From contig JAPPII010000076.1 of NCBI GenBank assembly GCA_028820845.1, positions 1 to 64,000 of the forward strand: DNA of 64,000 nucleotides, read 5' to 3'. Position 1 is the first letter of the stretch. Every line of letters begins with the position of its first letter. The notes under the pieces were generated by a model. The model had not been told where the DNA came from. It did no database searches and was given only the letters and a program-made list of their open reading frames with translations. The stretch comes from Candidatus Poribacteria bacterium. GTDB lineage: Bacteria; Poribacteria; WGA-4E; WGA-3G. Both the position numbers and the translations under genes were made by a program. Below are positions 1 through 64,000 of this stretch, piece after piece.

Positions 1-430
1 ATTTCGCAGCTATATTGATCACTGCTAACAAAATGTAAACACTACGTAGACATTTCTGTGTCGCCTCAAAAATGGCTGCGTTGCTCTCAAGGACCTGGAC
101 CGGCGATGCCTCTTGCACATCAAACAGGGGACCTCCCCAATACTCCCGCGCCGGTCTATACTCGACGTAGTTATCGTTGCAGTACGCATGCCTTCTAAAG
201 ACCGCTATATGTTCTTCACCAAAAACGGGGAGGAAGTCATAGTTTGGGTTTATGAACAGATTTTTCTCCGCAAAGGTGTGTTCACTCTTACACGAACCGC
301 ATTGGTAATAATCGTTGAAACTGCCATCTGTGTCATCTATGATGCGGCATCGAGATTCGACCCAAAAGCGCGGGGCATTTCCGTTACCAACAGTGTTGAT
401 AAAAGAAAGTCCATAATCAAGACAATGCAT
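1..430 (-). CDS. Unrecognised protein, C-terminus cut by left window edge
   Basis: Reading the minus strand from an ATG at 430 gives 143 codons with no stop before the window edge, so this is the N-terminal part of a longer gene. A GGA-containing ribosome site (AAAGGAAAAACA) sits just before the ATG. The protein begins MHCLDYGLSF and carries a Cys-x2-Cys pair (QCGSCKSEHTF, about residues 44-47) followed by aromatic- and charge-rich sequence (FRRHAYCND, EYRPAREYWGG). That would fit a small metal-binding or treble-clef-like fold, but I do not recognise the family. The plus-strand frame across 113-457 is its shadow. Its function and true length cannot be told from this window. Confidence 0.6.
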   Translation of the reverse strand, partial: MHCLDYGLSFINTVGNGNAPRFWVESRCRIIDDTDGSFNDYYQCGSCKSEHTFAEKNLFINPNYDFLPVFGEEHIAVFRRHAYCNDNYVEYRPAREYWGGPLFDVQEASPVQVLESNAAIFEATQKCLRSVYILLAVINIAAK

Positions 431-541
431 TGTTTTTCCTTTCGATGTGGTATATGATTCATTAAATCCATTTTATCTTAACAATGTTCACGTGTCAATC
501 GGCATCTCTTGTTTTATCTTGGGTGAAGACATGTAAAAATC

Positions 542-570
542 TTGACATCCGCCCGGAACTGCGCTATAAT
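542..570 (+). promoter_or_regulatory. Sigma70-type promoter for the Uma2 gene
   Basis: TTGACA at 542-547 and TATAAT at 565-570 with a 17-base spacer match consensus exactly. The ATG of the Uma2 gene follows 30 bases downstream, behind a GGAG site. Confidence 0.8.
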
Positions 571-600
571 AAAATTACTAAAAATTTATGGAGAAGAATC

Positions 601-1191
601 ATGGCGACCCCTGCAGCACAAACCCACCTCACACCGGAAGAATACATCGCGTTTGAACGCAAATTCCTGCCCGATTCAGAGATAGTTAGACATGAGTATA
701 TGGACGGAGATATTATCCCAATGTCGGGTTCTAACCGGGCACATAATCTTATCACAGGCAATGTCGCTGGTGAACTCCATACCTGTTTGAAAGGCACTGA
801 ATGCTTTGTTTTCATCAACGAAATGCGTATCGGCATTCCCGAAGCCAAATCCTATTTCTATCCAAATGTCGGTGTTGTCTGTGAAGAACCTCGTTTTGAA
901 GATGACCTTTTCGACACGCTTCTGAACCCGATTGTTGTTGTAGAGGTGCTTTCCCCATCAACCGAAGCGTACGACAGAGGTGACAAATTCGCACACTATC
1001 GTCAACTCCCATCGTTGCAGGAGTACATCCTTGTTGCCCAAGACCGAGTCCTTGTTGAACATTACCGTCGTCAAGAGAGACAGTGGGTTCTCACCGATTT
1101 CCAAACCCTCGATGAAATTCTGCCCCTCCCTTCTATCCAATGCGAATTGCCTTTGCAGGAAATTTACGAGCGCGTCACATTTCCTGATTAG
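601..1191 (+). CDS. Uma2 family (DUF820) putative restriction endonuclease-fold protein
   Basis: 196 residues, a normal length for the Uma2/DUF820 family, which has the PD-(D/E)xK nuclease fold and is massively expanded in cyanobacteria and some uncultivated phyla; its role is unknown. The family pattern is clear: an N-terminal TPEEYIAFE helix, then YPNVGVVC (about 87-94), VEVLSPST (114-121) and the YDRGDKFAHYR stretch with the catalytic-type Lys at about 129. In most relatives the first motif is YPDV; here the aspartate is Asn (about residue 89), which could abolish nuclease activity. The start at 601 is preferred over the upstream in-frame ATG at 484 because the consensus promoter at 542-570 lies between them and GGAG precedes 601. 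The gene stands alone, with no methyltransferase next to it. Confidence 0.85.
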   Translation: MATPAAQTHLTPEEYIAFERKFLPDSEIVRHEYMDGDIIPMSGSNRAHNLITGNVAGELHTCLKGTECFVFINEMRIGIPEAKSYFYPNVGVVCEEPRFEDDLFDTLLNPIVVVEVLSPSTEAYDRGDKFAHYRQLPSLQEYILVAQDRVLVEHYRRQERQWVLTDFQTLDEILPLPSIQCELPLQEIYERVTFPD

Positions 1192-1277
1192 GACTTTCGG
1201 CGAGCCATACAAAATAAGGAGAAAACATGTGCTGCTCATTGTCTGAATCAGGATATAAATTACCAACACATTTTAAC

Positions 1278-1306
1278 TTGACAAAATTTAGCAAATAGAG
1301 TATAAT
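1278..1306 (+). promoter_or_regulatory. Sigma70-type promoter, target unclear
   Basis: TTGACA (1278-1283), a 17-base spacer and TATAAT (1301-1306). The only ATG in the right place is at 1312, six bases after the -10 box, where transcription itself would begin. Any translation product would come from a leaderless 40-codon frame; otherwise the transcript may be non-coding. Confidence 0.6.
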
Positions 1307-1553
1307 ATAGTATGAGACTTCCCAAAGGGACGAACATTGTATCAATCTACAAAGTACTGGCGCGGAAACCGACACAAACGTTTTCAGCCGACCACAGAAG
1401 TTTTTTACTGACTGCTGAGAGTGGAACGCCCTGACCGCTGACCGCTAACCAAAAATGTTACACTTTTCGCCAAATTATTTTTTTCAGAAAAGAAAATTAA
1501 ACGTCAACAAACCCTTACGGCCACTGGGTTTTCTAAAGTTACACGCCACACAC

Positions 1554-1579
1554 AAAATGTTACACTGGTGTAACATTTT
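1554..1579. repeat. Perfect 12-bp inverted repeat, operator-like
   Basis: AAAATGTTACAC, a two-base centre TG, then GTGTAACATTTT. A further direct copy of the half-site lies at 1452-1463, and a shorter AAAGTTACAC at about 1535-1544. No T-run follows, so a terminator is unlikely. A dimeric repressor site is a reasonable reading. Confidence 0.6.
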
Positions 1580-1790
1580 GAAGCCAGATCGCCTGAAAAA
1601 TATGCTGTTAAGTTAAAACTATATTCACGGCTGTATAATCCTGCAAATCCTTGAATCCTGTCCATTCTGATTTGCGGCGTACTCGCCCCGGTTCAGGTTT
1701 CCCTAAGGCATTCATACCGTTGATTTATGCGACGTGCATTCTGACAATCCGCTGCCAAAATATGTCCACACCCCTACGCCGTGAAAAGAG

Positions 1791-1819
1791 TTGACAATTC
1801 GCTAAAAATGCTTTATCCT
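1791..1819 (+). promoter_or_regulatory. Promoter of the toxin-antitoxin operon, leaderless
   Basis: TTGACA at 1791-1796, a 17-base spacer and TATCCT at 1814-1819. The toxin ATG is at 1826, seven bases after the -10 box, so the predicted transcript starts at or next to the start codon. No ribosome site is visible, consistent with leaderless translation. Confidence 0.65.
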
Positions 1820-1825
1820 TAAAAT

Positions 1826-2164
1826 ATGCAAATTCGCCCCAGAGAGATACTCCACTATATTACGTCAAGCGGAAGCAATCCATATCAGCGATGGTACATG
1901 CGAATTAAGGATCAAAAGACCCAGATAGCAATCTCAAATAGAATTTCACGATTACGATCAGGAAACTTTGGCGATTTCAAGCGATTGAATAAAGACTTAT
2001 ACGAATTGAGAATCCACTACGGACCTGGGTATCGCGTCTACTTTGGGGTCTTTCAATATGACATTGTGATTTTACTTTGTGGAGGGACCAAAGGAACACA
2101 ACGACGGGATATTATTAGGGCACAAAACTATTGGGACGACTTCCTGGAGCAAATGAGGGAATAA
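1826..2164 (+). CDS. HigB/RelE-type addiction module killer protein
   Basis: 112 residues in the RelE/ParE superfamily, matching the putative addiction module killer family (HigB-like, TIGR02683 type). The diagnostic block is RLRSGNFGDFK (about 43-53), then YELRIHYGPGYRVYF (about 59-73) and LLCGGTKGTQRRDI (83-96). Such toxins are ribosome-dependent mRNA endonucleases in characterised relatives; activity here is inferred. The toxin comes first and the antitoxin second, with a 5-base gap, which is the hig gene order. The start at 1826 lies seven bases from a -10 box. The upstream palindrome at 1554 may be too far away to be the operator. Confidence 0.85.
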   Translation: MQIRPREILHYITSSGSNPYQRWYMRIKDQKTQIAISNRISRLRSGNFGDFKRLNKDLYELRIHYGPGYRVYFGVFQYDIVILLCGGTKGTQRRDIIRAQNYWDDFLEQMRE

Positions 2165-2169
2165 TTACC

Positions 2170-2526
2170 ATGAATATAAATGTTAAACTTCAACAATGCA
2201 CAACCCCTTTTAAAGACTATCTTCTTAAAGACCTTGCACAACCAGAATTTGCAAAAGGTTATCTTGAAGCTGCACTCCAAGATTTTGATAAAGATGGCAA
2301 CATTGAGATGCTCTTACTCTCCATGAAAGATATTGCAGAAGCGCAGGGCGGAATTGAAGAACTTGTCGCGTGGACAAATCTCAGTCCACAGGCTCTCACC
2401 TATCTCCTTAATACCGAGCACCCACCCCAATTGGATAAAGTGCTGGATATTCTCTCCACGTTAAAAGATGCCCACCACTCAAAACATGCCGTCATGGAGA
2501 AGCACAATGAAAGTCAAGGCAGTTAG
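2170..2526 (+). CDS. HigA-like antitoxin, helix-turn-helix
   Basis: 118 residues. Residues 1-35 form the short region that normally wraps the toxin. About residues 47-95 form a Cro/CI-like helix-turn-helix: MKDIAEAQGGIEELVAWT, then LSPQALTYLLNTEHPPQLDKVLDILSTL, as in the addiction module antidote family paired with the upstream toxin type. It should neutralise the toxin and repress the operon. The start at 2170 is chosen over an in-frame codon at 2131 inside the toxin gene because the protein then begins at the family's usual N-terminus. The last residues (HHSKHAVMEKHNESQGS) are an unusual tail that could be degradation-prone. It is convergent with the next gene, 13 bases away. Confidence 0.75.
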   Translation: MNINVKLQQCTTPFKDYLLKDLAQPEFAKGYLEAALQDFDKDGNIEMLLLSMKDIAEAQGGIEELVAWTNLSPQALTYLLNTEHPPQLDKVLDILSTLKDAHHSKHAVMEKHNESQGS

Positions 2527-2539
2527 GCAACCAACGAAA

Positions 2540-2791
2540 TTAGAAAATTCCGAATCCCAAGACGAGGCGGATGGCTCCCAAGAAAATAGCGACGGCACAA
2601 AGGACACACCCGGCAATCGCATACTCTTTGTTTGACGATAGCGCCAGCGCGAGGACACTGAAAAGTAATCCAAAGACGGCAAATGGGATGTTAAGGTAAT
2701 TGATAGAACCGAGACAAGGGATAAAACCTACGACCATTCCAAGAATAGCCAATATCCCCCAAACTAAACTGAGACCTGAGAGTAGATTCAT
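2540..2791 (-). CDS. Small membrane protein
   Basis: 83 residues, almost entirely hydrophobic, with three likely transmembrane segments (about 5-27, 30-50 and 57-80) and no recognisable catalytic motif. Its ATG overlaps the stop of the DUF2752 gene (ATGA at 2788-2791), so the two are probably translationally coupled and may act together in the membrane. It is the last gene of the sigma factor-DUF4097-DUF2752 unit. It resembles the DUF4190 type of small membrane protein in size and spacing of segments, but I cannot assign a family with confidence. Confidence 0.7.
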   Translation of the reverse strand: MNLLSGLSLVWGILAILGMVVGFIPCLGSINYLNIPFAVFGLLFSVLALALSSNKEYAIAGCVLCAVAIFLGAIRLVLGFGIF

Positions 2792-3162
2792 GAATTAATC
2801 TCCAAGTTATGACTGGGAAGCGTCGCTCCCAGATTTTTAACAAAACGTGTTGTGTATTTTAAAGTGAGGACTGCACAGAACGTATTGAGTGCAAATAGAG
2901 AGTAGATATAAAGACTCAACGGATTCAAGTGATACGCTTCCGTGAAGTCTCCGCGTGAGATGGCATAGAATGCGCTGGTCATTCCGCAGAAAGCACACGG
3001 TTTCTGAAATTTGACTTGCGATATGCATTCGGGGACGAATTGCGCTAACTGGTGGTGCGGCACGATAAATGGCAGCAGAAGCACGATAAGGACCCCCATA
3101 CTCACTATGAGCCAGACGAGCAGTCCAACTAACATTAATTCGCTACGTCTATTGCCGAACAT
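2788..3162 (-). CDS. DUF2752 family membrane protein
   Basis: 124 residues with three predicted membrane segments (about 10-32, 60-80, 84-103). The DUF2752 signature is visible as KPCAFCGMT (about 54-62) followed by SAFYAISRGDFTEAYHLNPLSLY: the Cys-x2-Cys-Gly-Met-Thr motif and the conserved His-x-Asn-Pro. DUF2752 proteins are small inner-membrane proteins of unknown role that often sit near other small membrane proteins. It overlaps the next gene by four bases and follows the DUF4097 gene after 47 bases, a gap that holds a hairpin repeat. It probably belongs to the sigma factor's operon. Confidence 0.8.
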   Translation of the reverse strand: MFGNRRSELMLVGLLVWLIVSMGVLIVLLLPFIVPHHQLAQFVPECISQVKFQKPCAFCGMTSAFYAISRGDFTEAYHLNPLSLYIYSLFALNTFCAVLTLKYTTRFVKNLGATLPSHNLEINS

Positions 3163-3179
3163 GTTATGCCTCTTTCATT

Positions 3180-3202
3180 GGCGCGGTTGGGAAAACCGCG
3201 CC
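3180..3202. repeat. Hairpin repeat GGCGCGGTT-AACCGCGCC
   Basis: Nine-base arms (3180-3188 and 3194-3202) with a GGGAA loop, followed by TACC. A close relative lies at 40288-40308 (GGTGCGGTT/AACCGCACC, also followed by TACC). It looks like a REP-type dispersed hairpin placed between two genes of one operon; it could also stabilise or partly terminate the mRNA. Confidence 0.6.
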
Positions 3203-3209
3203 TACCTTT

Positions 3210-4604
3210 TTAGTTCTCTTCTTCGGTTTTTCTGAGCATGATACTTCCACCAACGGAACGGAGCTTGAGAAGCGGACCGCCGCCGTTGATCGTTCCCTGC
3301 AACTCGTTAGGTTTGACGGGACCTCCCTCGACCGTCACCGGTAATTCTGTTGTTACCGCACCACCAAGTACTTTTGCCTCAACTGTCGCTGCGATATCTG
3401 GAACGAGCGAGATATTCATCCCGCCTCCTATCGCCTCTAAATCCAGCAATAGGCTTTGACGTGTAGACGACTTTTGAAGTTGGCAACGGATAGTGCCGCC
3501 CGTCGTTTTCGCAAGGATGGGACCATCGTTTTCTACTTCAATACTGCCACCAGCCGTTTTTACGTCTGCGCCGCCTTTGCAGCGACGTAGTGTGATATTC
3601 CCGCCGGAGGTTCTTCCATTAACGACCCCAGTGACATTGGCAAATTGAAGGTTTCCGCCAGAGGTCTTCGCTTTGACATCACCCGTTCCTGTCTCAAGTG
3701 TCATATTCCCGCCGCTTGTTTGAAGGTCAACATCGCCGTTGAATGCCTTGAGATCAATGTTCCCACCGGAGGTCTTCCCCTGAATACATCCTGTTATATT
3801 TTCCAAACGGAGTCGGCTCCCAGCTGTTTTAGCATTCACGTCTCCGGTTATATCAACAGCGGAAATTTCTGCCCTTGCTGTTTTCAAATCGAGGGAGTAG
3901 TGTCGAGGCACAACGAGACTAAACTGAATGTCTAAACGTTTTTGTGCCTTTTTCCACTGTTTTTCGGAGCCTCTGAATTTTGCTTCGATTTTAAGGTCAG
4001 AGGCTTCGTGTGTCAGCTGGACCTCGAAATTCTTGAGGATTTCTCCTGCCCGTCGGTCTGCTTTCAACTGTGCAGAACGTTGCACGCGCACGGAAACAGT
4101 GTCAGTCTCCGCGCTCTGTACGTCAATTGCGCCGAAGTCCGTATTGACGGTTAACTTGCCCCCAGCTGCGACAGGAAACACTTCGGTTATATCTTCAAGC
4201 GTGGTCTCGGTTAAGAAATCTGGGACCGCTCGCCGAATCAAATCACCGAACGGTTTATCTGTGAGTTCCTCTGTTAGGTTTTCCATGAACCTTTTTCCGA
4301 AAAAACTATCGAACCATCCCTTGAAATCGGAAACGGTGTCCAATTCTTCGTTGAGGTATGCTGCGAGCTGATGGCATGCGATTCCGATTTGACCAAAAGA
4401 CGCATCGTCCGCAAGTTCTTCAAAAAGTCTATCAGGCACAGCACTCAGGTCGCGCAGACGTTTGAGGATGTTATTGAATTGGGAGATGCATCGCTGTTCG
4501 CCGCCCTTAAAGGCATCTGTCAAGGCTGCATCCTCTGTGATTTTTGCGGTGTGCTCAAGCGTATGAAACAGTGCTTTGAGTTCGTTCGGTCTTGGTTGTT
4601 CCAT
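3210..4604 (-). CDS. DUF4097-type beta-helix repeat protein next to ECF sigma factor
   Basis: 464 residues. The first 150 or so are helical and charged (MEQPRPNELKALFHTLEHTA), with no signal peptide or membrane segment that I can see. From about residue 200 to 455 runs a right-handed beta-helix of the DUF4097 type, with repeated turns ending TSGGNI, TSGGNM, TAGGSI, TTGGTI (about one per 17-22 residues). DUF4097 proteins commonly follow ECF sigma or anti-sigma genes and are suspected envelope-stress or regulatory partners. Here the gene starts 39 bases after the sigma factor, with a GAGAGG ribosome site. The helical N-terminus might bind the sigma factor, but that is inference: no zinc-finger anti-sigma motif is present. 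Confidence 0.75.
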   Translation of the reverse strand: MEQPRPNELKALFHTLEHTAKITEDAALTDAFKGGEQRCISQFNNILKRLRDLSAVPDRLFEELADDASFGQIGIACHQLAAYLNEELDTVSDFKGWFDSFFGKRFMENLTEELTDKPFGDLIRRAVPDFLTETTLEDITEVFPVAAGGKLTVNTDFGAIDVQSAETDTVSVRVQRSAQLKADRRAGEILKNFEVQLTHEASDLKIEAKFRGSEKQWKKAQKRLDIQFSLVVPRHYSLDLKTARAEISAVDITGDVNAKTAGSRLRLENITGCIQGKTSGGNIDLKAFNGDVDLQTSGGNMTLETGTGDVKAKTSGGNLQFANVTGVVNGRTSGGNITLRRCKGGADVKTAGGSIEVENDGPILAKTTGGTIRCQLQKSSTRQSLLLDLEAIGGGMNISLVPDIAATVEAKVLGGAVTTELPVTVEGGPVKPNELQGTINGGGPLLKLRSVGGSIMLRKTEEEN

Positions 4605-4643
4605 AATTTTTTACCTCTCTGTAACTGACAACTAACAACTCGC

Positions 4644-5258
4644 TTATATATCCACTCCGTACCCGCGTTTTTCCAAGATCGTTTTCAGGAGATCCTTCGC
4701 TTTGTGCAACCGCCATTTGACAGTCGTCAGCGGAATAGACAAGAATTCAGCGATCCGTTTTTGCGGCATCTCTGCCCAATAGTAGAGTTGAATAACCTCT
4801 TGATAATCGTTAGGAAGATCTTGTATGGCATCTCTAATAGCCTCTTGCGTTAACTCCCGTTCTACAATGCGCGCTGGATCCGCTTGTGATGTATCTGATA
4901 CTCTATTTAAATGGAGTTCCATATCTTCTTCTGGTTGGTAGCGGCTGGCATTCTTATAGTAACGCAAAGCGCGGTTTCGAGTAATAGAGTGGAGCCATGC
5001 CCCAAATCTGTTCAGATCGGTGAGTTGTGGGAGTGCCTCAAAAGAACGCAAAAACGCGTCCTGCACGACATCTTCTGCATCGGCAGAATTTTGGACAATC
5101 TGCTGTGCGACTGTCAACATCGCGCGTCGATAACGGTTCACCAATACATCAAACGCTGATGTATTCCCTGCAAGTGCCGCGACGACCAACTCGGCATCAC
5201 CTACTTCAGTTACTTCTTGACTTTGTAATATCGGCTTACAAGCTTCGCCTACAGACAT
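4644..5258 (-). CDS. RNA polymerase sigma factor, ECF type
   Basis: 204 residues with sigma70 region 2 (AEDVVQDAFLRSFEALPQL, then FGAWLHSITRNRAL, about 55-115) and region 4 (YQEVIQLYYWAEM followed by the helix-turn-helix IAEFLSIPLTTVKWRLHKAKD, about 150-195). Regions 1.1 and 3 are missing, so this is an extracytoplasmic-function sigma. The start at 5258 is preferred over the longer frame to 5390 because a GAAGGGAG site precedes it and the longer extension is not sigma-like. It heads a minus-strand unit with DUF4097, DUF2752 and a small membrane protein and probably controls them; the stimulus is unknown. No dedicated zinc anti-sigma gene is adjacent. Confidence 0.9.
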   Translation of the reverse strand: MSVGEACKPILQSQEVTEVGDAELVVAALAGNTSAFDVLVNRYRRAMLTVAQQIVQNSADAEDVVQDAFLRSFEALPQLTDLNRFGAWLHSITRNRALRYYKNASRYQPEEDMELHLNRVSDTSQADPARIVERELTQEAIRDAIQDLPNDYQEVIQLYYWAEMPQKRIAEFLSIPLTTVKWRLHKAKDLLKTILEKRGYGVDI

Positions 5259-5366
5259 GAAAACGCTCCCTTCTTGCTTATTAGAGACACCTTGTGTGAA
5301 AAGGATAGTAAAAAGTGCGTTTTTTTGAAAGTGCGCCGATAGGCGGAAGGGTAAGAAAAGAAACAC

Positions 5367-5409
5367 AGCCGTTGACCTCCGACAGATCAATGTCAGAGGC
5401 GCAACGGCT
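5367..5409 (-). terminator. Likely intrinsic terminator after the EamA-like gene
   Basis: A long hairpin: AGCCGTTG (5367-5374) pairs with CAACGGCT (5402-5409), and inside it CCTC-GACA pairs with TGTC-GAGG. On the minus strand it is followed by GTGTTTCTTTTCTT. It lies 17 bases beyond the stop of the gene ending at 5426 and separates it from the sigma factor unit. Confidence 0.65.
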
Positions 5410-5425
5410 TCCTTTAGAAGATGTG

Positions 5426-5893
5426 CTATGAAGTAGGTCTATAGAGCATAACTAAGCATCCACCGAGTGCAGCGAGCAAGATGCCTGCAACGAACTGCCA
5501 GCGGACTGTGCCCCATCCCCCTGCAGGCGGATGTGACAGGGTCGCAACGATAGCGTTTACAATAGGCGCGCCTGCGAAAACAATCGACATCACAACGGCA
5601 GGTCTACCGCCAGCACCAAAAGCGAGTAAGACCCCAAACGCTCCAATCGCACCAACAAGTCCTGCCACGAAGGACCAAGAAACCCCACTGCCTGTGAATT
5701 GCCAGTTAGATCCGATGAGCATCAAGGCAGAGCCGATGACAGCGGCGAGTAGGTAGGCAAGTCCGACAAAGAGAAACGCTTTGTAACGTCCATGTACGGG
5801 ATCTGCCATCGAAACCTGTCCTTGATGTAGAAAGACACCGTAAAGTCCCCATGCTGAGACGGTCATGAAAACAAAAATCAACCATTTAACCAT
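5426..5893 (-). CDS. EamA/DMT-like membrane protein (half-size)
   Basis: 155 residues with about five transmembrane segments (roughly 1-22, 43-63, 76-97, 102-123, 133-152) and small-residue-rich helices (AGLVGAIGAFGVLLAFGAGG; GAPIVNAIVATL) as in EamA/drug-metabolite transporter halves. Full DMT transporters have ten segments, so this would be a half-size member or one that works as a dimer; the substrate is unknown. The start at 5893 has an AAAGGAAC site, whereas the longer frame to 5974 would run into the glycosyltransferase gene. It follows that gene by 64 bases on the same strand and ends at a strong hairpin, so the two may be co-transcribed. Confidence 0.7.
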   Translation of the reverse strand: MVKWLIFVFMTVSAWGLYGVFLHQGQVSMADPVHGRYKAFLFVGLAYLLAAVIGSALMLIGSNWQFTGSGVSWSFVAGLVGAIGAFGVLLAFGAGGRPAVVMSIVFAGAPIVNAIVATLSHPPAGGWGTVRWQFVAGILLAALGGCLVMLYRPTS

Positions 5894-5957
5894 AATTCGT
5901 TCCTTTTCGATTTTTTGGCGAGTCCGCTTCCAAAGCGCGCCCGTAGTTGTTAAAGTA

Positions 5958-7247
5958 TTAGGTATAGTTTCCAAACACCTTCAAGAGTTGTTCCGCTACG
6001 ACTTCATCATTAAAGTGCTGATGCACATTGATTTTTCCGGTTTTCCCGAAATGCTCACGTTGATCGGTATCGTTAAGGAGCTCCATAATGCCGGCTGCCA
6101 CTGCTTCAGCCGATTCAGGTTCGACAAGCACACCGCCCCCGGTTGCCTTAAGCATCTCAGGGAATGCGCCGTGCCGGGGTTGGACAACCGGGACTCCGTT
6201 AGCGAGTGCCTCTATGATAGATAATCCTTTAGATTCACGGTAAACGGTAGGAACTGAAAAGACATGCAGACGATTGAGGAAATCAATTTTTTCGGTGCGC
6301 GTCACTTCGCCATAATGCACAAAACTGTCTGATAACCCCCACGCCTGAATTTGGTTTACGAGTTCTTCAAGATAGGGTTCATCTTTCTTCCCAAGGTATC
6401 CAGCGACATGGAGTTGAACGTTATCAGCACCGAATGTCTCAGCGACTCTACGGAAAGCATCCACCAAAATATGTAATCCTTTTTCAGGACAAATGCGAGC
6501 CAAATAGCCGATAATAAAAGGTGGCGGTTCGAGTTTCTCAATAGGGAGACCGTGTCCGTCCATGTTTAATCCGAGTGGAACCACGTCAATCTTATCAACA
6601 GACAATTTAAGATAGACATCCGCCATAAATTGCGCATAGTATTGACAAGGTGCGATAAATCCGTCCGCTTCAGCAGCACGCTCCTGGAGTAGATCCAAGG
6701 CTTCCGTTTTATACGGCTCAATTAGATCTTGCAGGAAGATGTCTTCGCCTTGAAGGCCACAGATAACTGGAACATCTAACACCTTTTTAATTTCTCTGGT
6801 GAATCCAACCAACATGGAATTGGTGAGGTAGACGATATCGGGTCTATTCTCCTCAGCGATCCATTTGACCAATTTCGTCAATTCCTTCTTTTGATGCCCT
6901 TGTTCAGCCCGGAGCATAGATACAGTCAACTGCCCGAGGTCTCGCGCATCGGTTGAGCTGCTAAACCGCGCCAATCCGTTCAACAGCGTTGGACTGTCCA
7001 GCAGTCTGTCAAATGCCCATGGCGTGTGCCTGAAGATCGAAAGCTTCTGTTGGAGATAGACGTTAACGCCGCCGAAAAAAACTCGGTCTAAACTCACATT
7101 CGTCTCATCTGTTCGGGTAGGGGTATAGGTAGGTATAAGCGCGATGTTATGCCCTTGTTTCTTCAGAACTGTGGCGATAGTGTTGTCGTGTATGCAAGTT
7201 CCGCAGTACATTCCGGCAGCACCTGCGGTAATATAGGCGACTTTCAT
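5958..7247 (-). CDS. Glycosyltransferase family 4 (GT-B) protein
   Basis: 429 residues. The N-terminal Rossmann half starts MKVAYITAGAAGMYCGTCIHDN, a nucleotide-free acceptor-binding half typical of GT4. The C-terminal half has the donor-binding block PPFIIGYLARICPEKGLHIL (about 250-270) and the E-x7-E motif in ESKGLSIIEALANGVPVV (about 365-382). It should transfer a sugar from a nucleotide-sugar, perhaps in envelope polysaccharide or glycolipid synthesis, but no sugar pathway genes are nearby. The ATG at 7247 is chosen; the frame could be extended seven codons to a TTG, but neither start has a strong ribosome site. Confidence 0.85.
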   Translation of the reverse strand: MKVAYITAGAAGMYCGTCIHDNTIATVLKKQGHNIALIPTYTPTRTDETNVSLDRVFFGGVNVYLQQKLSIFRHTPWAFDRLLDSPTLLNGLARFSSSTDARDLGQLTVSMLRAEQGHQKKELTKLVKWIAEENRPDIVYLTNSMLVGFTREIKKVLDVPVICGLQGEDIFLQDLIEPYKTEALDLLQERAAEADGFIAPCQYYAQFMADVYLKLSVDKIDVVPLGLNMDGHGLPIEKLEPPPFIIGYLARICPEKGLHILVDAFRRVAETFGADNVQLHVAGYLGKKDEPYLEELVNQIQAWGLSDSFVHYGEVTRTEKIDFLNRLHVFSVPTVYRESKGLSIIEALANGVPVVQPRHGAFPEMLKATGGGVLVEPESAEAVAAGIMELLNDTDQREHFGKTGKINVHQHFNDEVVAEQLLKVFGNYT

Positions 7248-7414
7248 ATTTTTTATTTTGGTAACCAATGTTTAAGGAAACGAAAATTACTTCTCCCGTA
7301 TTGAAAGAAATGGGCATGCAAGGCTTGGGTATGTAGTATTAGTATATCAGATTCTGAGAAAAAAGTCACATCTATTTTGGGGCTTCGGCTATCGGTTGTC
7401 GATGACAAAGAAAT

Positions 7415-7443
7415 TTGCATTTCCCCTGTAATTGTGGTATTAT
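7415..7443 (+). promoter_or_regulatory. Promoter for rpmB
   Basis: TTGCAT (7415-7420), a 17-base spacer ending TGTGG, and TATTAT (7438-7443); the TG before the -10 box makes it extended. It lies 55 bases before the rpmB start. Confidence 0.65.
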
Positions 7444-7498
7444 TAATACTTAGGTTTAGAAAAGGGATTTAGTGAAAAAGAAGAGAGGAGAGTGAGAC

Positions 7499-7708
7499 AT
7501 GTCACGCATCTGTACGGTCTGCGGTAAACGTCCCATAACAGGCAACCAGATTAGTAAATCCGTCCGGCACACAAAACGCCGTTGGATGCCAAATCTACAA
7601 CGGGTTCGGGTTCAAACCGAGGAAGGCACGAAGCGAATCCGTGTCTGCGCCAAATGTATACGGAGCGGGAAAATTACCAAAGTTATATCGAAAATGCCAG
7701 CGGCTTAA
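7499..7708 (+). CDS. rpmB: 50S ribosomal protein L28
   Basis: 69 residues, the usual size of bacterial L28. Family features are the N-terminal CTVCGKRPITGNQISKS, then HTKRRWMPNLQRVRV and the C-terminal RVCAKCIRSGKI. It keeps both Cys-x2-Cys pairs (CTVC near the N-terminus, CAKC near residue 51), so it is a zinc-binding (C+) version. It assembles into the large ribosomal subunit. A clear GAGAGGAG ribosome site precedes the ATG, and a promoter lies at 7415-7443. It is monocistronic, and converges on relA 49 bases later. Confidence 0.95.
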   Translation: MSRICTVCGKRPITGNQISKSVRHTKRRWMPNLQRVRVQTEEGTKRIRVCAKCIRSGKITKVISKMPAA

Positions 7709-7757
7709 TAGGGAAGTACGTCTCGACTGAAGATTAGGCTCACACCACGAAGTGAGA

Positions 7758-9962
7758 TTAGAACTTACGGGTGACACGCTGTACACCCTTTAAACGACGA
7801 ATCGCCTGCATGACTTCTTCGAGTTGTCCAGCCCCTGTAACGTCGATTGTGAAATAGTCAGAAGCTGTTGCCTCAAGACGTTCTATGGAGGGTTGGAAAT
7901 TCCCAGATCGGATGTTTACCTTGTACTTTGCGATAGCAGTTGTGATTTCACCGAGCATCCCGGGACGGTCACTGCACTCCACAAAGATTTTTACAGGATA
8001 GATGTCAGGAGGATGGTTTCCATTGTCGGCGGGAGACTTTTCGAGCCAGGTCACAGATAAAAGTCGTTCGGGTTCATCAAGGACACGGATACACCCTGCT
8101 CTATGGACAGAAACACCGCGTCCGCGAGTTAGGTAGCCGACGACCTGATCCCCTGGTATCGGATTACAGCATTTCATGATCCGCATCATGCCCAAATCAA
8201 TGTCATTTTCGAGTTGTATGGCTGGGGCTGATGCGGTTTTTCGCGCTCGGATACTCTCTTTCGCAGCCTCAGGTTTCGGGGTCTCAGGTTTTAACAAATT
8301 AACAACCTGAGTTGCCGACTCATTGCCGTTGCCGATTCGGACGAAAAGTTCATCAAGGTTCTTGAGTTTGAGTTGCTTCGCGATATCCAATAACTTCGGA
8401 GAATTGAGATAGTCACGCGAGGTAAGAGAGGCAGCACGCAGTTCAGCGTCGAGAAATTTTTTGCCTAATTCCAGTGCGTCAGCCCTATCCTTTTCACGAA
8501 ACCAGTGTTTAATTTTCCCACGGGCTGTAGCGGTTTTGACGTAAGGTAACCAACTCCGGCTCGGTTTCCCATTTGCCTGTGTCCGAATTTTAACTTGGTC
8601 TCCATTCTCAAGCACGCGTCGAATGGGGGCAACACTCCCATTTACCTCTGCCCCCACACATGTATGCCCGACATCCGTATGAATTTTATAGGCAAAATCG
8701 ATGACAGTAGCCCCCGCGGGTAAGGTAAACAAATCACCTTTCGGAGAAAAGACGTATACTTCATCTTGGAAGAGTTCAAGTTTCATTGACTCCACGAACT
8801 GATGTGGGCTGTCTTGGATTTCCTGTATATCGTCAAGTATCTGCTTATAACTGGCGAAAATCGAACGTCCCTGCTCACTTCTGGGAACCCCTTCCTTATA
8901 ACTCCAATGCGCAGCGATACCGTCTTCAGCGACCTTATGCATCTGATATGTGCGAATCTGGACCTCTACCGGTTTACCGTCATCAAGAATCGTGGTATGG
9001 ATGGATTGATAGCCGTTTTTCTTAGGCTGTCCGATCCAATCGCGAAGTCGGTCTGGATGATAACTCCATTTGTGATGGAGTGCAGCGAGTGTGGTATAGC
9101 AGTCAACGTTGGTTTTGACGAGGATCCGGAGTCCAACGAGGTCTCGGATTTCGCTGAAGGGTGTCCCTTTCTGTTGTATTTTCTGGTAGATGCTGTAGAT
9201 GTGCTTTGTCCTGCCGTGGACATCGGCAAAAATGCTGCGGTTCTCAAGTTCCTGTCGAATCTGCTTTACCATTTTCTCACAATACGCCTCTCGCTCGTCA
9301 AGTTTTTGATTCAAGAGTTCAGCAATTTTCCGATATTCTCCAGGATAGAGATGCTTGAACGCTAAATCTTCAAGACGACTCATGATACGCCAGATGCCGA
9401 ATCGGTGTGCGATCGGTGCGTAAATTTCCAATGTCTCTTTTGCGACCCGTTGGCATTTCTCGCTCGAAAGGAATTTCAACGTCTCCATGTTGTGGAGTCG
9501 ATCTGCGAGTTTAATAAGAATGACCCGCATGTCTTCCGCCATCGCTAAAAGAAGTTTGCGGTAGGTTTCTGCTTGGCGCTGCCGATGGACGCGGTCCTCA
9601 ACCGTGGTTGTAGCAACAGGGGCAGGCAGAAGAGAGACATTGAGATGATATTGACCTATCTTTGTGACACCCTCAACAAGATTCGCGATATTCGCACCAA
9701 ACCTTACCTGCATCTCTTGACGTGTGATACCGGTATCTTCAAGGACATCGTGCATGAGTCCTGCACAGATTGTGTGCGTATCGAGCCGGAGTTCGGCAAG
9801 TATTTCAGCAGTTTTGACGCAATGCGTGAAGTACGGTTCACCAGATTTCCGACGTTGTCCTTTATGGGCATCTTGTGCGAAGCGATAGCATCGCTCCAGC
9901 AGTTCAACTTCTGCATCCGGATTATATGCTTGAATCTGGGTTATTAGGGACTTGAGACTCAT
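7758..9962 (-). CDS. relA: Bifunctional (p)ppGpp synthetase/hydrolase, RelA/SpoT (Rsh)
   Basis: 734 residues, full length for long Rsh enzymes. In order: an HD hydrolase domain (HCVKTAEIL and HDVLEDTGI, about 47-77, keeping the HD pair needed for hydrolysis), the synthetase domain (about 240-350, with RDLVGLRILV and EDGIAAHWSYK), a TGS domain (DEVYVFSPKGDLFTLPAGAT, about 400-460) and a C-terminal ACT domain (CSDRPGMLGEITTAIAKYKV, about 655-680). Both catalytic halves look intact, so it probably makes and degrades the stringent-response alarmone. The start at 9962 has a GGGAG site and lies 41 bases inside the 3' end of recJ, so the two are probably co-transcribed and translationally coupled. 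Confidence 0.95.
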   Translation of the reverse strand: MSLKSLITQIQAYNPDAEVELLERCYRFAQDAHKGQRRKSGEPYFTHCVKTAEILAELRLDTHTICAGLMHDVLEDTGITRQEMQVRFGANIANLVEGVTKIGQYHLNVSLLPAPVATTTVEDRVHRQRQAETYRKLLLAMAEDMRVILIKLADRLHNMETLKFLSSEKCQRVAKETLEIYAPIAHRFGIWRIMSRLEDLAFKHLYPGEYRKIAELLNQKLDEREAYCEKMVKQIRQELENRSIFADVHGRTKHIYSIYQKIQQKGTPFSEIRDLVGLRILVKTNVDCYTTLAALHHKWSYHPDRLRDWIGQPKKNGYQSIHTTILDDGKPVEVQIRTYQMHKVAEDGIAAHWSYKEGVPRSEQGRSIFASYKQILDDIQEIQDSPHQFVESMKLELFQDEVYVFSPKGDLFTLPAGATVIDFAYKIHTDVGHTCVGAEVNGSVAPIRRVLENGDQVKIRTQANGKPSRSWLPYVKTATARGKIKHWFREKDRADALELGKKFLDAELRAASLTSRDYLNSPKLLDIAKQLKLKNLDELFVRIGNGNESATQVVNLLKPETPKPEAAKESIRARKTASAPAIQLENDIDLGMMRIMKCCNPIPGDQVVGYLTRGRGVSVHRAGCIRVLDEPERLLSVTWLEKSPADNGNHPPDIYPVKIFVECSDRPGMLGEITTAIAKYKVNIRSGNFQPSIERLEATASDYFTIDVTGAGQLEEVMQAIRRLKGVQRVTRKF

Positions 9963-12498
9963 CTTCTATAATCTCCCACATAGATTCAATATTTGCCTTC
10001 AGTTGAAATTCAATAAAAGCGGGGCATGTCTGTTTAATCCATTCCCCCTCAAGATATGTACCAGAAAAGGATAAATCATTTTTCTCGGCAGGAAGGAGTT
10101 TGACAAGCCTCTGCCCCGGTTCACCATGTCGTGTAATGTACCGCAATTCTTCAAAGATCGTGAGTCCAGTTTGAACAGTCAGGGCTCCACCGAGTTTACC
10201 ATTAAGCATTTCTGCTTCGGGATAGCCGACGACACCGTTGGATTGGATAGCCTTTCGCATATCGGCGTATAAGTGACGTAAAACCTCTTTTGTCGGATAT
10301 TTTTGAGCAATCCAATTGTGTATATGCGTTGCATCCGTGTCGTTATAGATAAGATGCAGATAGGAGGTGCTGTCAGAGACGAAAGCAGGTCTACACCGTT
10401 TGAAAAATGCATCGGAATTCGGTGTTAGGTGGCAGAAGACAAAGTGTGGAACATACGGAAACGCTTCATAGTGCGAAAAAGTGCTACTTGAAGCGATTGC
10501 TCGGAGTTCACCACTATGGAGCTGCTTCAATAACTCAGCCGTTTCAACCATCGAGGTTGTTGCATCGTGCCGCGCGATGCCTTCAATACTCTCGGGTAAA
10601 AGTTTGGTGAGGAGAAGATCCAACATCTCCTCGTCCTGTACATAAATTATACAGGACTCTTCCCTGGCGAGCAAGTTTAAAAGGTATTCTTTTTTATTTC
10701 CGTTCCGTTTGTCAACGAGCTTCACAGGAGAGGGCTCGTCGCGTTTTGGAAACACGTCCCATTTCATCCCCCTACTTTCGCGGCGAACCTGCCAATCCTC
10801 AAGGGTGAGTTGGACAGATCGCCTGCCCTGCCATTCGTTGATTTGTGGAGAGAAGGCGATATCGAGGGATAGGTTGGAACCTATGAAGTCGACGCGTTTT
10901 TCTCCTGCGCGCCATGCGATAGCCCGCCGTCCGATCTTTCCATCTGTTAGCGTCATACGTAGATGATTTTTCTCCGGTCCCATCAGGGAAGGGCCGTCAC
11001 TAATATTGAGGCGGCGTGCTCCAAAAAGGAACTTAGGATTGTTTTGTCCAAAGGGTTCAAATTGCTCAAATTCCTTTAGTGTTTCTAACGTTAGAAGTGG
11101 CAGATGTGTTTCAAACTCAAGGTCAAGTTTCGGTTGTAGTTCCGCTGCCGTTAGACAATTAGAAGCGACTTCGTTGAAAGCGACTCTGAATTGCGGGATA
11201 TTCTCAGTTTTGATTGTCAGCCCGGCTGCCGCTGCGTGTCCACCGTGTTTCACGAGCAATTCCGTGCAATCAACGAGTGCATCGGCGAGGTTCATTCCTT
11301 CTATACAACGTCCGGATCCAGTCGCTTCATCACCGTCAATAGCAAGCACAATCGCGGGTTTGTAATAGGTTTGAAGCAGGCGAGAAGCGACAATCCCGAC
11401 AACACCTTGTGCTTTTCCTCGCCACCTGTCGCTGGCAACAACAATCCCGATGGTGTTATCCGCTATTTCGGTTTCAATTATCTCAACAGCCTGCTCTTGA
11501 ATCTCGCGTTCTAATTCCTGCCGCTCCTGATTTGCCTTATTGAGTAGCGGTGCAATCCGAGCCGCAACGTCATCGGAATCGGTGGTGAGCAGCTCAACCG
11601 CTTTATCCGCAGTGTCCATCCGCCCAGCGGCATTGATACGGGGCCCCAATTTAAAAGAGAGGCTATATCCATCAAGCGGTTGGTCGAGTTTGTGTCCTGC
11701 GGCTTCGCATAACGCGTGAATTCCCGGACGTTCGCGCTTGTTAAGCTCGGCTAACCCCAAACGGCTCAAAATTCGATTCTCCCCAGTGAGGGGTGCCATA
11801 TCCACAACTGTCCCTAAGGCGACCAAATCCAGTTGGGACTCAAGAAATGATCTATCGTTTACTAACCCTTGCGCCAATTTGAAGGCTAACCCGACCCCTG
11901 CAAGTTCGGTGTAAGGGTATGTATTTCCCGGCACCTTCGCCGAAATTACGGCGTATGCGGGTGGCTGCTCTCCCTCTGGTTGATGGTGGTCAGTGACAAT
12001 AACGTCCATACCGAGTTGATTGGCTAACGCGACCGCCTTAACAGCATTGATACCGCAATCCACAGTAATCAGCAGTTTGGTGTTCTTTTCGCGGCGGATT
12101 TTTTTCACGGTATCTTCACTCAGTCCATAACCGTCTCCGAACCGATTCGGAATATAGTAATCGGCAGGAGCACCCAACCGGCGAAACGTGTTGAGTAATA
12201 GTGCCGTTGCGGTTGTACCGTCAGCGTCGTAATCCCCATAGATACAGATTTTTTCACCCCGCGCCATCGCCTTATTTATTCGGTCAACGGCTTTACCCAT
12301 ATCAGCAAATTCAAGAGGGTCGTGTAATTCATCAAAAGACGGATAGAGATACGTTCGCGCCTCGGCAGCATCCTTTATCCCGCGATTGGCAAGCAGTCGC
12401 GCAGTGAAGATAGAAATCCCCAATTCCGACGCTAATTTTACACTACTATCAAAATTTGAATTTAGGAACCGCCACACTTTGCGGGAGGGTTTTTTCAT
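9922..12498 (-). CDS. recJ: Single-stranded-DNA-specific exonuclease RecJ
   Basis: 858 residues. The DHH phosphoesterase core is clear: IYGDYDADGTTATALLL (about 86-102), TVDCGINA, then VTDHHQPEG (about 167), and the DHHA1 part with the glycine motif KHGGHAAAAGLTI (about 415). The OB-type domain follows, then a long C-terminal extension of about 250 residues, as in RecJ of Firmicutes and relatives. It digests ssDNA 5'-3' in recombination and mismatch repair. The start at 12498 has a GGAAGGAG site; the frame continues to 12612, but that segment holds the promoter. It overlaps relA by 41 bases. Confidence 0.93.
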   Translation of the reverse strand: MKKPSRKVWRFLNSNFDSSVKLASELGISIFTARLLANRGIKDAAEARTYLYPSFDELHDPLEFADMGKAVDRINKAMARGEKICIYGDYDADGTTATALLLNTFRRLGAPADYYIPNRFGDGYGLSEDTVKKIRREKNTKLLITVDCGINAVKAVALANQLGMDVIVTDHHQPEGEQPPAYAVISAKVPGNTYPYTELAGVGLAFKLAQGLVNDRSFLESQLDLVALGTVVDMAPLTGENRILSRLGLAELNKRERPGIHALCEAAGHKLDQPLDGYSLSFKLGPRINAAGRMDTADKAVELLTTDSDDVAARIAPLLNKANQERQELEREIQEQAVEIIETEIADNTIGIVVASDRWRGKAQGVVGIVASRLLQTYYKPAIVLAIDGDEATGSGRCIEGMNLADALVDCTELLVKHGGHAAAAGLTIKTENIPQFRVAFNEVASNCLTAAELQPKLDLEFETHLPLLTLETLKEFEQFEPFGQNNPKFLFGARRLNISDGPSLMGPEKNHLRMTLTDGKIGRRAIAWRAGEKRVDFIGSNLSLDIAFSPQINEWQGRRSVQLTLEDWQVRRESRGMKWDVFPKRDEPSPVKLVDKRNGNKKEYLLNLLAREESCIIYVQDEEMLDLLLTKLLPESIEGIARHDATTSMVETAELLKQLHSGELRAIASSSTFSHYEAFPYVPHFVFCHLTPNSDAFFKRCRPAFVSDSTSYLHLIYNDTDATHIHNWIAQKYPTKEVLRHLYADMRKAIQSNGVVGYPEAEMLNGKLGGALTVQTGLTIFEELRYITRHGEPGQRLVKLLPAEKNDLSFSGTYLEGEWIKQTCPAFIEFQLKANIESMWEIIEDESQVPNNPDSSI

Positions 12499-12583
12499 GA
12501 TGCTCCTTCCGTTGCTGACATCGGAAATCTGCATTTTGCGACAACATGGAGAGATTGCAAACAACACGTCTTTGACTCTTGAT

Positions 12584-12612
12584 ATATTATCATAAAAATT
12601 CGGGTTTGTCAA
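12584..12612 (-). promoter_or_regulatory. Promoter for recJ-relA
   Basis: On the minus strand TTGACA (12612-12607), a 17-base spacer, and TAATAT (12589-12584). The recJ ATG follows about 85 bases downstream. This indicates recJ does not start in the upstream in-frame extension. Confidence 0.75.
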
Positions 12613-12651
12613 GTCTTTTAGTTTTTGGGGCAGTGTAAATTTAAATATAAC

Positions 12652-12680
12652 TTGACAAAATGAATTGCACGTGGTATTAT
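12652..12680 (+). promoter_or_regulatory. Upstream promoter for the ferredoxin gene
   Basis: TTGACA (12652-12657), a 17-base spacer ending TGG, and TATTAT (12675-12680), facing away from the recJ promoter about 40 bases to the left. A second -10-like TATAAT lies at 12856-12861 with a weaker CTGTCA upstream, just before the fdxA ribosome site. fdxA may therefore have two promoters, with a leader of about 220 bases from the distal one. Confidence 0.65.
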
Positions 12681-12904
12681 TTATAGTACCCTAATCGCAA
12701 CTCAGTAAACAGCAGATTTTGGCAAAACTTGTAAACGAAAACGAACTCTAAAAACTGGCGAAATTTGAAAAAAAACGCCATACATGATAATGTTTTTTCT
12801 AACGCCTTCATCGAATAGGGATTAACCTCGTCTGTCAAATGAAGTTGCCCTGTTGTATAATACGGAGGCTTTATTGTAAATCAAGCGGAAAGGAGTTTTC
12901 TCGC

Positions 12905-13162
12905 ATGACCTATGTGATTTGTGAGCCCTGTATTGAAGTTAAGGACAGCGCGTGCGTTGATGTCTGCCCAGTGGACTGTATTCACCCGCTACCCGATGCT
13001 GATGAGTTTGAGGATGTCGATCAGCTTTACATCGACCCGGAAGAGTGCATTGATTGTGGCGTTTGCGAACCCGAATGTCCGGTCGAAGCGATCTTCATGG
13101 AAGAAGATGTCCCGGAGGAATGGGAAGAGTTCATAGATATTAATGCTGAATACTTTGAATAA
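12905..13162 (+). CDS. fdxA: Seven-iron (3Fe-4S/4Fe-4S) ferredoxin
   Basis: 85 residues. The cysteine pattern is that of the FdxA type: C9, C17 and C58 for a [3Fe-4S] cluster, and C21 with C48, C51 and C54 for a [4Fe-4S] cluster (CVDVCP and CIDCGVCEPECP). The C-terminal extension DVPEEWEEFIDINAEYFE is also typical of actinobacterial and proteobacterial FdxA. It carries electrons in the cytoplasm; the partner enzyme cannot be told from the neighbours. The start at 12905 has a GAAAGGAG site; the frame runs back to 12839, but that part is not ferredoxin-like and spans a promoter element. It is monocistronic, with a strong terminator at 13200-13257. Confidence 0.93.
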   Translation: MTYVICEPCIEVKDSACVDVCPVDCIHPLPDADEFEDVDQLYIDPEECIDCGVCEPECPVEAIFMEEDVPEEWEEFIDINAEYFE

Positions 13163-13173
13163 CGGATAGTCCC

Positions 13174-13257
13174 CGCAACCCTTGGGTTGCGACATCTTGC
13201 ACGGTTGTTGATTTGTGCGCCTACTTAAGATGCTGCAAATCGGCAACCGTGTTTTTT
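13174..13257 (+). terminator. Hairpins after fdxA, including a strong intrinsic terminator
   Basis: A first small hairpin CGCAACCC-TT-GGGTTGCG spans 13174-13191. The second is a classic terminator: ACGGTTGTTGATTTG (13201-13215) pairs with CAAATCGGCAACCGT (13236-13250), followed by T6 at 13252-13257. Confidence 0.85.
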
Positions 13258-13280
13258 GTCCTCACTGATTTGGGCGTATT

Positions 13281-13613
13281 ATGCAAAAATTTCAACCTAC
13301 TCACATTGAAAGAAGTAACGCAAGTTTGAAGATTCAGTGGAAAGATTCGCATCATAGTGAGTTGTCCTACTCCGTTCTCCGCCAAAAGTGTCCATGTGCG
13401 CGATGCGACGCAACGCGTTCCGGTAAAGACCCTTTTCATATCTTACCGTCTGATGACTTTTTCAAAAATTTACAGCTTGTAGACATTCAGTTGGTGGGGC
13501 GTTATGCGGTGCGGTTGATTTGGAATGATGGACATCGTACCGGAATTTATACGTTCCAGTTTTTGCGAGAACTCAGCGAAGATGCTCTGGTAACTGAAGA
13601 TGATAAGGTATAG
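13281..13613 (+). CDS. DUF971 (GBBH-like N-terminal) domain protein
   Basis: 110 residues, a single DUF971 domain (the gamma-butyrobetaine hydroxylase-like N-terminal fold). Recognisable features are IERSNASLKIQWKDSHHSEL at the start, LRQKCPCARCDA (about 33-44), VDIQLVGRYAVRLIWNDGH (about 67-85) and GIYTFQFLREL. Standalone DUF971 proteins are widespread and sometimes sit near Fe-S assembly genes (ApbC/Mrp), although here the neighbour is a ferredoxin gene. The role is unknown; the CPCARC cysteines suggest metal binding. It lies just after the fdxA terminator, so it should have its own promoter, which I could not place. It converges on the YkgJ-type gene six bases later. Confidence 0.85.
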   Translation: MQKFQPTHIERSNASLKIQWKDSHHSELSYSVLRQKCPCARCDATRSGKDPFHILPSDDFFKNLQLVDIQLVGRYAVRLIWNDGHRTGIYTFQFLRELSEDALVTEDDKV

Positions 13614-13619
13614 TGGGTG

Positions 13620-14189
13620 CTATTCGGACAGCAGTTGCAGAACAAGATAGCAGTTAGGTGTCTTCTTCTCAGCCCCTAATTCACTGCTAAGCCTCTTACA
13701 TTCATTCCAATAACGCGTATAATTGAGGGGTCGGTATCGGCGGCGTTGTGTAATAAAGGTTTTATGACAACACGCTAATTCATTGCCGTTATGAATCGGA
13801 TATCCCCAGACCCGACAGATGACTGGACGGTGCTCGTAGACAGCACACACTCCGCCTATTAGCATCGGACACTGACCTTCAGGCGTGCCTTTTATCACCC
13901 CGATTGCTTTCATGCCTGCATCGGGTATGATGTTTTCAACATTGTAGCCGTGCGTCTCCAATTTTTTGATAGTCCGCTCGGCTTTCCGGCGGACATGCGT
14001 GCGAAGCTGGGGAGAAAGCATCCGCAACCCGATCTTCAAGTCCTGAGCTTCGACCTCACTAATCGCCATTGTTGCTGTATTCTGGCAGCAGGAGAAGCAG
14101 TCAGTTGGACACGGTGTGCCCCCCGACGCTTCACGCAAACGTTCAACATCGCGCTGAATCTCGCTAACAAGTTCACGATAGGCTTCCAT
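13620..14189 (-). CDS. YkgJ-type cysteine-cluster protein
   Basis: 189 residues. The YkgJ family cysteine pattern is present: CPTDCFSCCQN (about 27-37), CPMLIGGVCAVYEHRPVICRVWGYP (about 108-132) and CCHKTF (about 141). The family is thought to bind zinc or an iron-sulfur cluster through these cysteines, and its function is not settled. The start lies eight bases after the stop of the cold-shock/Sm-like gene on the same strand, so the two should form one operon. It may therefore act in the same RNA-related process, which is inference only. Confidence 0.85.
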   Translation of the reverse strand: MEAYRELVSEIQRDVERLREASGGTPCPTDCFSCCQNTATMAISEVEAQDLKIGLRMLSPQLRTHVRRKAERTIKKLETHGYNVENIIPDAGMKAIGVIKGTPEGQCPMLIGGVCAVYEHRPVICRVWGYPIHNGNELACCHKTFITQRRRYRPLNYTRYWNECKRLSSELGAEKKTPNCYLVLQLLSE

Positions 14190-14197
14190 AGCAACAC

Positions 14198-15151
14198 CTA
14201 ATCCAAGGAAAGCGCGTAAACAGCATGGCGGAAGATAACGACTTTTGCCCCATTCGCTAAAATCAGCTTAATCTCATAAGGACTCACCCAGTCTATCGTC
14301 CCATGAAAAATCTCTCCCTCTCGGAGTGTGATCTCAATCATAGATTTACTTCTTCGGGCACTCTGCACTGCCTCGGTATCCAGTTCACAGGTGTCGGCAT
14401 CAGAAGTTAATTGCGTTAACTGCTGTGCCTTGACATCTTCATCAATATCAATAGCTGCCTGAACCCGTTCCGCGTCAACATCCTTATAGCAGTATTTAAC
14501 ATCCGTTTTAGCGACGTGCCGCTCCGTTCCATTGCTATTGAGGGTCAAACGTGAGAGCGTCATTTCAAGGACCGTTGCGGGAAGTTGAACATCGTCGGGC
14601 AATGCGAAAAACATCGGGGTTTCAAAGTTAATCTGTTTGAGGATGTAAAGGTCTCCGAAGCTGAGCTGTTTTGAAGTTTGTTCTTTCGGATCCTGGGTCG
14701 AAGTTTCAGCAGTGTCGAAATCTCTGGGGGAGATTGGCTGGCTCCTCGGTTTCGCAGTCGGTTTTGAAGTCGCTATAGAGACACTGCGGTCGCGGCGGCT
14801 CCGAATCGGCTTTGACCGGGGGGTTTCTTCCCTAAAGGTAGTACGTTCATTACTGAGGAATTGGTCTTGATGTTGCCCTGGGAAACCTGAGTAGCCACGC
14901 GGAATGATCGCTTTTCCTTGTCTCAGCCATCGGCGTTCTGTGGGAGTGAGCAACACTTCAACATTCTGGGCGACGAGTCCCTTCTCACCTTCAACAATGT
15001 TGTATTTGACCCGTTGACCGACCCGGAGTTCCTCGTATTCGGGTTGCTTAATGGCGGAACTGTGTAAGAAGACATCAGCATCACTGCTATCTTGGGCGAT
15101 AAATCCGAAACCTTTATCGAAATTGTAGTACTTAATCCGTCCTGTAGGCAT
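14198..15151 (-). CDS. Cold-shock domain protein fused to two Hfq/Sm-like domains
   Basis: 317 residues. Residues 1-66 are a cold-shock domain with RNP1 (KGFGFIA, 13-19) and RNP2 (DVFLH, 26-30). Residues 70-160 are a basic Arg/Ser/Pro-rich linker. Residues 165-225 read like one Sm domain (GDLYILKQINFETPMFFAL, then DVQLPATVLEMTLSRLTL), and residues 270-317 like a second with a better Hfq match: IEITLREGEIFHGTIDWVS for Sm1 and VIFRHAVYAL for Sm2, where Hfq has YKHAIS. It would bind single-stranded RNA at three sites. The Sm assignments are from pattern alone. CCAGGAG precedes the ATG, and ykgJ follows in an operon. Confidence 0.7.
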   Translation of the reverse strand: MPTGRIKYYNFDKGFGFIAQDSSDADVFLHSSAIKQPEYEELRVGQRVKYNIVEGEKGLVAQNVEVLLTPTERRWLRQGKAIIPRGYSGFPGQHQDQFLSNERTTFREETPRSKPIRSRRDRSVSIATSKPTAKPRSQPISPRDFDTAETSTQDPKEQTSKQLSFGDLYILKQINFETPMFFALPDDVQLPATVLEMTLSRLTLNSNGTERHVAKTDVKYCYKDVDAERVQAAIDIDEDVKAQQLTQLTSDADTCELDTEAVQSARRSKSMIEITLREGEIFHGTIDWVSPYEIKLILANGAKVVIFRHAVYALSLD

Positions 15152-15326
15152 TATATGCTCCTGGCGTCTTGTCCATTTTCAGGAAGCTGACGCTAAACAT
15201 TCACCATTTGCGTTCCTATGTGAGCATTTCTCTTTCATCAAGAAGCTGGCACGTCAGCCTCTCTGAATTTATTGTTTTTATTCACACAATAAACCTGCTG
15301 TATTATCAAATTCTTCAGCGTCAAAA

Positions 15327-15346
15327 CCCTATGCTTTAGCGTGGGG
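15327..15346 (+). mobile_element. IS200/IS605-type right-end hairpin, remnant 1
   Basis: CCCTATGC-TTTA-GCGTGGGG forms an eight-pair stem with G:U wobbles and a TTTA loop, the shape and sequence style of IS605-family right ends (TTTAGCGTGGGG). No tnpA or intact tnpB lies alongside. Confidence 0.4.
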
Positions 15347-15689
15347 ATGTAGACACTGTTTTTTCTTGAAGTGATTTGCTAAACCTGCTATAATATTGAG
15401 CGTAATCGGCATAGGTTGTAGTTGATGCTGTGGTAGATATGCTAAACAAGTGAGACGACTATGTAAAAGCCTTACACCTCAAAACTTGTTGAAAATCTGC
15501 TTGACATACACAGTAGGGAAAGACAGGTCATGCTGAATCCCATTTGAAAATGTGTATCAAATTTTTTCGTAAGGACACTTCAGTGTCGCAGTCGGGGTAG
15601 CGTCTGTTGCAGGAGGCTTCGTAAGACTTGCTCGCAAGCAGAGGTCGTTGATCGCACGAAATCTTCTGTAGAGACTACTTTTGCAGAAG

Positions 15690-15709
15690 CCTCACTCTTT
15701 AGAGCGAGG
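15690..15709 (+). mobile_element. IS200/IS605-type right-end hairpin, remnant 2
   Basis: CCTCACTC-TTTA-GAGCGAGG, an eight-base stem with one mismatch and the same TTTA loop, preceded by GAAG and followed by TCTATCAC, close to the GAAGCC-hairpin-TAGTTCAC ends of this family. The reading frame through it ends FAEASLFRARS before continuing. Confidence 0.4.
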
Positions 15710-16044
15710 TCTATCACAATAGAGCAACTTTGCGCATTTGTAGCAATTTTTGCAAGCCTACGCGTTTTAATAATATGGAGAATCCACAAATTACGTCCTG
15801 CCCACTATAACGTTATATAGTAAAACATAATTCAATATATTTGTCAAGTATAGTGTTGTGAACATTTCTTGCCAATTCGTTTTATATACTTGCTTTGCTT
15901 GATGTATGTAAATATTCTTACGAGATGTAGTCCGAAAAGTTACGCGATATTTCACGCGAACGCCAATATCAGCAAACCCAACCCAAATCTAAATAGCCGA
16001 AATGGAAATTCTGTTTCGAGTGTCTAATTTTTAGGAGACCTTAC

Positions 16045-17334
16045 ATGGCAACCACCGATTTAGCACACCATATTCAGTCGATCCGCCTCGTTGATACACA
16101 CGAGCATATGCGGCGCGAAAACGACTGGGTCGAGAACGGTCCCGATATTCTCCAAGACTTGTTCGGGAACTATGTTCCCGCCGATTTAGTAACAGCGGGT
16201 GCCTCTCCAGAAGCAATGGGCGATCTAATGGACGCTTCCAAGGATATCGCGTCGCGGTTTGAAGGCATCCGAGAGGCATGGGAAGCAACTCAGTTCACCG
16301 GGTATGGTGAGGCTGTCAGCCTCATTGCCAAACATATCTATGGCCTTGACGAACTCACAGGCGATGGACTCGCAAGTGCCGATAACCTAAAGACGCTTCG
16401 CACTCCCGGTAAACGCTATCACATTTTACACGACCTCGCAAATCTTGACCATATCCAAACAGACGACTTCAGCTGGCCGTGTACCCCGGACACTTCCGGT
16501 CCTGACTTTTTTCTTTATGACCTCTCTTGGGCAACATTTTGTAACGGACAGATAGATCCAAGTGCCATTCACGCCGAAACAGGTGTTGAAGTCAGCAATC
16601 TTGCCTCTCTCAAACGTGGAATGGAGGCGATCTTTGCTAAACACGCCGGTTGTGCTATCGCTGTAAAATCGCAACATGCTTACAACCGCACGCTCAACTG
16701 GATCGAACGCAGTGACGCTGAGGCTTCCGATGCCCTGAATACTGTGCTAACACAGCCTGCTTCAGAAGTCGATGAAGCGACACGCCTGTGTCTCGGCGAT
16801 TGGTGTTGGGCACGCGGTGTTGAACTCACGATTGAACACAATCTCCCTTTCAAAATTCACACGGGTTACTATGCAGGCAATGATCGGATGCCCGTCCGCC
16901 GTATTCCTGCTGGAAATATGTGTGCTTTGTTCGCTCGGTATCTTGACGCGAAGTTTGTCCTCATGCACATCGCCTACCCTTACAACGATGAACTGGTCGC
17001 ACTCGCCAAGCACTACCGAAATATCTGGGTAGACTTCTGTTGGGCATGGAGCATTGATCCATACAGCTCACGCGATTTCCTGCGTCGGTGCATCCACGCC
17101 GTGCCGTCCAATAAGTTATTCGCCTTTGGCGGTGACACGGGTTGGCCGACGAGTGCAATGGCTTATGCCATCCAAGCGAGAAACGAGATCCGCCGTGCCC
17201 TTGAGGCAGAAATCGCAGACGGTTACCTCACGGAGAAACAGGCGATGGCGTTCGCGACTCGGATTATGAATACAAATCAGTATGCCTGTTTTGACATCGA
17301 TGGCACCCGTGCAAACATTGCAAAAGCGGCATGA
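16045..17334 (+). CDS. Amidohydrolase-superfamily TIM-barrel protein
   Basis: 429 residues of the amidohydrolase_2 / uronate isomerase-like type. Metal-binding candidates are H19-x-H21 in VDTHEHM, the His in FKIHTGYY (about 272), the His in VLMHIAYPYNDE (about 312), and the Asp in FAFGGDTGWPTS (about 372), a common set for mononuclear or binuclear members. It probably hydrolyses or isomerises a small carboxylated substrate; which one cannot be told. The ATG at 16045 has TTAGGAGACC upstream. It is a single gene, convergent with mtnA 21 bases beyond its stop. Confidence 0.8.
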   Translation: MATTDLAHHIQSIRLVDTHEHMRRENDWVENGPDILQDLFGNYVPADLVTAGASPEAMGDLMDASKDIASRFEGIREAWEATQFTGYGEAVSLIAKHIYGLDELTGDGLASADNLKTLRTPGKRYHILHDLANLDHIQTDDFSWPCTPDTSGPDFFLYDLSWATFCNGQIDPSAIHAETGVEVSNLASLKRGMEAIFAKHAGCAIAVKSQHAYNRTLNWIERSDAEASDALNTVLTQPASEVDEATRLCLGDWCWARGVELTIEHNLPFKIHTGYYAGNDRMPVRRIPAGNMCALFARYLDAKFVLMHIAYPYNDELVALAKHYRNIWVDFCWAWSIDPYSSRDFLRRCIHAVPSNKLFAFGGDTGWPTSAMAYAIQARNEIRRALEAEIADGYLTEKQAMAFATRIMNTNQYACFDIDGTRANIAKAA

Positions 17335-17355
17335 CGTTACAGGTGAACATTGCGT

Positions 17356-18396
17356 TTATGCGTCGCGTAAGGCTTGCAGGCTCGTTGTATAAGGTGACCG
17401 CGCCACGCCTTTTTCAGTAATAATCGCCGTGACGAGTGACGCGGGTGTGACATCAAAGGCTGGACTATAGACCTTCACGCCTTCAGGTGCGGTTACCTTT
17501 CCGAACCCTTCGGTTACCTCTTCCGGTGCACGCTGTTCGATAGGAATTTCCGCACCGGTTTCAAGTGAAAAATCTAATGTTGAAGTCGGGGCGGCGACAT
17601 AAAAAGGAATGTCGTGTGCATCGGCGAGGATAGCTACATTATAAGTGCCGATTTTGTTTGCAGTGTCGCCGTTGGCAGCGATCCGATCAGCCCCGACAAC
17701 AACACACTGAATTTTGCCTTCTTTCATAACCTGTGCTGCCATATTGTCACAGATAAGGGTCACATCAATTCCAGCTTGCATCAACTCCCAAGTGGTGAGC
17801 CGTGCGCCTTGTAGCAAGGGACGCGTCTCATCGGCATAAACCTGTATCTGCTTACCGGCTTCGTGTGCACTGAACATCACAGCCAACGCGGTGCCATAGT
17901 CAGATGTAGCCAACCCGCCGGCGTTGCAGTGTGTCAGAATGGTATCGTTTTCATTTAGCAATGCCATTCCGTGTTGTCCAATCGCGCGACACATCGCTTT
18001 ATCCTCAGCGATAATCTCTAAGGCCTCTGTGAGCAGCACCTCTTTGAGTTCAGAAATCTGAAGGTGGCTGTTCTGCTCGGCTACTCGCGTCATCCTATCG
18101 AGTGCCCAAAAGAGGTTGACGGCTGTTGGTCGCGAGGTAGCCAAGTAATCGGTTGCGGCTTTGAGTTCAGCCGCAAAAGCGTCATAAGTTTTCGCCGTAG
18201 AATTCCAGATTCCGAGCACCGTACCCAAAGCACCGGCAATGCCGATTGCGGGGGCACCTCGCACCCGCAGCGACTTAATCGCTTCCCAGATCGATGGAAG
18301 ATCGTCACAATAAATCTGCTTAAATTCGTTGGGCAACAGCGTCTGGTCGATGAGTCGGATTCTACCATCCGCCCATTCAATTGTTGAAAATGCCAT
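17356..18396 (-). CDS. mtnA: S-methyl-5-thioribose-1-phosphate isomerase
   Basis: 346 residues, the standard MtnA length. Signatures include LRVRGAPAIGIAGALG (about 46-61), THCNAGGLAT (about 153-162, with the catalytic Cys), and VVGADRIAANGDTANKIGTY (about 231-250, with the catalytic Asp). It converts methylthioribose-1-phosphate to methylthioribulose-1-phosphate in methionine salvage. The start at 18396 is chosen because GGGAGGGG lies 11 bases upstream; the nearer in-frame ATG at 18408 would abut the ribosome site. It starts 74 bases after the acetolactate synthase stop on the same strand. No other methionine salvage gene is in the window, so it may instead serve eIF2B-like or general ribose-phosphate isomerisation. 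Confidence 0.93.
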   Translation of the reverse strand: MAFSTIEWADGRIRLIDQTLLPNEFKQIYCDDLPSIWEAIKSLRVRGAPAIGIAGALGTVLGIWNSTAKTYDAFAAELKAATDYLATSRPTAVNLFWALDRMTRVAEQNSHLQISELKEVLLTEALEIIAEDKAMCRAIGQHGMALLNENDTILTHCNAGGLATSDYGTALAVMFSAHEAGKQIQVYADETRPLLQGARLTTWELMQAGIDVTLICDNMAAQVMKEGKIQCVVVGADRIAANGDTANKIGTYNVAILADAHDIPFYVAAPTSTLDFSLETGAEIPIEQRAPEEVTEGFGKVTAPEGVKVYSPAFDVTPASLVTAIITEKGVARSPYTTSLQALRDA

Positions 18397-18470
18397 TTTT
18401 CGCAGCATCCCCTCCCTAAAAAAAACGAAGTATGTTGGTAAGTAAAGAAACAAAAAACTAAAATTATCCT

Positions 18471-20108
18471 TTAAATCGGACATGTCAGCTGACCCAGTTC
18501 ATCGGTCAACCGTAGGTTCTCGGTGTAATCAACTGGGCAATCGATGATTGATGGGACCTTCTGGTTGAAAGCATCATTGAGGATAGGAACGAGTTCGTCA
18601 CTACTTTCAACCCTGTAGCCCTTGGCACCGAAGGCTTCAGCATATTTGACAAAATCAGGGTTCGTAAAATCAATATGTGCAGGTCTTCCGAATCCGTTCA
18701 TCTGTTTCCACTCAATAAGCCCATAAGCTTCATCATTGAAGATGAGTGTGACAAAAGGGACTCCGACTCGGACAGCAGTCTCAATTTCCTGAGAGTTCAT
18801 CAAGAATCCGCCATCGCCGCAGACGGCTAAACATTTACGTTCAGGATAGATAAGTTTGGCGGCGATAGCCCCCGGCACAGCGATGCCCATTGCAGCAAAT
18901 CCGTTGGAGATGATACATGTATTGGGTTTATAACACGGATACATCCGCGCAATCCACATTTTATGTGCACCGACATCGGAAATGAGAATATCGTCTTCAG
19001 CAAGTACAGAACGGACATCACTCAATATCTTTTGGGGTTTTATCGGAAATCCTTTGTCATCTCGGTGTTCATCGAGTTGATCGAGTATAATTTTCCGCAA
19101 AGTATTTGAGGCATATTCCGAATCTTTAGGATAAATTTCTTCTGCCATCAGATGTCTGAGGCTCTGCCGAATGTTCCCGACCATCTCGACATCAGTGACA
19201 TAAGCGGCATCACTTTCACTGGCGTCGGTATCAATATGAATGAGTTTCTTGTCGCGATTTGGATTCCAGAGCCGAGGGTGGTATTCAACAATATCGTAGC
19301 CGATAGCGATGACGAGATCTGCCCGGTCAAACCCGCAAGAGACAAAATCGTTGGCTTGCAATCCAACACTGAGTAAGGAGAGCCGGTGTGTCCACGGGAT
19401 GCTCCCTTTCCCCATAAAAGTGTGGGCAACCGGAATGTTTGTCATTTCAGCGAATTGGGTCAGTATTCGTGAGGCTTTTTGTCGGACGACCCCATTTCCT
19501 GCAAGGATGATAGGCTGTTTTGCATCGTTAATCAATTGCGCAGCGCGCTCCAGACAGGATGCGACAGGTTCCGCTTCGCTCGGATAGTCGTGTCGGATAG
19601 GTTCGGCATCAATCTGCATCTCTGCGACATCCTCGGGAAAATCGATGTGGGTTGCCCCGGGTTTCTCACTCGTTGCTGTTTTGAAGGCTTTACTGATAGA
19701 TTCCGGTATGATTTCGGGTAGGTGGATGAGCGTGTTCCATTTCGTCATCGGTTTGAAGACGGAGACAACATCCATGTATTGATGCGATTCTTTGTGCATC
19801 CTGTCGAGGCTGGCTTGTCCAGTAATTGCGACGAGCGGTGCCCGATCCATATTGGCATCCGCAACGCCTGTAACAAGGTTCATGGCACCGGGCCCGAGGG
19901 TAGCGAGGCAGACACCGGCGCGTCCAGTGAGACGACCGTAGACATCCGCCATGAAGGCGGCCCCGCGTTCATCACGTGTCTGAATGAATTGAATCTTTGA
20001 CTCCAAGAGGGCATCCATCAAATCCAAGTTTTCTTCGCCAGGTATTCCGAAAATATAGTCAACATTTTCGTTCTCAAGGCATTTAACGGTGAGTTCTGAT
20101 GCTTTCAT
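18471..20108 (-). CDS. alsS: Acetolactate synthase, catabolic (AlsS) type
   Basis: 545 residues of a thiamine-diphosphate enzyme. Domains in order: PYR domain (VDYIFGIPGEENLDLMDAL; catalytic Glu in RDERGAAFMADVYGR, about 48), central domain, and PP domain with the ThDP-Mg motif GDGGFLMNSQEIETAVR (about 438-455). The segments LTGRAGVCLATLGPGAMNL and DRMHKESHQYMDVVSVFKPMTKWN match AlsS-like enzymes rather than biosynthetic IlvB. It should condense two pyruvates to acetolactate. No acetolactate decarboxylase is next to it, but mtnA follows on the same strand. An AAGGAAG site precedes the ATG. The biosynthetic enzyme is encoded separately at 42-43.6 kb. Confidence 0.85.
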   Translation of the reverse strand: MKASELTVKCLENENVDYIFGIPGEENLDLMDALLESKIQFIQTRDERGAAFMADVYGRLTGRAGVCLATLGPGAMNLVTGVADANMDRAPLVAITGQASLDRMHKESHQYMDVVSVFKPMTKWNTLIHLPEIIPESISKAFKTATSEKPGATHIDFPEDVAEMQIDAEPIRHDYPSEAEPVASCLERAAQLINDAKQPIILAGNGVVRQKASRILTQFAEMTNIPVAHTFMGKGSIPWTHRLSLLSVGLQANDFVSCGFDRADLVIAIGYDIVEYHPRLWNPNRDKKLIHIDTDASESDAAYVTDVEMVGNIRQSLRHLMAEEIYPKDSEYASNTLRKIILDQLDEHRDDKGFPIKPQKILSDVRSVLAEDDILISDVGAHKMWIARMYPCYKPNTCIISNGFAAMGIAVPGAIAAKLIYPERKCLAVCGDGGFLMNSQEIETAVRVGVPFVTLIFNDEAYGLIEWKQMNGFGRPAHIDFTNPDFVKYAEAFGAKGYRVESSDELVPILNDAFNQKVPSIIDCPVDYTENLRLTDELGQLTCPI

Positions 20109-20387
20109 GATTCGACTTCCTTAGATGTATTGCTAATAGATAATGAGTCCTAAGTTAGTTTCCAGAATTTCTTAACGCTAAACTTAGAAATATTGATGAC
20201 AATCAGCAAAAATTTGTTTTTTTCGATTCCGTCCTGTGCAATAATATAACAGATTGCGTCTAAAAAATACAGACTTAAATCCAGAGCACAGAACTATTCA
20301 TGATGGCTTTTACAACATCCCGAACAAGTTCGGGCATCCACAGATAAATTCGCCCACATCATTCTGTAAATAAATATACGAAGGCTC

Positions 20388-23300
20388 ATGAAAATAAATT
20401 TTATCTATCTCTACATTCTCGTGTTATTCGTAAACACACAAATCGTTTTTGCCCAAAGTAATTCAGAAGGCTTCCTTCATATCACAAACACCCCTGGTGA
20501 ACTCATTGTACGCCTACATTCAGATGCTTCCGTTGGAGCACTTGACAGGTTGAATAAACGGCTCGGTGCTGTATCTGCCGCCCCTATTTTCTCACCAGCG
20601 ACACCTGCCGGACAACACCCGCGTCTTAAGAATACCTACCTCATCCGATTCCCAATACAATGGGCATTAGAGCCGTTGCTGCAGCACTATGAACAACATC
20701 CTGCTGTTGAAGCAGTCGAATTGAACCGTCTCAGTCAGCCTTGTGTAGGAACGGTGCCAAATGATCCGGGTTATAGCGAGCAGTGGAACCTGAGATTAAT
20801 AAATATGATAGAAGCGTGGCGTATTGCGCAAGGAAGTCCACAGGTAACAGTGGCTGTTGTGGATAGTGGTATAGCGACACGACATCCTGAATTCCGCTCA
20901 CAACTCTGGCAAAATAGGGGTGAAATACCTCAAAACGGGATTGATGATGACAGAAACGGTTATATTGATGACATCAACGGTTGGGATTTTAGCGATGCGC
21001 CGACGCTACCCGGTGGTGGTGATTGGAGGGTGCGCGACAATGAACCTGAGGACGAGACTGGACACGGGACACATGTCTCCGGGATTATCGCTGCGAAAGC
21101 AAACAACGGGCTTGGGATTGCCGGGATCGCCCCGGAATGTCGTCTCATGCCGTTGAGAGCCGGTTTCAAATTTGGGGGCGGTGAGTATCTCCAAAACGAC
21201 GATCTTGCTGCGGCTATCGTTTATGCAGCGGATAATGGGGCACAAGTGATTAATATGAGCTGGGGAGATACTGTGAACGCCTTCATCATAGAAGCGAGTT
21301 TAGAATACGCTTATGCCCGCGGTTGCGTATTGGTCGGTGCCGCGGGAAACTCAGGATCACTGGGATCTTACTATCCTGCCGGTCTTAAAACCGTTATCTC
21401 CGTCGCTGGACTTGGGCAGGAAAAACAATTGTATAGCGATTCTAATTTCGGGGCAACAATTGACATCGCTGCCCCGGGCGAAGAAATTCCGAGTACAGAT
21501 ATTGACGGTGGTTACCAAAACAGGTCTGGCACGTCAATGGCAGCGGCACATGTCTCTGGCATCGCAGGCTTGGTAATCGCTGCGAACCCAAATTATAGCA
21601 ACACAGAAGTCCAAGAAGCCCTCACCGCCACTGCAGAACCATTATTTATCAATTCTCTCGTCGGTGCGGGGTCACTTGACGCATACGCCGTGCTTACGAC
21701 TTCAACAGCGGTCATCGCTCAAATTGACGCGCACCAAATAGCATCCCACGTTGAAGGATCCAGTAATATCGAGATTTTCGGCAGTGCTGGCGGATCTGGA
21801 TTTATTGAATACTGGCTGGAGTATGGGGTCGGTGAAGTCCCAAATTTATGGTTGCCTTTAGGACCTGTGCAAACGAAGCCTAAGTTTAATGCCTGTTTGC
21901 ATAAGTGGGACACTTCTGACTTAGCGGAGAACCGATACACACTAAGACTTAGCGTCAAAACAGAAAACGGCGAAATCAAGAGAGACAGAGTCGTTGTTGA
22001 CGTGAGTCACACAGCACCGCTCATTTCAAGACACGAATTACAGACATGGCTTGCAGGCGACAGAACCGACTCGGTCGTTACGTGGCAAACCGACGAAGTA
22101 TCCATCGGTGAGATTGAGATTTTTGATATAACGGGAAACATTAGCAGGGCTGCCCGCTCAGATTCAGAGAACCTTCTCCATATTGTGAATGTATCCGATT
22201 TAGGTATCCCACCGGGCAGCTATATGTACCGATTGTTGGTGGCAAACCGCGTTGGACTTCTACGCATCGATGATAACAACGGGTCACTGTATCAGATTGA
22301 AACACAGAATACCCGGATTCAGCCGTTGCCCCTCTTGCAAGCCGCATCCGCTGAACAGGGGTTGCACGCAGTTGTCGCGCCAGTGGATATGAACGGAAAT
22401 GGGAAATTGGAAATTATCGCCACTGAAATAGACACGGGTTCCGCAAAGATTTTTGAGATACAAGATAACGGCAGATTTGCGGCAATCTTTTCATTCGCCG
22501 AACCGCTATGGCCCCGGGCAATATCAGATACCGACGGGGACGGACGGATAGAAATATTGTGCAACGCTTTAGACGTAATCTTTTTACTGGAGCAACCCGC
22601 ACAGGGCATGTTCCCGACAGAACGCATTTGGGAGGTCCAAGGGAATTGGAGCAAAACGATTATAGATGCGGATGCGGATGGGATAGATGAAATTATCGCG
22701 CGCGACGACGCTACTGACGCCATTTATGTATATGAGGCAAACGGAGATAACAACTACTATAGGACGGCTATACTCGAAAACCCGACGTTAGGGCACAATG
22801 GACTCAGCGCAAATTTTGTGACGGATGATTTCGATGGCGATGGGCAGATAGAAATTTTAGCTGGCGATAATGACAGTGAACTATTTTTGTACGAGGCAAT
22901 TGGGGACAACACATACAGACAGACATGGGTTCACGCACTCCCTGAAGGTGATCCACAACTCTTTGCCGCTGGTGATATGGACGGCGATGGCAAAGCGGAA
23001 TTCGCTATCTGTGCGCAGACCGGCACCGCAATCGGCACTACACCATTGGATATTCGTTACTATCACTGGGTATTGACCATTTTCACTTCGGAAGGTAATG
23101 ATGCCTATCGCGCTGTATGGACACAACGGATTCGTGACGTGCGTGATGGTGGAAACGGAATGGTTATTGCGGACATAAACAACGATGGACGGAATGAATT
23201 GTGCCTCGCCACTGCCCCAAATTTCTACGTTATTCAATACGATAACGGAGGCTACCATCCGCTCTGGCACCATCCGGCGACAAACACCTCTAATCCGATC

Positions 23301-24245
23301 GTGGCTGACATCAACGGGGATAGGATGAATGCACTGTTGTTCAATAGCGATAACGCCTTAGCGGTCTTTAAAGCCTCGGCATTTTCAAGTTCGCAGCCGA
23401 AAATTTTCCTTAGCACACCATGGGGTATTACAGCGAAACCGGTTGACGAAAGTTCCGTGTTGGTCTCATGGCACACCTCGGAGAAATCCGTAACACACAT
23501 CCTCTATCGTGGAGAGCGTCGGGACTCGCTGCAGCCGATTCGTGAAGGGATTCGGGAAACTGCGTTTACAGATAGTGGACTCACAATGGGAAAAACTTAT
23601 TGGTATGCGGTTATGTCGCAGGACTCAAACGGCAGACGCTCACGCGGGTCCACTTTGGTGTCTGTTACGCCGACGCGACGCCCCAGATTACATGCAGCCG
23701 ATTATTCACCGCCAAATCAGCTCTTGCTACAGTTTGACAAACCGATGGGATTGTCAACGACGCACGCTGGACGTTACCGGCTGCACAAACAAGAAGGAAC
23801 AGAGAGTCATGCAGGAAGTTATGCACCGACTTCAGCAATTCTGGATAAGTCCGGACATCGGGTCGTGCTTACATTTTCCCCTGCCGTTTTCCGCACAGGA
23901 AATCGCTATCAGATTGAGGCACTACAACTTTCGGATATGGACGGTGCGGAACTTGCAGACGACGCGAGAACATTGACAGTCCTACTGCCAGCACCGACGC
24001 TAACCGAGACAATCGTCTATCCGAATCCAGCGGAAGGCAATGCGGTTACTTTTGATAAACTCCCTATTGGAACGAATATTTACATTTACGATGTCGCTGG
24101 AAACTGCATCGCTGCGTTTGAGAGGACGGAACGGGAGAGGGATAGAAAGGTTTGGGATCTTTCTGGAATTAGTAGCGGAATTTATGTCTATGTCCTTAAA
24201 TCAGAGACAGATCGACGTATCGGCAAACTTTCGGTCATCCGTTAA
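20388..24245 (+). CDS. Secreted subtilisin-like protease with FG-GAP/VCBS repeats and sorting-type C-terminus
   Basis: 1285 residues. A signal peptide (1-22, ending VFA-QS) is followed by an S8 peptidase domain with the catalytic triad D159 (VAVVDSGIA), H226 (DETGHGTHVSG) and S383 (SGTSMAAAHVSG), and oxyanion Asn321. Residues about 640-1000 contain six or more FG-GAP/VCBS-type repeats with Asp-rich calcium-like loops (DMNGNGKLEI, DTDGDGRIEI, DADADGIDEI, DFDGDGQIEI, DMDGDGKAEF, DINNDGRNEL). A fibronectin-like domain follows, and the last 80 residues (VYPNPAEGNAVTFDKLP...) form a type A sorting-type domain. It probably acts outside the cell in protein degradation. Whether a type IX secretion system exists is not shown here. 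Confidence 0.88.
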   Translation: MKINFIYLYILVLFVNTQIVFAQSNSEGFLHITNTPGELIVRLHSDASVGALDRLNKRLGAVSAAPIFSPATPAGQHPRLKNTYLIRFPIQWALEPLLQHYEQHPAVEAVELNRLSQPCVGTVPNDPGYSEQWNLRLINMIEAWRIAQGSPQVTVAVVDSGIATRHPEFRSQLWQNRGEIPQNGIDDDRNGYIDDINGWDFSDAPTLPGGGDWRVRDNEPEDETGHGTHVSGIIAAKANNGLGIAGIAPECRLMPLRAGFKFGGGEYLQNDDLAAAIVYAADNGAQVINMSWGDTVNAFIIEASLEYAYARGCVLVGAAGNSGSLGSYYPAGLKTVISVAGLGQEKQLYSDSNFGATIDIAAPGEEIPSTDIDGGYQNRSGTSMAAAHVSGIAGLVIAANPNYSNTEVQEALTATAEPLFINSLVGAGSLDAYAVLTTSTAVIAQIDAHQIASHVEGSSNIEIFGSAGGSGFIEYWLEYGVGEVPNLWLPLGPVQTKPKFNACLHKWDTSDLAENRYTLRLSVKTENGEIKRDRVVVDVSHTAPLISRHELQTWLAGDRTDSVVTWQTDEVSIGEIEIFDITGNISRAARSDSENLLHIVNVSDLGIPPGSYMYRLLVANRVGLLRIDDNNGSLYQIETQNTRIQPLPLLQAASAEQGLHAVVAPVDMNGNGKLEIIATEIDTGSAKIFEIQDNGRFAAIFSFAEPLWPRAISDTDGDGRIEILCNALDVIFLLEQPAQGMFPTERIWEVQGNWSKTIIDADADGIDEIIARDDATDAIYVYEANGDNNYYRTAILENPTLGHNGLSANFVTDDFDGDGQIEILAGDNDSELFLYEAIGDNTYRQTWVHALPEGDPQLFAAGDMDGDGKAEFAICAQTGTAIGTTPLDIRYYHWVLTIFTSEGNDAYRAVWTQRIRDVRDGGNGMVIADINNDGRNELCLATAPNFYVIQYDNGGYHPLWHHPATNTSNPIVADINGDRMNALLFNSDNALAVFKASAFSSSQPKIFLSTPWGITAKPVDESSVLVSWHTSEKSVTHILYRGERRDSLQPIREGIRETAFTDSGLTMGKTYWYAVMSQDSNGRRSRGSTLVSVTPTRRPRLHAADYSPPNQLLLQFDKPMGLSTTHAGRYRLHKQEGTESHAGSYAPTSAILDKSGHRVVLTFSPAVFRTGNRYQIEALQLSDMDGAELADDARTLTVLLPAPTLTETIVYPNPAEGNAVTFDKLPIGTNIYIYDVAGNCIAAFERTERERDRKVWDLSGISSGIYVYVLKSETDRRIGKLSVIR

Positions 24246-24248
24246 GTC

Positions 24249-26225
24249 TCATCTATAGTTTTTGGGACCCGCATTCAGATGTACATAGGCAGGATTGAGT
24301 TTGAGAACGTTCCGAATTGATTTTATCGCCTTCTTTCGTTCTCCTGCTTTTAAGGCGACCTGTGCGAGGTGGTAGTGTGTCTCAACAGCATCACTTTGAA
24401 GATTGATGGAGCGTTCTAAGGCTTTCATGGCTTTATTCATCTGCCCACGTTTCGCCAAAACCCAACCGAGGGTATCATGATAAGCGGCGACATTCGGATT
24501 TAACGTGACAGCGGTATAGGCTAACGTCTCAGCAAGGTTCAGTTTCTGTTGGTAACCGTCAACATAGAGACGTGCGAGATTGTTATACGCTTCTCCATAT
24601 TTCGGTGCAAGACGGATTGCCTGTTCATAAGCGCGCTGTGCGTCTTGCAGACGCTCAAGTTTCATATAGGTAGTGCCAAGAATGTTATAGGTCTCGTAGT
24701 CCTGCACAACTTTTGCTTCAGCAGAAGTAGTCGTTGGATACATGCCGCTAAGCGAGGCTTCAGCGGTAAATACACCTGGATGGACATTCTCCCGCTCCTC
24801 CAGAAACAATTCATACGCTTCAGCTGCGAGCGCATACTGTCCCTCCTTGAAATATGCGAATCCAAGTTTCCTATAGAAATGGATAGGGAGTGCCCCAAGG
24901 TCTCTGCTCAACTGATAGGCACTAATGGCTTGTCTATAGTGTCCCTCTTGGATGTAAAAATCGCCTTCAGCCAAAGAGCGTTTTACTAAATCCGGGACTT
25001 CGGTAGCCGAGAGTCCCATACTCAATAAAGGGGTCTCCTTTGCGCCGCGATACTTTTGATATTGCATAAAACCAATTGTGGTGGCAAGGAGAATGCTCCA
25101 CAAAATCAGGTAGACGCGCGAACGGGACACCCACCTTTTGGAGAGGTATTTTCCAGGGTGCAGGACAGCAAGAAAAAAGTTCTCATGTTCCTCTTCGGAG
25201 GGTGCTACATCCGGATGATATGGAACAGTGGCGGCATTCGGTGCCAATACAGGAAGCGCGACAGACGAACCCGCAAGCCGCGGCGATTGCGAGATTGATT
25301 TCACTAAATCGTCTATTTCTGGATCTTCATCTGGATCTCGGTATTTTTTCTCCGGAATCTCTGTATCTGCTTCGGGGTCTGAGGGCCCTGGATCCTGGAT
25401 TTCGCTATCCTCATCCGATTCTGGCATCTCCGCATCTGGCATCCGGTTTTCTGAAAGTTCCGTTTCCGTTACGGTCTCCTCTGGTGTCTCAGTAGATGGG
25501 TTATAGTCGTCCTCATCTACTATTTCTTCGGGTTCAATCTCAGTTCTTAAGTCTGATTCTACTGAAGGTTCTTCAAAGGTATCTTCTACAGCAACCTCTG
25601 TTTGTTCCTGATCCAGTTTATCTGTTGTCTCAGCATCGCGAGAGGTACGCGGGTTACTCCTATTGAGTAGGTAATGTAAAAGTGAGTCGTGCCCCTTTTC
25701 CGCCTCTTCGACTTCTACAGGGTCTGGGTCCGGGCGCGGCGTATCTTCAGATAGCGTTGATTCAGGAGGTTGGATAGTACGCTTTTGAGCAGGAACAGTC
25801 GCCTCTTGGTTTAGCTGCTGAGGCGTGTTTCCGTTACCATAACGTTCGCGAATCTTACTAATGCATTTCTTGACCTCTATCCGTGTAAGCATAGAGTCAA
25901 CGTTGCTCAGCGATTCCAAGGTCGGAAGGACCTCGGGATTTCCCAACTCACCGATAGCTTCCAGCATTGCCCAAACTGTCAAATCTTTGGATTCAGCTTG
26001 CAATGCTTCAAGGAGAGGTTCTATTGCCCCGGTTGCCCCAAGACCTTGAAGTGCTTTCGCTGCCTCACGCCGTATCATCGAATCAGAATCGGAGAGTGCC
26101 TCAATTAAGAACCCTACACTGCGAGCGTCCCCTTGAACAGCAAGACCTTCAATAGCACTGCTACGCACGACGACCGGTTGCGTTGTATCTGTTAAATTCT
26201 GAATGAGTTGGTCAAAAGATGGCAT
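24249..26225 (-). CDS. HEAT-repeat / transmembrane / TPR protein
   Basis: 658 residues with a modular layout. Residues 1-130 hold HEAT/PBS-lyase-like repeats (SSAIEGLAVQGDARSVGFLI, then SDSMIRREAAKALQGLG). Residues about 140-340 are a very acidic, low-complexity linker rich in Glu, Asp, Pro and Thr. One transmembrane helix sits near 375-393 (VYLILWSILLATTIGFMQY). Residues about 425-645 hold TPR repeats (YNILGTTYMKLERLQDAQRAYEQAIRLAPK, shown in part; EAYNNLARLYVDGY; YHDTLGWVLAKRG). The HEAT part would be cytoplasmic and the TPR part outside, or the reverse. Function unknown; an assembly or scaffold role is likely. No ribosome site is visible. It converges on the protease gene with three bases between stops. 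Confidence 0.8.
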   Translation of the reverse strand: MPSFDQLIQNLTDTTQPVVVRSSAIEGLAVQGDARSVGFLIEALSDSDSMIRREAAKALQGLGATGAIEPLLEALQAESKDLTVWAMLEAIGELGNPEVLPTLESLSNVDSMLTRIEVKKCISKIRERYGNGNTPQQLNQEATVPAQKRTIQPPESTLSEDTPRPDPDPVEVEEAEKGHDSLLHYLLNRSNPRTSRDAETTDKLDQEQTEVAVEDTFEEPSVESDLRTEIEPEEIVDEDDYNPSTETPEETVTETELSENRMPDAEMPESDEDSEIQDPGPSDPEADTEIPEKKYRDPDEDPEIDDLVKSISQSPRLAGSSVALPVLAPNAATVPYHPDVAPSEEEHENFFLAVLHPGKYLSKRWVSRSRVYLILWSILLATTIGFMQYQKYRGAKETPLLSMGLSATEVPDLVKRSLAEGDFYIQEGHYRQAISAYQLSRDLGALPIHFYRKLGFAYFKEGQYALAAEAYELFLEERENVHPGVFTAEASLSGMYPTTTSAEAKVVQDYETYNILGTTYMKLERLQDAQRAYEQAIRLAPKYGEAYNNLARLYVDGYQQKLNLAETLAYTAVTLNPNVAAYHDTLGWVLAKRGQMNKAMKALERSINLQSDAVETHYHLAQVALKAGERKKAIKSIRNVLKLNPAYVHLNAGPKNYR

Positions 26226-26578
26226 AATTTTTTAATAGAAGTATTTATTGCCAACAGTATTTGCTCGCCCTTTGTCGGTAAAGTTCTGAACACACTTTTA
26301 GACTGAAAATTAGCCAAACCCAGAAGAACCTTACCCCTGTATTGAGACACTAATCCATTTAATAATACGATTTTTATAGAGAAAGGATACATTTATTTGC
26401 TTGTTGGTTGTTGGTACTTGGTTAACTTGTGTGGAAGTCAAGCAGGCTTTCATCTTTAAAGCATCTCTGACTTCTAAACATTGGTATGCTGTTAACAAAT
26501 TTTCTCCAAAGGACACTTGACATTTCTCAGCGTAGTTTGTATTATAAATACAACTTTTTAATAAATATGGAGGCACTT
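26226..26578. promoter_or_regulatory. Intergenic region with a consensus promoter for the binding-protein gene
   Basis: AT-rich DNA between divergent genes. The recognised element is TTGACA (26517-26522), 17 bases, TATTAT (26540-26545) on the plus strand, about 34 bases before the substrate-binding protein ATG. Nothing else in it can be named. Confidence 0.7.
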
Positions 26579-28171
26579 ATGGAAAATAGGTTTTCTACAC
26601 ATTTTTTGTTACTTACACTTCTGATATTGCCCTTTACAATCCTCTCATCAGCACTTGCTGACTCGCATATAGAACGGGGCGGCACTTTAATCTTCGGGCG
26701 CGGCGGCGATTCTATCGGGCTCGATCCAGCACATGAGATGGATGGCGAATCCTTCAAAGTCTGCGAAAATATTTACGATACACTCATACAATACAAAGAT
26801 GAAAGCACGGAACTTGAACCGGCACTCGCGACGAGTTGGAAGAGTACAGAAGACGGTTTAACATGGACTTTCCAACTGCGTCAAGGCGTGACTTTCCATG
26901 ACGGAACCCCCTTCAACGCCGAAGCTGTCCTCTTCTCGCTTAACCGACAACACGAGGATACACACCCATTCCATAAAGTCGGTGGTGCCTATAACTATTG
27001 GATAGACACCGGCTTAGCAGAAGTTGTGGACAAAATTACTGCCCTTGACGAATTCACAATCCAAATTCGCCTTAAAACGGCTTATGCGCCGTTCATTCCA
27101 ACACTTGCGATCTCTGCCTTCGCAATTGTGAGTCCGACAGCACTGAAAAAATGGGGTGAGGATTTTACGAATCATCCTGTTGGCACGGGTCCTTTCAAGT
27201 TCGTCCGATGGGACCGGAACGATAAGGTTGTGCTTGAAGCGAATGACGACTATTGGGGTGGCAGACCGCCGTTGGATAGGGTTATTTTTCAGTCTATTCC
27301 CGATAATTCGGTACGCCTCATCAAACTCCAAGAGGGCAGCCTTCATGCGATGGAGTTTCCCAACCCCGATGACTTTCAACAGATTCAAGATGACGCGATG
27401 CTTGAGTTAATCATGCAACCCGGTATGAGTGTCGGCTATCTTGCAATGAACATGGACAAACCGCCATTCGATAATCTCAAGGTCCGGCTTGCGATCAATC
27501 ATGCCATTAACAAACCAGCGATTATTGAACATCTATATCAAGGTATGGGGGTTCCAGCGAAAAATCCGATCCCACCGACGCTCTGGAGTTATGACGATTC
27601 GATTGAAGATTACGCCTATGACCCGGAATTAGCGAAGCAATTGCTCACAGATGCAGGCTATCCCAATGGGTTTGAGACAACCCTCTGGGCACTACCCGTC
27701 CCACGTCCATATATCCCAGACGGACGCGCGCTCGCTGAAGTGTTGCAATCCGAACTCCGAAACATCGGTATCGAGGCAAAAATCGTGACCTACGATTGGG
27801 GCACCTATTTGGAAAAAACGAAAAACGGGGAGCACGACATCGCAATGTTAGGATGGTTTGCCGACTTAGGTGATCCAGATAACTTTTTTTACTATCTTTT
27901 AAGCAAAACCGCTGCCAAAAAACCTGCTGGGAATATCGCGTTTTATCGAAGTGACGAAATGCAGGACGTGCTTGAGCGGGCGAGGGCAAGTACGGACCAA
28001 GAGGAACGCGTTTCGCTGTATCAAGAGGCGCAGCAGATTTTTCACAAAGATGCCCCATGGGTGCCGTTAGCGCACGCGCAGCAGATTTTGGTTATTAACA
28101 AAAAGGTTAAGGGACTTAAACTCCATCCTTTAATGTGGAAATACTTCCGCCAAATTTGGCTGGAAAAATAA
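26579..28171 (+). CDS. ABC transporter substrate-binding protein, peptide/nickel (SBP_bac_5) family
   Basis: 530 residues, typical for DppA/OppA-type periplasmic binding proteins. A signal peptide (about 1-27, ending SSALA) lacks a lipobox Cys, so the protein is probably free in the periplasm. The family pattern is GGTLIFGRGGDSIGLDPAH near the start, WTFQLRQGVTFHDGTPFNAE (about 102-121), NHPVGTGPFKF and RLAINHAINKPAI (about 302-314). The start at 26579 has GGAGG six bases upstream and the promoter is at 26517-26545; the frame extends upstream across that promoter. No permease or ATPase of the Opp/Dpp type is adjacent; the next genes encode a dehydrogenase and a PhyH enzyme. Confidence 0.9.
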   Translation: MENRFSTHFLLLTLLILPFTILSSALADSHIERGGTLIFGRGGDSIGLDPAHEMDGESFKVCENIYDTLIQYKDESTELEPALATSWKSTEDGLTWTFQLRQGVTFHDGTPFNAEAVLFSLNRQHEDTHPFHKVGGAYNYWIDTGLAEVVDKITALDEFTIQIRLKTAYAPFIPTLAISAFAIVSPTALKKWGEDFTNHPVGTGPFKFVRWDRNDKVVLEANDDYWGGRPPLDRVIFQSIPDNSVRLIKLQEGSLHAMEFPNPDDFQQIQDDAMLELIMQPGMSVGYLAMNMDKPPFDNLKVRLAINHAINKPAIIEHLYQGMGVPAKNPIPPTLWSYDDSIEDYAYDPELAKQLLTDAGYPNGFETTLWALPVPRPYIPDGRALAEVLQSELRNIGIEAKIVTYDWGTYLEKTKNGEHDIAMLGWFADLGDPDNFFYYLLSKTAAKKPAGNIAFYRSDEMQDVLERARASTDQEERVSLYQEAQQIFHKDAPWVPLAHAQQILVINKKVKGLKLHPLMWKYFRQIWLEK

Positions 28172-28235
28172 AGGAAGTCTGGGTATCTAATAACAATTCA
28201 TCAATCATACTGAATTCTAAAGACAGGAACAACAA

Positions 28236-29261
28236 ATGAATAAATCCGTATTTCGCGTGGGTATCACGCGGGACTTTTTGGGATCCGATGGCACGAGCGA
28301 TTTAGACGATATTGCCGGGCCTCTTTTTGACGAAGCCGGTCTACAGTGGGAATATATTGCAGAGAACACACCGGTATTACAAGCTGCACAAGTGAAGGAT
28401 TATGACGCACTCTTGGTATTGGGAGCAGGCATCACAGCAGAAACTTTCACAGATGCTGACAGATTGGCTGTTATTGCTCGATTCGGCGTGGGATACGATA
28501 AGGTGGATGTACCAGCATGTACCGAAAATGGTGTGCTGCTCACGATTGCTCCCGACGGTGTCCGCCGTCCTGTTGCCACCTCCATCATGACTTTTGTCTT
28601 ATCGCTGAGTCACATGCTGTTGATAAAGGACCGACTCATCCGTGCTGGTGGCTGGAGAAATACACAAAACTACAGAGGCATGGGGTTGGTCGGTAGAACG
28701 CTGGGACTCGTCGGTATGGGGAACATTGGGAAAGAGGCGTTCCAACTGGCGAAACCTTTCGGCATGCGTCATATCACCTACGATCCGTACGTTACGGCTG
28801 CTGAGGCGGCAGAAGTCGGCGTAGAACTCGTCGACTTGGACACCTTGATGCGGACTGCTGATTTCGTGTGTGTCTGCTGCCCACTCAACGAGGAGACACA
28901 CGGACTCGTCAATGCGAGACGTATCGGACTAATGAAACCGACGGCTTACTTCATTAACACTGCACGGGGTCCCATCGTTGATCAGAAAGCACTCACAGAA
29001 GCACTCCAGAATCGACGGATTCAAGGGGCGGGGCTTGATGTCTTTGAACAGGAGCCGATTGACGATAACGATCCGCTCCTGACGTTAGACAACGTTATTG
29101 TTACACCGCACAGTATCTGTTGGACGGATGAATGTTTTGACGGCAACGCCAAAAGTGCGTGTGGGAGTATCATCAACGTGGCTTCTGGGCAAACCCCTTC
29201 GTATATTGTCAATCGAGATGTTATAGATAGCCCAAAACTACAGCGAAAGTTAGCGAGGTAA
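28236..29261 (+). CDS. D-isomer-specific 2-hydroxyacid dehydrogenase (NAD-binding)
   Basis: 341 residues. The Rossmann nucleotide-binding motif is GLVGRTLGLVGMGNIGKEAF (about 151-170). The catalytic Arg falls in FINTARGPIVDQKAL (about 240), the Glu in QEPIDDNDPLL (about 272) and the His in NVIVTPHSICWTDE (about 290). It should reduce 2-oxoacids or oxidise D-2-hydroxyacids; the relatives include phosphoglycerate dehydrogenase and hydroxypyruvate reductase. It is 64 bases after the binding-protein gene and 16 before a PhyH gene, which suggests a small catabolic cluster. Confidence 0.88.
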   Translation: MNKSVFRVGITRDFLGSDGTSDLDDIAGPLFDEAGLQWEYIAENTPVLQAAQVKDYDALLVLGAGITAETFTDADRLAVIARFGVGYDKVDVPACTENGVLLTIAPDGVRRPVATSIMTFVLSLSHMLLIKDRLIRAGGWRNTQNYRGMGLVGRTLGLVGMGNIGKEAFQLAKPFGMRHITYDPYVTAAEAAEVGVELVDLDTLMRTADFVCVCCPLNEETHGLVNARRIGLMKPTAYFINTARGPIVDQKALTEALQNRRIQGAGLDVFEQEPIDDNDPLLTLDNVIVTPHSICWTDECFDGNAKSACGSIINVASGQTPSYIVNRDVIDSPKLQRKLAR

Positions 29262-29277
29262 AACATGGAGGCACACC

Positions 29278-30066
29278 ATGCTCACAGAACAGCAAATCAA
29301 GCACTTTCACACCTTGGGTTTCCTAATTTTTCGGCAAGTGTTCAGCAAAGACGAACTGAACACAATACACACCGAGTTTGAAGCAGCGATGGAGGCGGCG
29401 TATCATCATGCGCCGTTTGATGGGACACACCGACATTGGCTGCCGATGATGGCACCTGAAACGCCATTCTTCGCGAATCTGCCAGAAGATCCGCGATTCA
29501 GCGAAGTCGCAGAACAGCTCTACGGCGACGATGTATTTTTTGTTGTCTCGGACGCGAACCGTTATGTAGGAAATACGGGTTGGCACCCAGACCATAATGT
29601 CGATCCAACCAAGGATTGCTATGGGGTGAAATTTGCGTACTATCTTGAACCTGTTGATGCTGAAAGCGGGGCGCTGCGACTGATTCCCGGCTCTCACAAG
29701 AACCCACTACACGATGATCTGCGCGAGAATTTGAATTCATTGGGACTGGAGATTTGTGATGTTCCAGGGTATGTTTGTAAATCGGAGCCAGGGGATGTAG
29801 TCGCTTTCGATATGCGGTGCTGGCATGCGAGTTGGGGCGGTAGTGAAGATCGCCGCATGTGTACGGTGGTCTACTACAACAACCCGAAGACCTCAGTGGA
29901 AGAGGCTGCCACACGCAATCGAGCACGCAGCAACGCCAAAAGCCCTGAACACTTCAACCGACCGGGTGCTTCGCTTTATGATCCAGATTGGGTCGCGAAT
30001 CCAACTGGCAGTGAAAAACGACAACGTTGGATTGACCGGTTGCGTGAACTGGAATTTCTGCAATAA
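29278..30066 (+). CDS. Phytanoyl-CoA dioxygenase (PhyH) family oxygenase
   Basis: 262 residues, a normal PhyH size. The Fe(II) facial triad is H103-x-D105 (GWHPDHN) and H183 (RCWHASWGG); an Arg in EDRRMCTVVYY is the likely 2-oxoglutarate anchor. The segment YLEPVDAESGALRLIPGSHK is a hallmark of the family. The substrate is not known; PhyH genes are greatly expanded in marine uncultivated bacteria. A GGAGG site precedes the ATG, 16 bases after the dehydrogenase gene, and the permease gene starts 13 bases beyond the stop. It is thus probably in one operon with both. Confidence 0.9.
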   Translation: MLTEQQIKHFHTLGFLIFRQVFSKDELNTIHTEFEAAMEAAYHHAPFDGTHRHWLPMMAPETPFFANLPEDPRFSEVAEQLYGDDVFFVVSDANRYVGNTGWHPDHNVDPTKDCYGVKFAYYLEPVDAESGALRLIPGSHKNPLHDDLRENLNSLGLEICDVPGYVCKSEPGDVVAFDMRCWHASWGGSEDRRMCTVVYYNNPKTSVEEAATRNRARSNAKSPEHFNRPGASLYDPDWVANPTGSEKRQRWIDRLRELEFLQ

Positions 30067-30079
30067 CTGAGGCAATGTA

Positions 30080-31567
30080 ATGCTCTGGACAATTGTTAGA
30101 AGAGAAATTACGGCAAATATCTTGAGTTTCAGATTCCTCATGGGACTCCTCATCTATTTTTCCTTGATTGTGACAAATCTCTTCGTTTTGACCAGAGGCT
30201 ATGAGGATAGACTGCAAAGTTACCGAACGGCGATTCGAGAAAATGAAGATAAGATCAGTCAGGTCGAGAGATACTCTCAGTTTGGACTCACGCATACGCT
30301 AAAGTGTGATAGAAGTCCGAAACTACTGAGCATTTTCAACGAAGGTGTGGATAAAAGGAAGGGAAACACAGTAACCGTCGCACATGGTTATGTCCCTGCT
30401 GTTGCTGAACAACACGGTTCTGATAACCCCTATCTGAACATCTTCTCCTCTATTGATTTTACGGTCATCTGCCAAGTCGTGATGAGTCTACTCGCTCTAC
30501 TCTTCGCTTACGACGCGATATCGCGGGAAAAAGAAGCCGGGACCTTGAGATTGGCACTCTCAGGCGCAGTTTCAAGACCGACGCTGCTTTTGGGAAAATA
30601 CATTGCCGGAATGGTGTCTATTTCTCTTCCACTCATTGCGAGTTTTGTGGCAGGTTTATTGGTGATACACTTCTCCCCTTACGTCTCTTTTAGTAGTTCG
30701 GATTGGGTACGGATACTGTTAATCTTCCTCGCGTCACTGCTTTATGTCTCCCTCTTTTTTCTTATTGGACTTTTTCTCTCTACCCGGACAGATCGATCCT
30801 CTATCACTTTGATGTTTTCAATGTGTGTCTGGGTGCTTTTCGTGCTTATCGTTCCGAATCTAACGGTTTTGTTGGTGGAACATGCGAGTCCCATACAATC
30901 GGAGGAATCCTATAAAGAGCAGGCGAGAGACCAGTGGAAGCAATACGAAGCCGAAGTCAAAGATTACTTTGAGAAACGGGGGGTTGAGAAACCACTGGAT
31001 CGCGCCAGTTTTGGTGGTGTTGGTGTTAATTCTGGGGTCAACGACTACGACAGTGGCGAGACAGTCAGCGTAAGTGGTTTTCGAGGCGAAGAGGGTGTAC
31101 CTTTTGCCCAAGAATGTTACGGATTCAAGGAAAATCTTCGAGCGCAATACGCCGATCGGATATGGCAGATACGCAAAGAATATCTCGACAAAAATCCGAA
31201 CCGACAATCCCTATTGGCACTGAACGTGTCTCGTATATCTCCGGCAGCGGTTTATTACAATGCTGCTGCGATTCTTGCAGAAACAGACTTAGGCAGTTTC
31301 TGGCGATTTATGGAGCAGGCGCGACAGTATCGGCGTGAATGGCTCGACTATCTGAGAGACGAAGAAATATTTTCTTCACGCAGATGGTTCACGACTGAAT
31401 TTGAGGAATCTTTTGACTTGCGCAAAATTCCGAGATTTAAGGAACAGAGCGAAGACATTGGCAACAGTCTACAACGCGCGAGGTTAAACATTATGATACT
31501 CGCGGTTCTAAACGTCCTATTCTTTATGGGCGCATTCATTTCATTCCTACGCTACGACGTTGTATAG
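30080..31567 (+). CDS. ABC-2 type permease, large extracytoplasmic insert
   Basis: 495 residues. The N-terminus MLWTIVRREITANILSFRFL is an amphipathic interface helix, then one TM segment (about 20-38), an extracytoplasmic loop of over 100 residues, a cytoplasmic FAYDAISREKEAGTLRLALSG stretch (about 148-168, the usual ABC-2 motif), four further TM segments to about 275, a second charged loop (about 280-460) and a final TM. This is the layout of the ABC_2/DUF3526-like permeases. The next gene encodes a second protein of the same family. No ATPase partner is in the window. Confidence 0.8.
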   Translation: MLWTIVRREITANILSFRFLMGLLIYFSLIVTNLFVLTRGYEDRLQSYRTAIRENEDKISQVERYSQFGLTHTLKCDRSPKLLSIFNEGVDKRKGNTVTVAHGYVPAVAEQHGSDNPYLNIFSSIDFTVICQVVMSLLALLFAYDAISREKEAGTLRLALSGAVSRPTLLLGKYIAGMVSISLPLIASFVAGLLVIHFSPYVSFSSSDWVRILLIFLASLLYVSLFFLIGLFLSTRTDRSSITLMFSMCVWVLFVLIVPNLTVLLVEHASPIQSEESYKEQARDQWKQYEAEVKDYFEKRGVEKPLDRASFGGVGVNSGVNDYDSGETVSVSGFRGEEGVPFAQECYGFKENLRAQYADRIWQIRKEYLDKNPNRQSLLALNVSRISPAAVYYNAAAILAETDLGSFWRFMEQARQYRREWLDYLRDEEIFSSRRWFTTEFEESFDLRKIPRFKEQSEDIGNSLQRARLNIMILAVLNVLFFMGAFISFLRYDVV

Positions 31568-31597
31568 CGGATTCTGAGTTGTCTGGAAGGAAGCGAT

Positions 31598-33067
31598 ATG
31601 ATCTGGCACATCGCAAAACGAGAAATCCTTGATAACTTGACGCGTTTTCGATTTGCACTCACCCTGATCCTGGTAATGGTGCTGATGGTGATGAATGCCG
31701 TGATATTCGTGAGCAGTCAATACCCGAGAAGGATCGCGGAATATTCCGAAGATATCCGCAAAGCCGTCGAATCGCTGGAAAAGAAAAGCAGTAATTTAGG
31801 TGAACTTGCGGTAAAAGGTCCTGGGAATCTGTACAAATCCGTGAGTCCATTAACCTTCATTGCTACCGGTAAAGATGCGAACTTACCGAAGCGTGTTGAA
31901 GGAGACTCCAGTGGCGGCTACGGTATCGGTATGACAACGCCTGACTTTAGTTTCCAGTATTCTTGGTCAGCAAACTGGTGGCTTCAGTATCCGCAGGACA
32001 CATCCCGCAAAAACGATTCATTGCCGAATTTCACAGAATTGGATTGGACGTTCATCATCGGGTTGATTATGAGTTTTATGGCGATCCTGTTCACTTACGA
32101 TGCCATCTCTGGAGAGCGTGAAACAGGAACGTTAAGCTTGCTCATGTCTAATTCCGTGTCCCGTGCAACTGTGCTTCTCGGAAAATTCATCGGGGCGTTT
32201 CTGACAATCTTGCTTCCCTTGTTTATTGGAATATTGCTTAACCTAATGATTGTCAATGCATCAAGATTGATGTCGCTTAGCGGAGACGAATGGGCGCGGG
32301 TGGGGATAATTTTTGTTATTTCTGCGATCTACATCTCAATATTCTTATGGCTTGGACTGTTTATCTCAAGCCAATTTTCTAATTCGTCCAGCAGTTTGCT
32401 GGTATTATTGCTAATTTGGATCGTCTTTGTGGTGCTTATCCCAAACACAATGGGAGTTTTGGCGAGCGGCTTCAAGCAGGTTCCTTCCCGAAGCGAAATA
32501 TCTCGGATAGAGAAAGCACAAGAAGAAGAAATTGACGCGCGGCACAAAGAAGGAAACAAACTTTATCGAACAGGTTCGCCTTCCGACCCGCCTCCTAAAA
32601 TTGAGGTGTTAAGAATGTGGGCTGACTATTTAAACGAACATGCCACTGCAAAGAGCAGCATCAACGATGAGCATCTTAACAAACAGTTTGTGCAGATTGA
32701 GTTCACGCAACAAATTACACGGCTGTCTCCGGCGGCTATCTATAAATATGCTATAGAATCTCTGGCTGGCACAGGATTTACCAGACATAAGCGATTTGTC
32801 CAAGAAGCACGTCGCTACAGAAACCAGTTTGTTGATTTCATCCAATCAGAGGACAGCGGGGATAACGAAAGTTACCACATTTATCTTGTAAAAGAAGGAT
32901 TATCCCAAAAACCTGTCATCCTTAATAGCATTCCTAAGTTTTCAGACAAACTGACCTTGGGCACCGCTTTCAGTGGGGCAGCGTTGGATCTGATGTTGTT
33001 GGTCTCACTGATGCTACTCCTATTTATGGCGGCAATCTTGGGATTTATGCGGAGCGATGTGAAATAG
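31598..33067 (+). CDS. ABC-2 type permease, paralogue of the previous gene
   Basis: 489 residues with the same architecture as the upstream protein: MIWHIAKREILDNLTRFRFAL interface helix, TM1 (about 22-42), a loop, LFTYDAISGERETGTLSLLMS (about 165-185), four TM segments, a second loop and a last TM with LLLFMAAILGFMRSDV at the end. The two are clearly related and could form a heterodimeric channel. GGAAGGAAG precedes the ATG, 30 bases after the first permease. The substrate is unknown; relatives include exporters for lipids, drugs or copper. It converges on the second PhyH gene. Confidence 0.8.
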   Translation: MIWHIAKREILDNLTRFRFALTLILVMVLMVMNAVIFVSSQYPRRIAEYSEDIRKAVESLEKKSSNLGELAVKGPGNLYKSVSPLTFIATGKDANLPKRVEGDSSGGYGIGMTTPDFSFQYSWSANWWLQYPQDTSRKNDSLPNFTELDWTFIIGLIMSFMAILFTYDAISGERETGTLSLLMSNSVSRATVLLGKFIGAFLTILLPLFIGILLNLMIVNASRLMSLSGDEWARVGIIFVISAIYISIFLWLGLFISSQFSNSSSSLLVLLLIWIVFVVLIPNTMGVLASGFKQVPSRSEISRIEKAQEEEIDARHKEGNKLYRTGSPSDPPPKIEVLRMWADYLNEHATAKSSINDEHLNKQFVQIEFTQQITRLSPAAIYKYAIESLAGTGFTRHKRFVQEARRYRNQFVDFIQSEDSGDNESYHIYLVKEGLSQKPVILNSIPKFSDKLTLGTAFSGAALDLMLLVSLMLLLFMAAILGFMRSDVK

Positions 33068-33072
33068 ATAGG

Positions 33073-33921
33073 TTAATCGACGGTTGGACGTGAGGGGTTC
33101 CCCCAATGTCCGTTTCTGTCTTTTCCGCTCACGACGACTCCCTCTCTATCCCATCGAAAGGAAGCTCGGACATCGGTGGAGCAGTAGCGTAAGGTTAAAC
33201 CGCACCGTCGCCTCGGTGAAGGATTGGCGTTTGATCCATGCAACAGTAGGTCGGTATGGATAGAGATTTCACCCGCTTTGAGTTCAACATCAACAGTTTC
33301 GCCGTACTGCTCGGCTTCTTCAACGATTTGACCCAGTACGCTGTTTTCATCGGGTGTGCTGTGTCGAGCGGTCAAATGCCCTGAGTGATGCGAACCTGCA
33401 ATAAAGCGCATCGCCCCGTTTTCGACCGTGGCATCGTCAATTGCGAGCCAGACGGTAACGGTTTTGGATGGCGTGAGGGGCCAGTAACCGGCATCTTGAT
33501 GCCAGCCAACTGTTTTCGAGTCGTGCGGCATTTTGCAGAAGTAGTGGGCACCCCAACCGATAACGTCCTCGCCAATTAGGTCTTTGACACAGGCGACAAT
33601 CTTCGGATGTGTAAGGAGGTCATAAACCTTTCCATATTTCAGGTGTGCGGAGATAATTGAGTAACTACTTCCGCCTGCCGAGAGGACATCGGCTAAGAGC
33701 TTATCAAAATACTGCCGATGTTCGTTCATCTCGGTCTCATTGAAAATTGGGATGCCTCTGATATAGCCGAGGCGGTTGAAATCCGCCAACTGTTCTTGCG
33801 TCAGCAGCTTGGGGTGTTCAGTGATACTGGGATGGAACTGCAGGTCGCGTCCCATTTCAGCGAGTTGTTCCCACGTCGGCATGACTTTATCGGTTTTGTA
33901 AGTTACGCCTTGGGTTGCCAT
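33073..33921 (-). CDS. Phytanoyl-CoA dioxygenase (PhyH) family oxygenase
   Basis: 282 residues. The Fe(II) ligands are H141-x-D143 (VGWHQDAGYWPLTPS) and H228 (LLLHGSNANPSPRRR), with the trailing Arg residues as likely 2-oxoglutarate contacts. The segment TVTVWLAIDDATVENGAMRFIAGSHHSG matches PhyH proteins acting on small molecules (ectoine-hydroxylase-like subgroup). It is divergent in sequence from the PhyH at 29278, so it is not a recent duplicate. A GGCGGAA ribosome site precedes the ATG. It is alone on the minus strand; the stop lies only five bases from the permease stop. Confidence 0.9.
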   Translation of the reverse strand: MATQGVTYKTDKVMPTWEQLAEMGRDLQFHPSITEHPKLLTQEQLADFNRLGYIRGIPIFNETEMNEHRQYFDKLLADVLSAGGSSYSIISAHLKYGKVYDLLTHPKIVACVKDLIGEDVIGWGAHYFCKMPHDSKTVGWHQDAGYWPLTPSKTVTVWLAIDDATVENGAMRFIAGSHHSGHLTARHSTPDENSVLGQIVEEAEQYGETVDVELKAGEISIHTDLLLHGSNANPSPRRRCGLTLRYCSTDVRASFRWDREGVVVSGKDRNGHWGNPSRPTVD

Positions 33922-33955
33922 ATTGTTCCGCCTTGTCTAATTTTTGATTCCATCT

Positions 33956-33992
33956 TACCACAAATCCAATGAAAATGGTATAATATATTAGG
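33956..33992 (+). repeat. Promoter-like repeat, copy A
   Basis: TACCACAAATCCAATGAAAATGGTATAATATATTAGG; nearly the same 35 bases occur at 37424-37460 (about four mismatches). Both contain an extended -10 (TGGTATAAT). Copy A does not face a gene on the plus strand: the next gene is on the minus strand and converges on it. Confidence 0.5.
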
Positions 33993-34005
33993 GTCATTAA
34001 CAAAT

Positions 34006-34070
34006 ACAGGGCAACCACAACGAATACAGCAGCAACGACAACAGATATAGGGCAACCACAAGGGTTGCCC
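34006..34070. repeat. Repeated AGGGCAACCACAA with hairpin
   Basis: AGGGCAACCACAA occurs at 34008-34020 and 34049-34061; the second copy forms a hairpin, GGGCAACC (34050-34057) with GGTTGCCC (34063-34070), followed by CTACAG. This is a REP-like dispersed hairpin of a type common in large environmental genomes. Confidence 0.5.
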
Positions 34071-34115
34071 CTACAGTTAATAGATTTATCCGTGCATCAA
34101 TTCGGTGATACACTC

Positions 34116-37106
34116 CTATTTCCGTATCAACAGCTTGCGTGTCGCGGTGAAATCGCCGGCTGTGAGTGTATAGAAATAGAGACCACTCGCGACCTTCTCA
34201 CCTACACCGTTTCTGCCATCCCAATGGATCGCACGACTCCGAGTATGATACATACCCGCAGGTTGATGCCCTAACTTCAGCTCCCGTACCACAACACCCC
34301 GTATGTCGTAGATCGTTAGTGTAACTTCCGCCGGTTCAGCGAGTTGATACGGTATCCACGTTTCAGGATTGAACGGGTTGGGGTAGTTGGTCAAGAGTGC
34401 GGTATGCACAGGAATCACAGGCGGTGGAGGTGTTTCAACCGATGGCGCAGCAGCGGCTTCATCCGTGACATCGATGGTAACGGTGATACGATCTAAGCCA
34501 TCGTTCCCATCAGAAGCATCGACGGTGACCGTATAGGATGTCTTGGTTTCAAAATCCAAAGCTGCACTGGTTTGGAGCTGCCCGGTAGTGCTGACAATGC
34601 TAAACGAATCCGCGTCCGTGCCACCCAGCGTATAGGTAAGCGTATCATTATCCGCATCGGTGGCTGACACAGCATCTCCAATGTTTGTGTTAGATGCCGT
34701 ATTCTCCGCAACAGTGCGTGTCGCGCTACTGCCCTCTGTGAACACAGGTGGGTTGTTATATAAATTAATATCAACCCACGACAGAGATTGGTCATTCTGA
34801 AGTTTCTTGAGAAGGTTGTAATCTGAAACTGAAATTGGATTACCTTTGATCCGTAGAAACATCAGGTTAGACAAGCTATTCAACGGAGATAGATCCCTGA
34901 TATTATTCCCAGACAGATTGAGATCTGTCAGTTTGGTCAAGCCACTCACGGCAGATATATCATTGACATTATTGTTATCCAGATTGAGGTAGCTTAACTG
35001 GATCAAGCCACTCACGGCAGATATATCATTGACATTATTGTTATCCAGATTGAGATAGCTCAGCTGGGTCAAACCACTCAGGTGAGATATATCCGTGATG
35101 GAATTATTCTGTAGATAGAGCACTGTCAGTCCGGTGAGCCCACTGAAATCTCCATGCAGAGAACCGATTTTCTTGTTTGATAGATCCAACGTTGTAATCG
35201 TCGCGAGCTGCGCTAAGGACACATCAGGAGTTCCAAGCACATTAACAATCGCATCACGCACAGGTGCCGAGCGGGCACTGACTGTAAGTATGACATTGAT
35301 CGTGACGGGAATGCTATCGCTACCGTTATTGTCATCGGAAACAGAGACCGTCACCGAGTAGGACGACTTGGTTTCAAAGTCGAGGGCTGCATTTGTTTGG
35401 AGTTGCCCTGATGTGCGGACAATACTGAACGCCGACGCATCCGTGCCACTGAGTGTATAGGCGAGAGTGGTATTTGCATCCACATCTGTCGCAGCAACAG
35501 CACTCCCGATGTTTTGCCCGGCTGCGGTGTTCTCTGCTATAGCGCGCGCCGTGCTGGCACCATCGGTGAACACGGGAGCATCGTTAATATCTGTCACAGT
35601 GATAGTGACGGCGATGTCGGTGCTACCGCCATTATCATCAGAAGCAGTAACAGTCACCGAGTAGGAGTCGTCTGTTTCATGGTCCAGGGCTGTGCGGGTT
35701 TGGAGTTGCCCGGTCGTGCCGACGATGCGAAACGAAGCAGCATCTATGCCACTTAGTGTATAGGTAAGCACATCGTTATCCTGATCTGTCGCGGTGACAG
35801 GCGTGCTGATATTCTGTCCCGATGCCGTGTTTTCTGCTATAGAGCGGGTTGTACTATCGCCGTCCGTGAACACAGGTGCATCAGCTGCGTCTGTGACATC
35901 GATAGTGATGTCAATGTTATCGCTACCGCCATTGCTATCTGAAACAGAAACCGTATAGGACGACTTGGTTTCATAATCCAACGCAGCACGCGTCTGCAGC
36001 TGCCCAGAGGTCGAAACAATACGAAAGGAACCCGCATCCCTGCCACCTAACGTATAGGTGAGGGTGTCGTCGCTATCCACATCCGTCGCACCAATCGCAG
36101 ACCCAATGTTTTCACCCGATGCCGTGTTCTCCGCAACAGAACGCGTTGTGCTGGCACCATCGGTAAACACAGGCGCATTATTAGTGACTTCAGGGATTGT
36201 AATATCTAAGAAGAAACCTCGATGACTCGCAATCGTAGCGATCGCTGCCTTGAGACGACGCAAGGGACCATAATCCGAAATCGCATTACCCCCCAGAAAG
36301 AGTTCTCTCAGGGAAGTCAATCCTTCAAGGGCAGATACATCACGGATCGCATTTTTCCACAGATTCAGCGATATCGGGGAAGTCAAGCCTTCAAGCACGG
36401 ATATATCCGTTATCGAATTTTTACCCAGATCGAGCTGTTTCAGGGAAGTTAACCCTTCAAGGACGGATATATCACCGATCGAGTTGTTATGCAAAGAGAG
36501 CGATGTCAGTGCGGTTAGGTCCTCAAGGGCGGATATATCACTAATCGCATTGTGACTCAGATTGAGTCCTATCAGTGCCGTCAACCCTTCAAGTGCCGAT
36601 ATATCACGGATTCGATTCTTATGCAGACTGAGCCGTGTCAAGGAAGTCAATCCTTCAAGCGGTGATATATCACTGATCGAATTTTCATGCAGATAGAGAT
36701 GTCTTAGGGAAGTTAACCCTTCAAGCGCCGATATATCCGTTATTAAATTGCCAGACAGATAGAGATATCTCAATGCGGTCAAGTCTTCAAGTGCGGATAT
36801 ATCACGGATTGAATTGGTATTCAGATCGAGGGTTAAGAGTGCGGTGAGTCCCTTGAAATCACCGGTTTTCAGAGTCCTGATTTTCCTACTTGACAGATTC
36901 AAGGATGTAATCGCTGCGAGGTGGGCTGCGGTCACATCATTGGCATTGTGAACACCTGGCAGCGCAGCAACAATCGCATCCCGCACTTGTGGCGTTCTCT
37001 CAGCAACGTTAACCCCATAAGCGAAGTTTTGTCCGCAAAAAGTTATTAAAAGTGCCAGGAATATTGATGTGATATATCTTTTATTTTCAGATAACATTTT
37101 CATCAT
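34116..37106 (-). CDS. Surface protein with LRR and cadherin-like repeats and sorting-type C-terminus
   Basis: 996 residues. A signal peptide spans about 1-31. Nine LRR repeats of exactly 22 residues follow (about 87-284, consensus LTSLxxLxLxxNxIxDISALEG, the internalin/LRR_4 type), then three cadherin-like domains (about 310-620, each with VFTDGAS or similar and TATDxD), a second set of five LRRs (about 655-780), one more cadherin-like domain, and a C-terminal FlgD/type A sorting-like domain (LLTNYPNPFNPETWIPYQL; GLYFYTLTAGDFTATRKLLI). It is probably an adhesin or host-interaction protein. AAAGGAGC precedes the ATG. In the second LRR set two 66-base units are almost identical, so repeat number is probably variable. 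Confidence 0.9.
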   Translation of the reverse strand: MMKMLSENKRYITSIFLALLITFCGQNFAYGVNVAERTPQVRDAIVAALPGVHNANDVTAAHLAAITSLNLSSRKIRTLKTGDFKGLTALLTLDLNTNSIRDISALEDLTALRYLYLSGNLITDISALEGLTSLRHLYLHENSISDISPLEGLTSLTRLSLHKNRIRDISALEGLTALIGLNLSHNAISDISALEDLTALTSLSLHNNSIGDISVLEGLTSLKQLDLGKNSITDISVLEGLTSPISLNLWKNAIRDVSALEGLTSLRELFLGGNAISDYGPLRRLKAAIATIASHRGFFLDITIPEVTNNAPVFTDGASTTRSVAENTASGENIGSAIGATDVDSDDTLTYTLGGRDAGSFRIVSTSGQLQTRAALDYETKSSYTVSVSDSNGGSDNIDITIDVTDAADAPVFTDGDSTTRSIAENTASGQNISTPVTATDQDNDVLTYTLSGIDAASFRIVGTTGQLQTRTALDHETDDSYSVTVTASDDNGGSTDIAVTITVTDINDAPVFTDGASTARAIAENTAAGQNIGSAVAATDVDANTTLAYTLSGTDASAFSIVRTSGQLQTNAALDFETKSSYSVTVSVSDDNNGSDSIPVTINVILTVSARSAPVRDAIVNVLGTPDVSLAQLATITTLDLSNKKIGSLHGDFSGLTGLTVLYLQNNSITDISHLSGLTQLSYLNLDNNNVNDISAVSGLIQLSYLNLDNNNVNDISAVSGLTKLTDLNLSGNNIRDLSPLNSLSNLMFLRIKGNPISVSDYNLLKKLQNDQSLSWVDINLYNNPPVFTEGSSATRTVAENTASNTNIGDAVSATDADNDTLTYTLGGTDADSFSIVSTTGQLQTSAALDFETKTSYTVTVDASDGNDGLDRITVTIDVTDEAAAAPSVETPPPPVIPVHTALLTNYPNPFNPETWIPYQLAEPAEVTLTIYDIRGVVVRELKLGHQPAGMYHTRSRAIHWDGRNGVGEKVASGLYFYTLTAGDFTATRKLLIRK
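34941..35072 (-). repeat. Two near-identical 66-bp tandem units in the LRR gene
   Basis: The 47-base stretch starting GCCACTCACGGCAGATATAT begins at 34941 and again at 35007, exactly 66 bases (one 22-residue LRR) apart. The encoded repeats both read LNLDNNNVNDISAVSGL. It indicates a recent in-frame duplication. Confidence 0.8.
36255..36848 (-). repeat. Nine-unit LRR coding array (66-bp period)
   Basis: Nine consecutive 66-base units encode 22-residue LRRs. The words GATATATC and CTTCAAG recur at the period. The units have diverged more than the pair at 34941-35072. Confidence 0.75.
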
Positions 37107-37504
37107 AAGCTCCTTTAAAAGTTTGAAATCACGGATATAAGGATAGACGAAAAAAGGTTCTACGATTTTCCTAAAATTCCCTTCACTTTATACATTTACG
37201 ACGCTCTGTTTGTAGCACACACGGTCAAGTTAGGGTTTTCTGTGTGTTGAACGTGTCGCCATCCAGTTATTATAGGTCTATTTTTCTTATTTATCAAGTT
37301 AAAATGAAAAGTCTATAAACAACTGAATTATACGGTATTTTCCGGGAAAATGCAAATTATGTCAATAAAAATTTAAGGTCATTCAATTTTCAAAAAGAAA
37401 AAGTCGGGAATCTGATTTCGCTCTACCACAAATGCAACGAAAGTGGTATAATATATTTAGAGAAGTTTAGATTACAGATTATATCTTGAAATTGAGGCTT
37501 TTTA
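37107..37504. promoter_or_regulatory. Intergenic region with promoter-like repeat, copy B
   Basis: AT-rich and divergent between the LRR gene and the 377-residue protein gene. The recognised element is repeat copy B (37424-37460), with extended -10 TGGTATAAT (TATAAT at 37447-37452) and CTACCA as a possible -35, 18 bases upstream. It faces the gene starting at 37505. Nothing else in it can be identified. Confidence 0.55.
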
Positions 37505-38638
37505 ATGGCGCATGCATATACCCCTGGTCTCAAGGTGACCGAGGGGATGACAATTAAAAAAGAACGCCGGCTCCCACTCGAAGGCGAAGTGCTTGTGGAA
37601 ACCGGTGCGACAGTCAAGGCAGAAGATGTCGTTGCAAAGGCGGATCTGCCGGGTAATGTTCAACTCTTGAACGTCGCGAACCTACTCAGTGTCCCTCCAA
37701 ACGAAGTCGCTGAATATATGCTCAAACCGGTAGGTGAATCTGTCTCAAAAGACGAGATTATCGCCACAACAAAAGGACTCTTTGGGCTTTTCAAATCACA
37801 GGCGCGCGCACCGATTGATGGCACAATTGAAGCCGTCTCTGATGTCACAGGACAAGTCATCCTTCGTGAACCGCCTATCCCTGTCGAAGTCAAGGCGTAC
37901 ACAGACGGCACCGTAACAGAGACTGCTCCAACCGAAGGGGTCACGGTAGAGACGTACGGGACGTATATCCAAGGCATCTTTGGGGTTGGTGGCGAGACAG
38001 TAGGAGACTTGGTCGTTGTCGCCAAATCGTCGGATGATGAGTTGACGGCTGAACAGATTCTCCCAGAACATCGAGATAATATTTTGGTGGGCGGTTCGTT
38101 GGTCACGACGGATGCCATCCAGAAAGCGATCCAGAACGGTGTGAGAGGTGTCATCGCCGGTGGGATTGACGATGCGGACCTCCGGGAACTTCTCGGCTAT
38201 GAACTCGGTGTGGCGATTACGGGTTCCGAGGAGATTGGGATTACGTTGGTTATCACAGAAGGGTTTGGACATATTGCGATGGCTGAACAGACATTCACGC
38301 TTTTAAAAGCGCGGGAAGGTATGAAAACCTCTATTAACGGTGCAACACAGATTCGTGCTGGCGTTGTGCGTCCGGAGATCGTGATTCCGTTGGTATCTGA
38401 CACTGTAGAAACTGTGGAAGTTGGGAAGGATGGAAGCATGGAAGGCATTTTGGAGGTTGGGAGCTCGGTGCGTATTATTCGGGAGCCGTATTTCGGGCAA
38501 CTGGGACGCGTCACGGAATTGCCGATAGAACTTCAGAATTTGGAGACAGAGGCACGGGTGCGGGTGTTGCGGGTTGAACTCGAAGATGGTCAAGAGACGA
38601 CTTTGCCTCGAGCAAATGTTGAAGCGATTGAGGGATAG
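37505..38638 (+). CDS. Unrecognised protein with hybrid-motif-like N-terminus and KOW-like C-terminus
   Basis: 377 residues that I cannot assign to a named family. The N-terminal 150 residues look all-beta with short repeated motifs (PLEGEVLVETGATVKAEDVV, then ARAPIDGTIEAVSDVTGQVI and VEVKAYTDGTV), the style of lipoyl/barrel-sandwich hybrid folds. The middle (about 180-290) is alpha/beta with GGSLVTTDAIQKAIQNGVRG and LLGYELGVAITGSEEIGITL. The C-terminal 60 residues have a KOW-like turn (VGSSVRIIREPYFGQLGRVTE). There is no signal peptide or TM, so it should be cytoplasmic. A GAGG ribosome site precedes the ATG. It is monocistronic and served by the promoter-like repeat. Confidence 0.75.
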   Translation: MAHAYTPGLKVTEGMTIKKERRLPLEGEVLVETGATVKAEDVVAKADLPGNVQLLNVANLLSVPPNEVAEYMLKPVGESVSKDEIIATTKGLFGLFKSQARAPIDGTIEAVSDVTGQVILREPPIPVEVKAYTDGTVTETAPTEGVTVETYGTYIQGIFGVGGETVGDLVVVAKSSDDELTAEQILPEHRDNILVGGSLVTTDAIQKAIQNGVRGVIAGGIDDADLRELLGYELGVAITGSEEIGITLVITEGFGHIAMAEQTFTLLKAREGMKTSINGATQIRAGVVRPEIVIPLVSDTVETVEVGKDGSMEGILEVGSSVRIIREPYFGQLGRVTELPIELQNLETEARVRVLRVELEDGQETTLPRANVEAIEG

Positions 38639-38669
38639 TGGTTAGGCATGAGTTGTCCGTAAATATCCA

Positions 38670-39785
38670 TTAAAATTGGTTCTCATACCACTTGACATTC
38701 CCCGTGCTGAGACCGCTGGCGACGATGTCTAACCTACCGTTTCCGTTCATGTCCAAGACGTGCATCTGACCGATACCTATACCACCATCGTCAATTGTCT
38801 CTTTACTCCATCGGTTCTGTTCCAGATTCTCTGGACGGTAGAGATGTAAACTTGTGCCTTCACCGTTATAACCAGAGATAATCTCAAGTACACCGTCATC
38901 ATCAACGTCAACAGCAGCGAGCGAATGCCCTCGGTTAAGTGTATCGTCGATGAGATACCGCTGCCACGGATCGGTTCTTAGATCTCCAGTGGCTTTATAC
39001 CAGACGAGATTGTTTCCGTGCCACGGTTCAATTGCTAAAATTTCGTTAACACCATCGCCGTCAATATCAGCGGCAAATGTATCGCTGCACTCACGGTCAC
39101 TGACGATCCATTTGCCCCACTTTTCCGTCATAGGCGATGCCGGAGGTTCATACCAAATTAGCCCCTCAGAGCAGCTAATTAGTACATCATCGCGTCCGTC
39201 CTGATCAACGTCGTTAATACTTAAGCCGTGATTGATGTGGAGGGAATCGTCAAGAAGGTGGGATTTCCAAGAGGATATGTCTCGTGGGGTATCTGGCAAT
39301 TCATAGCACCATACAGAGCCGGGACTGTGCCATTCACCGGGTTTGCCGTCCTCACCGCGGATGGAAGCGACAATGAGAAAAGGAGACGCTGCTGAAGTGT
39401 TTCCAGAAAGATTCGCGAGGGCGACGCGGTGAATGAAGGGGATATCCGCAATGCGGTGGCTTTTCCAATTTTGCCCATCTTCTGCCGGCACCTCAAGCCA
39501 CTGGAGGTACCCCTCGGCAGCGTTTACGCCACGGTTAAAACCGCTGCCAACGATGAGATCAGGAGTGCCGTTGCCAGTCAAGTCATAAGGCGCGATAGTA
39601 ATGTGACCGCTGCCCTGATTGGTTACGAGATGTCTTTTCCAGTCGGGTGCTTCGTACCAAGCGATAATGGGTTCACCGGTGGAACCGGCGATGATGTCGA
39701 GCTGACCGTCGCCGTTTATATCAGCGACTGCTAATCCGTAAACGCTTCTGACGGTGTCGTCAAGTAGATACCCCTTGAACTTCAT
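38670..39785 (-). CDS. FG-GAP/VCBS repeat protein (propeller)
   Basis: 371 residues made of seven or so VCBS/FG-GAP repeats with Asp-rich loops: DINGDGQLDIIAGSTGEP, DLTGNGTPDLIVGSG, DVDQDGRDDVLISCSEG, DIDGDGVNEILAIEP, DVDDDGVLEIISGYNGEG, DMNGNGRLDIVASG. Each repeat includes WYEAP or similar aromatic blocks (IAWYEAPDWKRHLVT). It should fold as a seven-bladed beta-propeller that binds calcium. There is no signal peptide visible from the chosen ATG, which has a perfect AGGAGGT site. Relatives in uncultivated marine bacteria are annotated only as VCBS repeat proteins. Role unknown. Confidence 0.85.
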   Translation of the reverse strand: MKFKGYLLDDTVRSVYGLAVADINGDGQLDIIAGSTGEPIIAWYEAPDWKRHLVTNQGSGHITIAPYDLTGNGTPDLIVGSGFNRGVNAAEGYLQWLEVPAEDGQNWKSHRIADIPFIHRVALANLSGNTSAASPFLIVASIRGEDGKPGEWHSPGSVWCYELPDTPRDISSWKSHLLDDSLHINHGLSINDVDQDGRDDVLISCSEGLIWYEPPASPMTEKWGKWIVSDRECSDTFAADIDGDGVNEILAIEPWHGNNLVWYKATGDLRTDPWQRYLIDDTLNRGHSLAAVDVDDDGVLEIISGYNGEGTSLHLYRPENLEQNRWSKETIDDGGIGIGQMHVLDMNGNGRLDIVASGLSTGNVKWYENQF

Positions 39786-39806
39786 AGCTGACCTCCTGCC
39801 GTTTGT

Positions 39807-40229
39807 TTAGGGATTGCGAAAAAATCGGACTATCCCAGGCTCTATCTCATAGCCGACCGATGACCAGAAGGCAGTAGCCCACGGATATTTTTCCTCCACG
39901 AGTGCGGTGATACGTTTAACGCCACGTTCTGCCAAACATCTCTCACCTTCCCTAACCAAGGCGCGTCCAATACCCCGTCGTCGGTAGTCAGGATGGACGG
40001 CTATCCGATACATGTTGCCGCGCCACCCGTCGAAAGTTGCAATGAGGGAACCGACGATGCAGCAATCCGCTTCAGCGACCAATACCGATGCTGAACTTTC
40101 TATCGCCCCTCGGATGTCTGTAATTGTATCCGTGACACTTGGAGACGTCCCAGCAGCCTCCCACAATGCGAGGAGTGCCTCTGCTTCTTCTGGGCGGCAT
40201 TCCCGGATGAAGAAAGTACCCGTATCCAT
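39807..40229 (-). CDS. GNAT family N-acetyltransferase
   Basis: 140 residues with a normal GNAT core. Acetyl-CoA binding is indicated by IAVHPDYRRRGIGRALVREGE (motif A, about 76-96), with the preceding beta4 strand GSLIATFDGWRGNMYR. The C-terminus FWSSVGYEIEPGIVRFFR is typical of motif B. It should acetylate a small amine or a protein N-terminus; the substrate is not clear. No ribosome site is visible before the ATG at 40229. It lies 97 bases beyond the end of ilvC on the same strand, with a REP-like hairpin between, so it may be at the tail of the ilv operon. Confidence 0.8.
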   Translation of the reverse strand: MDTGTFFIRECRPEEAEALLALWEAAGTSPSVTDTITDIRGAIESSASVLVAEADCCIVGSLIATFDGWRGNMYRIAVHPDYRRRGIGRALVREGERCLAERGVKRITALVEEKYPWATAFWSSVGYEIEPGIVRFFRNP

Positions 40230-40287
40230 ATCATTAGCATGATTTCATGAAGATAAAAATGAGTTAGGTGCTGCCACAGAGCAAATC

Positions 40288-40308
40288 GGTGCGGTTAGAA
40301 ACCGCACC
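40288..40308. repeat. Hairpin repeat GGTGCGGTT-AACCGCACC
   Basis: Nine-base arms with a three-base loop AGA, followed by TACC. It resembles the hairpin at 3180-3202. It lies between ilvC and the GNAT gene. On the minus strand it has no T-run, so it is more likely a dispersed repeat than a terminator. Confidence 0.6.
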
Positions 40309-40326
40309 TACCTTAGTCGAGGGTTC

Positions 40327-41319
40327 CTATTCGTCAAGCCAGCTCATCATACTCCGCAAATTTTTGCCGACTTCCTCAATTTGTAATTCTTCTTCCTGTC
40401 GACGGAGCGCGCCGAGTACGGGTTGGTTCGCCTCGTTCTCCAAGACCCACTCGCGTGCGAAGACACCCCCCTGAACGTCCTTCAAAATTTGGCGCATCTT
40501 GTCTCGAACGTCGTCGTCAATAAGTTGTGGACCGCGTGTGAGGTCTCCGTATTCGGCGGTGTTACTGACATCATTGCGCATTTTGCTCAATCCGCCGGTG
40601 TAGATGAGATCTACGATTAACTTGAGTTCATGGAGACACTCAAAATAAGCCATTTCCGGTTGGTAGCCAGCTTCAACGAGTGTATCAAAAGCCGCTTTGA
40701 TGAGTGCAGCGGTTCCACCACAGAGGACGGCTTGCTCACCGAAGAGATCGGTTTCGGTTTCTTCACGGAACGTCGTTTCAATGACACCTGCTCGTGTGCC
40801 GCCGATGCCTCTTGCATAAGCGAGTGCAACATCGCGCGCAAGTCCTGTTGTGTCTTGATGGATAGCGATGAGGCACGGGACACCACCACCGCCTTCAAAA
40901 ACCTCACGGACAAGAGAACCGGGACCCTTGGGGGCTATCATTGCGACATCGATATCACTCGCCGGAACAATCTGTCCAAAGTGGACACTGAACCCGTGTG
41001 AAACGAGCAGCATATTTCCTGCCTGCATATTGGGAGCGATCTGGTCGCGGTAGACGGCAGCGTGGCGTTCATCTGGAATGAGAACTTGAACGATGTCAGC
41101 CATTGCTGCGGCTTCCTCAACGGTTTTGACGGTTAACCCTTCCGCTTCGGCGCGTGCTTTTGAACGGCTGCCTTCGTATAGTCCGACAACAACGTTTGCA
41201 CCGCTGTCTTTGAGGTTTAGGGATTGTGCGCGCCCTTGTGCGCCGTAGCCGACGACAGCAACAGTGCGCTCTTTTAGTAAATCAAAATTGGCATCACTAT
41301 CGTAATAAATTGTTGCCAT
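40327..41319 (-). CDS. ilvC: Ketol-acid reductoisomerase
   Basis: 330 residues, a class I KARI. The N-terminal Rossmann domain has [21 protein letters not shown] (about 20-40), and the C-terminal knotted domain has metal ligands in [12 protein letters not shown] (about 190-201) and [17 protein letters not shown] (about 221-237). It makes 2,3-dihydroxy acids from acetolactate or acetohydroxybutyrate for valine, leucine and isoleucine. The start at 41319 has a GGAAAGGA site and follows the ilvN stop by four bases. The gene belongs to a T-box-controlled ilvB-ilvN-ilvC operon. Confidence 0.95.
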
Positions 41320-41323
41320 TTTT

Positions 41324-41821
41324 TTAGTTTTCCTTTCCACGTAGCATCGCTACCTTGCCGGTACGCGATAATTCAAGGATACCATAAGTATTGAAAATAT
41401 CAATTGCTGCCTTCAATTTACCCTCATCACCTGTAATTTCAAGGACAAGTGAGGCAGGTTTCATATCGATGACGCGCCCTCGAAAGACTTCTGCGACTTG
41501 CAGAACCTCCGTGCGTTTTTGCGGGTCATCAATGGCAACCTTGATAAGAACAAGCTCTCGTTCAACATGCGTTCCGGTGGAGAGGTCGGTTACCTCAATA
41601 ACGTCAATGAGCCTGTTTAAGTGCTGGTAAATCTGATCGATAATTTGGGCATCTCCATGCGTAACAAGGGTTATGTGTGAAATACCCTTGTCATGTGTTT
41701 CGGCGACGTTGAGGCTGTCAATATTAAAGCCGCGTCCGCTGAAAAGCCCTGCGACGCGCGCGAGAACCCCAAATCGGTTTTCGACCAAAACGGAAAAAAT
41801 GTGTCGTTTTTCTGAGTTCAT
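41324..41821 (-). CDS. ilvN: Acetolactate synthase small (regulatory) subunit
   Basis: 165 residues, the standard IlvN/IlvH length. The ACT domain [29 protein letters not shown] (about 9-37, shown in part), [19 protein letters not shown], and the C-terminal ALS_ss_C domain ([35 protein letters not shown] in part) are clear. It binds the large subunit and mediates feedback inhibition by valine or similar. It begins 100 bases after ilvB, a gap with a long inverted repeat. No strong ribosome site is seen. It ends four bases before ilvC. Confidence 0.95.
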
Positions 41822-41844
41822 TTTTTATAGTTTTCAGTAAATCA

Positions 41845-41882
41845 ACGGTATGAATGCCTTGAATCAACGGTATTCATACCGT
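41845..41882 (-). repeat. Inverted repeat between ilvB and ilvN
   Basis: ACGGTATGAAT (41845-41855) and ATTCATACCGT (41872-41882) are perfect 11-base arms around a 16-base loop. It could be an mRNA hairpin that stabilises or attenuates the message between the two subunits. Confidence 0.6.
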
Positions 41883-41921
41883 GTGGCATGAACCGGGGTT
41901 GCTACGCACCCCTTAAAATCG

Positions 41922-43598
41922 TTACGATAACCCGCGAATAACATCTCCAAGACCCGCCCCTGCTGGCACCATCGGGAAGACGTTCTCCTCTTCATCAACG
42001 ATGAAGTCAATGACAACAGGACCATCATTGATTCCTTTTGCTTTCTGTAATGCCGGTTCGACATCCTCCGGGTGTTCGACGCGAATTCCGGTAGCACCGA
42101 ACGCCTCTGCGAGCAGGGCAAAATCAGGATTATCATGATAATCGACAGCGGAGTAGCGTTTACCGTGGAACAGTTCCTGCCACTGACGCACCATCCCCAG
42201 ATACATATTGTTGATGATAAAGACCTTAAGTGGAAGTTTCATCGTAATCGCTGGCACCAACTCTTGGATTGTCATGATATAAGACCCGTCACCGTTGATA
42301 TTGACGACGGTTTTGTCTGGACATCCAAGCTGTGCACCGATAGCGGCTGGGAGGCTAAAGCCCATAGTGCCGAGTCCGCCGGAATTGAGCCACTGTCGAG
42401 GTTCAGTGAATTTAAAGTATTGCGCTGCCCACATCTGGTGTTGCCCAACATCAGCGACGACAATTGCATCACTGTAATGTTTATAAATCTGTTCAATGAC
42501 GTATTGCGGCATCACCTTATCACCCTTTTGCTCGTATTCAAATGGATATTTCTGCTTCCATTCTTGGATTTGGGCGCGCCATGGGTCAATATCTGTCGGA
42601 CCGACTAACTTATTCAGTTCGGTTAGAACGTTCTTGGCGTCACCGACGATAGGAACATCTACGGGCACATTTTTCCCGATACACGACGCATCAATATCAA
42701 TGTGGATTTTCTTGGCGTTGGGCGCAAATTTACTGAGATCGCCGGTAACGCGGTCATCAAACCTCGCGCCGATAGCGACAACAAGGTCAGCATCGGTGAA
42801 GGCGTAATTCGCACAACAAGAGCCGTGCATTCCGGGCATCTCCATCGCCAATGGATGGGTTTCAGGAAACGCACCAAGCCCCATTAGAGTAACAGTAATC
42901 GGAATTTGTGTATTAAGAGTAAGCTGCCGCAATTCCTCACTGGCGTTGGCAAGCACGACACCGCCACCGGCATAAAGCATCGGACGCTTGGCTTCCTTAA
43001 TCAGTTCCGCCGCTTTCGCAATTTGCGCTGGCTCGCCGTGTACTTGTGGCTTGTAGCCGCGGATGTCAACCGATTCTGGGTACTGAAACAGTGTTTTATG
43101 TATCTGTGCATCTTTGGCGATGTCAATGATAACTGGCCCGGGTTTCCCGGTCTTGGCGATGTGAAACGCTTCGGCAACAACATCTGCGATCTCGTCGTTA
43201 CTTTTGATGAGGTAACTGTGTTTACAGATCGGTCGGGTTACGCCAATAACATCGCACTCTTGGAAGGCATCGCTGCCGATATAGTGTGTGAAAACCTGTC
43301 CAGTAATTGCGACCATCGGAATTGAATCCATATAGGCAGTAGCGATACCGGTAACAAGATTGGTTGCTCCGGGACCAGAGGTGGCGAGCGCAACACCGAC
43401 ATCTCCGGTGACGCGGGCATACCCGTCAGCAGCGTGGGAAGCTCCTTGCTCATGCCGCATCGGAATTAATTTGATGTCTGGCTCGCTGTATAAGGCATCG
43501 AAAATCGGCATCGCTGCGCCACCATTCACACCGAAGATATATTCGACACCTTCCCGTTTGAGACCCTCAATGAGGATCTGCGCTCCTGAAAGTTCCAT
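41922..43598 (-). CDS. ilvB: Acetolactate synthase large subunit, biosynthetic
   Basis: 558 residues. The PYR domain contains the catalytic Glu in PMRHEQGASHAADGYARV (about 47-64), and GDVGVALATSGPGATNLVTG. The PP domain holds the ThDP-Mg motif NINGDGSYIMTIQELVPAI (about 440-458). It converts two pyruvates, or pyruvate plus 2-oxobutyrate, to the first branched-chain precursors. The start at 43598 is preferred (GAGGGAA site); the frame continues to 43700 through the T-box terminator and cannot be coding there. It is the first gene of ilvB-ilvN-ilvC and is distinct from the AlsS type at 18.5-20.1 kb. Confidence 0.95.
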   Translation of the reverse strand: MELSGAQILIEGLKREGVEYIFGVNGGAAMPIFDALYSEPDIKLIPMRHEQGASHAADGYARVTGDVGVALATSGPGATNLVTGIATAYMDSIPMVAITGQVFTHYIGSDAFQECDVIGVTRPICKHSYLIKSNDEIADVVAEAFHIAKTGKPGPVIIDIAKDAQIHKTLFQYPESVDIRGYKPQVHGEPAQIAKAAELIKEAKRPMLYAGGGVVLANASEELRQLTLNTQIPITVTLMGLGAFPETHPLAMEMPGMHGSCCANYAFTDADLVVAIGARFDDRVTGDLSKFAPNAKKIHIDIDASCIGKNVPVDVPIVGDAKNVLTELNKLVGPTDIDPWRAQIQEWKQKYPFEYEQKGDKVMPQYVIEQIYKHYSDAIVVADVGQHQMWAAQYFKFTEPRQWLNSGGLGTMGFSLPAAIGAQLGCPDKTVVNINGDGSYIMTIQELVPAITMKLPLKVFIINNMYLGMVRQWQELFHGKRYSAVDYHDNPDFALLAEAFGATGIRVEHPEDVEPALQKAKGINDGPVVIDFIVDEEENVFPMVPAGAGLGDVIRGLS

Positions 43599-43656
43599 GC
43601 CAATTTCCCTCATAAATGGTAGTAGGCACACTCCGCTGTGCCGTAGCTCATTGAAA

Positions 43657-43970
43657 TTAAAAAAGCCCTCTCGTTCCAACTTTGGAGACGAGAAGGACAC
43701 TTACACTGACCTTACCGTGGTACCACTCCAATTCCCTTTCTCATTTTTATTGACGATATTAGGACTTACAAAGTCCATCTGTCACGAGAAAGAGCACTCT
43801 TTGGGACGCAATAACGGGCATCATACCGGCGAACCCTACTTATTGTTCAGATTCGCAGCTCCAGGGCGACCTTCAGTCGTGGGAACTTGAGGAGACCTTT
43901 CAGCCCGTGAGTCTCCCTCTCTTGCAAGCCTTGACGACTTACTCCTCCCCTTCAACGCTTTTTGGGTAAT
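43657..43970 (-). promoter_or_regulatory. T-box leader of the ilvBNC operon
   Basis: On the minus strand: a stem I start GGAGGAGTAAGTCG (about 43945), AGAGAGGGAG and GGGCTGAAAGG internal motifs, then CTGGAGCTGCGAATCTGAA (43864-43846) and the canonical 3' side AAGTAGG...CGCCGG. The specifier is probably ATC (Ile, 43852-43850), although CTG (Leu) one base further is possible. The T-box sequence GGAGTGGTACCACGG (about 43729-43715) follows, and then a terminator stem (about 43698-43665) before a T-run. Uncharged tRNA should stabilise the antiterminator and allow transcription of ilvB. Confidence 0.9.
43665..43698 (-). terminator. Regulated terminator of the T-box
   Basis: On the minus strand, GTCCTTCTCGTCTCC-AAAGTT-GGAACGAGAGGGC is followed by TTTTTTAATTT. 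It overlaps the antiterminator half that pairs with the T-box sequence, as in classical T-box riboswitches. Confidence 0.8.
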
Positions 43971-44012
43971 CTATTTAATTTTTTATTAAGCACGCCGTTT
44001 TAGATAGCAATT

Positions 44013-44336
44013 TTACAAATGACTAATAAAGGTTTCATCACCTGACTCTGATCGCCTAATCTCGGTATGCTTTTTTCGCAATTTAGGGACAAAGATTAAC
44101 CACAGAATCACGTTCGGAATCCATAGCAAAAAATTATATGGTTGAGGAATCGTGAAAAGTAAGCCAAGAAATACCGAAACCGTGATCCAAGCAATAACAG
44201 CGGTCCTCCTTATAAAGGCGCGTTCTATCGGACCTTTCGCGCTTTTTATGCTCAGATAGGTCCCAAGTACACCACCCATGGTACCGACTACACCTCCGAA
44301 GATACCACCAATCCAACCGATAATAGCTCCATCCAT
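44013..44336 (-). CDS. Small membrane protein, glycine-rich
   Basis: 107 residues with three likely transmembrane parts: a Gly-rich N-terminal segment GWIGGIFGGVVGTMGGVLG (about 7-25), then VIAWITVSVFLGLLFTIPQ (about 47-65) and FLLWIPNVILWLIFVPKL (about 69-86), ending in a basic tail. The glycine-zipper start and small size suggest a packed membrane subunit. I do not recognise the family. GGAGGTGA lies before the ATG, so expression is well supported. It is upstream of, and separate from, the T-box operon; no terminator is obvious between them. Confidence 0.7.
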   Translation of the reverse strand: MDGAIIGWIGGIFGGVVGTMGGVLGTYLSIKSAKGPIERAFIRRTAVIAWITVSVFLGLLFTIPQPYNFLLWIPNVILWLIFVPKLRKKHTEIRRSESGDETFISHL

Positions 44337-44662
44337 GTTTCGTCACCTCCACCTGAAAAAGCAGCTAACGACGTTTCCGAACGGAATTATCTTTACACCT
44401 TATTAAGTATAACACATTTAAAGGGAGATGTCAAACGAAATTTGATTTGCTTATAAAATTTCGTTTGATAAAAATAAATTGATTATAACAGGACTCGGAC
44501 AGAGACATCTAATCAACATGCCCTAAAGTAGCGCGGTATGTTTTCTATATGTAACAGTTTAGGACATTTAATTTTTGACAAAACTACCATACTATGATAG
44601 TATATACATAAACAGCATCATAGTATAAAATCAATGACTTTTAGCACCGGAGTATAAAATTG
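44337..44662. promoter_or_regulatory. Intergenic region with methyltransferase promoter and palindromic operator
   Basis: AT-rich. TTGACA (44575-44580), a 17-base spacer and TAGTAT (44598-44603) form the promoter of the methyltransferase gene. A perfect inverted repeat ATACTAT-G-ATAGTAT covers 44589-44603 and overlaps the -10 box; a third ATAGTAT half-site lies at 44620-44626. This looks like an autorepression site. The 44337-44570 part shows nothing I can name. Confidence 0.7.
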
Positions 44663-47344
44663 ATGGCTCAAAAATACAAATCTATCTACTTTCCCGAGCA
44701 TCCAGGGGAAACACCTCAGAAAAAATCTCTAACTTTGGCATTCGGCAAGGAAACAGATGAAATCTATGAATGTGTTAAAGGACTTTCAAGTGCTGAACTC
44801 CGTGAACTATTAGGTGGTGACTATCAGGTTCTTGTAGCGAATGCTAAAGCCGATAACTTACCTCTGAATACTTACTGTCTTCACCAATTAGAGGAATCCA
44901 TAAATCTCATTCAAGAGCCTGCCTTTCAACTTCAACTACCGGGCATCAATGCCAAAACGGAATTATTCGATCCAGTGAGTGTAACTTTTAAGGGTGGACG
45001 AAAAGAGCCTTTCGCTCGATGGTACCCGTATTTAGAAGGTTATTCCACTCAATTCGTGGAATCTATCTTGGAAAGGTACGCTCCGGATGCCCAAACCATC
45101 CTTGATCCATTCGCTGGAACAGGAACAACTGCCTTCGCTGCGTCAGAACTCAACAAAACTGCCTATTTCTGCGAAGTAAATCCGGTTTTGCAGTTTATAA
45201 GTTTGACTAAAATACGAGTCAGGCGATTAAAATCGTCTCAACGTTCCACACTGGCTCAGGCACTGGCACAAGCCAAAGTTTCACTAAAAGAACTTGAAAA
45301 ATATCCACTAAATCATACGCTCCACCAAGCCTACATACGAACTTTTGGTGATAGTTTATTTTTTCACGATCTCGTTTACGACCAAGTTTTACAGATCCGT
45401 TCGTGGATTGATGAAATCTCTCTTGAAAACCCGATCTTAGCCGCCCTCGTCACAGTTGCGGCCCTGTCAGCACTTGTCCCCTCATCTCGAATGAAACGAT
45501 CTGGCGATTTGAGATACAAAACAATCAAGGAACTTGAAAGGCAAATGGTCCCATTCGTTGAAGGGATTTGTCAAAATATTGATCAGATGATTCAGGACAT
45601 CCGAAACGATGTGGACGGATTGAGAAATGAGCCGTTGCTAATATGCGAAAATGCCCGTTCGTTAGATAGTATCTCACCTTTAGGTATTGATACCGTAATA
45701 ACAAGCCCGCCCTATGTGAATGGAACAAACTATTTTCGCAACACAAAGATAGAATTATGGTTTTTAGGGTGTTTAAAAGAGAAGAAAGATTTGACGAGAT
45801 TTCGCGAGGCTTCTTTAACGGCGGGTATCAACGATGTGACCGTTTCTAAAACGCCTCCGGCATCTCATCCAGATGTTCAAAAGATTGTTTCTAAACTGGA
45901 AAAAAATGCCTATGATTCCCGTATTCCACGCATGATTGCCTGTTATTTTGGCGAAATAACAAAAGTATTCCGAGCAATTCGCCCTCACTTGACTTCTGAT
46001 GCGACTGTTGCAATCGACATTGGGGACTCTTGCTATGCGGGCACTCATGTTCCAGTAGATAAGTTGTTGTCGGCATGTTTGCAAGAGCTGGATTTTGTCC
46101 AACAAGATTCCGTGACGTTACGAAAACGCAAATCTAGAGGCGGAATGTTGCTCAAACAATCACTACTTGTTTTTAGGCACACTTTGAAACAAAGAAGATA
46201 TAAATCTAACCAACGAGTTGGGACATGGCATACTGAATGGGGTACCTTCAAGCAAAACCTACCTCACCAGAAAACCCCCTTTATAAAACGGAACTGGGGA
46301 CATGTGCGGCATTCGTTATGCTCTTACCCCGGTAAACTTAAACCGGCTATTGCCCACCATTTGGTACAAACATTTGTTCCAGAAGATGGACGAGTTTTAG
46401 ATCCATTCGCGGGTGCTGGTACAATTCCATTCGAGGCAACACTGGCTGGCAAACACGCCTACGGTTTTGAGATAAGCCCTGCCGCTTTTGCGATCGCCAG
46501 TGCAAAGGTTCAAGCACCTACAGAACAAGATTGTACAACGGTTATTGAAACAGTGGAAGATTTCATCGGCTGCCATTCAACTACAGACGCAGAAATCACT
46601 GAAGCGAAACGTTTCGGGTTCAATGGGAAAGTAACGGAATACTATGAGTCCCAAACTTTGGCGGAAGTTCTCTTGGCACGACGCTATTTTCAAATTCATC
46701 CACCAGAAACACCTGAGGAATGGTTTGTATTTGCCTCGTTGCTCCATATTTTGCACGGTAATCGTCCGTATGCCCTTAGCCGCCGCTCTCATCCACTTAC
46801 GCCTTATAAACCCACTGGACCTTATGAATATCGTTCCCTAATCAATCAACTACGGGCAAAAGTTCAGCGAGGGTTGGCTGAAGATTTGCCTACGAATTTT
46901 CGGCAGGGAAAGATACTTTTCCAAGATGCAACGAATTGGTGGCCTAGAGAAGTAGAGCAATTAGATGCCGTTATTACGTCCCCGCCGTTCTTCGATAGCA
47001 CCCGATTCTATTCCGCGAATTGGTTAAGATTATGGTTCTCTGGCTGGTCCGCTGATAATTTCAAAACAGGACCATCAGTTTTTGTTGATGAGAAACAGAA
47101 AAGTAGTTTTGATGTATATATTCCGATTCTTCGCCAAGCGAAAGAACGTCTTAAATCTAATGGTGTGGTTGTCTTGCATCTGGGCAAAAGTGCTAAGTGC
47201 AATATGGCGGCTCATTTACGAGAACTTGGTAAGAGGTGGTTTCGGTCAATAGACCTTTTTGACGAAAGCGTTGCCCATTGTGAATCTCACGGTATTCGCG
47301 ACAAAGGAACAGTTACATCTCATCAGTATCTTGTTCTGTATTAA
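44663..47344 (+). CDS. DNA methyltransferase with two tandem SPPY/SPPF domains
   Basis: 893 residues with two amino-methyltransferase domains in one chain. The first has motif I LDPFAGTGTTAFAAS (about 147-161) and catalytic motif IV TSPPYVNGTNYF (near 350). The second has LDPFAGAGTIPFEAT (near 575) and TSPPFFDSTRFYSANW (near 775). SPPY-type motifs favour N4-cytosine methylation, but N6-adenine cannot be excluded. Two domains in one protein are typical for asymmetric sites, each domain modifying one strand. The ATG at 44663 has a GGAG site. The stop overlaps the 3' end of the opposed HNH gene by 32 bases. By eye the gene is more AT-rich than its neighbours, which suggests transfer. Confidence 0.88.
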   Translation: MAQKYKSIYFPEHPGETPQKKSLTLAFGKETDEIYECVKGLSSAELRELLGGDYQVLVANAKADNLPLNTYCLHQLEESINLIQEPAFQLQLPGINAKTELFDPVSVTFKGGRKEPFARWYPYLEGYSTQFVESILERYAPDAQTILDPFAGTGTTAFAASELNKTAYFCEVNPVLQFISLTKIRVRRLKSSQRSTLAQALAQAKVSLKELEKYPLNHTLHQAYIRTFGDSLFFHDLVYDQVLQIRSWIDEISLENPILAALVTVAALSALVPSSRMKRSGDLRYKTIKELERQMVPFVEGICQNIDQMIQDIRNDVDGLRNEPLLICENARSLDSISPLGIDTVITSPPYVNGTNYFRNTKIELWFLGCLKEKKDLTRFREASLTAGINDVTVSKTPPASHPDVQKIVSKLEKNAYDSRIPRMIACYFGEITKVFRAIRPHLTSDATVAIDIGDSCYAGTHVPVDKLLSACLQELDFVQQDSVTLRKRKSRGGMLLKQSLLVFRHTLKQRRYKSNQRVGTWHTEWGTFKQNLPHQKTPFIKRNWGHVRHSLCSYPGKLKPAIAHHLVQTFVPEDGRVLDPFAGAGTIPFEATLAGKHAYGFEISPAAFAIASAKVQAPTEQDCTTVIETVEDFIGCHSTTDAEITEAKRFGFNGKVTEYYESQTLAEVLLARRYFQIHPPETPEEWFVFASLLHILHGNRPYALSRRSHPLTPYKPTGPYEYRSLINQLRAKVQRGLAEDLPTNFRQGKILFQDATNWWPREVEQLDAVITSPPFFDSTRFYSANWLRLWFSGWSADNFKTGPSVFVDEKQKSSFDVYIPILRQAKERLKSNGVVVLHLGKSAKCNMAAHLRELGKRWFRSIDLFDESVAHCESHGIRDKGTVTSHQYLVLY

Positions 47345-48356
47345 AATCCACCTCCTGATGAATTACTTGCTGGTACTCCTGATTGGCTTGACGTACCCAA
47401 GCAGGCGAAATAATTGTCGAATGCTGAAAAAAATCAAAATTTTCATACTGTAAAATCCGATTACGTAGTTTGATAATTTCTGACCTATAAGGCGCATATT
47501 TTGTTAAAAGTTGATCTACTTGTTCAGAGATACTAAGGCGTTTAATTGCTTCAGGATTATAATGCGGTTGCCCAGCAAGCGTTTCATACTGAACGCCTGT
47601 GAGGACAGCAAGGTTCCTTAATTCGCTATCTGAGTAATATGCTGAAGGCCACTTGTCTGACTTCTCGCTGTTATGCTCTCTGCATAATAGTGTTGCATTT
47701 TCAGTTGTCAGGGGCCACAAAAAAACGGCAGGAAGGGTATGATCAAGTGGACGTTCTTTAGTACCAACTCCTTGTAGGTCTTTCCCGCATTTAAAACAAC
47801 GATAACTAAAACGTTTGTAGATATTTTCGCTTTCAATTTTTCGGCTTCCAGAGAGATCCAAATACATTCGCCGTTTTTGGGCAGCTTCACGGTGTTGATC
47901 TGTCAACCGAGTTTTATTTTTAATGGCGTTGTAAACTGCTTTGCATAATTTGCATTCGCTCTGACGGCCAGACCTTCGATCACTATGTCGGTCAAATAAA
48001 TCAAGCGATTTAATCGTATTACAGATGATACAATACTTATATTCCCGCGCTTCCTCAATATAATCATCGTGCAGAATCGTAAATGTCCCTTCTTCAATAA
48101 TGGAGTGGTCTCTCTGGTCTTCCAGTTTGTACGCATAGAATTGAGTTTCGTCGCCTGATAACATAACTATTTCACAAGTCGGGCAGGTAATTTCAAAATC
48201 ATCGCCAATTTCGTCTTTACGAACGAAGATAAATTCAAGACATTCGCTATTTAAACACTGGAACCCTTTGAAAACCACGTCTCCCATGCCGCGAACATGC
48301 TCTGCACGAATCTGATTCGTTTTAACGACCTTTGTATACGGTTTGCGTCTCGGCAT
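47313..48356 (-). CDS. HNH endonuclease with zinc ribbons, likely restriction enzyme
   Basis: 347 residues. Two N-terminal zinc-ribbon-like modules (C34/C39 with C58/C61; C109/C112 with C135/C138) are followed by an HNH nuclease of the treble-clef type: C187-x2-C190, D205-H206 in RPLDHTLPAV, N220 in TTENATLLCREHNSEKSDKW, with C225 and H228-N229. Its 3' end overlaps the methyltransferase gene by 32 bases tail to tail. That pairing strongly suggests a type II (perhaps IIS) restriction enzyme partner. It begins just right of a 113-bp MITE-like element. Cutting specificity cannot be predicted. The start at 48356 has no obvious ribosome site. Confidence 0.78.
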   Translation of the reverse strand: MPRRKPYTKVVKTNQIRAEHVRGMGDVVFKGFQCLNSECLEFIFVRKDEIGDDFEITCPTCEIVMLSGDETQFYAYKLEDQRDHSIIEEGTFTILHDDYIEEAREYKYCIICNTIKSLDLFDRHSDRRSGRQSECKLCKAVYNAIKNKTRLTDQHREAAQKRRMYLDLSGSRKIESENIYKRFSYRCFKCGKDLQGVGTKERPLDHTLPAVFLWPLTTENATLLCREHNSEKSDKWPSAYYSDSELRNLAVLTGVQYETLAGQPHYNPEAIKRLSISEQVDQLLTKYAPYRSEIIKLRNRILQYENFDFFQHSTIISPAWVRQANQEYQQVIHQEVDFNTEQDTDEM

Positions 48357-48394
48357 ATTTACCCTCGCAATAGTTCCGGTCAGTTAAAATGATA

Positions 48395-48511
48395 TAGGAC
48401 TTACGCAAAATTGCGTTAGAACACCAATTCTGATATGATTAGACACCGATTCCCACAGAATTCGGCACCGTTGCAAACCGAACTTATCATTCTTTTCGTG
48501 CGCAAGTCTTA
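48395..48511. mobile_element. MITE-like element with TA target duplication
   Basis: GGACTTACGCA (48397-48407) and TGCGCAAGTCT (48499-48509) are inverted with one or two mismatches, giving a 113-bp element with TA directly outside each end (48395-48396 and 48510-48511), as expected for IS630/Tc1-mariner-type insertion. There is no coding sequence inside. It lies between the HNH gene and sodA. Confidence 0.6.
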
Positions 48512-48620
48512 AAGTAGAAACTATCGACGAGATTTTAGTCTGCCCCATACGACACTAATTTTGCCAGTTGGGTCCACGGCTTGTGTCGTTGCGAAGCGGT
48601 TTGAGATGAATAGGAAGAAA

Positions 48621-48658
48621 TAGCGGGTAGGATTGAAACACCTTCACTCCTCCCGCTA
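48621..48658 (-). terminator. Likely terminator after sodA
   Basis: TAGCGGGTAGGA (48621-48632) pairs with TCCTCCCGCTA (48648-48658) with one bulge. On the minus strand it is followed by TTTCTTCC. It lies 24 bases beyond the sodA stop. Confidence 0.6.
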
Positions 48659-48682
48659 CTGAAATCCGAAATCTACTACAAA

Positions 48683-49288
48683 TTAGGCGTTTGCTACATA
48701 GAGTTCATTGACTCGCGTCCAATTGATGACGTTTCCCCATGCTTCAACGTAGTCTGGACGTAGGTTTTGATACTTTAGATAGTATGCATGTTCCCAGACA
48801 TCGAGACCGAGCAGGGGAACGTGCCCTTGCATGATCGGACTGTCCTGATTCGCAGTGGAGTAGATCTCCAAGCCGTTATCCCCAAGGACGAGCCATGCCC
48901 AACCCGAACCGAAACGTGTGGTCGCAGCTGTGACAAACTGCTCTTTTGCAGCTTCAAGCGAGCCGAAGGTTGAGGTGATAGCTGCTACGATTTCTCCACC
49001 GGGTTCGCCACCGTTGGGGCTCATAGTAGACCAAAAGAGCGAATGATTGGCGTGCCCACCGCCATTGTTGATGACAGCTTGGCGTTTATCCTCAGGCACC
49101 TGATCAAGATTGGCGAGCAATTCGTTAACATCCATATCGGCGACAGCCCCGAGTCCTTCTAAGGCAGCGTTGAGGTTGTTAACGTAACCTTGATGGTGTT
49201 TACCGTGATGGATTTCCATGGTTCGTGCGTCAATGTGAGGCTCCAAAGCATCGTGAGCATAAGGGAGCGCTGGTAATGTGTGTGCCAT
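48683..49288 (-). CDS. sodA: Superoxide dismutase, Mn type
   Basis: 201 residues, the normal size for Mn/Fe SOD. Metal ligands are H27, H82 (in HANHSLFW), D163 and H167 (in DVWEHAYYL). [13 protein letters not shown], with the Gly-Gly, and the Gln148 in NQDSP favour manganese over iron. It converts superoxide to hydrogen peroxide and oxygen in the cytoplasm. The ATG has AGGAGG upstream but with long spacing. It is the last gene of the minus-strand series and has its own likely terminator. Confidence 0.95.
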
Positions 49289-49436
49289 TTAAAAAATAGC
49301 CTCCTAATAGTGTTTTTTGATATTCAAGCAAAGTGCTTAACAATCAGGGAAAGTATAACAGATTTATCGGAAGTGTGCAAGTTTTTTCTGAAGGGCGCGA
49401 TTTCAAACTTTACGGGTCAAAAATAATAGACGGAGA

Positions 49437-52400
49437 TTAGTCGTTCGATTGGTTATCTTCAGAAACTGCGCCGACACGGCAAACCCGCTTATAGGCGCAA
49501 TAGTTACAGGGCTGCGTTTTGTTACGGGGGGTCAATGGCTTATCACCATGCTCTTCAGAATCCACAAACCCGTATTCATCAGTCTCTACAACGCTGTCTG
49601 CGTCGGTCGGTGAAAAGGTTTTGACGCGGGTAATGAGTGGGAAGTTGCCGTCGCTTATTTCGTTAACATATTGTCCAAGATAACCATTCACGCGGGTGAT
49701 TACCCTATCAAATTCCTCGTCGGATAACATCTGCTGTGTTCTTCGGGATAACACGTATGTCTCTCCTCTGGCAGATTCCTTTCCAATACCGAGTTGAATT
49801 TTGCAGTCGTTCAACCTGACTTTATGATACAAGCCTGCTGCCGATTCGTATCCATTCCCTAGTAGTTGCCTCACAATTTCAAGATAGATAGGCAATTGGA
49901 GAGCTCGTCCCTCAAGAATATCTTTGATTCCAGGTGTTAAACTTCCGGTTTTATAATCAATAACATTAAAAACACCTTCTCCTATATCAATACGGTCAAT
50001 TTTGGCATTGAGAGGCACATCACCGATACAGATAGGTTCGACCCGGCTAAGGACTGAATCGGTTATGCCTTTCCGACGGCCAACGCTGACCTCAAAATAG
50101 CGCGGGGCAGTGGTTACATCGCATTGTCGTTCCACTGCAAGCCATTGGTTCAACCTAACTTTTAAGAGTGTTTTGTCTACCTCCCGAAATAGATCTTCGG
50201 ATGTAGGATCCCCGATCCCCTTATCTATGACATCAGATAACTGCCGTTTTGCTGCTTCAAAGCCTGCTTCGTCACACTGACTAATAGCCGGTTGTTCTCG
50301 ACGCTGGTCATAGAATTCAGCGAGAATGTTGTGAGCTAACTCGCCCATTTCCAAGGCAGATAAGCCTTCAGTTTCTTCTTCATCTTCGCTACCGAGTTTT
50401 AAAACTTCAGATGCAAGATACTGAAATGGACATTTAGCGTAAGTTTCCAAATCTGTGATGGAATAGGTCCACTGTCTCCGTTTTCTTAAACGATCTCCGC
50501 TTTGGGTAGAAAGCGAACCTGCTGTCAACACCCCTTCATAATCCAAAAGGTCATGTATCTCCTCTCGACTTTTTTCGACTTCAACAACATGCTTTATTAG
50601 GGGGCGCATGTGTTCTAAACGCTTGGGGAATATCCCATCAAGGGGCGTATCTGCTGCCCATACGTGCTTGCCGTAGGTGCTGAGGAAACTGGGGATACTG
50701 CCTTGCATGGAATCATCGACTTCTTCAACCTCCTTAATCTTAGCAACTGCCTTCAATTGCTCAAGGAATGGTGAAGGGATGAGTTCGGCTTCACGCTCAC
50801 GTTGTGGGACAAGGAGATATAATCGCTTTTGAAAAGATTTGAGGACCCCATAGAACATAAACCGATTATTGTACAGATGCTCTTCTTCAGTCCGATACGG
50901 GTGACTTGGAAGCAGTGGGTCCGGACTATAATTCTCTGGAAAATTGCCCTCTACAAAATCACATAAAAAGACCGTGTTAAACTCCAAACTTCTCAGTTCA
51001 CTGAGTCGAGTAATTTTGACGGTTTCTGCCTTTGTTATTACTCTGTTTTGATAGCTTGTGTGCTTTGCAATGTGATGGAGTTTCTGGATATAATTACCAA
51101 GGAAATCAGACCCAACGCCTTCCGACATTAAAACGCTGCAGAGGTTCTTAACAATCCTATTGAATTGGCGATATGCCTCAACTTCGGCTTCAACAACTTC
51201 CGGGCTTCTTCCGAACATCGGGTTTAGAATACGCTGGAGGACCTCTCCCTTTTTGAGTAAGTGATCAACATACTCCTGAAACTTACTTGGGTGAAACCGG
51301 TGTGTGTCGGATACAGGCTTTACCGTAGAAAAATAAGTATCGTTTAGTGGCGTACGATCTGACGAAAGGCGAGAAAAGATTGATTTGGCAACCTCTGACT
51401 TTGTCAGCGGCGTGCTTTCCCTAAGCGAATAGGGGATCCCATAAGCAGGGAAAATCTCAGCGATACGGTCTTGGTACAACCCTATATTGTAGCAGGCAAC
51501 GCAGACCTCACTCAACTTGCAGTCGTCGTCTGAGACGTGTTTTTGGATACCGCGTGCAATTTCCTCAACCTCTTCGGAGCGGTCAGCGGGTTTCAGGACT
51601 GTAATCTGAGGTGGGTCATCAGCATTATGGTTCAGATGCGTGGACGTAGCATCGGCACGAAAGAGGTTCTCGGCGAAATGCGGATGTTGATCGGTATCGC
51701 GTTCATAGTTCGGATCAATGTAGGCGCTTGCGGTCCTAAATTGCGAGACGAGATCGGTGATGTTTTTATATAAACCCTCATTTCCTTCAAGCCAGTCGGT
51801 ACGGAACCACATTTCTATCTGGGGTATCTTGGCAATGTGAGTCAAGATTTTGATGTCGGCTTTAGAAAGGGCGGTAAATCCTTCAACAACAACAAGATTG
51901 ATGCTTGGAAATGCCCCGATCATAAGTGAATCAAAGTTGTTAGCGTTAGCAAGGTGCAGACGCTTGCCTTGTTCATCTATCCAACGGTCTCCGAGTTTGG
52001 TTTCATAATCGTTACAGATGCGAAAGAAGTCATCTTCGGTTGGATTTTGTGATTCGCCATCTCCAATATTTAGCGCGTTCTCTCCATATTCCTTAAGGCG
52101 GTTAATTGTGTCTGCGATGAGAGAGAGCGTGCTGTCCGGCACAGGAATGTTTTGGCTGGGTCGGAAGGTATCATAACGGTGGGAATTAGGGTTGACCGAT
52201 TGAGGATTTGCTATTTCATGCAGCCAGAGGTTTTGGACTCCTTGGGAGATGTTCAGTCTTGCTGGACGGACCTGGTTATATAGCCTTTGAATGAAATTTC
52301 CGAGTGTATAGACCCGCAAGTTGGCAACCGCTTGGTTGGGATGATAACCAACCAATTCGCGTTGGCGATGCAAACGTGCGGAATCGGTCGGCACAACAAC

Positions 52401-52535
52401 GACAAAGGTGTGTGCTCTATTACTCTGAATGCGGGTTTTAAGGATATTTTCAATACCTGGCATCTGTTCAATAAATGAAGGAAAGCGATTGGAAGTATGG
52501 AAGAATAGAGGGGAAAGCCCTCCTGGACCTTCCAT
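49437..52535 (-). CDS. addB: AddB-like helicase-nuclease subunit, PD-(D/E)xK C-terminus
   Basis: 1032 residues. The N-terminal part resembles a degenerate UvrD-like fold (THIAKIPQIEMWFRTDW; RLSELRSLEFNTVFLCDFVEGNFPE in part, about 510-540), and the C-terminal part is a RecB-family nuclease (FNVIDYKTGSLTPGIKDI, near 850). Cysteines for an AddB-type [4Fe-4S] cluster are present: the single Cys in AKCPFQYLASEVL (near 670) and CNYCAYKRVC at the end. In characterised AddAB enzymes this subunit cuts the strand and recognises Chi. No addA is in the window. The frame begins at 52535, but the ATG at 52463 (MPGIENIL) is a possible alternative. It follows metG by 22 bases. Confidence 0.8.
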   Translation of the reverse strand: MEGPGGLSPLFFHTSNRFPSFIEQMPGIENILKTRIQSNRAHTFVVVVPTDSARLHRQRELVGYHPNQAVANLRVYTLGNFIQRLYNQVRPARLNISQGVQNLWLHEIANPQSVNPNSHRYDTFRPSQNIPVPDSTLSLIADTINRLKEYGENALNIGDGESQNPTEDDFFRICNDYETKLGDRWIDEQGKRLHLANANNFDSLMIGAFPSINLVVVEGFTALSKADIKILTHIAKIPQIEMWFRTDWLEGNEGLYKNITDLVSQFRTASAYIDPNYERDTDQHPHFAENLFRADATSTHLNHNADDPPQITVLKPADRSEEVEEIARGIQKHVSDDDCKLSEVCVACYNIGLYQDRIAEIFPAYGIPYSLRESTPLTKSEVAKSIFSRLSSDRTPLNDTYFSTVKPVSDTHRFHPSKFQEYVDHLLKKGEVLQRILNPMFGRSPEVVEAEVEAYRQFNRIVKNLCSVLMSEGVGSDFLGNYIQKLHHIAKHTSYQNRVITKAETVKITRLSELRSLEFNTVFLCDFVEGNFPENYSPDPLLPSHPYRTEEEHLYNNRFMFYGVLKSFQKRLYLLVPQREREAELIPSPFLEQLKAVAKIKEVEEVDDSMQGSIPSFLSTYGKHVWAADTPLDGIFPKRLEHMRPLIKHVVEVEKSREEIHDLLDYEGVLTAGSLSTQSGDRLRKRRQWTYSITDLETYAKCPFQYLASEVLKLGSEDEEETEGLSALEMGELAHNILAEFYDQRREQPAISQCDEAGFEAAKRQLSDVIDKGIGDPTSEDLFREVDKTLLKVRLNQWLAVERQCDVTTAPRYFEVSVGRRKGITDSVLSRVEPICIGDVPLNAKIDRIDIGEGVFNVIDYKTGSLTPGIKDILEGRALQLPIYLEIVRQLLGNGYESAAGLYHKVRLNDCKIQLGIGKESARGETYVLSRRTQQMLSDEEFDRVITRVNGYLGQYVNEISDGNFPLITRVKTFSPTDADSVVETDEYGFVDSEEHGDKPLTPRNKTQPCNYCAYKRVCRVGAVSEDNQSND

Positions 52536-52557
52536 ATTTCGAGTTAAGAACCTTTTG

Positions 52558-54453
52558 CTACCTTACTTGCGTACCGAGGGGCATCTCTTTTTCAAGGGTT
52601 GCCAAAACTACAGAATCTCCGCTTCCTGCAAGCACCATACCTTGTGATTTGACGTTGCGAATCGTGGCGGGTTCTAAATTTGCGACGATTATGACCTGTT
52701 TTCCGACCAACACTTCTGGGGTGTAATGTTCAGCAATGCCAGCAACGAGTTGCCGTTTTTCAGTGCCGAGGTCTACCTGTAATTTGAGGAGCCGGTCGGC
52801 ACCTTCAATAGGTTCAGCAGCGAGAATCTTCGCAACCCGTAAGTCAAGTTTCTGGAAATCAGCAAAGGAAATCAAGCCCGTGGTTTTCTTTTCCTGCTTC
52901 TGCTGCGGTTTCGCCTTGGGTTTCGGCTGCGGCTGTTTTTGCTTTTTGGTATCAATGCGTGGGAAAATAGGTTCACCCCTGCTGACCTGTATTCCTACGG
53001 ATAGACCTCCCCATTCTGTGGCAGTATCGAATGTCGTCAAACCGATTTGGTTCTGAATTTTCTCTGCCGTTTCGGGAAGAAAAGGTGAAATCAGGACAGA
53101 GATAATCCGAAGTGCTTCTAAACTGTTGTAAAGGACAGTCCCCATTCTCGGTTTCGTTTCAGGTTTCGCGAGCGTCCAGACTTGGGTCTGTTGGACATAC
53201 CGATTGATGCGGCGGACAAACTCCCAGATGGTTTCCAACGCTGCATCAAAGGCGAACGTCTTTATATGCGCATCTAACTGGTCAATCGTAGTCTGCGCCA
53301 TGGCTTTGATTTCGTCATCGAATTCCCCGGGTGTTGTTGGCGCAGGCACGCCTTCAAAGTTTTTGTTGAGTAGACCGAGGACGCGATTAAGTAGATTACC
53401 GAGATCGTTTGCGAGATCGGCATTATAGCGGGCGTGCAAACGGGCAGGACGGTAGTCACCATCGTTTCCGAAACTGAATTCGCGCAGCAAGTAATAACGG
53501 AAGGGATCAACCCCATAAGTCGCGATGTCGCCATCCATATCAATGAAGATACCCCGCGTTTTGCTCAGAGCCTCACCGTCCTTAGTCAACCAACCGTGTC
53601 CGACGATATGTTTAGGAAGCGGCAAGTCCGCAGCCATTAGCATTGCGGGCCAAAGCAGGGCGTGAAAACGGGTGATGTCTTTTCCCATCATGTGAACATC
53701 GGCGGGCCAAAAGGTACGGTACTGCTCGCTATCAGTTTCATAACCGAGTGCAGTAATATAATTACTCAGAGCCTCTATCCAGATGTAGATGATGTGCTGC
53801 GGATCAAATGGAAACGGAATTCCCCAAGATAAGGAAGCCCGAGAAATACTTACATCTTGTAATCCAGATTCCAGAAAGTTTAATAACTCATTACGACGCG
53901 CTGGCGGATAGACGAAGTTCGGATTCTCGTGGATATGTGCGAGCAAACGATCCTGATACTTGGAAAGTCTAAAAAAGTAATTTTCCTCTTCCAACCATTG
54001 CAGTGGTAGCTTATGAACAGGACAGACTTTTTCGTCCGTTAGTTCTTTCTCTGAAAAGAACTCTTCGCACGAGAGGCAGTAATACCCTTCGTACTTCCCC
54101 TTATAAACATCACCGTTATCATAGAGCACATTCAGGAATTTTTGCGCGCCGCGCTTGTGCACATCACTTGTTGTCCGAAAAAAGATGTCATGTGAAATGT
54201 TCAGGCGTTCCCAGAGTTTAACGAACGTTGGCGCGATTTTATCACAATAGGCTTGCGGTGAGAGGCCTTCCTCTTTCGCAGCGTTATATACATTGGCAGC
54301 ATGTTCGTCAACACCGGTAAGAAAGCAAACTTCATTGCCTTTGAGACGGTGATATCGCGCTAAGACATCAGCAGCGATAGTGGTATAGGCATTTCCCGCG
54401 TGTGGTTCACTGTTAGGATAATAGATCGGGGTGGTGACGTAAAAGGTGCTCAT
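52558..54453 (-). CDS. metG: Methionyl-tRNA synthetase
   Basis: 631 residues. The class I HIGH-like motif is PNSEPHAGNAY (about 12-22) and the KMSKS equivalent is GEALSKTRG (about 297-305). A zinc module (YYCLSCEEFFSEKEL, then CPVHKLPL) is present in the connective domain, and the C-terminal 100 residues form a tRNA-binding OB domain (KLDLRVAKILAAEPIEGADR; NLEPATIRNVKSQGMVLAG). Together these are the long MetG form with the Trbp111-like domain in the same chain. AAGGAAGGA precedes the ATG. It is in the minus-strand series after holB. Confidence 0.95.
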   Translation of the reverse strand: MSTFYVTTPIYYPNSEPHAGNAYTTIAADVLARYHRLKGNEVCFLTGVDEHAANVYNAAKEEGLSPQAYCDKIAPTFVKLWERLNISHDIFFRTTSDVHKRGAQKFLNVLYDNGDVYKGKYEGYYCLSCEEFFSEKELTDEKVCPVHKLPLQWLEEENYFFRLSKYQDRLLAHIHENPNFVYPPARRNELLNFLESGLQDVSISRASLSWGIPFPFDPQHIIYIWIEALSNYITALGYETDSEQYRTFWPADVHMMGKDITRFHALLWPAMLMAADLPLPKHIVGHGWLTKDGEALSKTRGIFIDMDGDIATYGVDPFRYYLLREFSFGNDGDYRPARLHARYNADLANDLGNLLNRVLGLLNKNFEGVPAPTTPGEFDDEIKAMAQTTIDQLDAHIKTFAFDAALETIWEFVRRINRYVQQTQVWTLAKPETKPRMGTVLYNSLEALRIISVLISPFLPETAEKIQNQIGLTTFDTATEWGGLSVGIQVSRGEPIFPRIDTKKQKQPQPKPKAKPQQKQEKKTTGLISFADFQKLDLRVAKILAAEPIEGADRLLKLQVDLGTEKRQLVAGIAEHYTPEVLVGKQVIIVANLEPATIRNVKSQGMVLAGSGDSVVLATLEKEMPLGTQVR

Positions 54454-54565
54454 TGTCCTTCCTTTTTCGGAGTCCGGTTTTTGTTAAAAAATTATAGCAT
54501 AAGAGAACCGGTCTGTCAAACCGCTTCTGCCTAATTTTGTTACCCTTAAAACCGAAAAACACAAT

Positions 54566-55522
54566 CTACTTCAATAATTTTAAACACATCACTTCCAAAG
54601 CCAAGGTGGCGTTTGTGTTTGTATTTTCGATAAGGGATTTGGTATCAAAAACGATCTGGATGGCTTGTTGGATACGCAGATGAGAATAATGGGGAACAAG
54701 TGTTTGGAGCTCTTCAACGGAATGAATATGTGTTATTAATTCGAGTGGTGCGCCTTGTTGCAAAAAAAGTAAGTCGCGATACCATGTGACCAAACTATCT
54801 AAAGTTTCAGGATTATCTTTGAAGTTCTCGGCGAGCCTAAAAGCAGCCAATAAATCCGTCTCCTTGAGGATCTCAGGGATTTCTTCGGTAAGTGCACCCC
54901 CCTTTTCAAGTTGGGTGATTGCTTTTCCAATTGCCCCGCCTGCGGCAATTGCAAGTGTTGTCGCCTGCTCCGGCGTGACTGAAAATCTATCCGTCAAAAC
55001 CGCTACTAATTCCTGCGTCGGCATCGGGTGAAATTGGAGGATCTGACAACGAGAACGCGTCGTTGGCAGCAGTACTTGAATGTTCGACGTAAGCAGAATC
55101 AAAACAGAAGAGGCAGGCGGCTCCTCAAGCGTTTTAAGCAAGCAGTTCTCCGCTTCTGCATTCATCCGCTCCACGTCCGTCAAGATGTAAACCTTCCGAC
55201 TCGCTTCAAGCGGCTCGTAGATAATCTGTTTTTGCAACTCCCGAATTTGTCCTATCCGCAGTAGGCTGCCTTCAGGTCGGATGAACTGTAGATCTGGATG
55301 GTTTCCAGAATCCACTTTCCGACAAGCGAGACATGTTCCGCATACCGTAGGGGGCTGTGCGTCTTGTTGGCAGAAGATCAGCTGTGCGAAATAGCGAGCG
55401 ACCATCTCTTTTCCAACACCCGTTCGTCCGACAAAAAGATATGCCCCCGCGATACGATCCGATGCCACGGTTCGCTGGAGTTGTTCAATAATATGTTGAT
55501 GTCCAATGACTGGGTTTTGCAT
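54566..55522 (-). CDS. holB: DNA polymerase III subunit delta prime
   Basis: 318 residues. AAA+ clamp-loader features are Walker A GRTGVGKE (about 34-41), a zinc module (CQQDAQPPTVCGTCLACRKV, about 50-69) and TRSRCQILQF (SRC motif, near 155). It helps load the sliding clamp at primed sites. The start at 55522 is chosen because GGAAGGAAAA precedes it; an earlier TTG at 55534 would overlap that site. It follows tmk after 46 bases, the common tmk-holB order. Confidence 0.92.
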   Translation of the reverse strand: MQNPVIGHQHIIEQLQRTVASDRIAGAYLFVGRTGVGKEMVARYFAQLIFCQQDAQPPTVCGTCLACRKVDSGNHPDLQFIRPEGSLLRIGQIRELQKQIIYEPLEASRKVYILTDVERMNAEAENCLLKTLEEPPASSVLILLTSNIQVLLPTTRSRCQILQFHPMPTQELVAVLTDRFSVTPEQATTLAIAAGGAIGKAITQLEKGGALTEEIPEILKETDLLAAFRLAENFKDNPETLDSLVTWYRDLLFLQQGAPLELITHIHSVEELQTLVPHYSHLRIQQAIQIVFDTKSLIENTNTNATLALEVMCLKLLK

Positions 55523-55568
55523 TTTTCCTTCCAAAAAGGGAGAAGCACCTGCAATTCGGAAACCGCGC

Positions 55569-56183
55569 TTACCATGCGTAATCTTGATATTCGGCTAAGA
55601 CCTCGGCGTGGACAACATCTGGAGACTGCGTAGCATCTATCAGTTTGACGCGATGTGGGTTCGCCTTCGCAACAGATAGATATCCTTCGCGAACTTTACG
55701 ATGCAATTCCAACGCCTCTCTGTCCAGACGGTCACGATGCGCCCCCCCTTGCTGTTGGCGTGATAGTCCGATCTCAGGGGGCAGATCGAGAATAAAGGTG
55801 ATGTCAGGGGTCAACCCACCCGTGGCAATGCGATTTAACTGGTGAATAAACGCCAGATCAATGCCGCCACGGTAGCCTTGATAAGCCACTGAAGCGTCAA
55901 TAAACCTATCAGATATGACAATTTGGTTCGCTGCCAATGCGGGGTGTATAAGTTCTTGGACGTGTTGTGCCCGTGCGGCAGCGATTAACAACAACTCTGT
56001 CATCGGCGTTATGCCTTCGGATGTGAGGAAAATATCGCGAATACGCTCAGCAATAGGCGGGCCACCGGGTTCACGGGTCAGTAGCACATTTGAGCCCAAG
56101 GCGGTTGCGAGCCGTTGTGCCTGTGTAGTCTTGCCAGAGCCTTCTACGCCTTCAAATGTAATGAAAATTCCGCGTCGTGCCAT
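55569..56183 (-). CDS. tmk: Thymidylate kinase
   Basis: 204 residues. The P-loop is FEGVEGSGKTTQAQRLA (about 9-25), the DRF/LID region is VISDRFIDASVAYQG (about 88-102) and the LID with RQQQGGAHRDRLDREA (about 145-160). It phosphorylates dTMP to dTDP for DNA synthesis. The start at 56183 has GAGAGGA upstream and leaves 11 bases to the lactonase stop; the longer frame to 56213 would overlap that gene. It is followed by holB. Confidence 0.95.
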   Translation of the reverse strand: MARRGIFITFEGVEGSGKTTQAQRLATALGSNVLLTREPGGPPIAERIRDIFLTSEGITPMTELLLIAAARAQHVQELIHPALAANQIVISDRFIDASVAYQGYRGGIDLAFIHQLNRIATGGLTPDITFILDLPPEIGLSRQQQGGAHRDRLDREALELHRKVREGYLSVAKANPHRVKLIDATQSPDVVHAEVLAEYQDYAW

Positions 56184-56194
56184 ATTTCCTCTCT

Positions 56195-57208
56195 TTAGAT
56201 AAAAAGCACCCACATCGGATTTTCACCAACTGCGTAGTTTGCAAGTGGCGATAATTTGCCGGTGTCTCGATCAATGCGATAGGTGGCGAGTCTGCCAGAG
56301 CCTTGTCCACCGACAAACAGGAAATTGCCTGTTCCGTCAATATTGAAAACGCGCGGCGTCGGTTCAGTGTGTTGATGACCGACAGCACTTAATTTGCCGC
56401 TCTCTGCATCAATTGTGAATTCTGCGATGCTGTCATGCCCGCGGTTGGAGACATAGAGAAACGTCCCCTGCGGATCAATGTGGATTTGGGCGCAGGTGTT
56501 ATCTGCCTCAAAATCTGCGGGGAGAGTAGAAAGGTCTTCTTGTAAATCCATCAAGATTCCTGGATGCTCCCCTTCTTGAAGCGTATACGCTGAGACACTG
56601 GATCCCTGCTCGTTTGAGAAATAGAGGATTGGCTTGCTCGGATGAAAGCAGAAATGTCGTGGTCCAACCGGCGCACCCGGATTGAGATTCCCAACCGGAT
56701 TTTGGGCGAGCGTGCCTGTCTCCTCGTCGAAATGAAACTGATAGATAGCATTGCGAGGGACAGTATGCGGGACAAAGGCATACCGGTTTGAGGCATCTGT
56801 CTCAATGCAGTGCGCGTGTATATCGGTCTCAACGGTCTGAAGCGGTTCGCCTTGGACAGTTTTATCGTCGCCGATTGCATGAACGGTAACTTTGCCTGCA
56901 CCGTAATAGGCAGATAATAGGAAATTCCCCGTTTTGTCCGTTGCAATATAACACGTATCGGCATCAAGTTGGACTGTCCGCAAGTGTGAAAGATGTCTCG
57001 TCCCTTCATCAATACGGAAACTTGCGATTTCTCGACTCGATCGAAGCCCGGCGTATAAGTAGTTGCCACACGGCGAGAGTGCTAAGGGACCCGGAGAGCC
57101 ACTAACACCAATATTTTCCTGTAATTCAATACTACCATTAGAGACATCGAATGTATAGATAGCGATTCTGTTTTCTCCTGCTATAGAGAGATAGACGTGC
57201 GTTTGCAT
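56195..57208 (-). CDS. Lactonase family protein (6-phosphogluconolactonase-like, seven-bladed)
   Basis: 337 residues with the repeated propeller pattern of the PF10282 lactonase family: RIAIYTFDVSNGSIELQE (about 13-30), SPCGNYLYAGLRSSREI, TGNFLLSAYYGAGKVTV, ILYFSNEQGSSVSAYTL, GTFLYVSNRGHDSIAEF and GTGNFLFVGGQGSGRLATY. Members such as E. coli Pgl hydrolyse 6-phosphogluconolactone; others have different or unknown substrates. No pentose phosphate gene is adjacent, so the substrate is uncertain. The start at 57208 has AGAGG 13 bases upstream. It is between a thiolase and tmk in one run. Confidence 0.88.
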   Translation of the reverse strand: MQTHVYLSIAGENRIAIYTFDVSNGSIELQENIGVSGSPGPLALSPCGNYLYAGLRSSREIASFRIDEGTRHLSHLRTVQLDADTCYIATDKTGNFLLSAYYGAGKVTVHAIGDDKTVQGEPLQTVETDIHAHCIETDASNRYAFVPHTVPRNAIYQFHFDEETGTLAQNPVGNLNPGAPVGPRHFCFHPSKPILYFSNEQGSSVSAYTLQEGEHPGILMDLQEDLSTLPADFEADNTCAQIHIDPQGTFLYVSNRGHDSIAEFTIDAESGKLSAVGHQHTEPTPRVFNIDGTGNFLFVGGQGSGRLATYRIDRDTGKLSPLANYAVGENPMWVLFI

Positions 57209-57225
57209 ATTTTTATAATTACCTC

Positions 57226-58416
57226 TTAAGAAAAAATCTGAAAAATACCGGCGGCACCCATGCCTCCGCCGACACACATTGTTACCATACCGTATTGGTG
57301 ATTTTGCCTACGCATCTCATTAATCAGGCTTACCGTGAGTTTCGCGCCAGTGCAACCGAGTGGATGTCCCAGAGCGACTGCACCCCCATTGACGTTTACC
57401 TTTTCAGTCGGCAATCCCACCTCTTGAATTACAGACAAGGCTTGCACGGCAAATGCTTCGTTGAGTTCTATAATATCTATATCCGCTAAAGTGAGTCCTG
57501 CGGATGTGAGTGCCTTTGGGATTGCGGGCACGGGTCCGATCCCCATGATTTCAGGAGGAACACCGGCTGTCGCGTAACTGACGAAACGGACTAAGGGTTC
57601 GTAACCTTCCGCTTTCGCGCGTGCCTCAGACATCAGGACGACAGCGGCAGCAGCGTCGCTCATCTGCGAGGCATTACCAGCCGTCACTGTACCGTCTTTA
57701 TGAAAAACAGGCTTGAGCGATGCCAACGCCTCTGATGAAGTATCCCGACGCGGTCCTTCATCGATATCAAAAACAGTACGCACAGTTTCAGGCGTTTCTG
57801 CTGAGTTAAAGTGTGTCTCTTCTATCTTGAGCGGGACAATTTCTTTTTGGAATTTACCCGAATCAATCGCGGCGATTGCCTTGCGGTGGCTCTGATAAGC
57901 ATAAGCATCTTGTGCGTCACGAGATATACTATATTTCCGCGCCAGATTTTCAGCCGTCAAACCCATGCTGAGATAGGCATCGGGTGCGTGTTCTATGAGT
58001 GCTGGGTTCGGCGAGAGGTTCACACCGAACGGTACCTGACTCATACTCTCTACACCACCAGCGATAACCACCTCAGCACGTCCGGATAGAATCTGCTCAG
58101 CACCCATCGTGATTGTTTCTAAACCCGATGCACAGAATCGGTTGATTGTGATGGCAGGCACGGAAACCGGAAACCCAGCGCGTAAACTTGCGATTCGGGC
58201 GAGGTTATAGCCTTGCGGTCCCTCGTGTGTGGCGCACCCGATGATAACGTCGTCCACCGCCTCCAGATCGAGTTGTGGGAGTCGCTCGACTGTGCCGCGG
58301 AGGGCAGCAGCGGCAAGTTCGTCCGGACGTGTGTTCTTCAGAGCACCTCTACCGGCTTTCCCTACGGCTGTGCGTACAGCGGATACGATGACGGCGTTCG
58401 GGATCGTCTGCTTCAT
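57226..58416 (-). CDS. fadA: Acetyl-CoA acyltransferase (thiolase)
   Basis: 396 residues, the standard length. The acylated Cys is in [12 protein letters not shown] (about 88-99), and the C-terminal GHPLGCTGA (near 350) and [11 protein letters not shown] (near 380) blocks hold the His and second Cys. It should cleave 3-ketoacyl-CoA in beta-oxidation or condense acetyl-CoA. The ATG at 58416 overlaps the ECH stop by four bases (58413-58416), so the genes are translationally coupled, the FadNA-like arrangement in which an ECH/3HCDH protein precedes a thiolase. GAGAGGAAGAAA is the ribosome site. Confidence 0.92.
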
Positions 58417-59402
58417 TTTCTTCCTCTCTGGAGCGTTGCCTCTATTCTGGCGTGCGTCCCTTGTTCGCCACAAAGACTGAGAAATACCTCGCGTTCCAAG
58501 TCAAGCATATACTGTTCGGCAACAAACTGTGGGGCTGAAAGTTTGCCCCCACAGAGGACATACGCTAATCTATTAGCGAGGTGCTGCGTATAGTCATCAA
58601 TAGCATCCGCTTGTCGAAGTAGATGCGTCTGTAGATGAAGTCGCGTAATCCCTTCCTCACCGAGTACAAACATCTCTGGAGGTTCGGGTTGATGGTAACC
58701 CGCTTCGTGCATTGAGAGGACAAGTTGCTTGGCATCGTCAAGATGCGTCTCTTGATTTGACGAGATCGAATCCGTCTGTCGGAGATAACCGAGTTCGACT
58801 GCCTCTGCTGCGTTCTGAGAGACCTTCGAGTCTCGGAGTGTGTCAAAAGCCTTATTGACATAAGGAAATAGCGTTTGGACGGGTGCGGGAAGGGTTACAC
58901 CCTCCAGACAGCGAAGTGCCATCTCCTTCGTACCACCACCAACGGGGATCAGTCCAACGCGGAGTTCAACGAGTCCGATGGAACTTTCCGTGAAGGCTTG
59001 CACGGCATCAGCACCGAACGCGAGTTCACACCCGCCACCGAGTGCCATGCCCTTTGTCGCTGCCACAACAGGTTTTGATACACTCCGAAGTCTCGTACAA
59101 ACGTGCTGGAGTTTGCGGACTGTTGCCGAAATTGCGTCCCAATCTTGGTTCTTAGCACGCTCCAGCAGAAGGATAAGGTTGAGTCCGACCGAAAAGTTTT
59201 TCGCTTCTGTGGCGACAATCATACCTGCGTAATTGGCTTCTACCTCGTCCAATGCTGCCTCAAACATCTCCAGCGTTCCATCTTCAATGATGTTCAACTT
59301 GCTATGCAGTTCAAGTCGGACAATGCCGTCGCCAATGTCTATTAGGCTAGCATCTGCATTGGAAATGATAGGTTTAGCACTTGTTGTTTTTAATATTGAC
59401 AT
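58413..59402 (-). CDS. Enoyl-CoA hydratase/isomerase, FadN C-terminal-like
   Basis: 329 residues of a crotonase fold. Signatures are MIVATEAKNFSVGLNL (about 61-76), then GGGCELAFGADAVQAFTES (about 124-142) and LVELRVGLIPVGGGTKEMA (about 145-163). In FadN-type proteins of beta-oxidation this domain follows a 3-hydroxyacyl-CoA dehydrogenase domain in the same chain; here the protein begins at the linker (SADNADASLIDIGDGIV-like). The dehydrogenase domain is absent, and the upstream neighbour is a cupin gene. A GGAAGG site before the ATG shows this is a genuine start, not a truncation. It is coupled to the thiolase gene. Confidence 0.85.
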   Translation of the reverse strand: MSILKTTSAKPIISNADASLIDIGDGIVRLELHSKLNIIEDGTLEMFEAALDEVEANYAGMIVATEAKNFSVGLNLILLLERAKNQDWDAISATVRKLQHVCTRLRSVSKPVVAATKGMALGGGCELAFGADAVQAFTESSIGLVELRVGLIPVGGGTKEMALRCLEGVTLPAPVQTLFPYVNKAFDTLRDSKVSQNAAEAVELGYLRQTDSISSNQETHLDDAKQLVLSMHEAGYHQPEPPEMFVLGEEGITRLHLQTHLLRQADAIDDYTQHLANRLAYVLCGGKLSAPQFVAEQYMLDLEREVFLSLCGEQGTHARIEATLQRGRK

Positions 59403-59432
59403 TCAGTAACTTACCTTCCAACCGCTAACTTG

Positions 59433-59834
59433 CTAATCTACATCGAAATGATAGACGATTTCATCGAAGCGGTCGGCTGCGAACGTGAATAAAAAAATTA
59501 GATTCTCGGTCCCGGTGCAACGGAGCGAATGCTTGGCATTAGCGGGTATGAAAACGGATGCCCCCGCACTGAGCGATGCCTCACAATCCTCTACTGTTAC
59601 ATACCCGGAACCGCTGATAACATAATACGTCTCTTCGGGTTCATGATAATGAAGGGGAAGTAGGGTTCCGGGAGCCATCTCTGCTATGCCAGTAGACAGC
59701 CGACCACTCGGTCCGCGTTCACCGGATATAAGGATTTTCCAACGGATCGGACTCTTGGCAGCGAGGTCTGGATCGTCCCAAGTTTCCCAATCAAGTTCTG
59801 ATTGGTTGAGGATAATCGGTTTCTGTTGACTCAT
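59433..59834 (-). CDS. Small cupin-domain protein
   Basis: 133 residues with one cupin barrel: motif 1 LLPLHYHEPEETYYVISGSG (about 64-83, with His, His, Glu as metal ligands) and motif 2 ASVFIPANAKHSLRCTG (about 93-109, with the last His). Members include dioxygenases, isomerases and storage or sensing proteins, so the role is not known. The start at 59834 has a GGAG site; the longer frame to 59894 is unsupported. It lies in the minus-strand run between a small unknown gene and the ECH gene. Confidence 0.85.
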   Translation of the reverse strand: MSQQKPIILNQSELDWETWDDPDLAAKSPIRWKILISGERGPSGRLSTGIAEMAPGTLLPLHYHEPEETYYVISGSGYVTVEDCEASLSAGASVFIPANAKHSLRCTGTENLIFLFTFAADRFDEIVYHFDVD

Positions 59835-59903
59835 GACACACACTCCGATAACCAGAGGAGGACTCATTATTTTTAGAGCCGAGATCTCTGGCAAAATTAT
59901 AGG

Positions 59904-60164
59904 TTAGCGACTTAACGCTTCCAATTCAATACGAAAACGCTCCTCACAGGCAGCAAGCAGGTCTTCAATGACTTTCTCTGTAGTCCCAGCCTCAGCAACA
60001 AGGGTTTTCATCTGCTCTACTGCAAAAGACGGGACATGGCTAAAACAGTTCTGAGAAGACTTGTCGAGATGATTCCCAACGTTTAAACTCAACACTAACA
60101 AAAGGGCATGTTCCAATCTTTCGATGCGCGCGTCGCGCGCTTTAAGTTCTTCCAACATATCCAT
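59904..60164 (-). CDS. Small hypothetical protein, coiled-coil N-terminus
   Basis: 86 residues. It opens MDMLEELKARDARIERLEHAL, a coiled-coil-like segment, followed by a short hydrophobic part (LLLVLSLNVG) and a charged helix ending EERFRIELEALSR. No family is recognised. CAGAGGCATC is before the ATG, and the gene sits 15 bases after ilvD on the same strand, so it is likely translated as part of that operon. Its function is unknown. Confidence 0.6.
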   Translation of the reverse strand: MDMLEELKARDARIERLEHALLLVLSLNVGNHLDKSSQNCFSHVPSFAVEQMKTLVAEAGTTEKVIEDLLAACEERFRIELEALSR

Positions 60165-60179
60165 TTGGATGCCTCTGTG

Positions 60180-61859
60180 TTATCCTGTTACAGCACCTTG
60201 AGAAGCAGAAGATACAGCGTTTGCGTACTTCGCCATGACACCGCGGGTATAAAGCGGTTCAGGGGGTGTCCACTGCTCAAAACGTGCCTGAATTTCCGCG
60301 TCGGAGAGTTGAACGTCAAGCTTGCGTGCCTTAGCATCAATGACGATTTCATCTCCCTCTTGGATGATAGCAAGGGGCCCGCCCTTTGCCGCTTCAGGCG
60401 CGACATGGCAGATCATGAAACCGTGTGTCGCGCCAGAAAACCTACCGTCTGTTAAAAGGGCGACATCTTCACTCAAACCCGCCCCGACAATTGCTGCCGT
60501 TACGCCCAACATCTCGCGCATGCCAGGCCCCCCAGTGGGTCCCTCATAACGGATAACAACCACGTCGCCGGGTTTAATCTCCCCACCTTTAATAGCGGCG
60601 AAGGTGTCCTCTTCACGCTCAAAGATACGCGCTGGACCACGATGAAGGGTTTTGTCCTGTCCGGCTAACTTGAGAACACACCCATCGGGCGCGAGGTTAC
60701 CCCGTAAGATAGCAAAACCACCTGTGGGTTTAAGCGGTGCATCCACGGGTCTAACGACCACCTGTCCCTCGGTTTCAGTCGATGCATTCGCCTCTTCACC
60801 AATAGTTTTACCTGTGACCGTGAGTTCGTCGGTGTGAAGCAAACCCGCCTCCGCCATGCGTTTCGCCAAGAACGGAATACCTCCCGCTTCATAGAGATCG
60901 TTCGCGACAAACTGTCCGCCCGGCTTCAGGTCGGCTAACACAGGAGTTCTTTGACTAATGGCGTGGAAGTCTTCAAGTGTTATCGGGACCTGTGCTTCGT
61001 GCGCAATAGCGAGGAGGTGTAGAACGCCGTTGGTCGAACCAGCAGTTGCGGCAACAGAGGTAATAGCATTCTCAAGCGACTTACGGGTGATAATCTGACT
61101 GGGGCGCCGGTCAGCAGCGAGCATGTCGATGATGAGTTGCCCGGCTTTGTACGCCTCATTGTCCTTATCCTCGACGACAGCAGGAACGCTCCCGCTTCCC
61201 ATCGGTGCAATACCTAACATTTCAACGGCTGTCGCCATCGTATTCGCAGTAAATTGCCCACCGCATGCGCCGGGACCAGGACACCCTTTACTAATCAGGT
61301 CGTCAAGTTCCTCAACAGTTATCGTGCCTTCCGCATGTTGGCCGACCGCTTCAAATACGTCCTGAATCGTGACATCACGTCCCTGAAACTTGCCCGGCAT
61401 GATTGAACCGCCATAAAGTGTGAGCGAGGGAATGTCTAACCGCGCCAATGCCATGACAGTGCCGGGAACGGTTTTGTCGCATCCACAGAGCGCTACGACG
61501 GCATCAAACATGTTCCCGATGGAAACCAATTCGATGGAATCAGCGATGATTTCTCGACTGATGAGCGAGGTTTTCATGCCTTCGGTGCCCATGGTAATGC
61601 CATCAGAAATGCTAACAGTGTTGAATTCAAGAGGCGTACCGCCCGCGGCGCGAATTCCTTCTTTGACCTTGGCGGCGAGCCGTCTCAGGTGAAAGTTACA
61701 AGGTCCGATCTCGATCCATGTATTGGCAACCCCGATAATTGGTTTGTCAAGGTCCTCTGGCGCGAGTCCACCGTTGCCGAACATGAGCATCGTGCGTGCG
61801 GCGGCGCGGTCGGGACCATCGGTAATCGCATAACTTCGGGGTTTCAATTTATTGGACAT
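60180..61859 (-). CDS. ilvD: Dihydroxy-acid dehydratase
   Basis: 559 residues, the normal length. The iron-sulfur ligands are seen in [15 protein letters not shown] (about 124-138) and [17 protein letters not shown] (about 188-204), with an early Cys near 58 ([11 protein letters not shown]). The family start [17 protein letters not shown] is intact. It makes 2-oxoisovalerate and 2-oxo-3-methylvalerate from the products of IlvC. It is encoded about 19 kb from ilvBNC and has no T-box that I can see. TAGGAGA precedes the ATG. It follows hppA after 41 bases. Confidence 0.95.
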
Positions 61860-61900
61860 TTTTTCTATTTTCTCCTAAAATTCAAGGTGTATGAAGTGTA

Positions 61901-64000
61901 CTACATACCCAGCCAGCTGCTAAGCATGCCGCCGTACTTGGCGATGAGTCCGGCAAAGACGACAGATACCATAGACATCAACTTAATCAAAATGTTAAGC
62001 GAGGGACCAGAGGTGTCTTTGAACGGGTCACCGACGGTATCACCGACAACAGTGGCTTTATGTTCATCTGACCCTTTTTCACCGTATTCGTCTTTGTGTT
62101 TGCCTTCCTCAATGAATTTTTTGGCATTGTCCCACGCGCCGCCGGCGTTTGCCATCATGATTGCGAGAACGAAACCCGTTGCTAAGCCGCCCGTCAGTAG
62201 ACCGAGCACCCCGCCGACATCAAAAACTAAGCCGACTACAACGGGGACAACAATGGCAATGAGCGATGGAAAAATCATCTCGCGTTGTGCCCCAACTGTT
62301 GAAATCTCGACACATCGGGCATAATCTGGCTTCTCTTCACCTTTCATAATACCGGGTTTCGCGCGGAATTGACGGCGGACCTCTTCGACCATAGCACCCG
62401 CAGCACGTCCGACGGCTTTCATCGTCAAAGCACAGAAATAGAATGCCATCACCGCACCAATGAACAGTCCGATGAGAACTTGGGGGTTCATGAGGGTAAC
62501 GTCGTAATAGTCCATGAATTGGCTAATTGAAACCTTCGCCGTATCAACCATGCCTTCACCGGGTATCTCAAGGGTTTTCTGTCCTGCCAGGTCACTGAGC
62601 CCGTGCCGAATCTCTTCAATATAGGCGGCTAAGAGTGCGAGGGCTGTTAGTGCTGCCGAACCGATAGCGAAGCCTTTACCTGTTGCGGCGGTGGTATTTC
62701 CGAGTGCGTCCAACTGATCTGTGCGTTCCCGGACGCTTTTATCGAGCTCTGCCATTTCAGCATTTCCACCAGCGTTGTCTGCAATGGGTCCGTAGGCATC
62801 CGTGGCAAGCGTGATACCGAGTGTGGCGAGCATGCCGACCGCAGCGATACCGACCCCGTAAAGCCCCATCAACGGTTCCTGCATGCCGCCCGGGAGGTAA
62901 TAACTGATAGCGACCGCGGTGACGATAGTGATGACAGGGATTGCAGTCGATTCCATACCGACCGCAACGCCTTCAATAATCACGGTTGCGGGTCCGGTTT
63001 GTGCCTGTTTTGCGATAGCACGTGTCGGACCGTAGTCGTGAGACGTGAAGACTTCAGTGACTTTCCCGATAATCAAGCCTGCGACGAGTCCAGCAACAAT
63101 CGCACCCCAAATCTGCCATGCATTGGGTAGCTCAAGGTAGATAAGCACAGGCAGCGAGACAAGCGCGATACCTATAGCACTTCCGTTAATGCCTAAGTTA
63201 AGGGATCCCATCAACTGACTCATTGATGCGCCCTCTTTTGTCCGGACGAGATAGATACCGAGAATGGAGAGGATTACCCCAATACCAGCGATAATCATGG
63301 GTGCTGCGAGGTATTTAAGTTGAAGCGCAAGATCGTTGTAATTATTTGCAGCGACAGCGGCAACACCGAGGGCAGCAGTTGCGAGGATTGATCCAGCGTA
63401 AGACTCATAAAGGTCTGCTCCCATGCCTGCGACATCACCGACGTTATCACCGACGTTATCAGCGATGACAGCGGGGTTACGCGGGTCATCCTCTGCAAGC
63501 CCTGTCTCCACTTTTCCGACAAGGTCAGCCCCGACATCGGCAGCCTTTGTATAGATTCCGCCACCCACGCGAGCGAACAACGCCTGTGTTGAAGCTCCCA
63601 TCCCGAAACTCAGCATAATCACCGTAATCTGCGGTAGCGGATTCACTTCAGATAGAAATCCGGGGAATATTTTGGGAAAGAGATAGTAGAGGACCAGAAA
63701 CCATGCGGTGATATCAAGGAGCGCGAACCCGACAACGACCAATCCCATAACTGCGCCAGCACGGAAGGCGACCTTTAATCCGGCGTTGAGTCCTTGCATC
63801 GCTGCACTCGTGGTGCGTGCGGAGGCATTAGTCGCTGTTTTCATGCCGAGGAAACCGCAGAGTCCTGAGAAGAAGCCGCCTGTAAGAAAGGCAAACGGGA
63901 TTACCTTGTTTTGGGCATTAAGGACGAATGCCATGAAGAGAAAAATGAGACAAAGCACAACAAAAACCAGCACCACTACTTTGTATTGTTGTCTGAGATA
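61901..64000 (-). CDS. hppA: Membrane-bound pyrophosphatase, K+-dependent type; N-terminus beyond window
   Basis: At least 699 residues visible; the frame is open to the window edge, and the sequence AYLRQQYKVV-like just before the first inside start shows that about 60 N-terminal residues are missing. Signatures are GGGIYTKAADVGADLVGK (about residues 138-156 as counted from 63976), DNVGDNVGDVAGMGADLYES and DAYGPIADNAGGNAEM. The segment LGNTTAATGKGFAIGSAAL has Ala where K+-independent enzymes have Lys, so this is a K+-dependent enzyme, which may pump Na+ or H+. It couples PPi hydrolysis to ion export. It leads a run into ilvD. Confidence 0.93.
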   Translation of the reverse strand, partial: YLRQQYKVVVLVFVVLCLIFLFMAFVLNAQNKVIPFAFLTGGFFSGLCGFLGMKTATNASARTTSAAMQGLNAGLKVAFRAGAVMGLVVVGFALLDITAWFLVLYYLFPKIFPGFLSEVNPLPQITVIMLSFGMGASTQALFARVGGGIYTKAADVGADLVGKVETGLAEDDPRNPAVIADNVGDNVGDVAGMGADLYESYAGSILATAALGVAAVAANNYNDLALQLKYLAAPMIIAGIGVILSILGIYLVRTKEGASMSQLMGSLNLGINGSAIGIALVSLPVLIYLELPNAWQIWGAIVAGLVAGLIIGKVTEVFTSHDYGPTRAIAKQAQTGPATVIIEGVAVGMESTAIPVITIVTAVAISYYLPGGMQEPLMGLYGVGIAAVGMLATLGITLATDAYGPIADNAGGNAEMAELDKSVRERTDQLDALGNTTAATGKGFAIGSAALTALALLAAYIEEIRHGLSDLAGQKTLEIPGEGMVDTAKVSISQFMDYYDVTLMNPQVLIGLFIGAVMAFYFCALTMKAVGRAAGAMVEEVRRQFRAKPGIMKGEEKPDYARCVEISTVGAQREMIFPSLIAIVVPVVVGLVFDVGGVLGLLTGGLATGFVLAIMMANAGGAWDNAKKFIEEGKHKDEYGEKGSDEHKATVVGDTVGDPFKDTSGPSLNILIKLMSMVSVVFAGLIAKYGGMLSSWLGM

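What the first reader, a model, noticed from the sequence alone, without database searches (positions are those of the whole stretch)
14198..15151. Cold-shock domain fused to two Hfq/Sm-like domains
Seen: an N-terminal cold-shock domain with RNP1/RNP2, an Arg/Ser/Pro linker, then two segments matching Sm patterns, the last ending VIFRHAVYAL where Hfq has YKHAIS. Known: CSD and Hfq are separate RNA chaperones in most bacteria. Inference: one chain could combine the two and, with two Sm folds, might form trimeric-like rings. No separate hfq was seen in this window. The next gene in the operon is a YkgJ-type protein.
Basis: partly seen in the sequence, partly recalled or inferred. Interest (0 to 1): 0.78.

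Follow-up and report, generated by a model that had tools for sequence, protein, structure and literature searches.

The report
Cold-shock protein fused to twin Hfq
In one family of sponge-associated Poribacteria a single gene joins a cold-shock domain to two Hfq-type ring domains and seems to be the cell's only general copy of either of these two classic RNA-chaperone domains, which most bacteria encode as separate genes.

Summary
Window 14198-15151 (-) encodes a 317-aa protein: cold-shock domain (residues 3-65), conserved post-CSD helix, disordered R/S/P-rich linker (about 79-160), then two Sm/Hfq folds (165-223 and 259-316). AlphaFold gives helix plus five strands in both at pLDDT around 90 or higher; the first, folded alone, matches only Hfq among the 50 listed PDB chains; the second is an Hfq by sequence profile. 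Both match single-domain Hfq relatives of Acidobacteria. Full-length orthologues occur in 56 of 59 genomes of this family of Poribacteria and in related families, under strong purifying selection, followed by a YkgJ-type gene in 42 of 46 loci. The genome has no detectable stand-alone hfq or csp; in four single-contig genomes of the genus this gene holds the only CSD and the only tandem Hfq found. The other Hfq copy in this genome is also a tandem, inside a GmrSD restriction protein that ends in a CSD. Ring pockets look asymmetric: domain 2 keeps Y/R/H at E. coli positions 42/56/57, domain 1 keeps only the lysine. The trimer-of-tandems ring and the RNA-chaperone function are inferred, not shown. 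New variant of a known kind.

The parts
14198..15151 (-). CSD-Hfq-Hfq fusion gene, 317 aa
   Evidence: ORF and translation; orthologues full length in 56/59 genomes of the family; dN/dS 0.11-0.15 over the whole gene
14954..15145 (-). Cold-shock domain, residues 3-66 (RNP1 KGFGFI, RNP2 VFLH)
   Evidence: Pfam PF00313 E 1.1e-19; top solved matches CspA/CspB; dN/dS near 0
14672..14917 (-). Disordered Arg/Ser/Pro-rich linker, residues about 79-160
   Evidence: pLDDT below 50 for most of it; dN/dS about 0.3
14483..14659 (-). First Sm/Hfq fold (Sm1), residues 165-223: alpha helix 165-175 plus five strands
   Evidence: AF2 (pLDDT 93.7 alone); Foldseek lists only Hfq; profile match to acidobacterial Hfq 2.9e-14
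14204..14377 (-). Second Sm/Hfq fold (Sm2), residues 259-316, motif VIFRHAVYAL
   Evidence: Hfq_1 E 1.3e-5; profile vs solved Hfq 4e-7; AF2
13620..14189 (-). Downstream YkgJ-type CxxCxxCC gene, likely same operon (8-nt gap)
   Evidence: PF03692 E 9.3e-6; directly downstream in 42 of 46 loci
15204..15229 (-). Conserved 5' leader block AAATGCTCNCNNAGNAACGNNAATGG, 53-78 nt before the start codon
   Evidence: Conserved at nearly fixed distance in most genus-level upstreams; unique in the genome

Best explanation
It is a chromosomal, conserved RNA-binding protein that carries a cold-shock domain and a duplicated Hfq on one chain and probably serves as the organism's general single-stranded-RNA chaperone. 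Shown: the domain make-up, both Hfq folds, conservation, and no other general csp or hfq gene detected in the assembly. Inferred: three chains close into a six-Sm ring with alternating Sm1 and Sm2. The Sm2 units (Y292, R308, H309 = E. coli F42, K56, H57; basic rim R266, R267, K269) would form the working U-rich-RNA pockets and rim. Sm1 (only K215 of the pocket kept) would be a mostly structural unit. Three cold-shock domains on flexible arms would melt or capture nearby single-stranded RNA. The distal, A-rich-RNA face of E. coli Hfq (Y25, K31, Q33) is not conserved, so target choice should differ from E. coli Hfq.
For: CSD; AF2 of the whole protein and of Sm1 alone; Foldseek; Sm2 profile vs Hfq; bridge to acidobacterial single Hfq; residue mapping on E. 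coli Hfq; only two Hfq and two CSD copies in the genome, the second of each in one GmrSD fusion; one CSD and one tandem Hfq in each of four single-contig genomes of the genus, G080, G082, G083, G084; purifying selection and synteny; other CSD plus Hfq joinings elsewhere (CSD-single Hfq in L161; GmrSD-HfqHfq-CSD; S1-S1-HfqHfq-CSD).
Against: No RNA binding, ring or expression data. Sm1 has lost most pocket residues in this genus and has no direct sequence match to Hfq families. The whole window protein scores 25.7 bits on Hfq_1, just under the cut-off of 27. The relative placement of the two Sm folds in the model was not examined (coordinates and PAE not available). Genome completeness is about 95%, so a missed csp or hfq cannot be fully excluded in this one assembly.
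Confidence: 0.68

Rival explanations
1. The twin Hfq part is only an oligomerisation scaffold (a ring that multiplies CSDs); RNA contact is by the CSD and linker, and there is no Hfq-like sRNA or mRNA annealing.
For: Sm1 lost its pocket and neither Sm keeps the distal-face residues; the CSD is the most strongly conserved part (dN/dS near 0).
Against: Sm2 keeps H57, an aromatic at 42, R/K at 56 and the basic rim in nearly all relatives. The tandem Hfq also occurs without any CSD, as proteins with basic tails, so it must have a use of its own.
Confidence: 0.2
2. It is a nucleic-acid sensor of a defence system: tandem Hfq and CSD recur on GmrSD, TmtA/sacsin-like and UvrD-GrpE proteins, so the stand-alone protein could be a regulator or antagonist of those.
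For: Fusions to defence-type proteins.
Against: The gene is in a conserved housekeeping neighbourhood (ferredoxin, DUF971, amidohydrolase, mtnA, YkgJ), present in nearly all genomes of the family, whereas the defence fusions are sporadic. In the tree the defence fusions sit in a separate clade, apart from the CSD-Hfq-Hfq proteins.
Confidence: 0.1
3. The two Sm folds pair within one chain or assemble into rings of another size (for example four or six chains), not a trimer of tandems.
For: Linker of about 35 residues with its own helices between the folds; nothing measured fixes the stoichiometry.
Against: Hfq rings from solved structures are hexamers (established knowledge), and two Hfq folds per chain fit three chains.
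Confidence: 0.25

Closest known systems
Hfq (PF17209 / TIGR02383) and Hfq-related PF21979
   Same: Alpha helix plus five-strand Sm fold twice; Sm2 keeps the Hfq helix, the basic rim, G29, G34, aromatic 42 and the (F/Y)(R/K)H motif
   Different: Two Hfq folds on one chain joined by a 35-residue helical linker, CSD in front; distal-face residues lost; Sm1 pocket degenerate
Acidobacterial single-domain Hfq relatives (L150-L160)
   Same: Carry both the Sm1 hallmark (KQMQxKTPMVF ... NIKYMYK) and the Sm2 hallmark (GVIEWYDK); profile matches 2.9e-14 and 2.8e-11
   Different: One Sm fold, about 100-160 aa, no CSD
PRK14091 / NF010691 'RNA chaperone Hfq' (176-position model whose two halves each match an Hfq)
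   Same: Appears to be a tandem Hfq, so two Hfq folds on one chain is not unheard of
   Different: No Poribacterial protein comes near its cut-off (scores of about 14-15 bits against 270); no CSD
Cold-shock proteins CspA/CspB (PF00313)
   Same: Complete CSD with RNP1 and RNP2
   Different: Normally stand-alone, about 70 aa; here fused and apparently the only general copy
NF047624 LIC_13076 family (model named after a Leptospira locus, as I read the name)
   Same: Weak collinear match over linker plus Sm2 in 8 of 37 relatives, best 5.9e-6
   Different: Not examined further; far below its cut-off of 110

Membership tests
Hfq | Sm fold with N-terminal helix and five strands | tested here: met
   Both domains by AF2; Sm1 alone matches Hfq in 50 of 50 listed rows
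Hfq | Sequence closer to Hfq than to other Sm/LSm | tested here: met
   Sm2 profile: listed solved hits are Hfq or Hfq-like; Pfam Hfq in 33 of 37 members versus LSM in 1; Sm1 only via acidobacterial Hfq
Hfq | Score above curated cut-off for this protein | tested here: inconclusive
   25.7 of 27 bits (whole protein), 27.3 of 27 (tandem part alone) on Hfq_1; some relatives exceed the PF17209 cut-off
Hfq | Proximal pocket F42 / K56 / H57 | tested here: inconclusive
   Sm2: Y292, R308, H309 (kept). Sm1: S200, K215, T216 (only the lysine kept)
Hfq | Distal A-rich RNA face Y25, K31, Q33 (as in E. coli; not universal among Hfq) | tested here: not met
   T275, I281, H283 in Sm2; A183, Q189, P191 in Sm1
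Hfq | Hexameric ring, RNA chaperone activity | not testable with these tools
   Needs protein
Cold-shock protein | CSD with RNP1 and RNP2 | tested here: met
   PF00313 E 1.1e-19; motif in sequence
Cold-shock protein | Stand-alone small protein | tested here: not met
   317 aa with two Hfq folds
PRK14091 tandem Hfq | Score above 270 bits | tested here: not met
   The Poribacterial proteins tested score about 14-15 bits or are not listed

The most novel reading that the evidence does not exclude
One family of Poribacteria has merged its whole general CSD and Hfq repertoire into one gene whose product forms an asymmetric three-chain, six-Sm ring with three mobile cold-shock arms; in the same phylum this duplicated-Hfq module became a portable RNA-binding domain that was attached repeatedly to antiphage effectors.
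Probability: 0.4. Interest if true: 0.8.

Novelty: new variant of a known kind. Interest (0 to 1): 0.64.

Why it matters
CSD proteins and Hfq are the two textbook bacterial RNA chaperones and are normally separate genes. A natural fusion that appears to be the only general copy of both would show that they can be physically coupled. It gives a natural test of how an Hfq ring with two kinds of subunit works, since each chain offers two different sites that can be mutated independently. The phylum-wide tandem Hfq, also found on restriction and other defence-type proteins, points to RNA-binding modules on antiphage effectors that defence-family models do not include. Ten full-text searches of the open library found no description of a CSD-Hfq fusion or of tandem Hfq; subscription papers were not searched.

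Tried and rejected
Direct profile comparison of Sm1 with Sm2 is weak (probability 18%), and Sm1 has no convincing hit to solved structures by sequence; both gaps were closed by the acidobacterial bridge and by structure. A plasmid search and a viral-contig scan found no relative, so there is no sign that it is plasmid- or phage-borne. The genome-contig scan used a single conserved motif and so under-samples other phyla. The hairpin idea for the leader block was tested and not supported by covariation. Ten paper searches gave nothing on this architecture. Failed calls through wrong coordinates: 23, 71, 90.

Full report
What is there. The ORF at 14198-15151 (-) encodes 317 aa with a conserved Shine-Dalgarno sequence. 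Pfam finds a cold-shock domain at residues 3-65 (E 1.1e-19) and, near the C-terminus, Hfq_1 (PF21979, E 1.3e-5) and Hfq (E 0.015). The close relatives found in genome contigs belong to Candidatus Poribacteria, which fixes the phylum of the window.

Two Hfq folds. From 41 homologues AlphaFold2 gives two copies of the Hfq pattern, alpha helix plus five strands: 165-175 with strands to 223, and 259-267 with strands to 316, mostly at pLDDT 90 or more. The segment between CSD and Sm1 (about 79-160) is disordered. Sm1 was the doubtful one: it has no convincing sequence hit and only a weak match to Sm2. Folded alone it reaches pLDDT 93.7, and all 50 listed Foldseek matches in the PDB are Hfq (rmsd mostly 0.7-1.1 A, TM about 0.8). 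Sm2 as a profile hits Caulobacter, archaeal, Bacillus and Staphylococcus Hfq from 4e-7, including the Hfq N-terminal helix. Acidobacteria carry a single-Sm protein (Hfq_1 and Hfq matches) that resembles both halves: against Sm1 2.9e-14, against Sm2 2.8e-11. The simplest reading (inference) is duplication of such an Hfq, with each copy keeping part of the ancestral features.

Residues. Mapped on E. coli Hfq, Sm2 keeps the basic rim (R266, R267, K269), G29 and G34, an aromatic at 42 (Y292), R at 56 (R308) and H57 (H309); it lacks the distal-face Y25, K31 and Q33. Sm1 keeps K56 (K215) only; the aromatic at 42 is present in most deeper relatives (Y in 21 of 31 rows) but is S200 here. A ring of three chains would thus alternate functional-looking and degenerate pockets (inference).

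Distribution. Full-length CSD-Hfq-Hfq occurs in 56 of the 59 genomes of the window's family and, at lower identity, in 12 of 14 further genomes of the order; most class-level relatives are tandem Hfq without the CSD and with a basic or low-complexity tail. A tandem-Hfq profile finds matches in 80 of 85 genomes and in all 56 of good quality. The listed Pfam Hfq hits that were inspected in the family are also tandems; exceptions lie outside it: a CSD-single-Hfq protein in G005 (L161) and a 93-aa single Hfq in G002 (L162). A maximum-likelihood tree puts one class-level CSD-headed protein (L061) outside the main CSD clade, so the N-terminal CSD was gained or lost more than once.

Only copy. In the window's genome the Hfq, Hfq_1 and tandem searches find this gene and one other, and the CSD search finds the same two places. 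Weak extra matches (E 0.008 and above) were not followed. The other gene (G000:C74, L034:4221-6875) is an 884-aa GmrSD_N restriction protein ending in tandem Hfq and a CSD. In the single-contig genomes G080, G082, G083 and G084 there is exactly one CSD and one tandem Hfq, both in this gene. Families f2, f3 and f4 of the same order mostly have ordinary 67-109 aa Csp frames as well, so loss of the stand-alone Csp seems specific to this family (inference from absence).

Selection and context. dN/dS against three relatives is 0 to 0.01 for the CSD, 0.09-0.15 for the tandem Hfq and about 0.3 for the linker. The YkgJ-type gene follows in 42 of 46 loci, usually within 11-51 nt; ferredoxin, DUF971, amidohydrolase and mtnA are also often conserved neighbours. 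The YkgJ partner has no assigned function here. A 26-nt leader block (15204-15229) is conserved at nearly fixed distance in most genus-level upstreams and is unique in the genome; a hairpin is not supported by covariation. It may be an autoregulatory site, untested.

The module elsewhere in the phylum. Tandem Hfq sits at the C-terminus of, or inside, GmrSD proteins, some followed by a CSD, sacsin/TmtA-like proteins (L208, L209), UvrD-GIY-YIG-GrpE proteins (L220, L221, L210), and an S1-S1-HfqHfq-CSD protein (L222). PADLOC models match the non-Hfq parts as HEC-06 / type IV restriction, TmtA and GajB-like helicase. This suggests that the module is a portable RNA-binding unit (inference).

Mechanism. 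Best supported: a general RNA chaperone in which a ring of Hfq folds holds RNA and flexible cold-shock arms bind single-stranded stretches. Shown: domains, folds, conservation, copy number. Inferred: stoichiometry, RNA binding, chaperone activity. Verdict: a real and unusual architecture, new variant of a known kind; tandem Hfq itself has a likely precedent in the NCBIfam model PRK14091.

Noticed in passing
L034:4221-6875 (-), own genome G000:C74: GmrSD_N restriction protein with C-terminal tandem Hfq and CSD; next to a second GmrSD_N gene and a ThsB-type TIR gene, i.e. a defence island.
   Followed up: partly
L208:536-4258, L209:580-4203: Sacsin/TmtA-like proteins of about 1200 aa ending in tandem Hfq.
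   Followed up: partly
L210, L220, L221: UvrD helicase with inserted GIY-YIG, then GrpE domain, then tandem Hfq (L210 and L221 with S1 repeats after it).
   Followed up: partly
L222:302-1342: S1-S1-tandem Hfq-CSD protein of 347 aa: three kinds of RNA-binding domain on one chain.
   Followed up: partly
L161:1119-1700 (-): CSD fused to a single Hfq (194 aa) in a class-level relative: a simpler form of the fusion.
   Followed up: partly
window 15204-15229 (-): Highly conserved 26-nt leader block upstream of the fusion gene, unique in the genome; hairpin not supported.
   Followed up: partly
window 43681-43964 (-): T-box leader (RF00230, E 1.8e-23).
   Followed up: no
L169, L168, L172: Other CSD fusions in Poribacteria: one frame reads like a type III CRISPR protein behind a CSD (L169), two read like GIY-YIG-type proteins ending in a CSD; domain calls by eye only.
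   Followed up: no
L150-L160: Acidobacteria carry a diverged single-Sm Hfq with a basic N-terminal tail (RKLIRPS...), near the Hfq cut-offs.
   Followed up: partly
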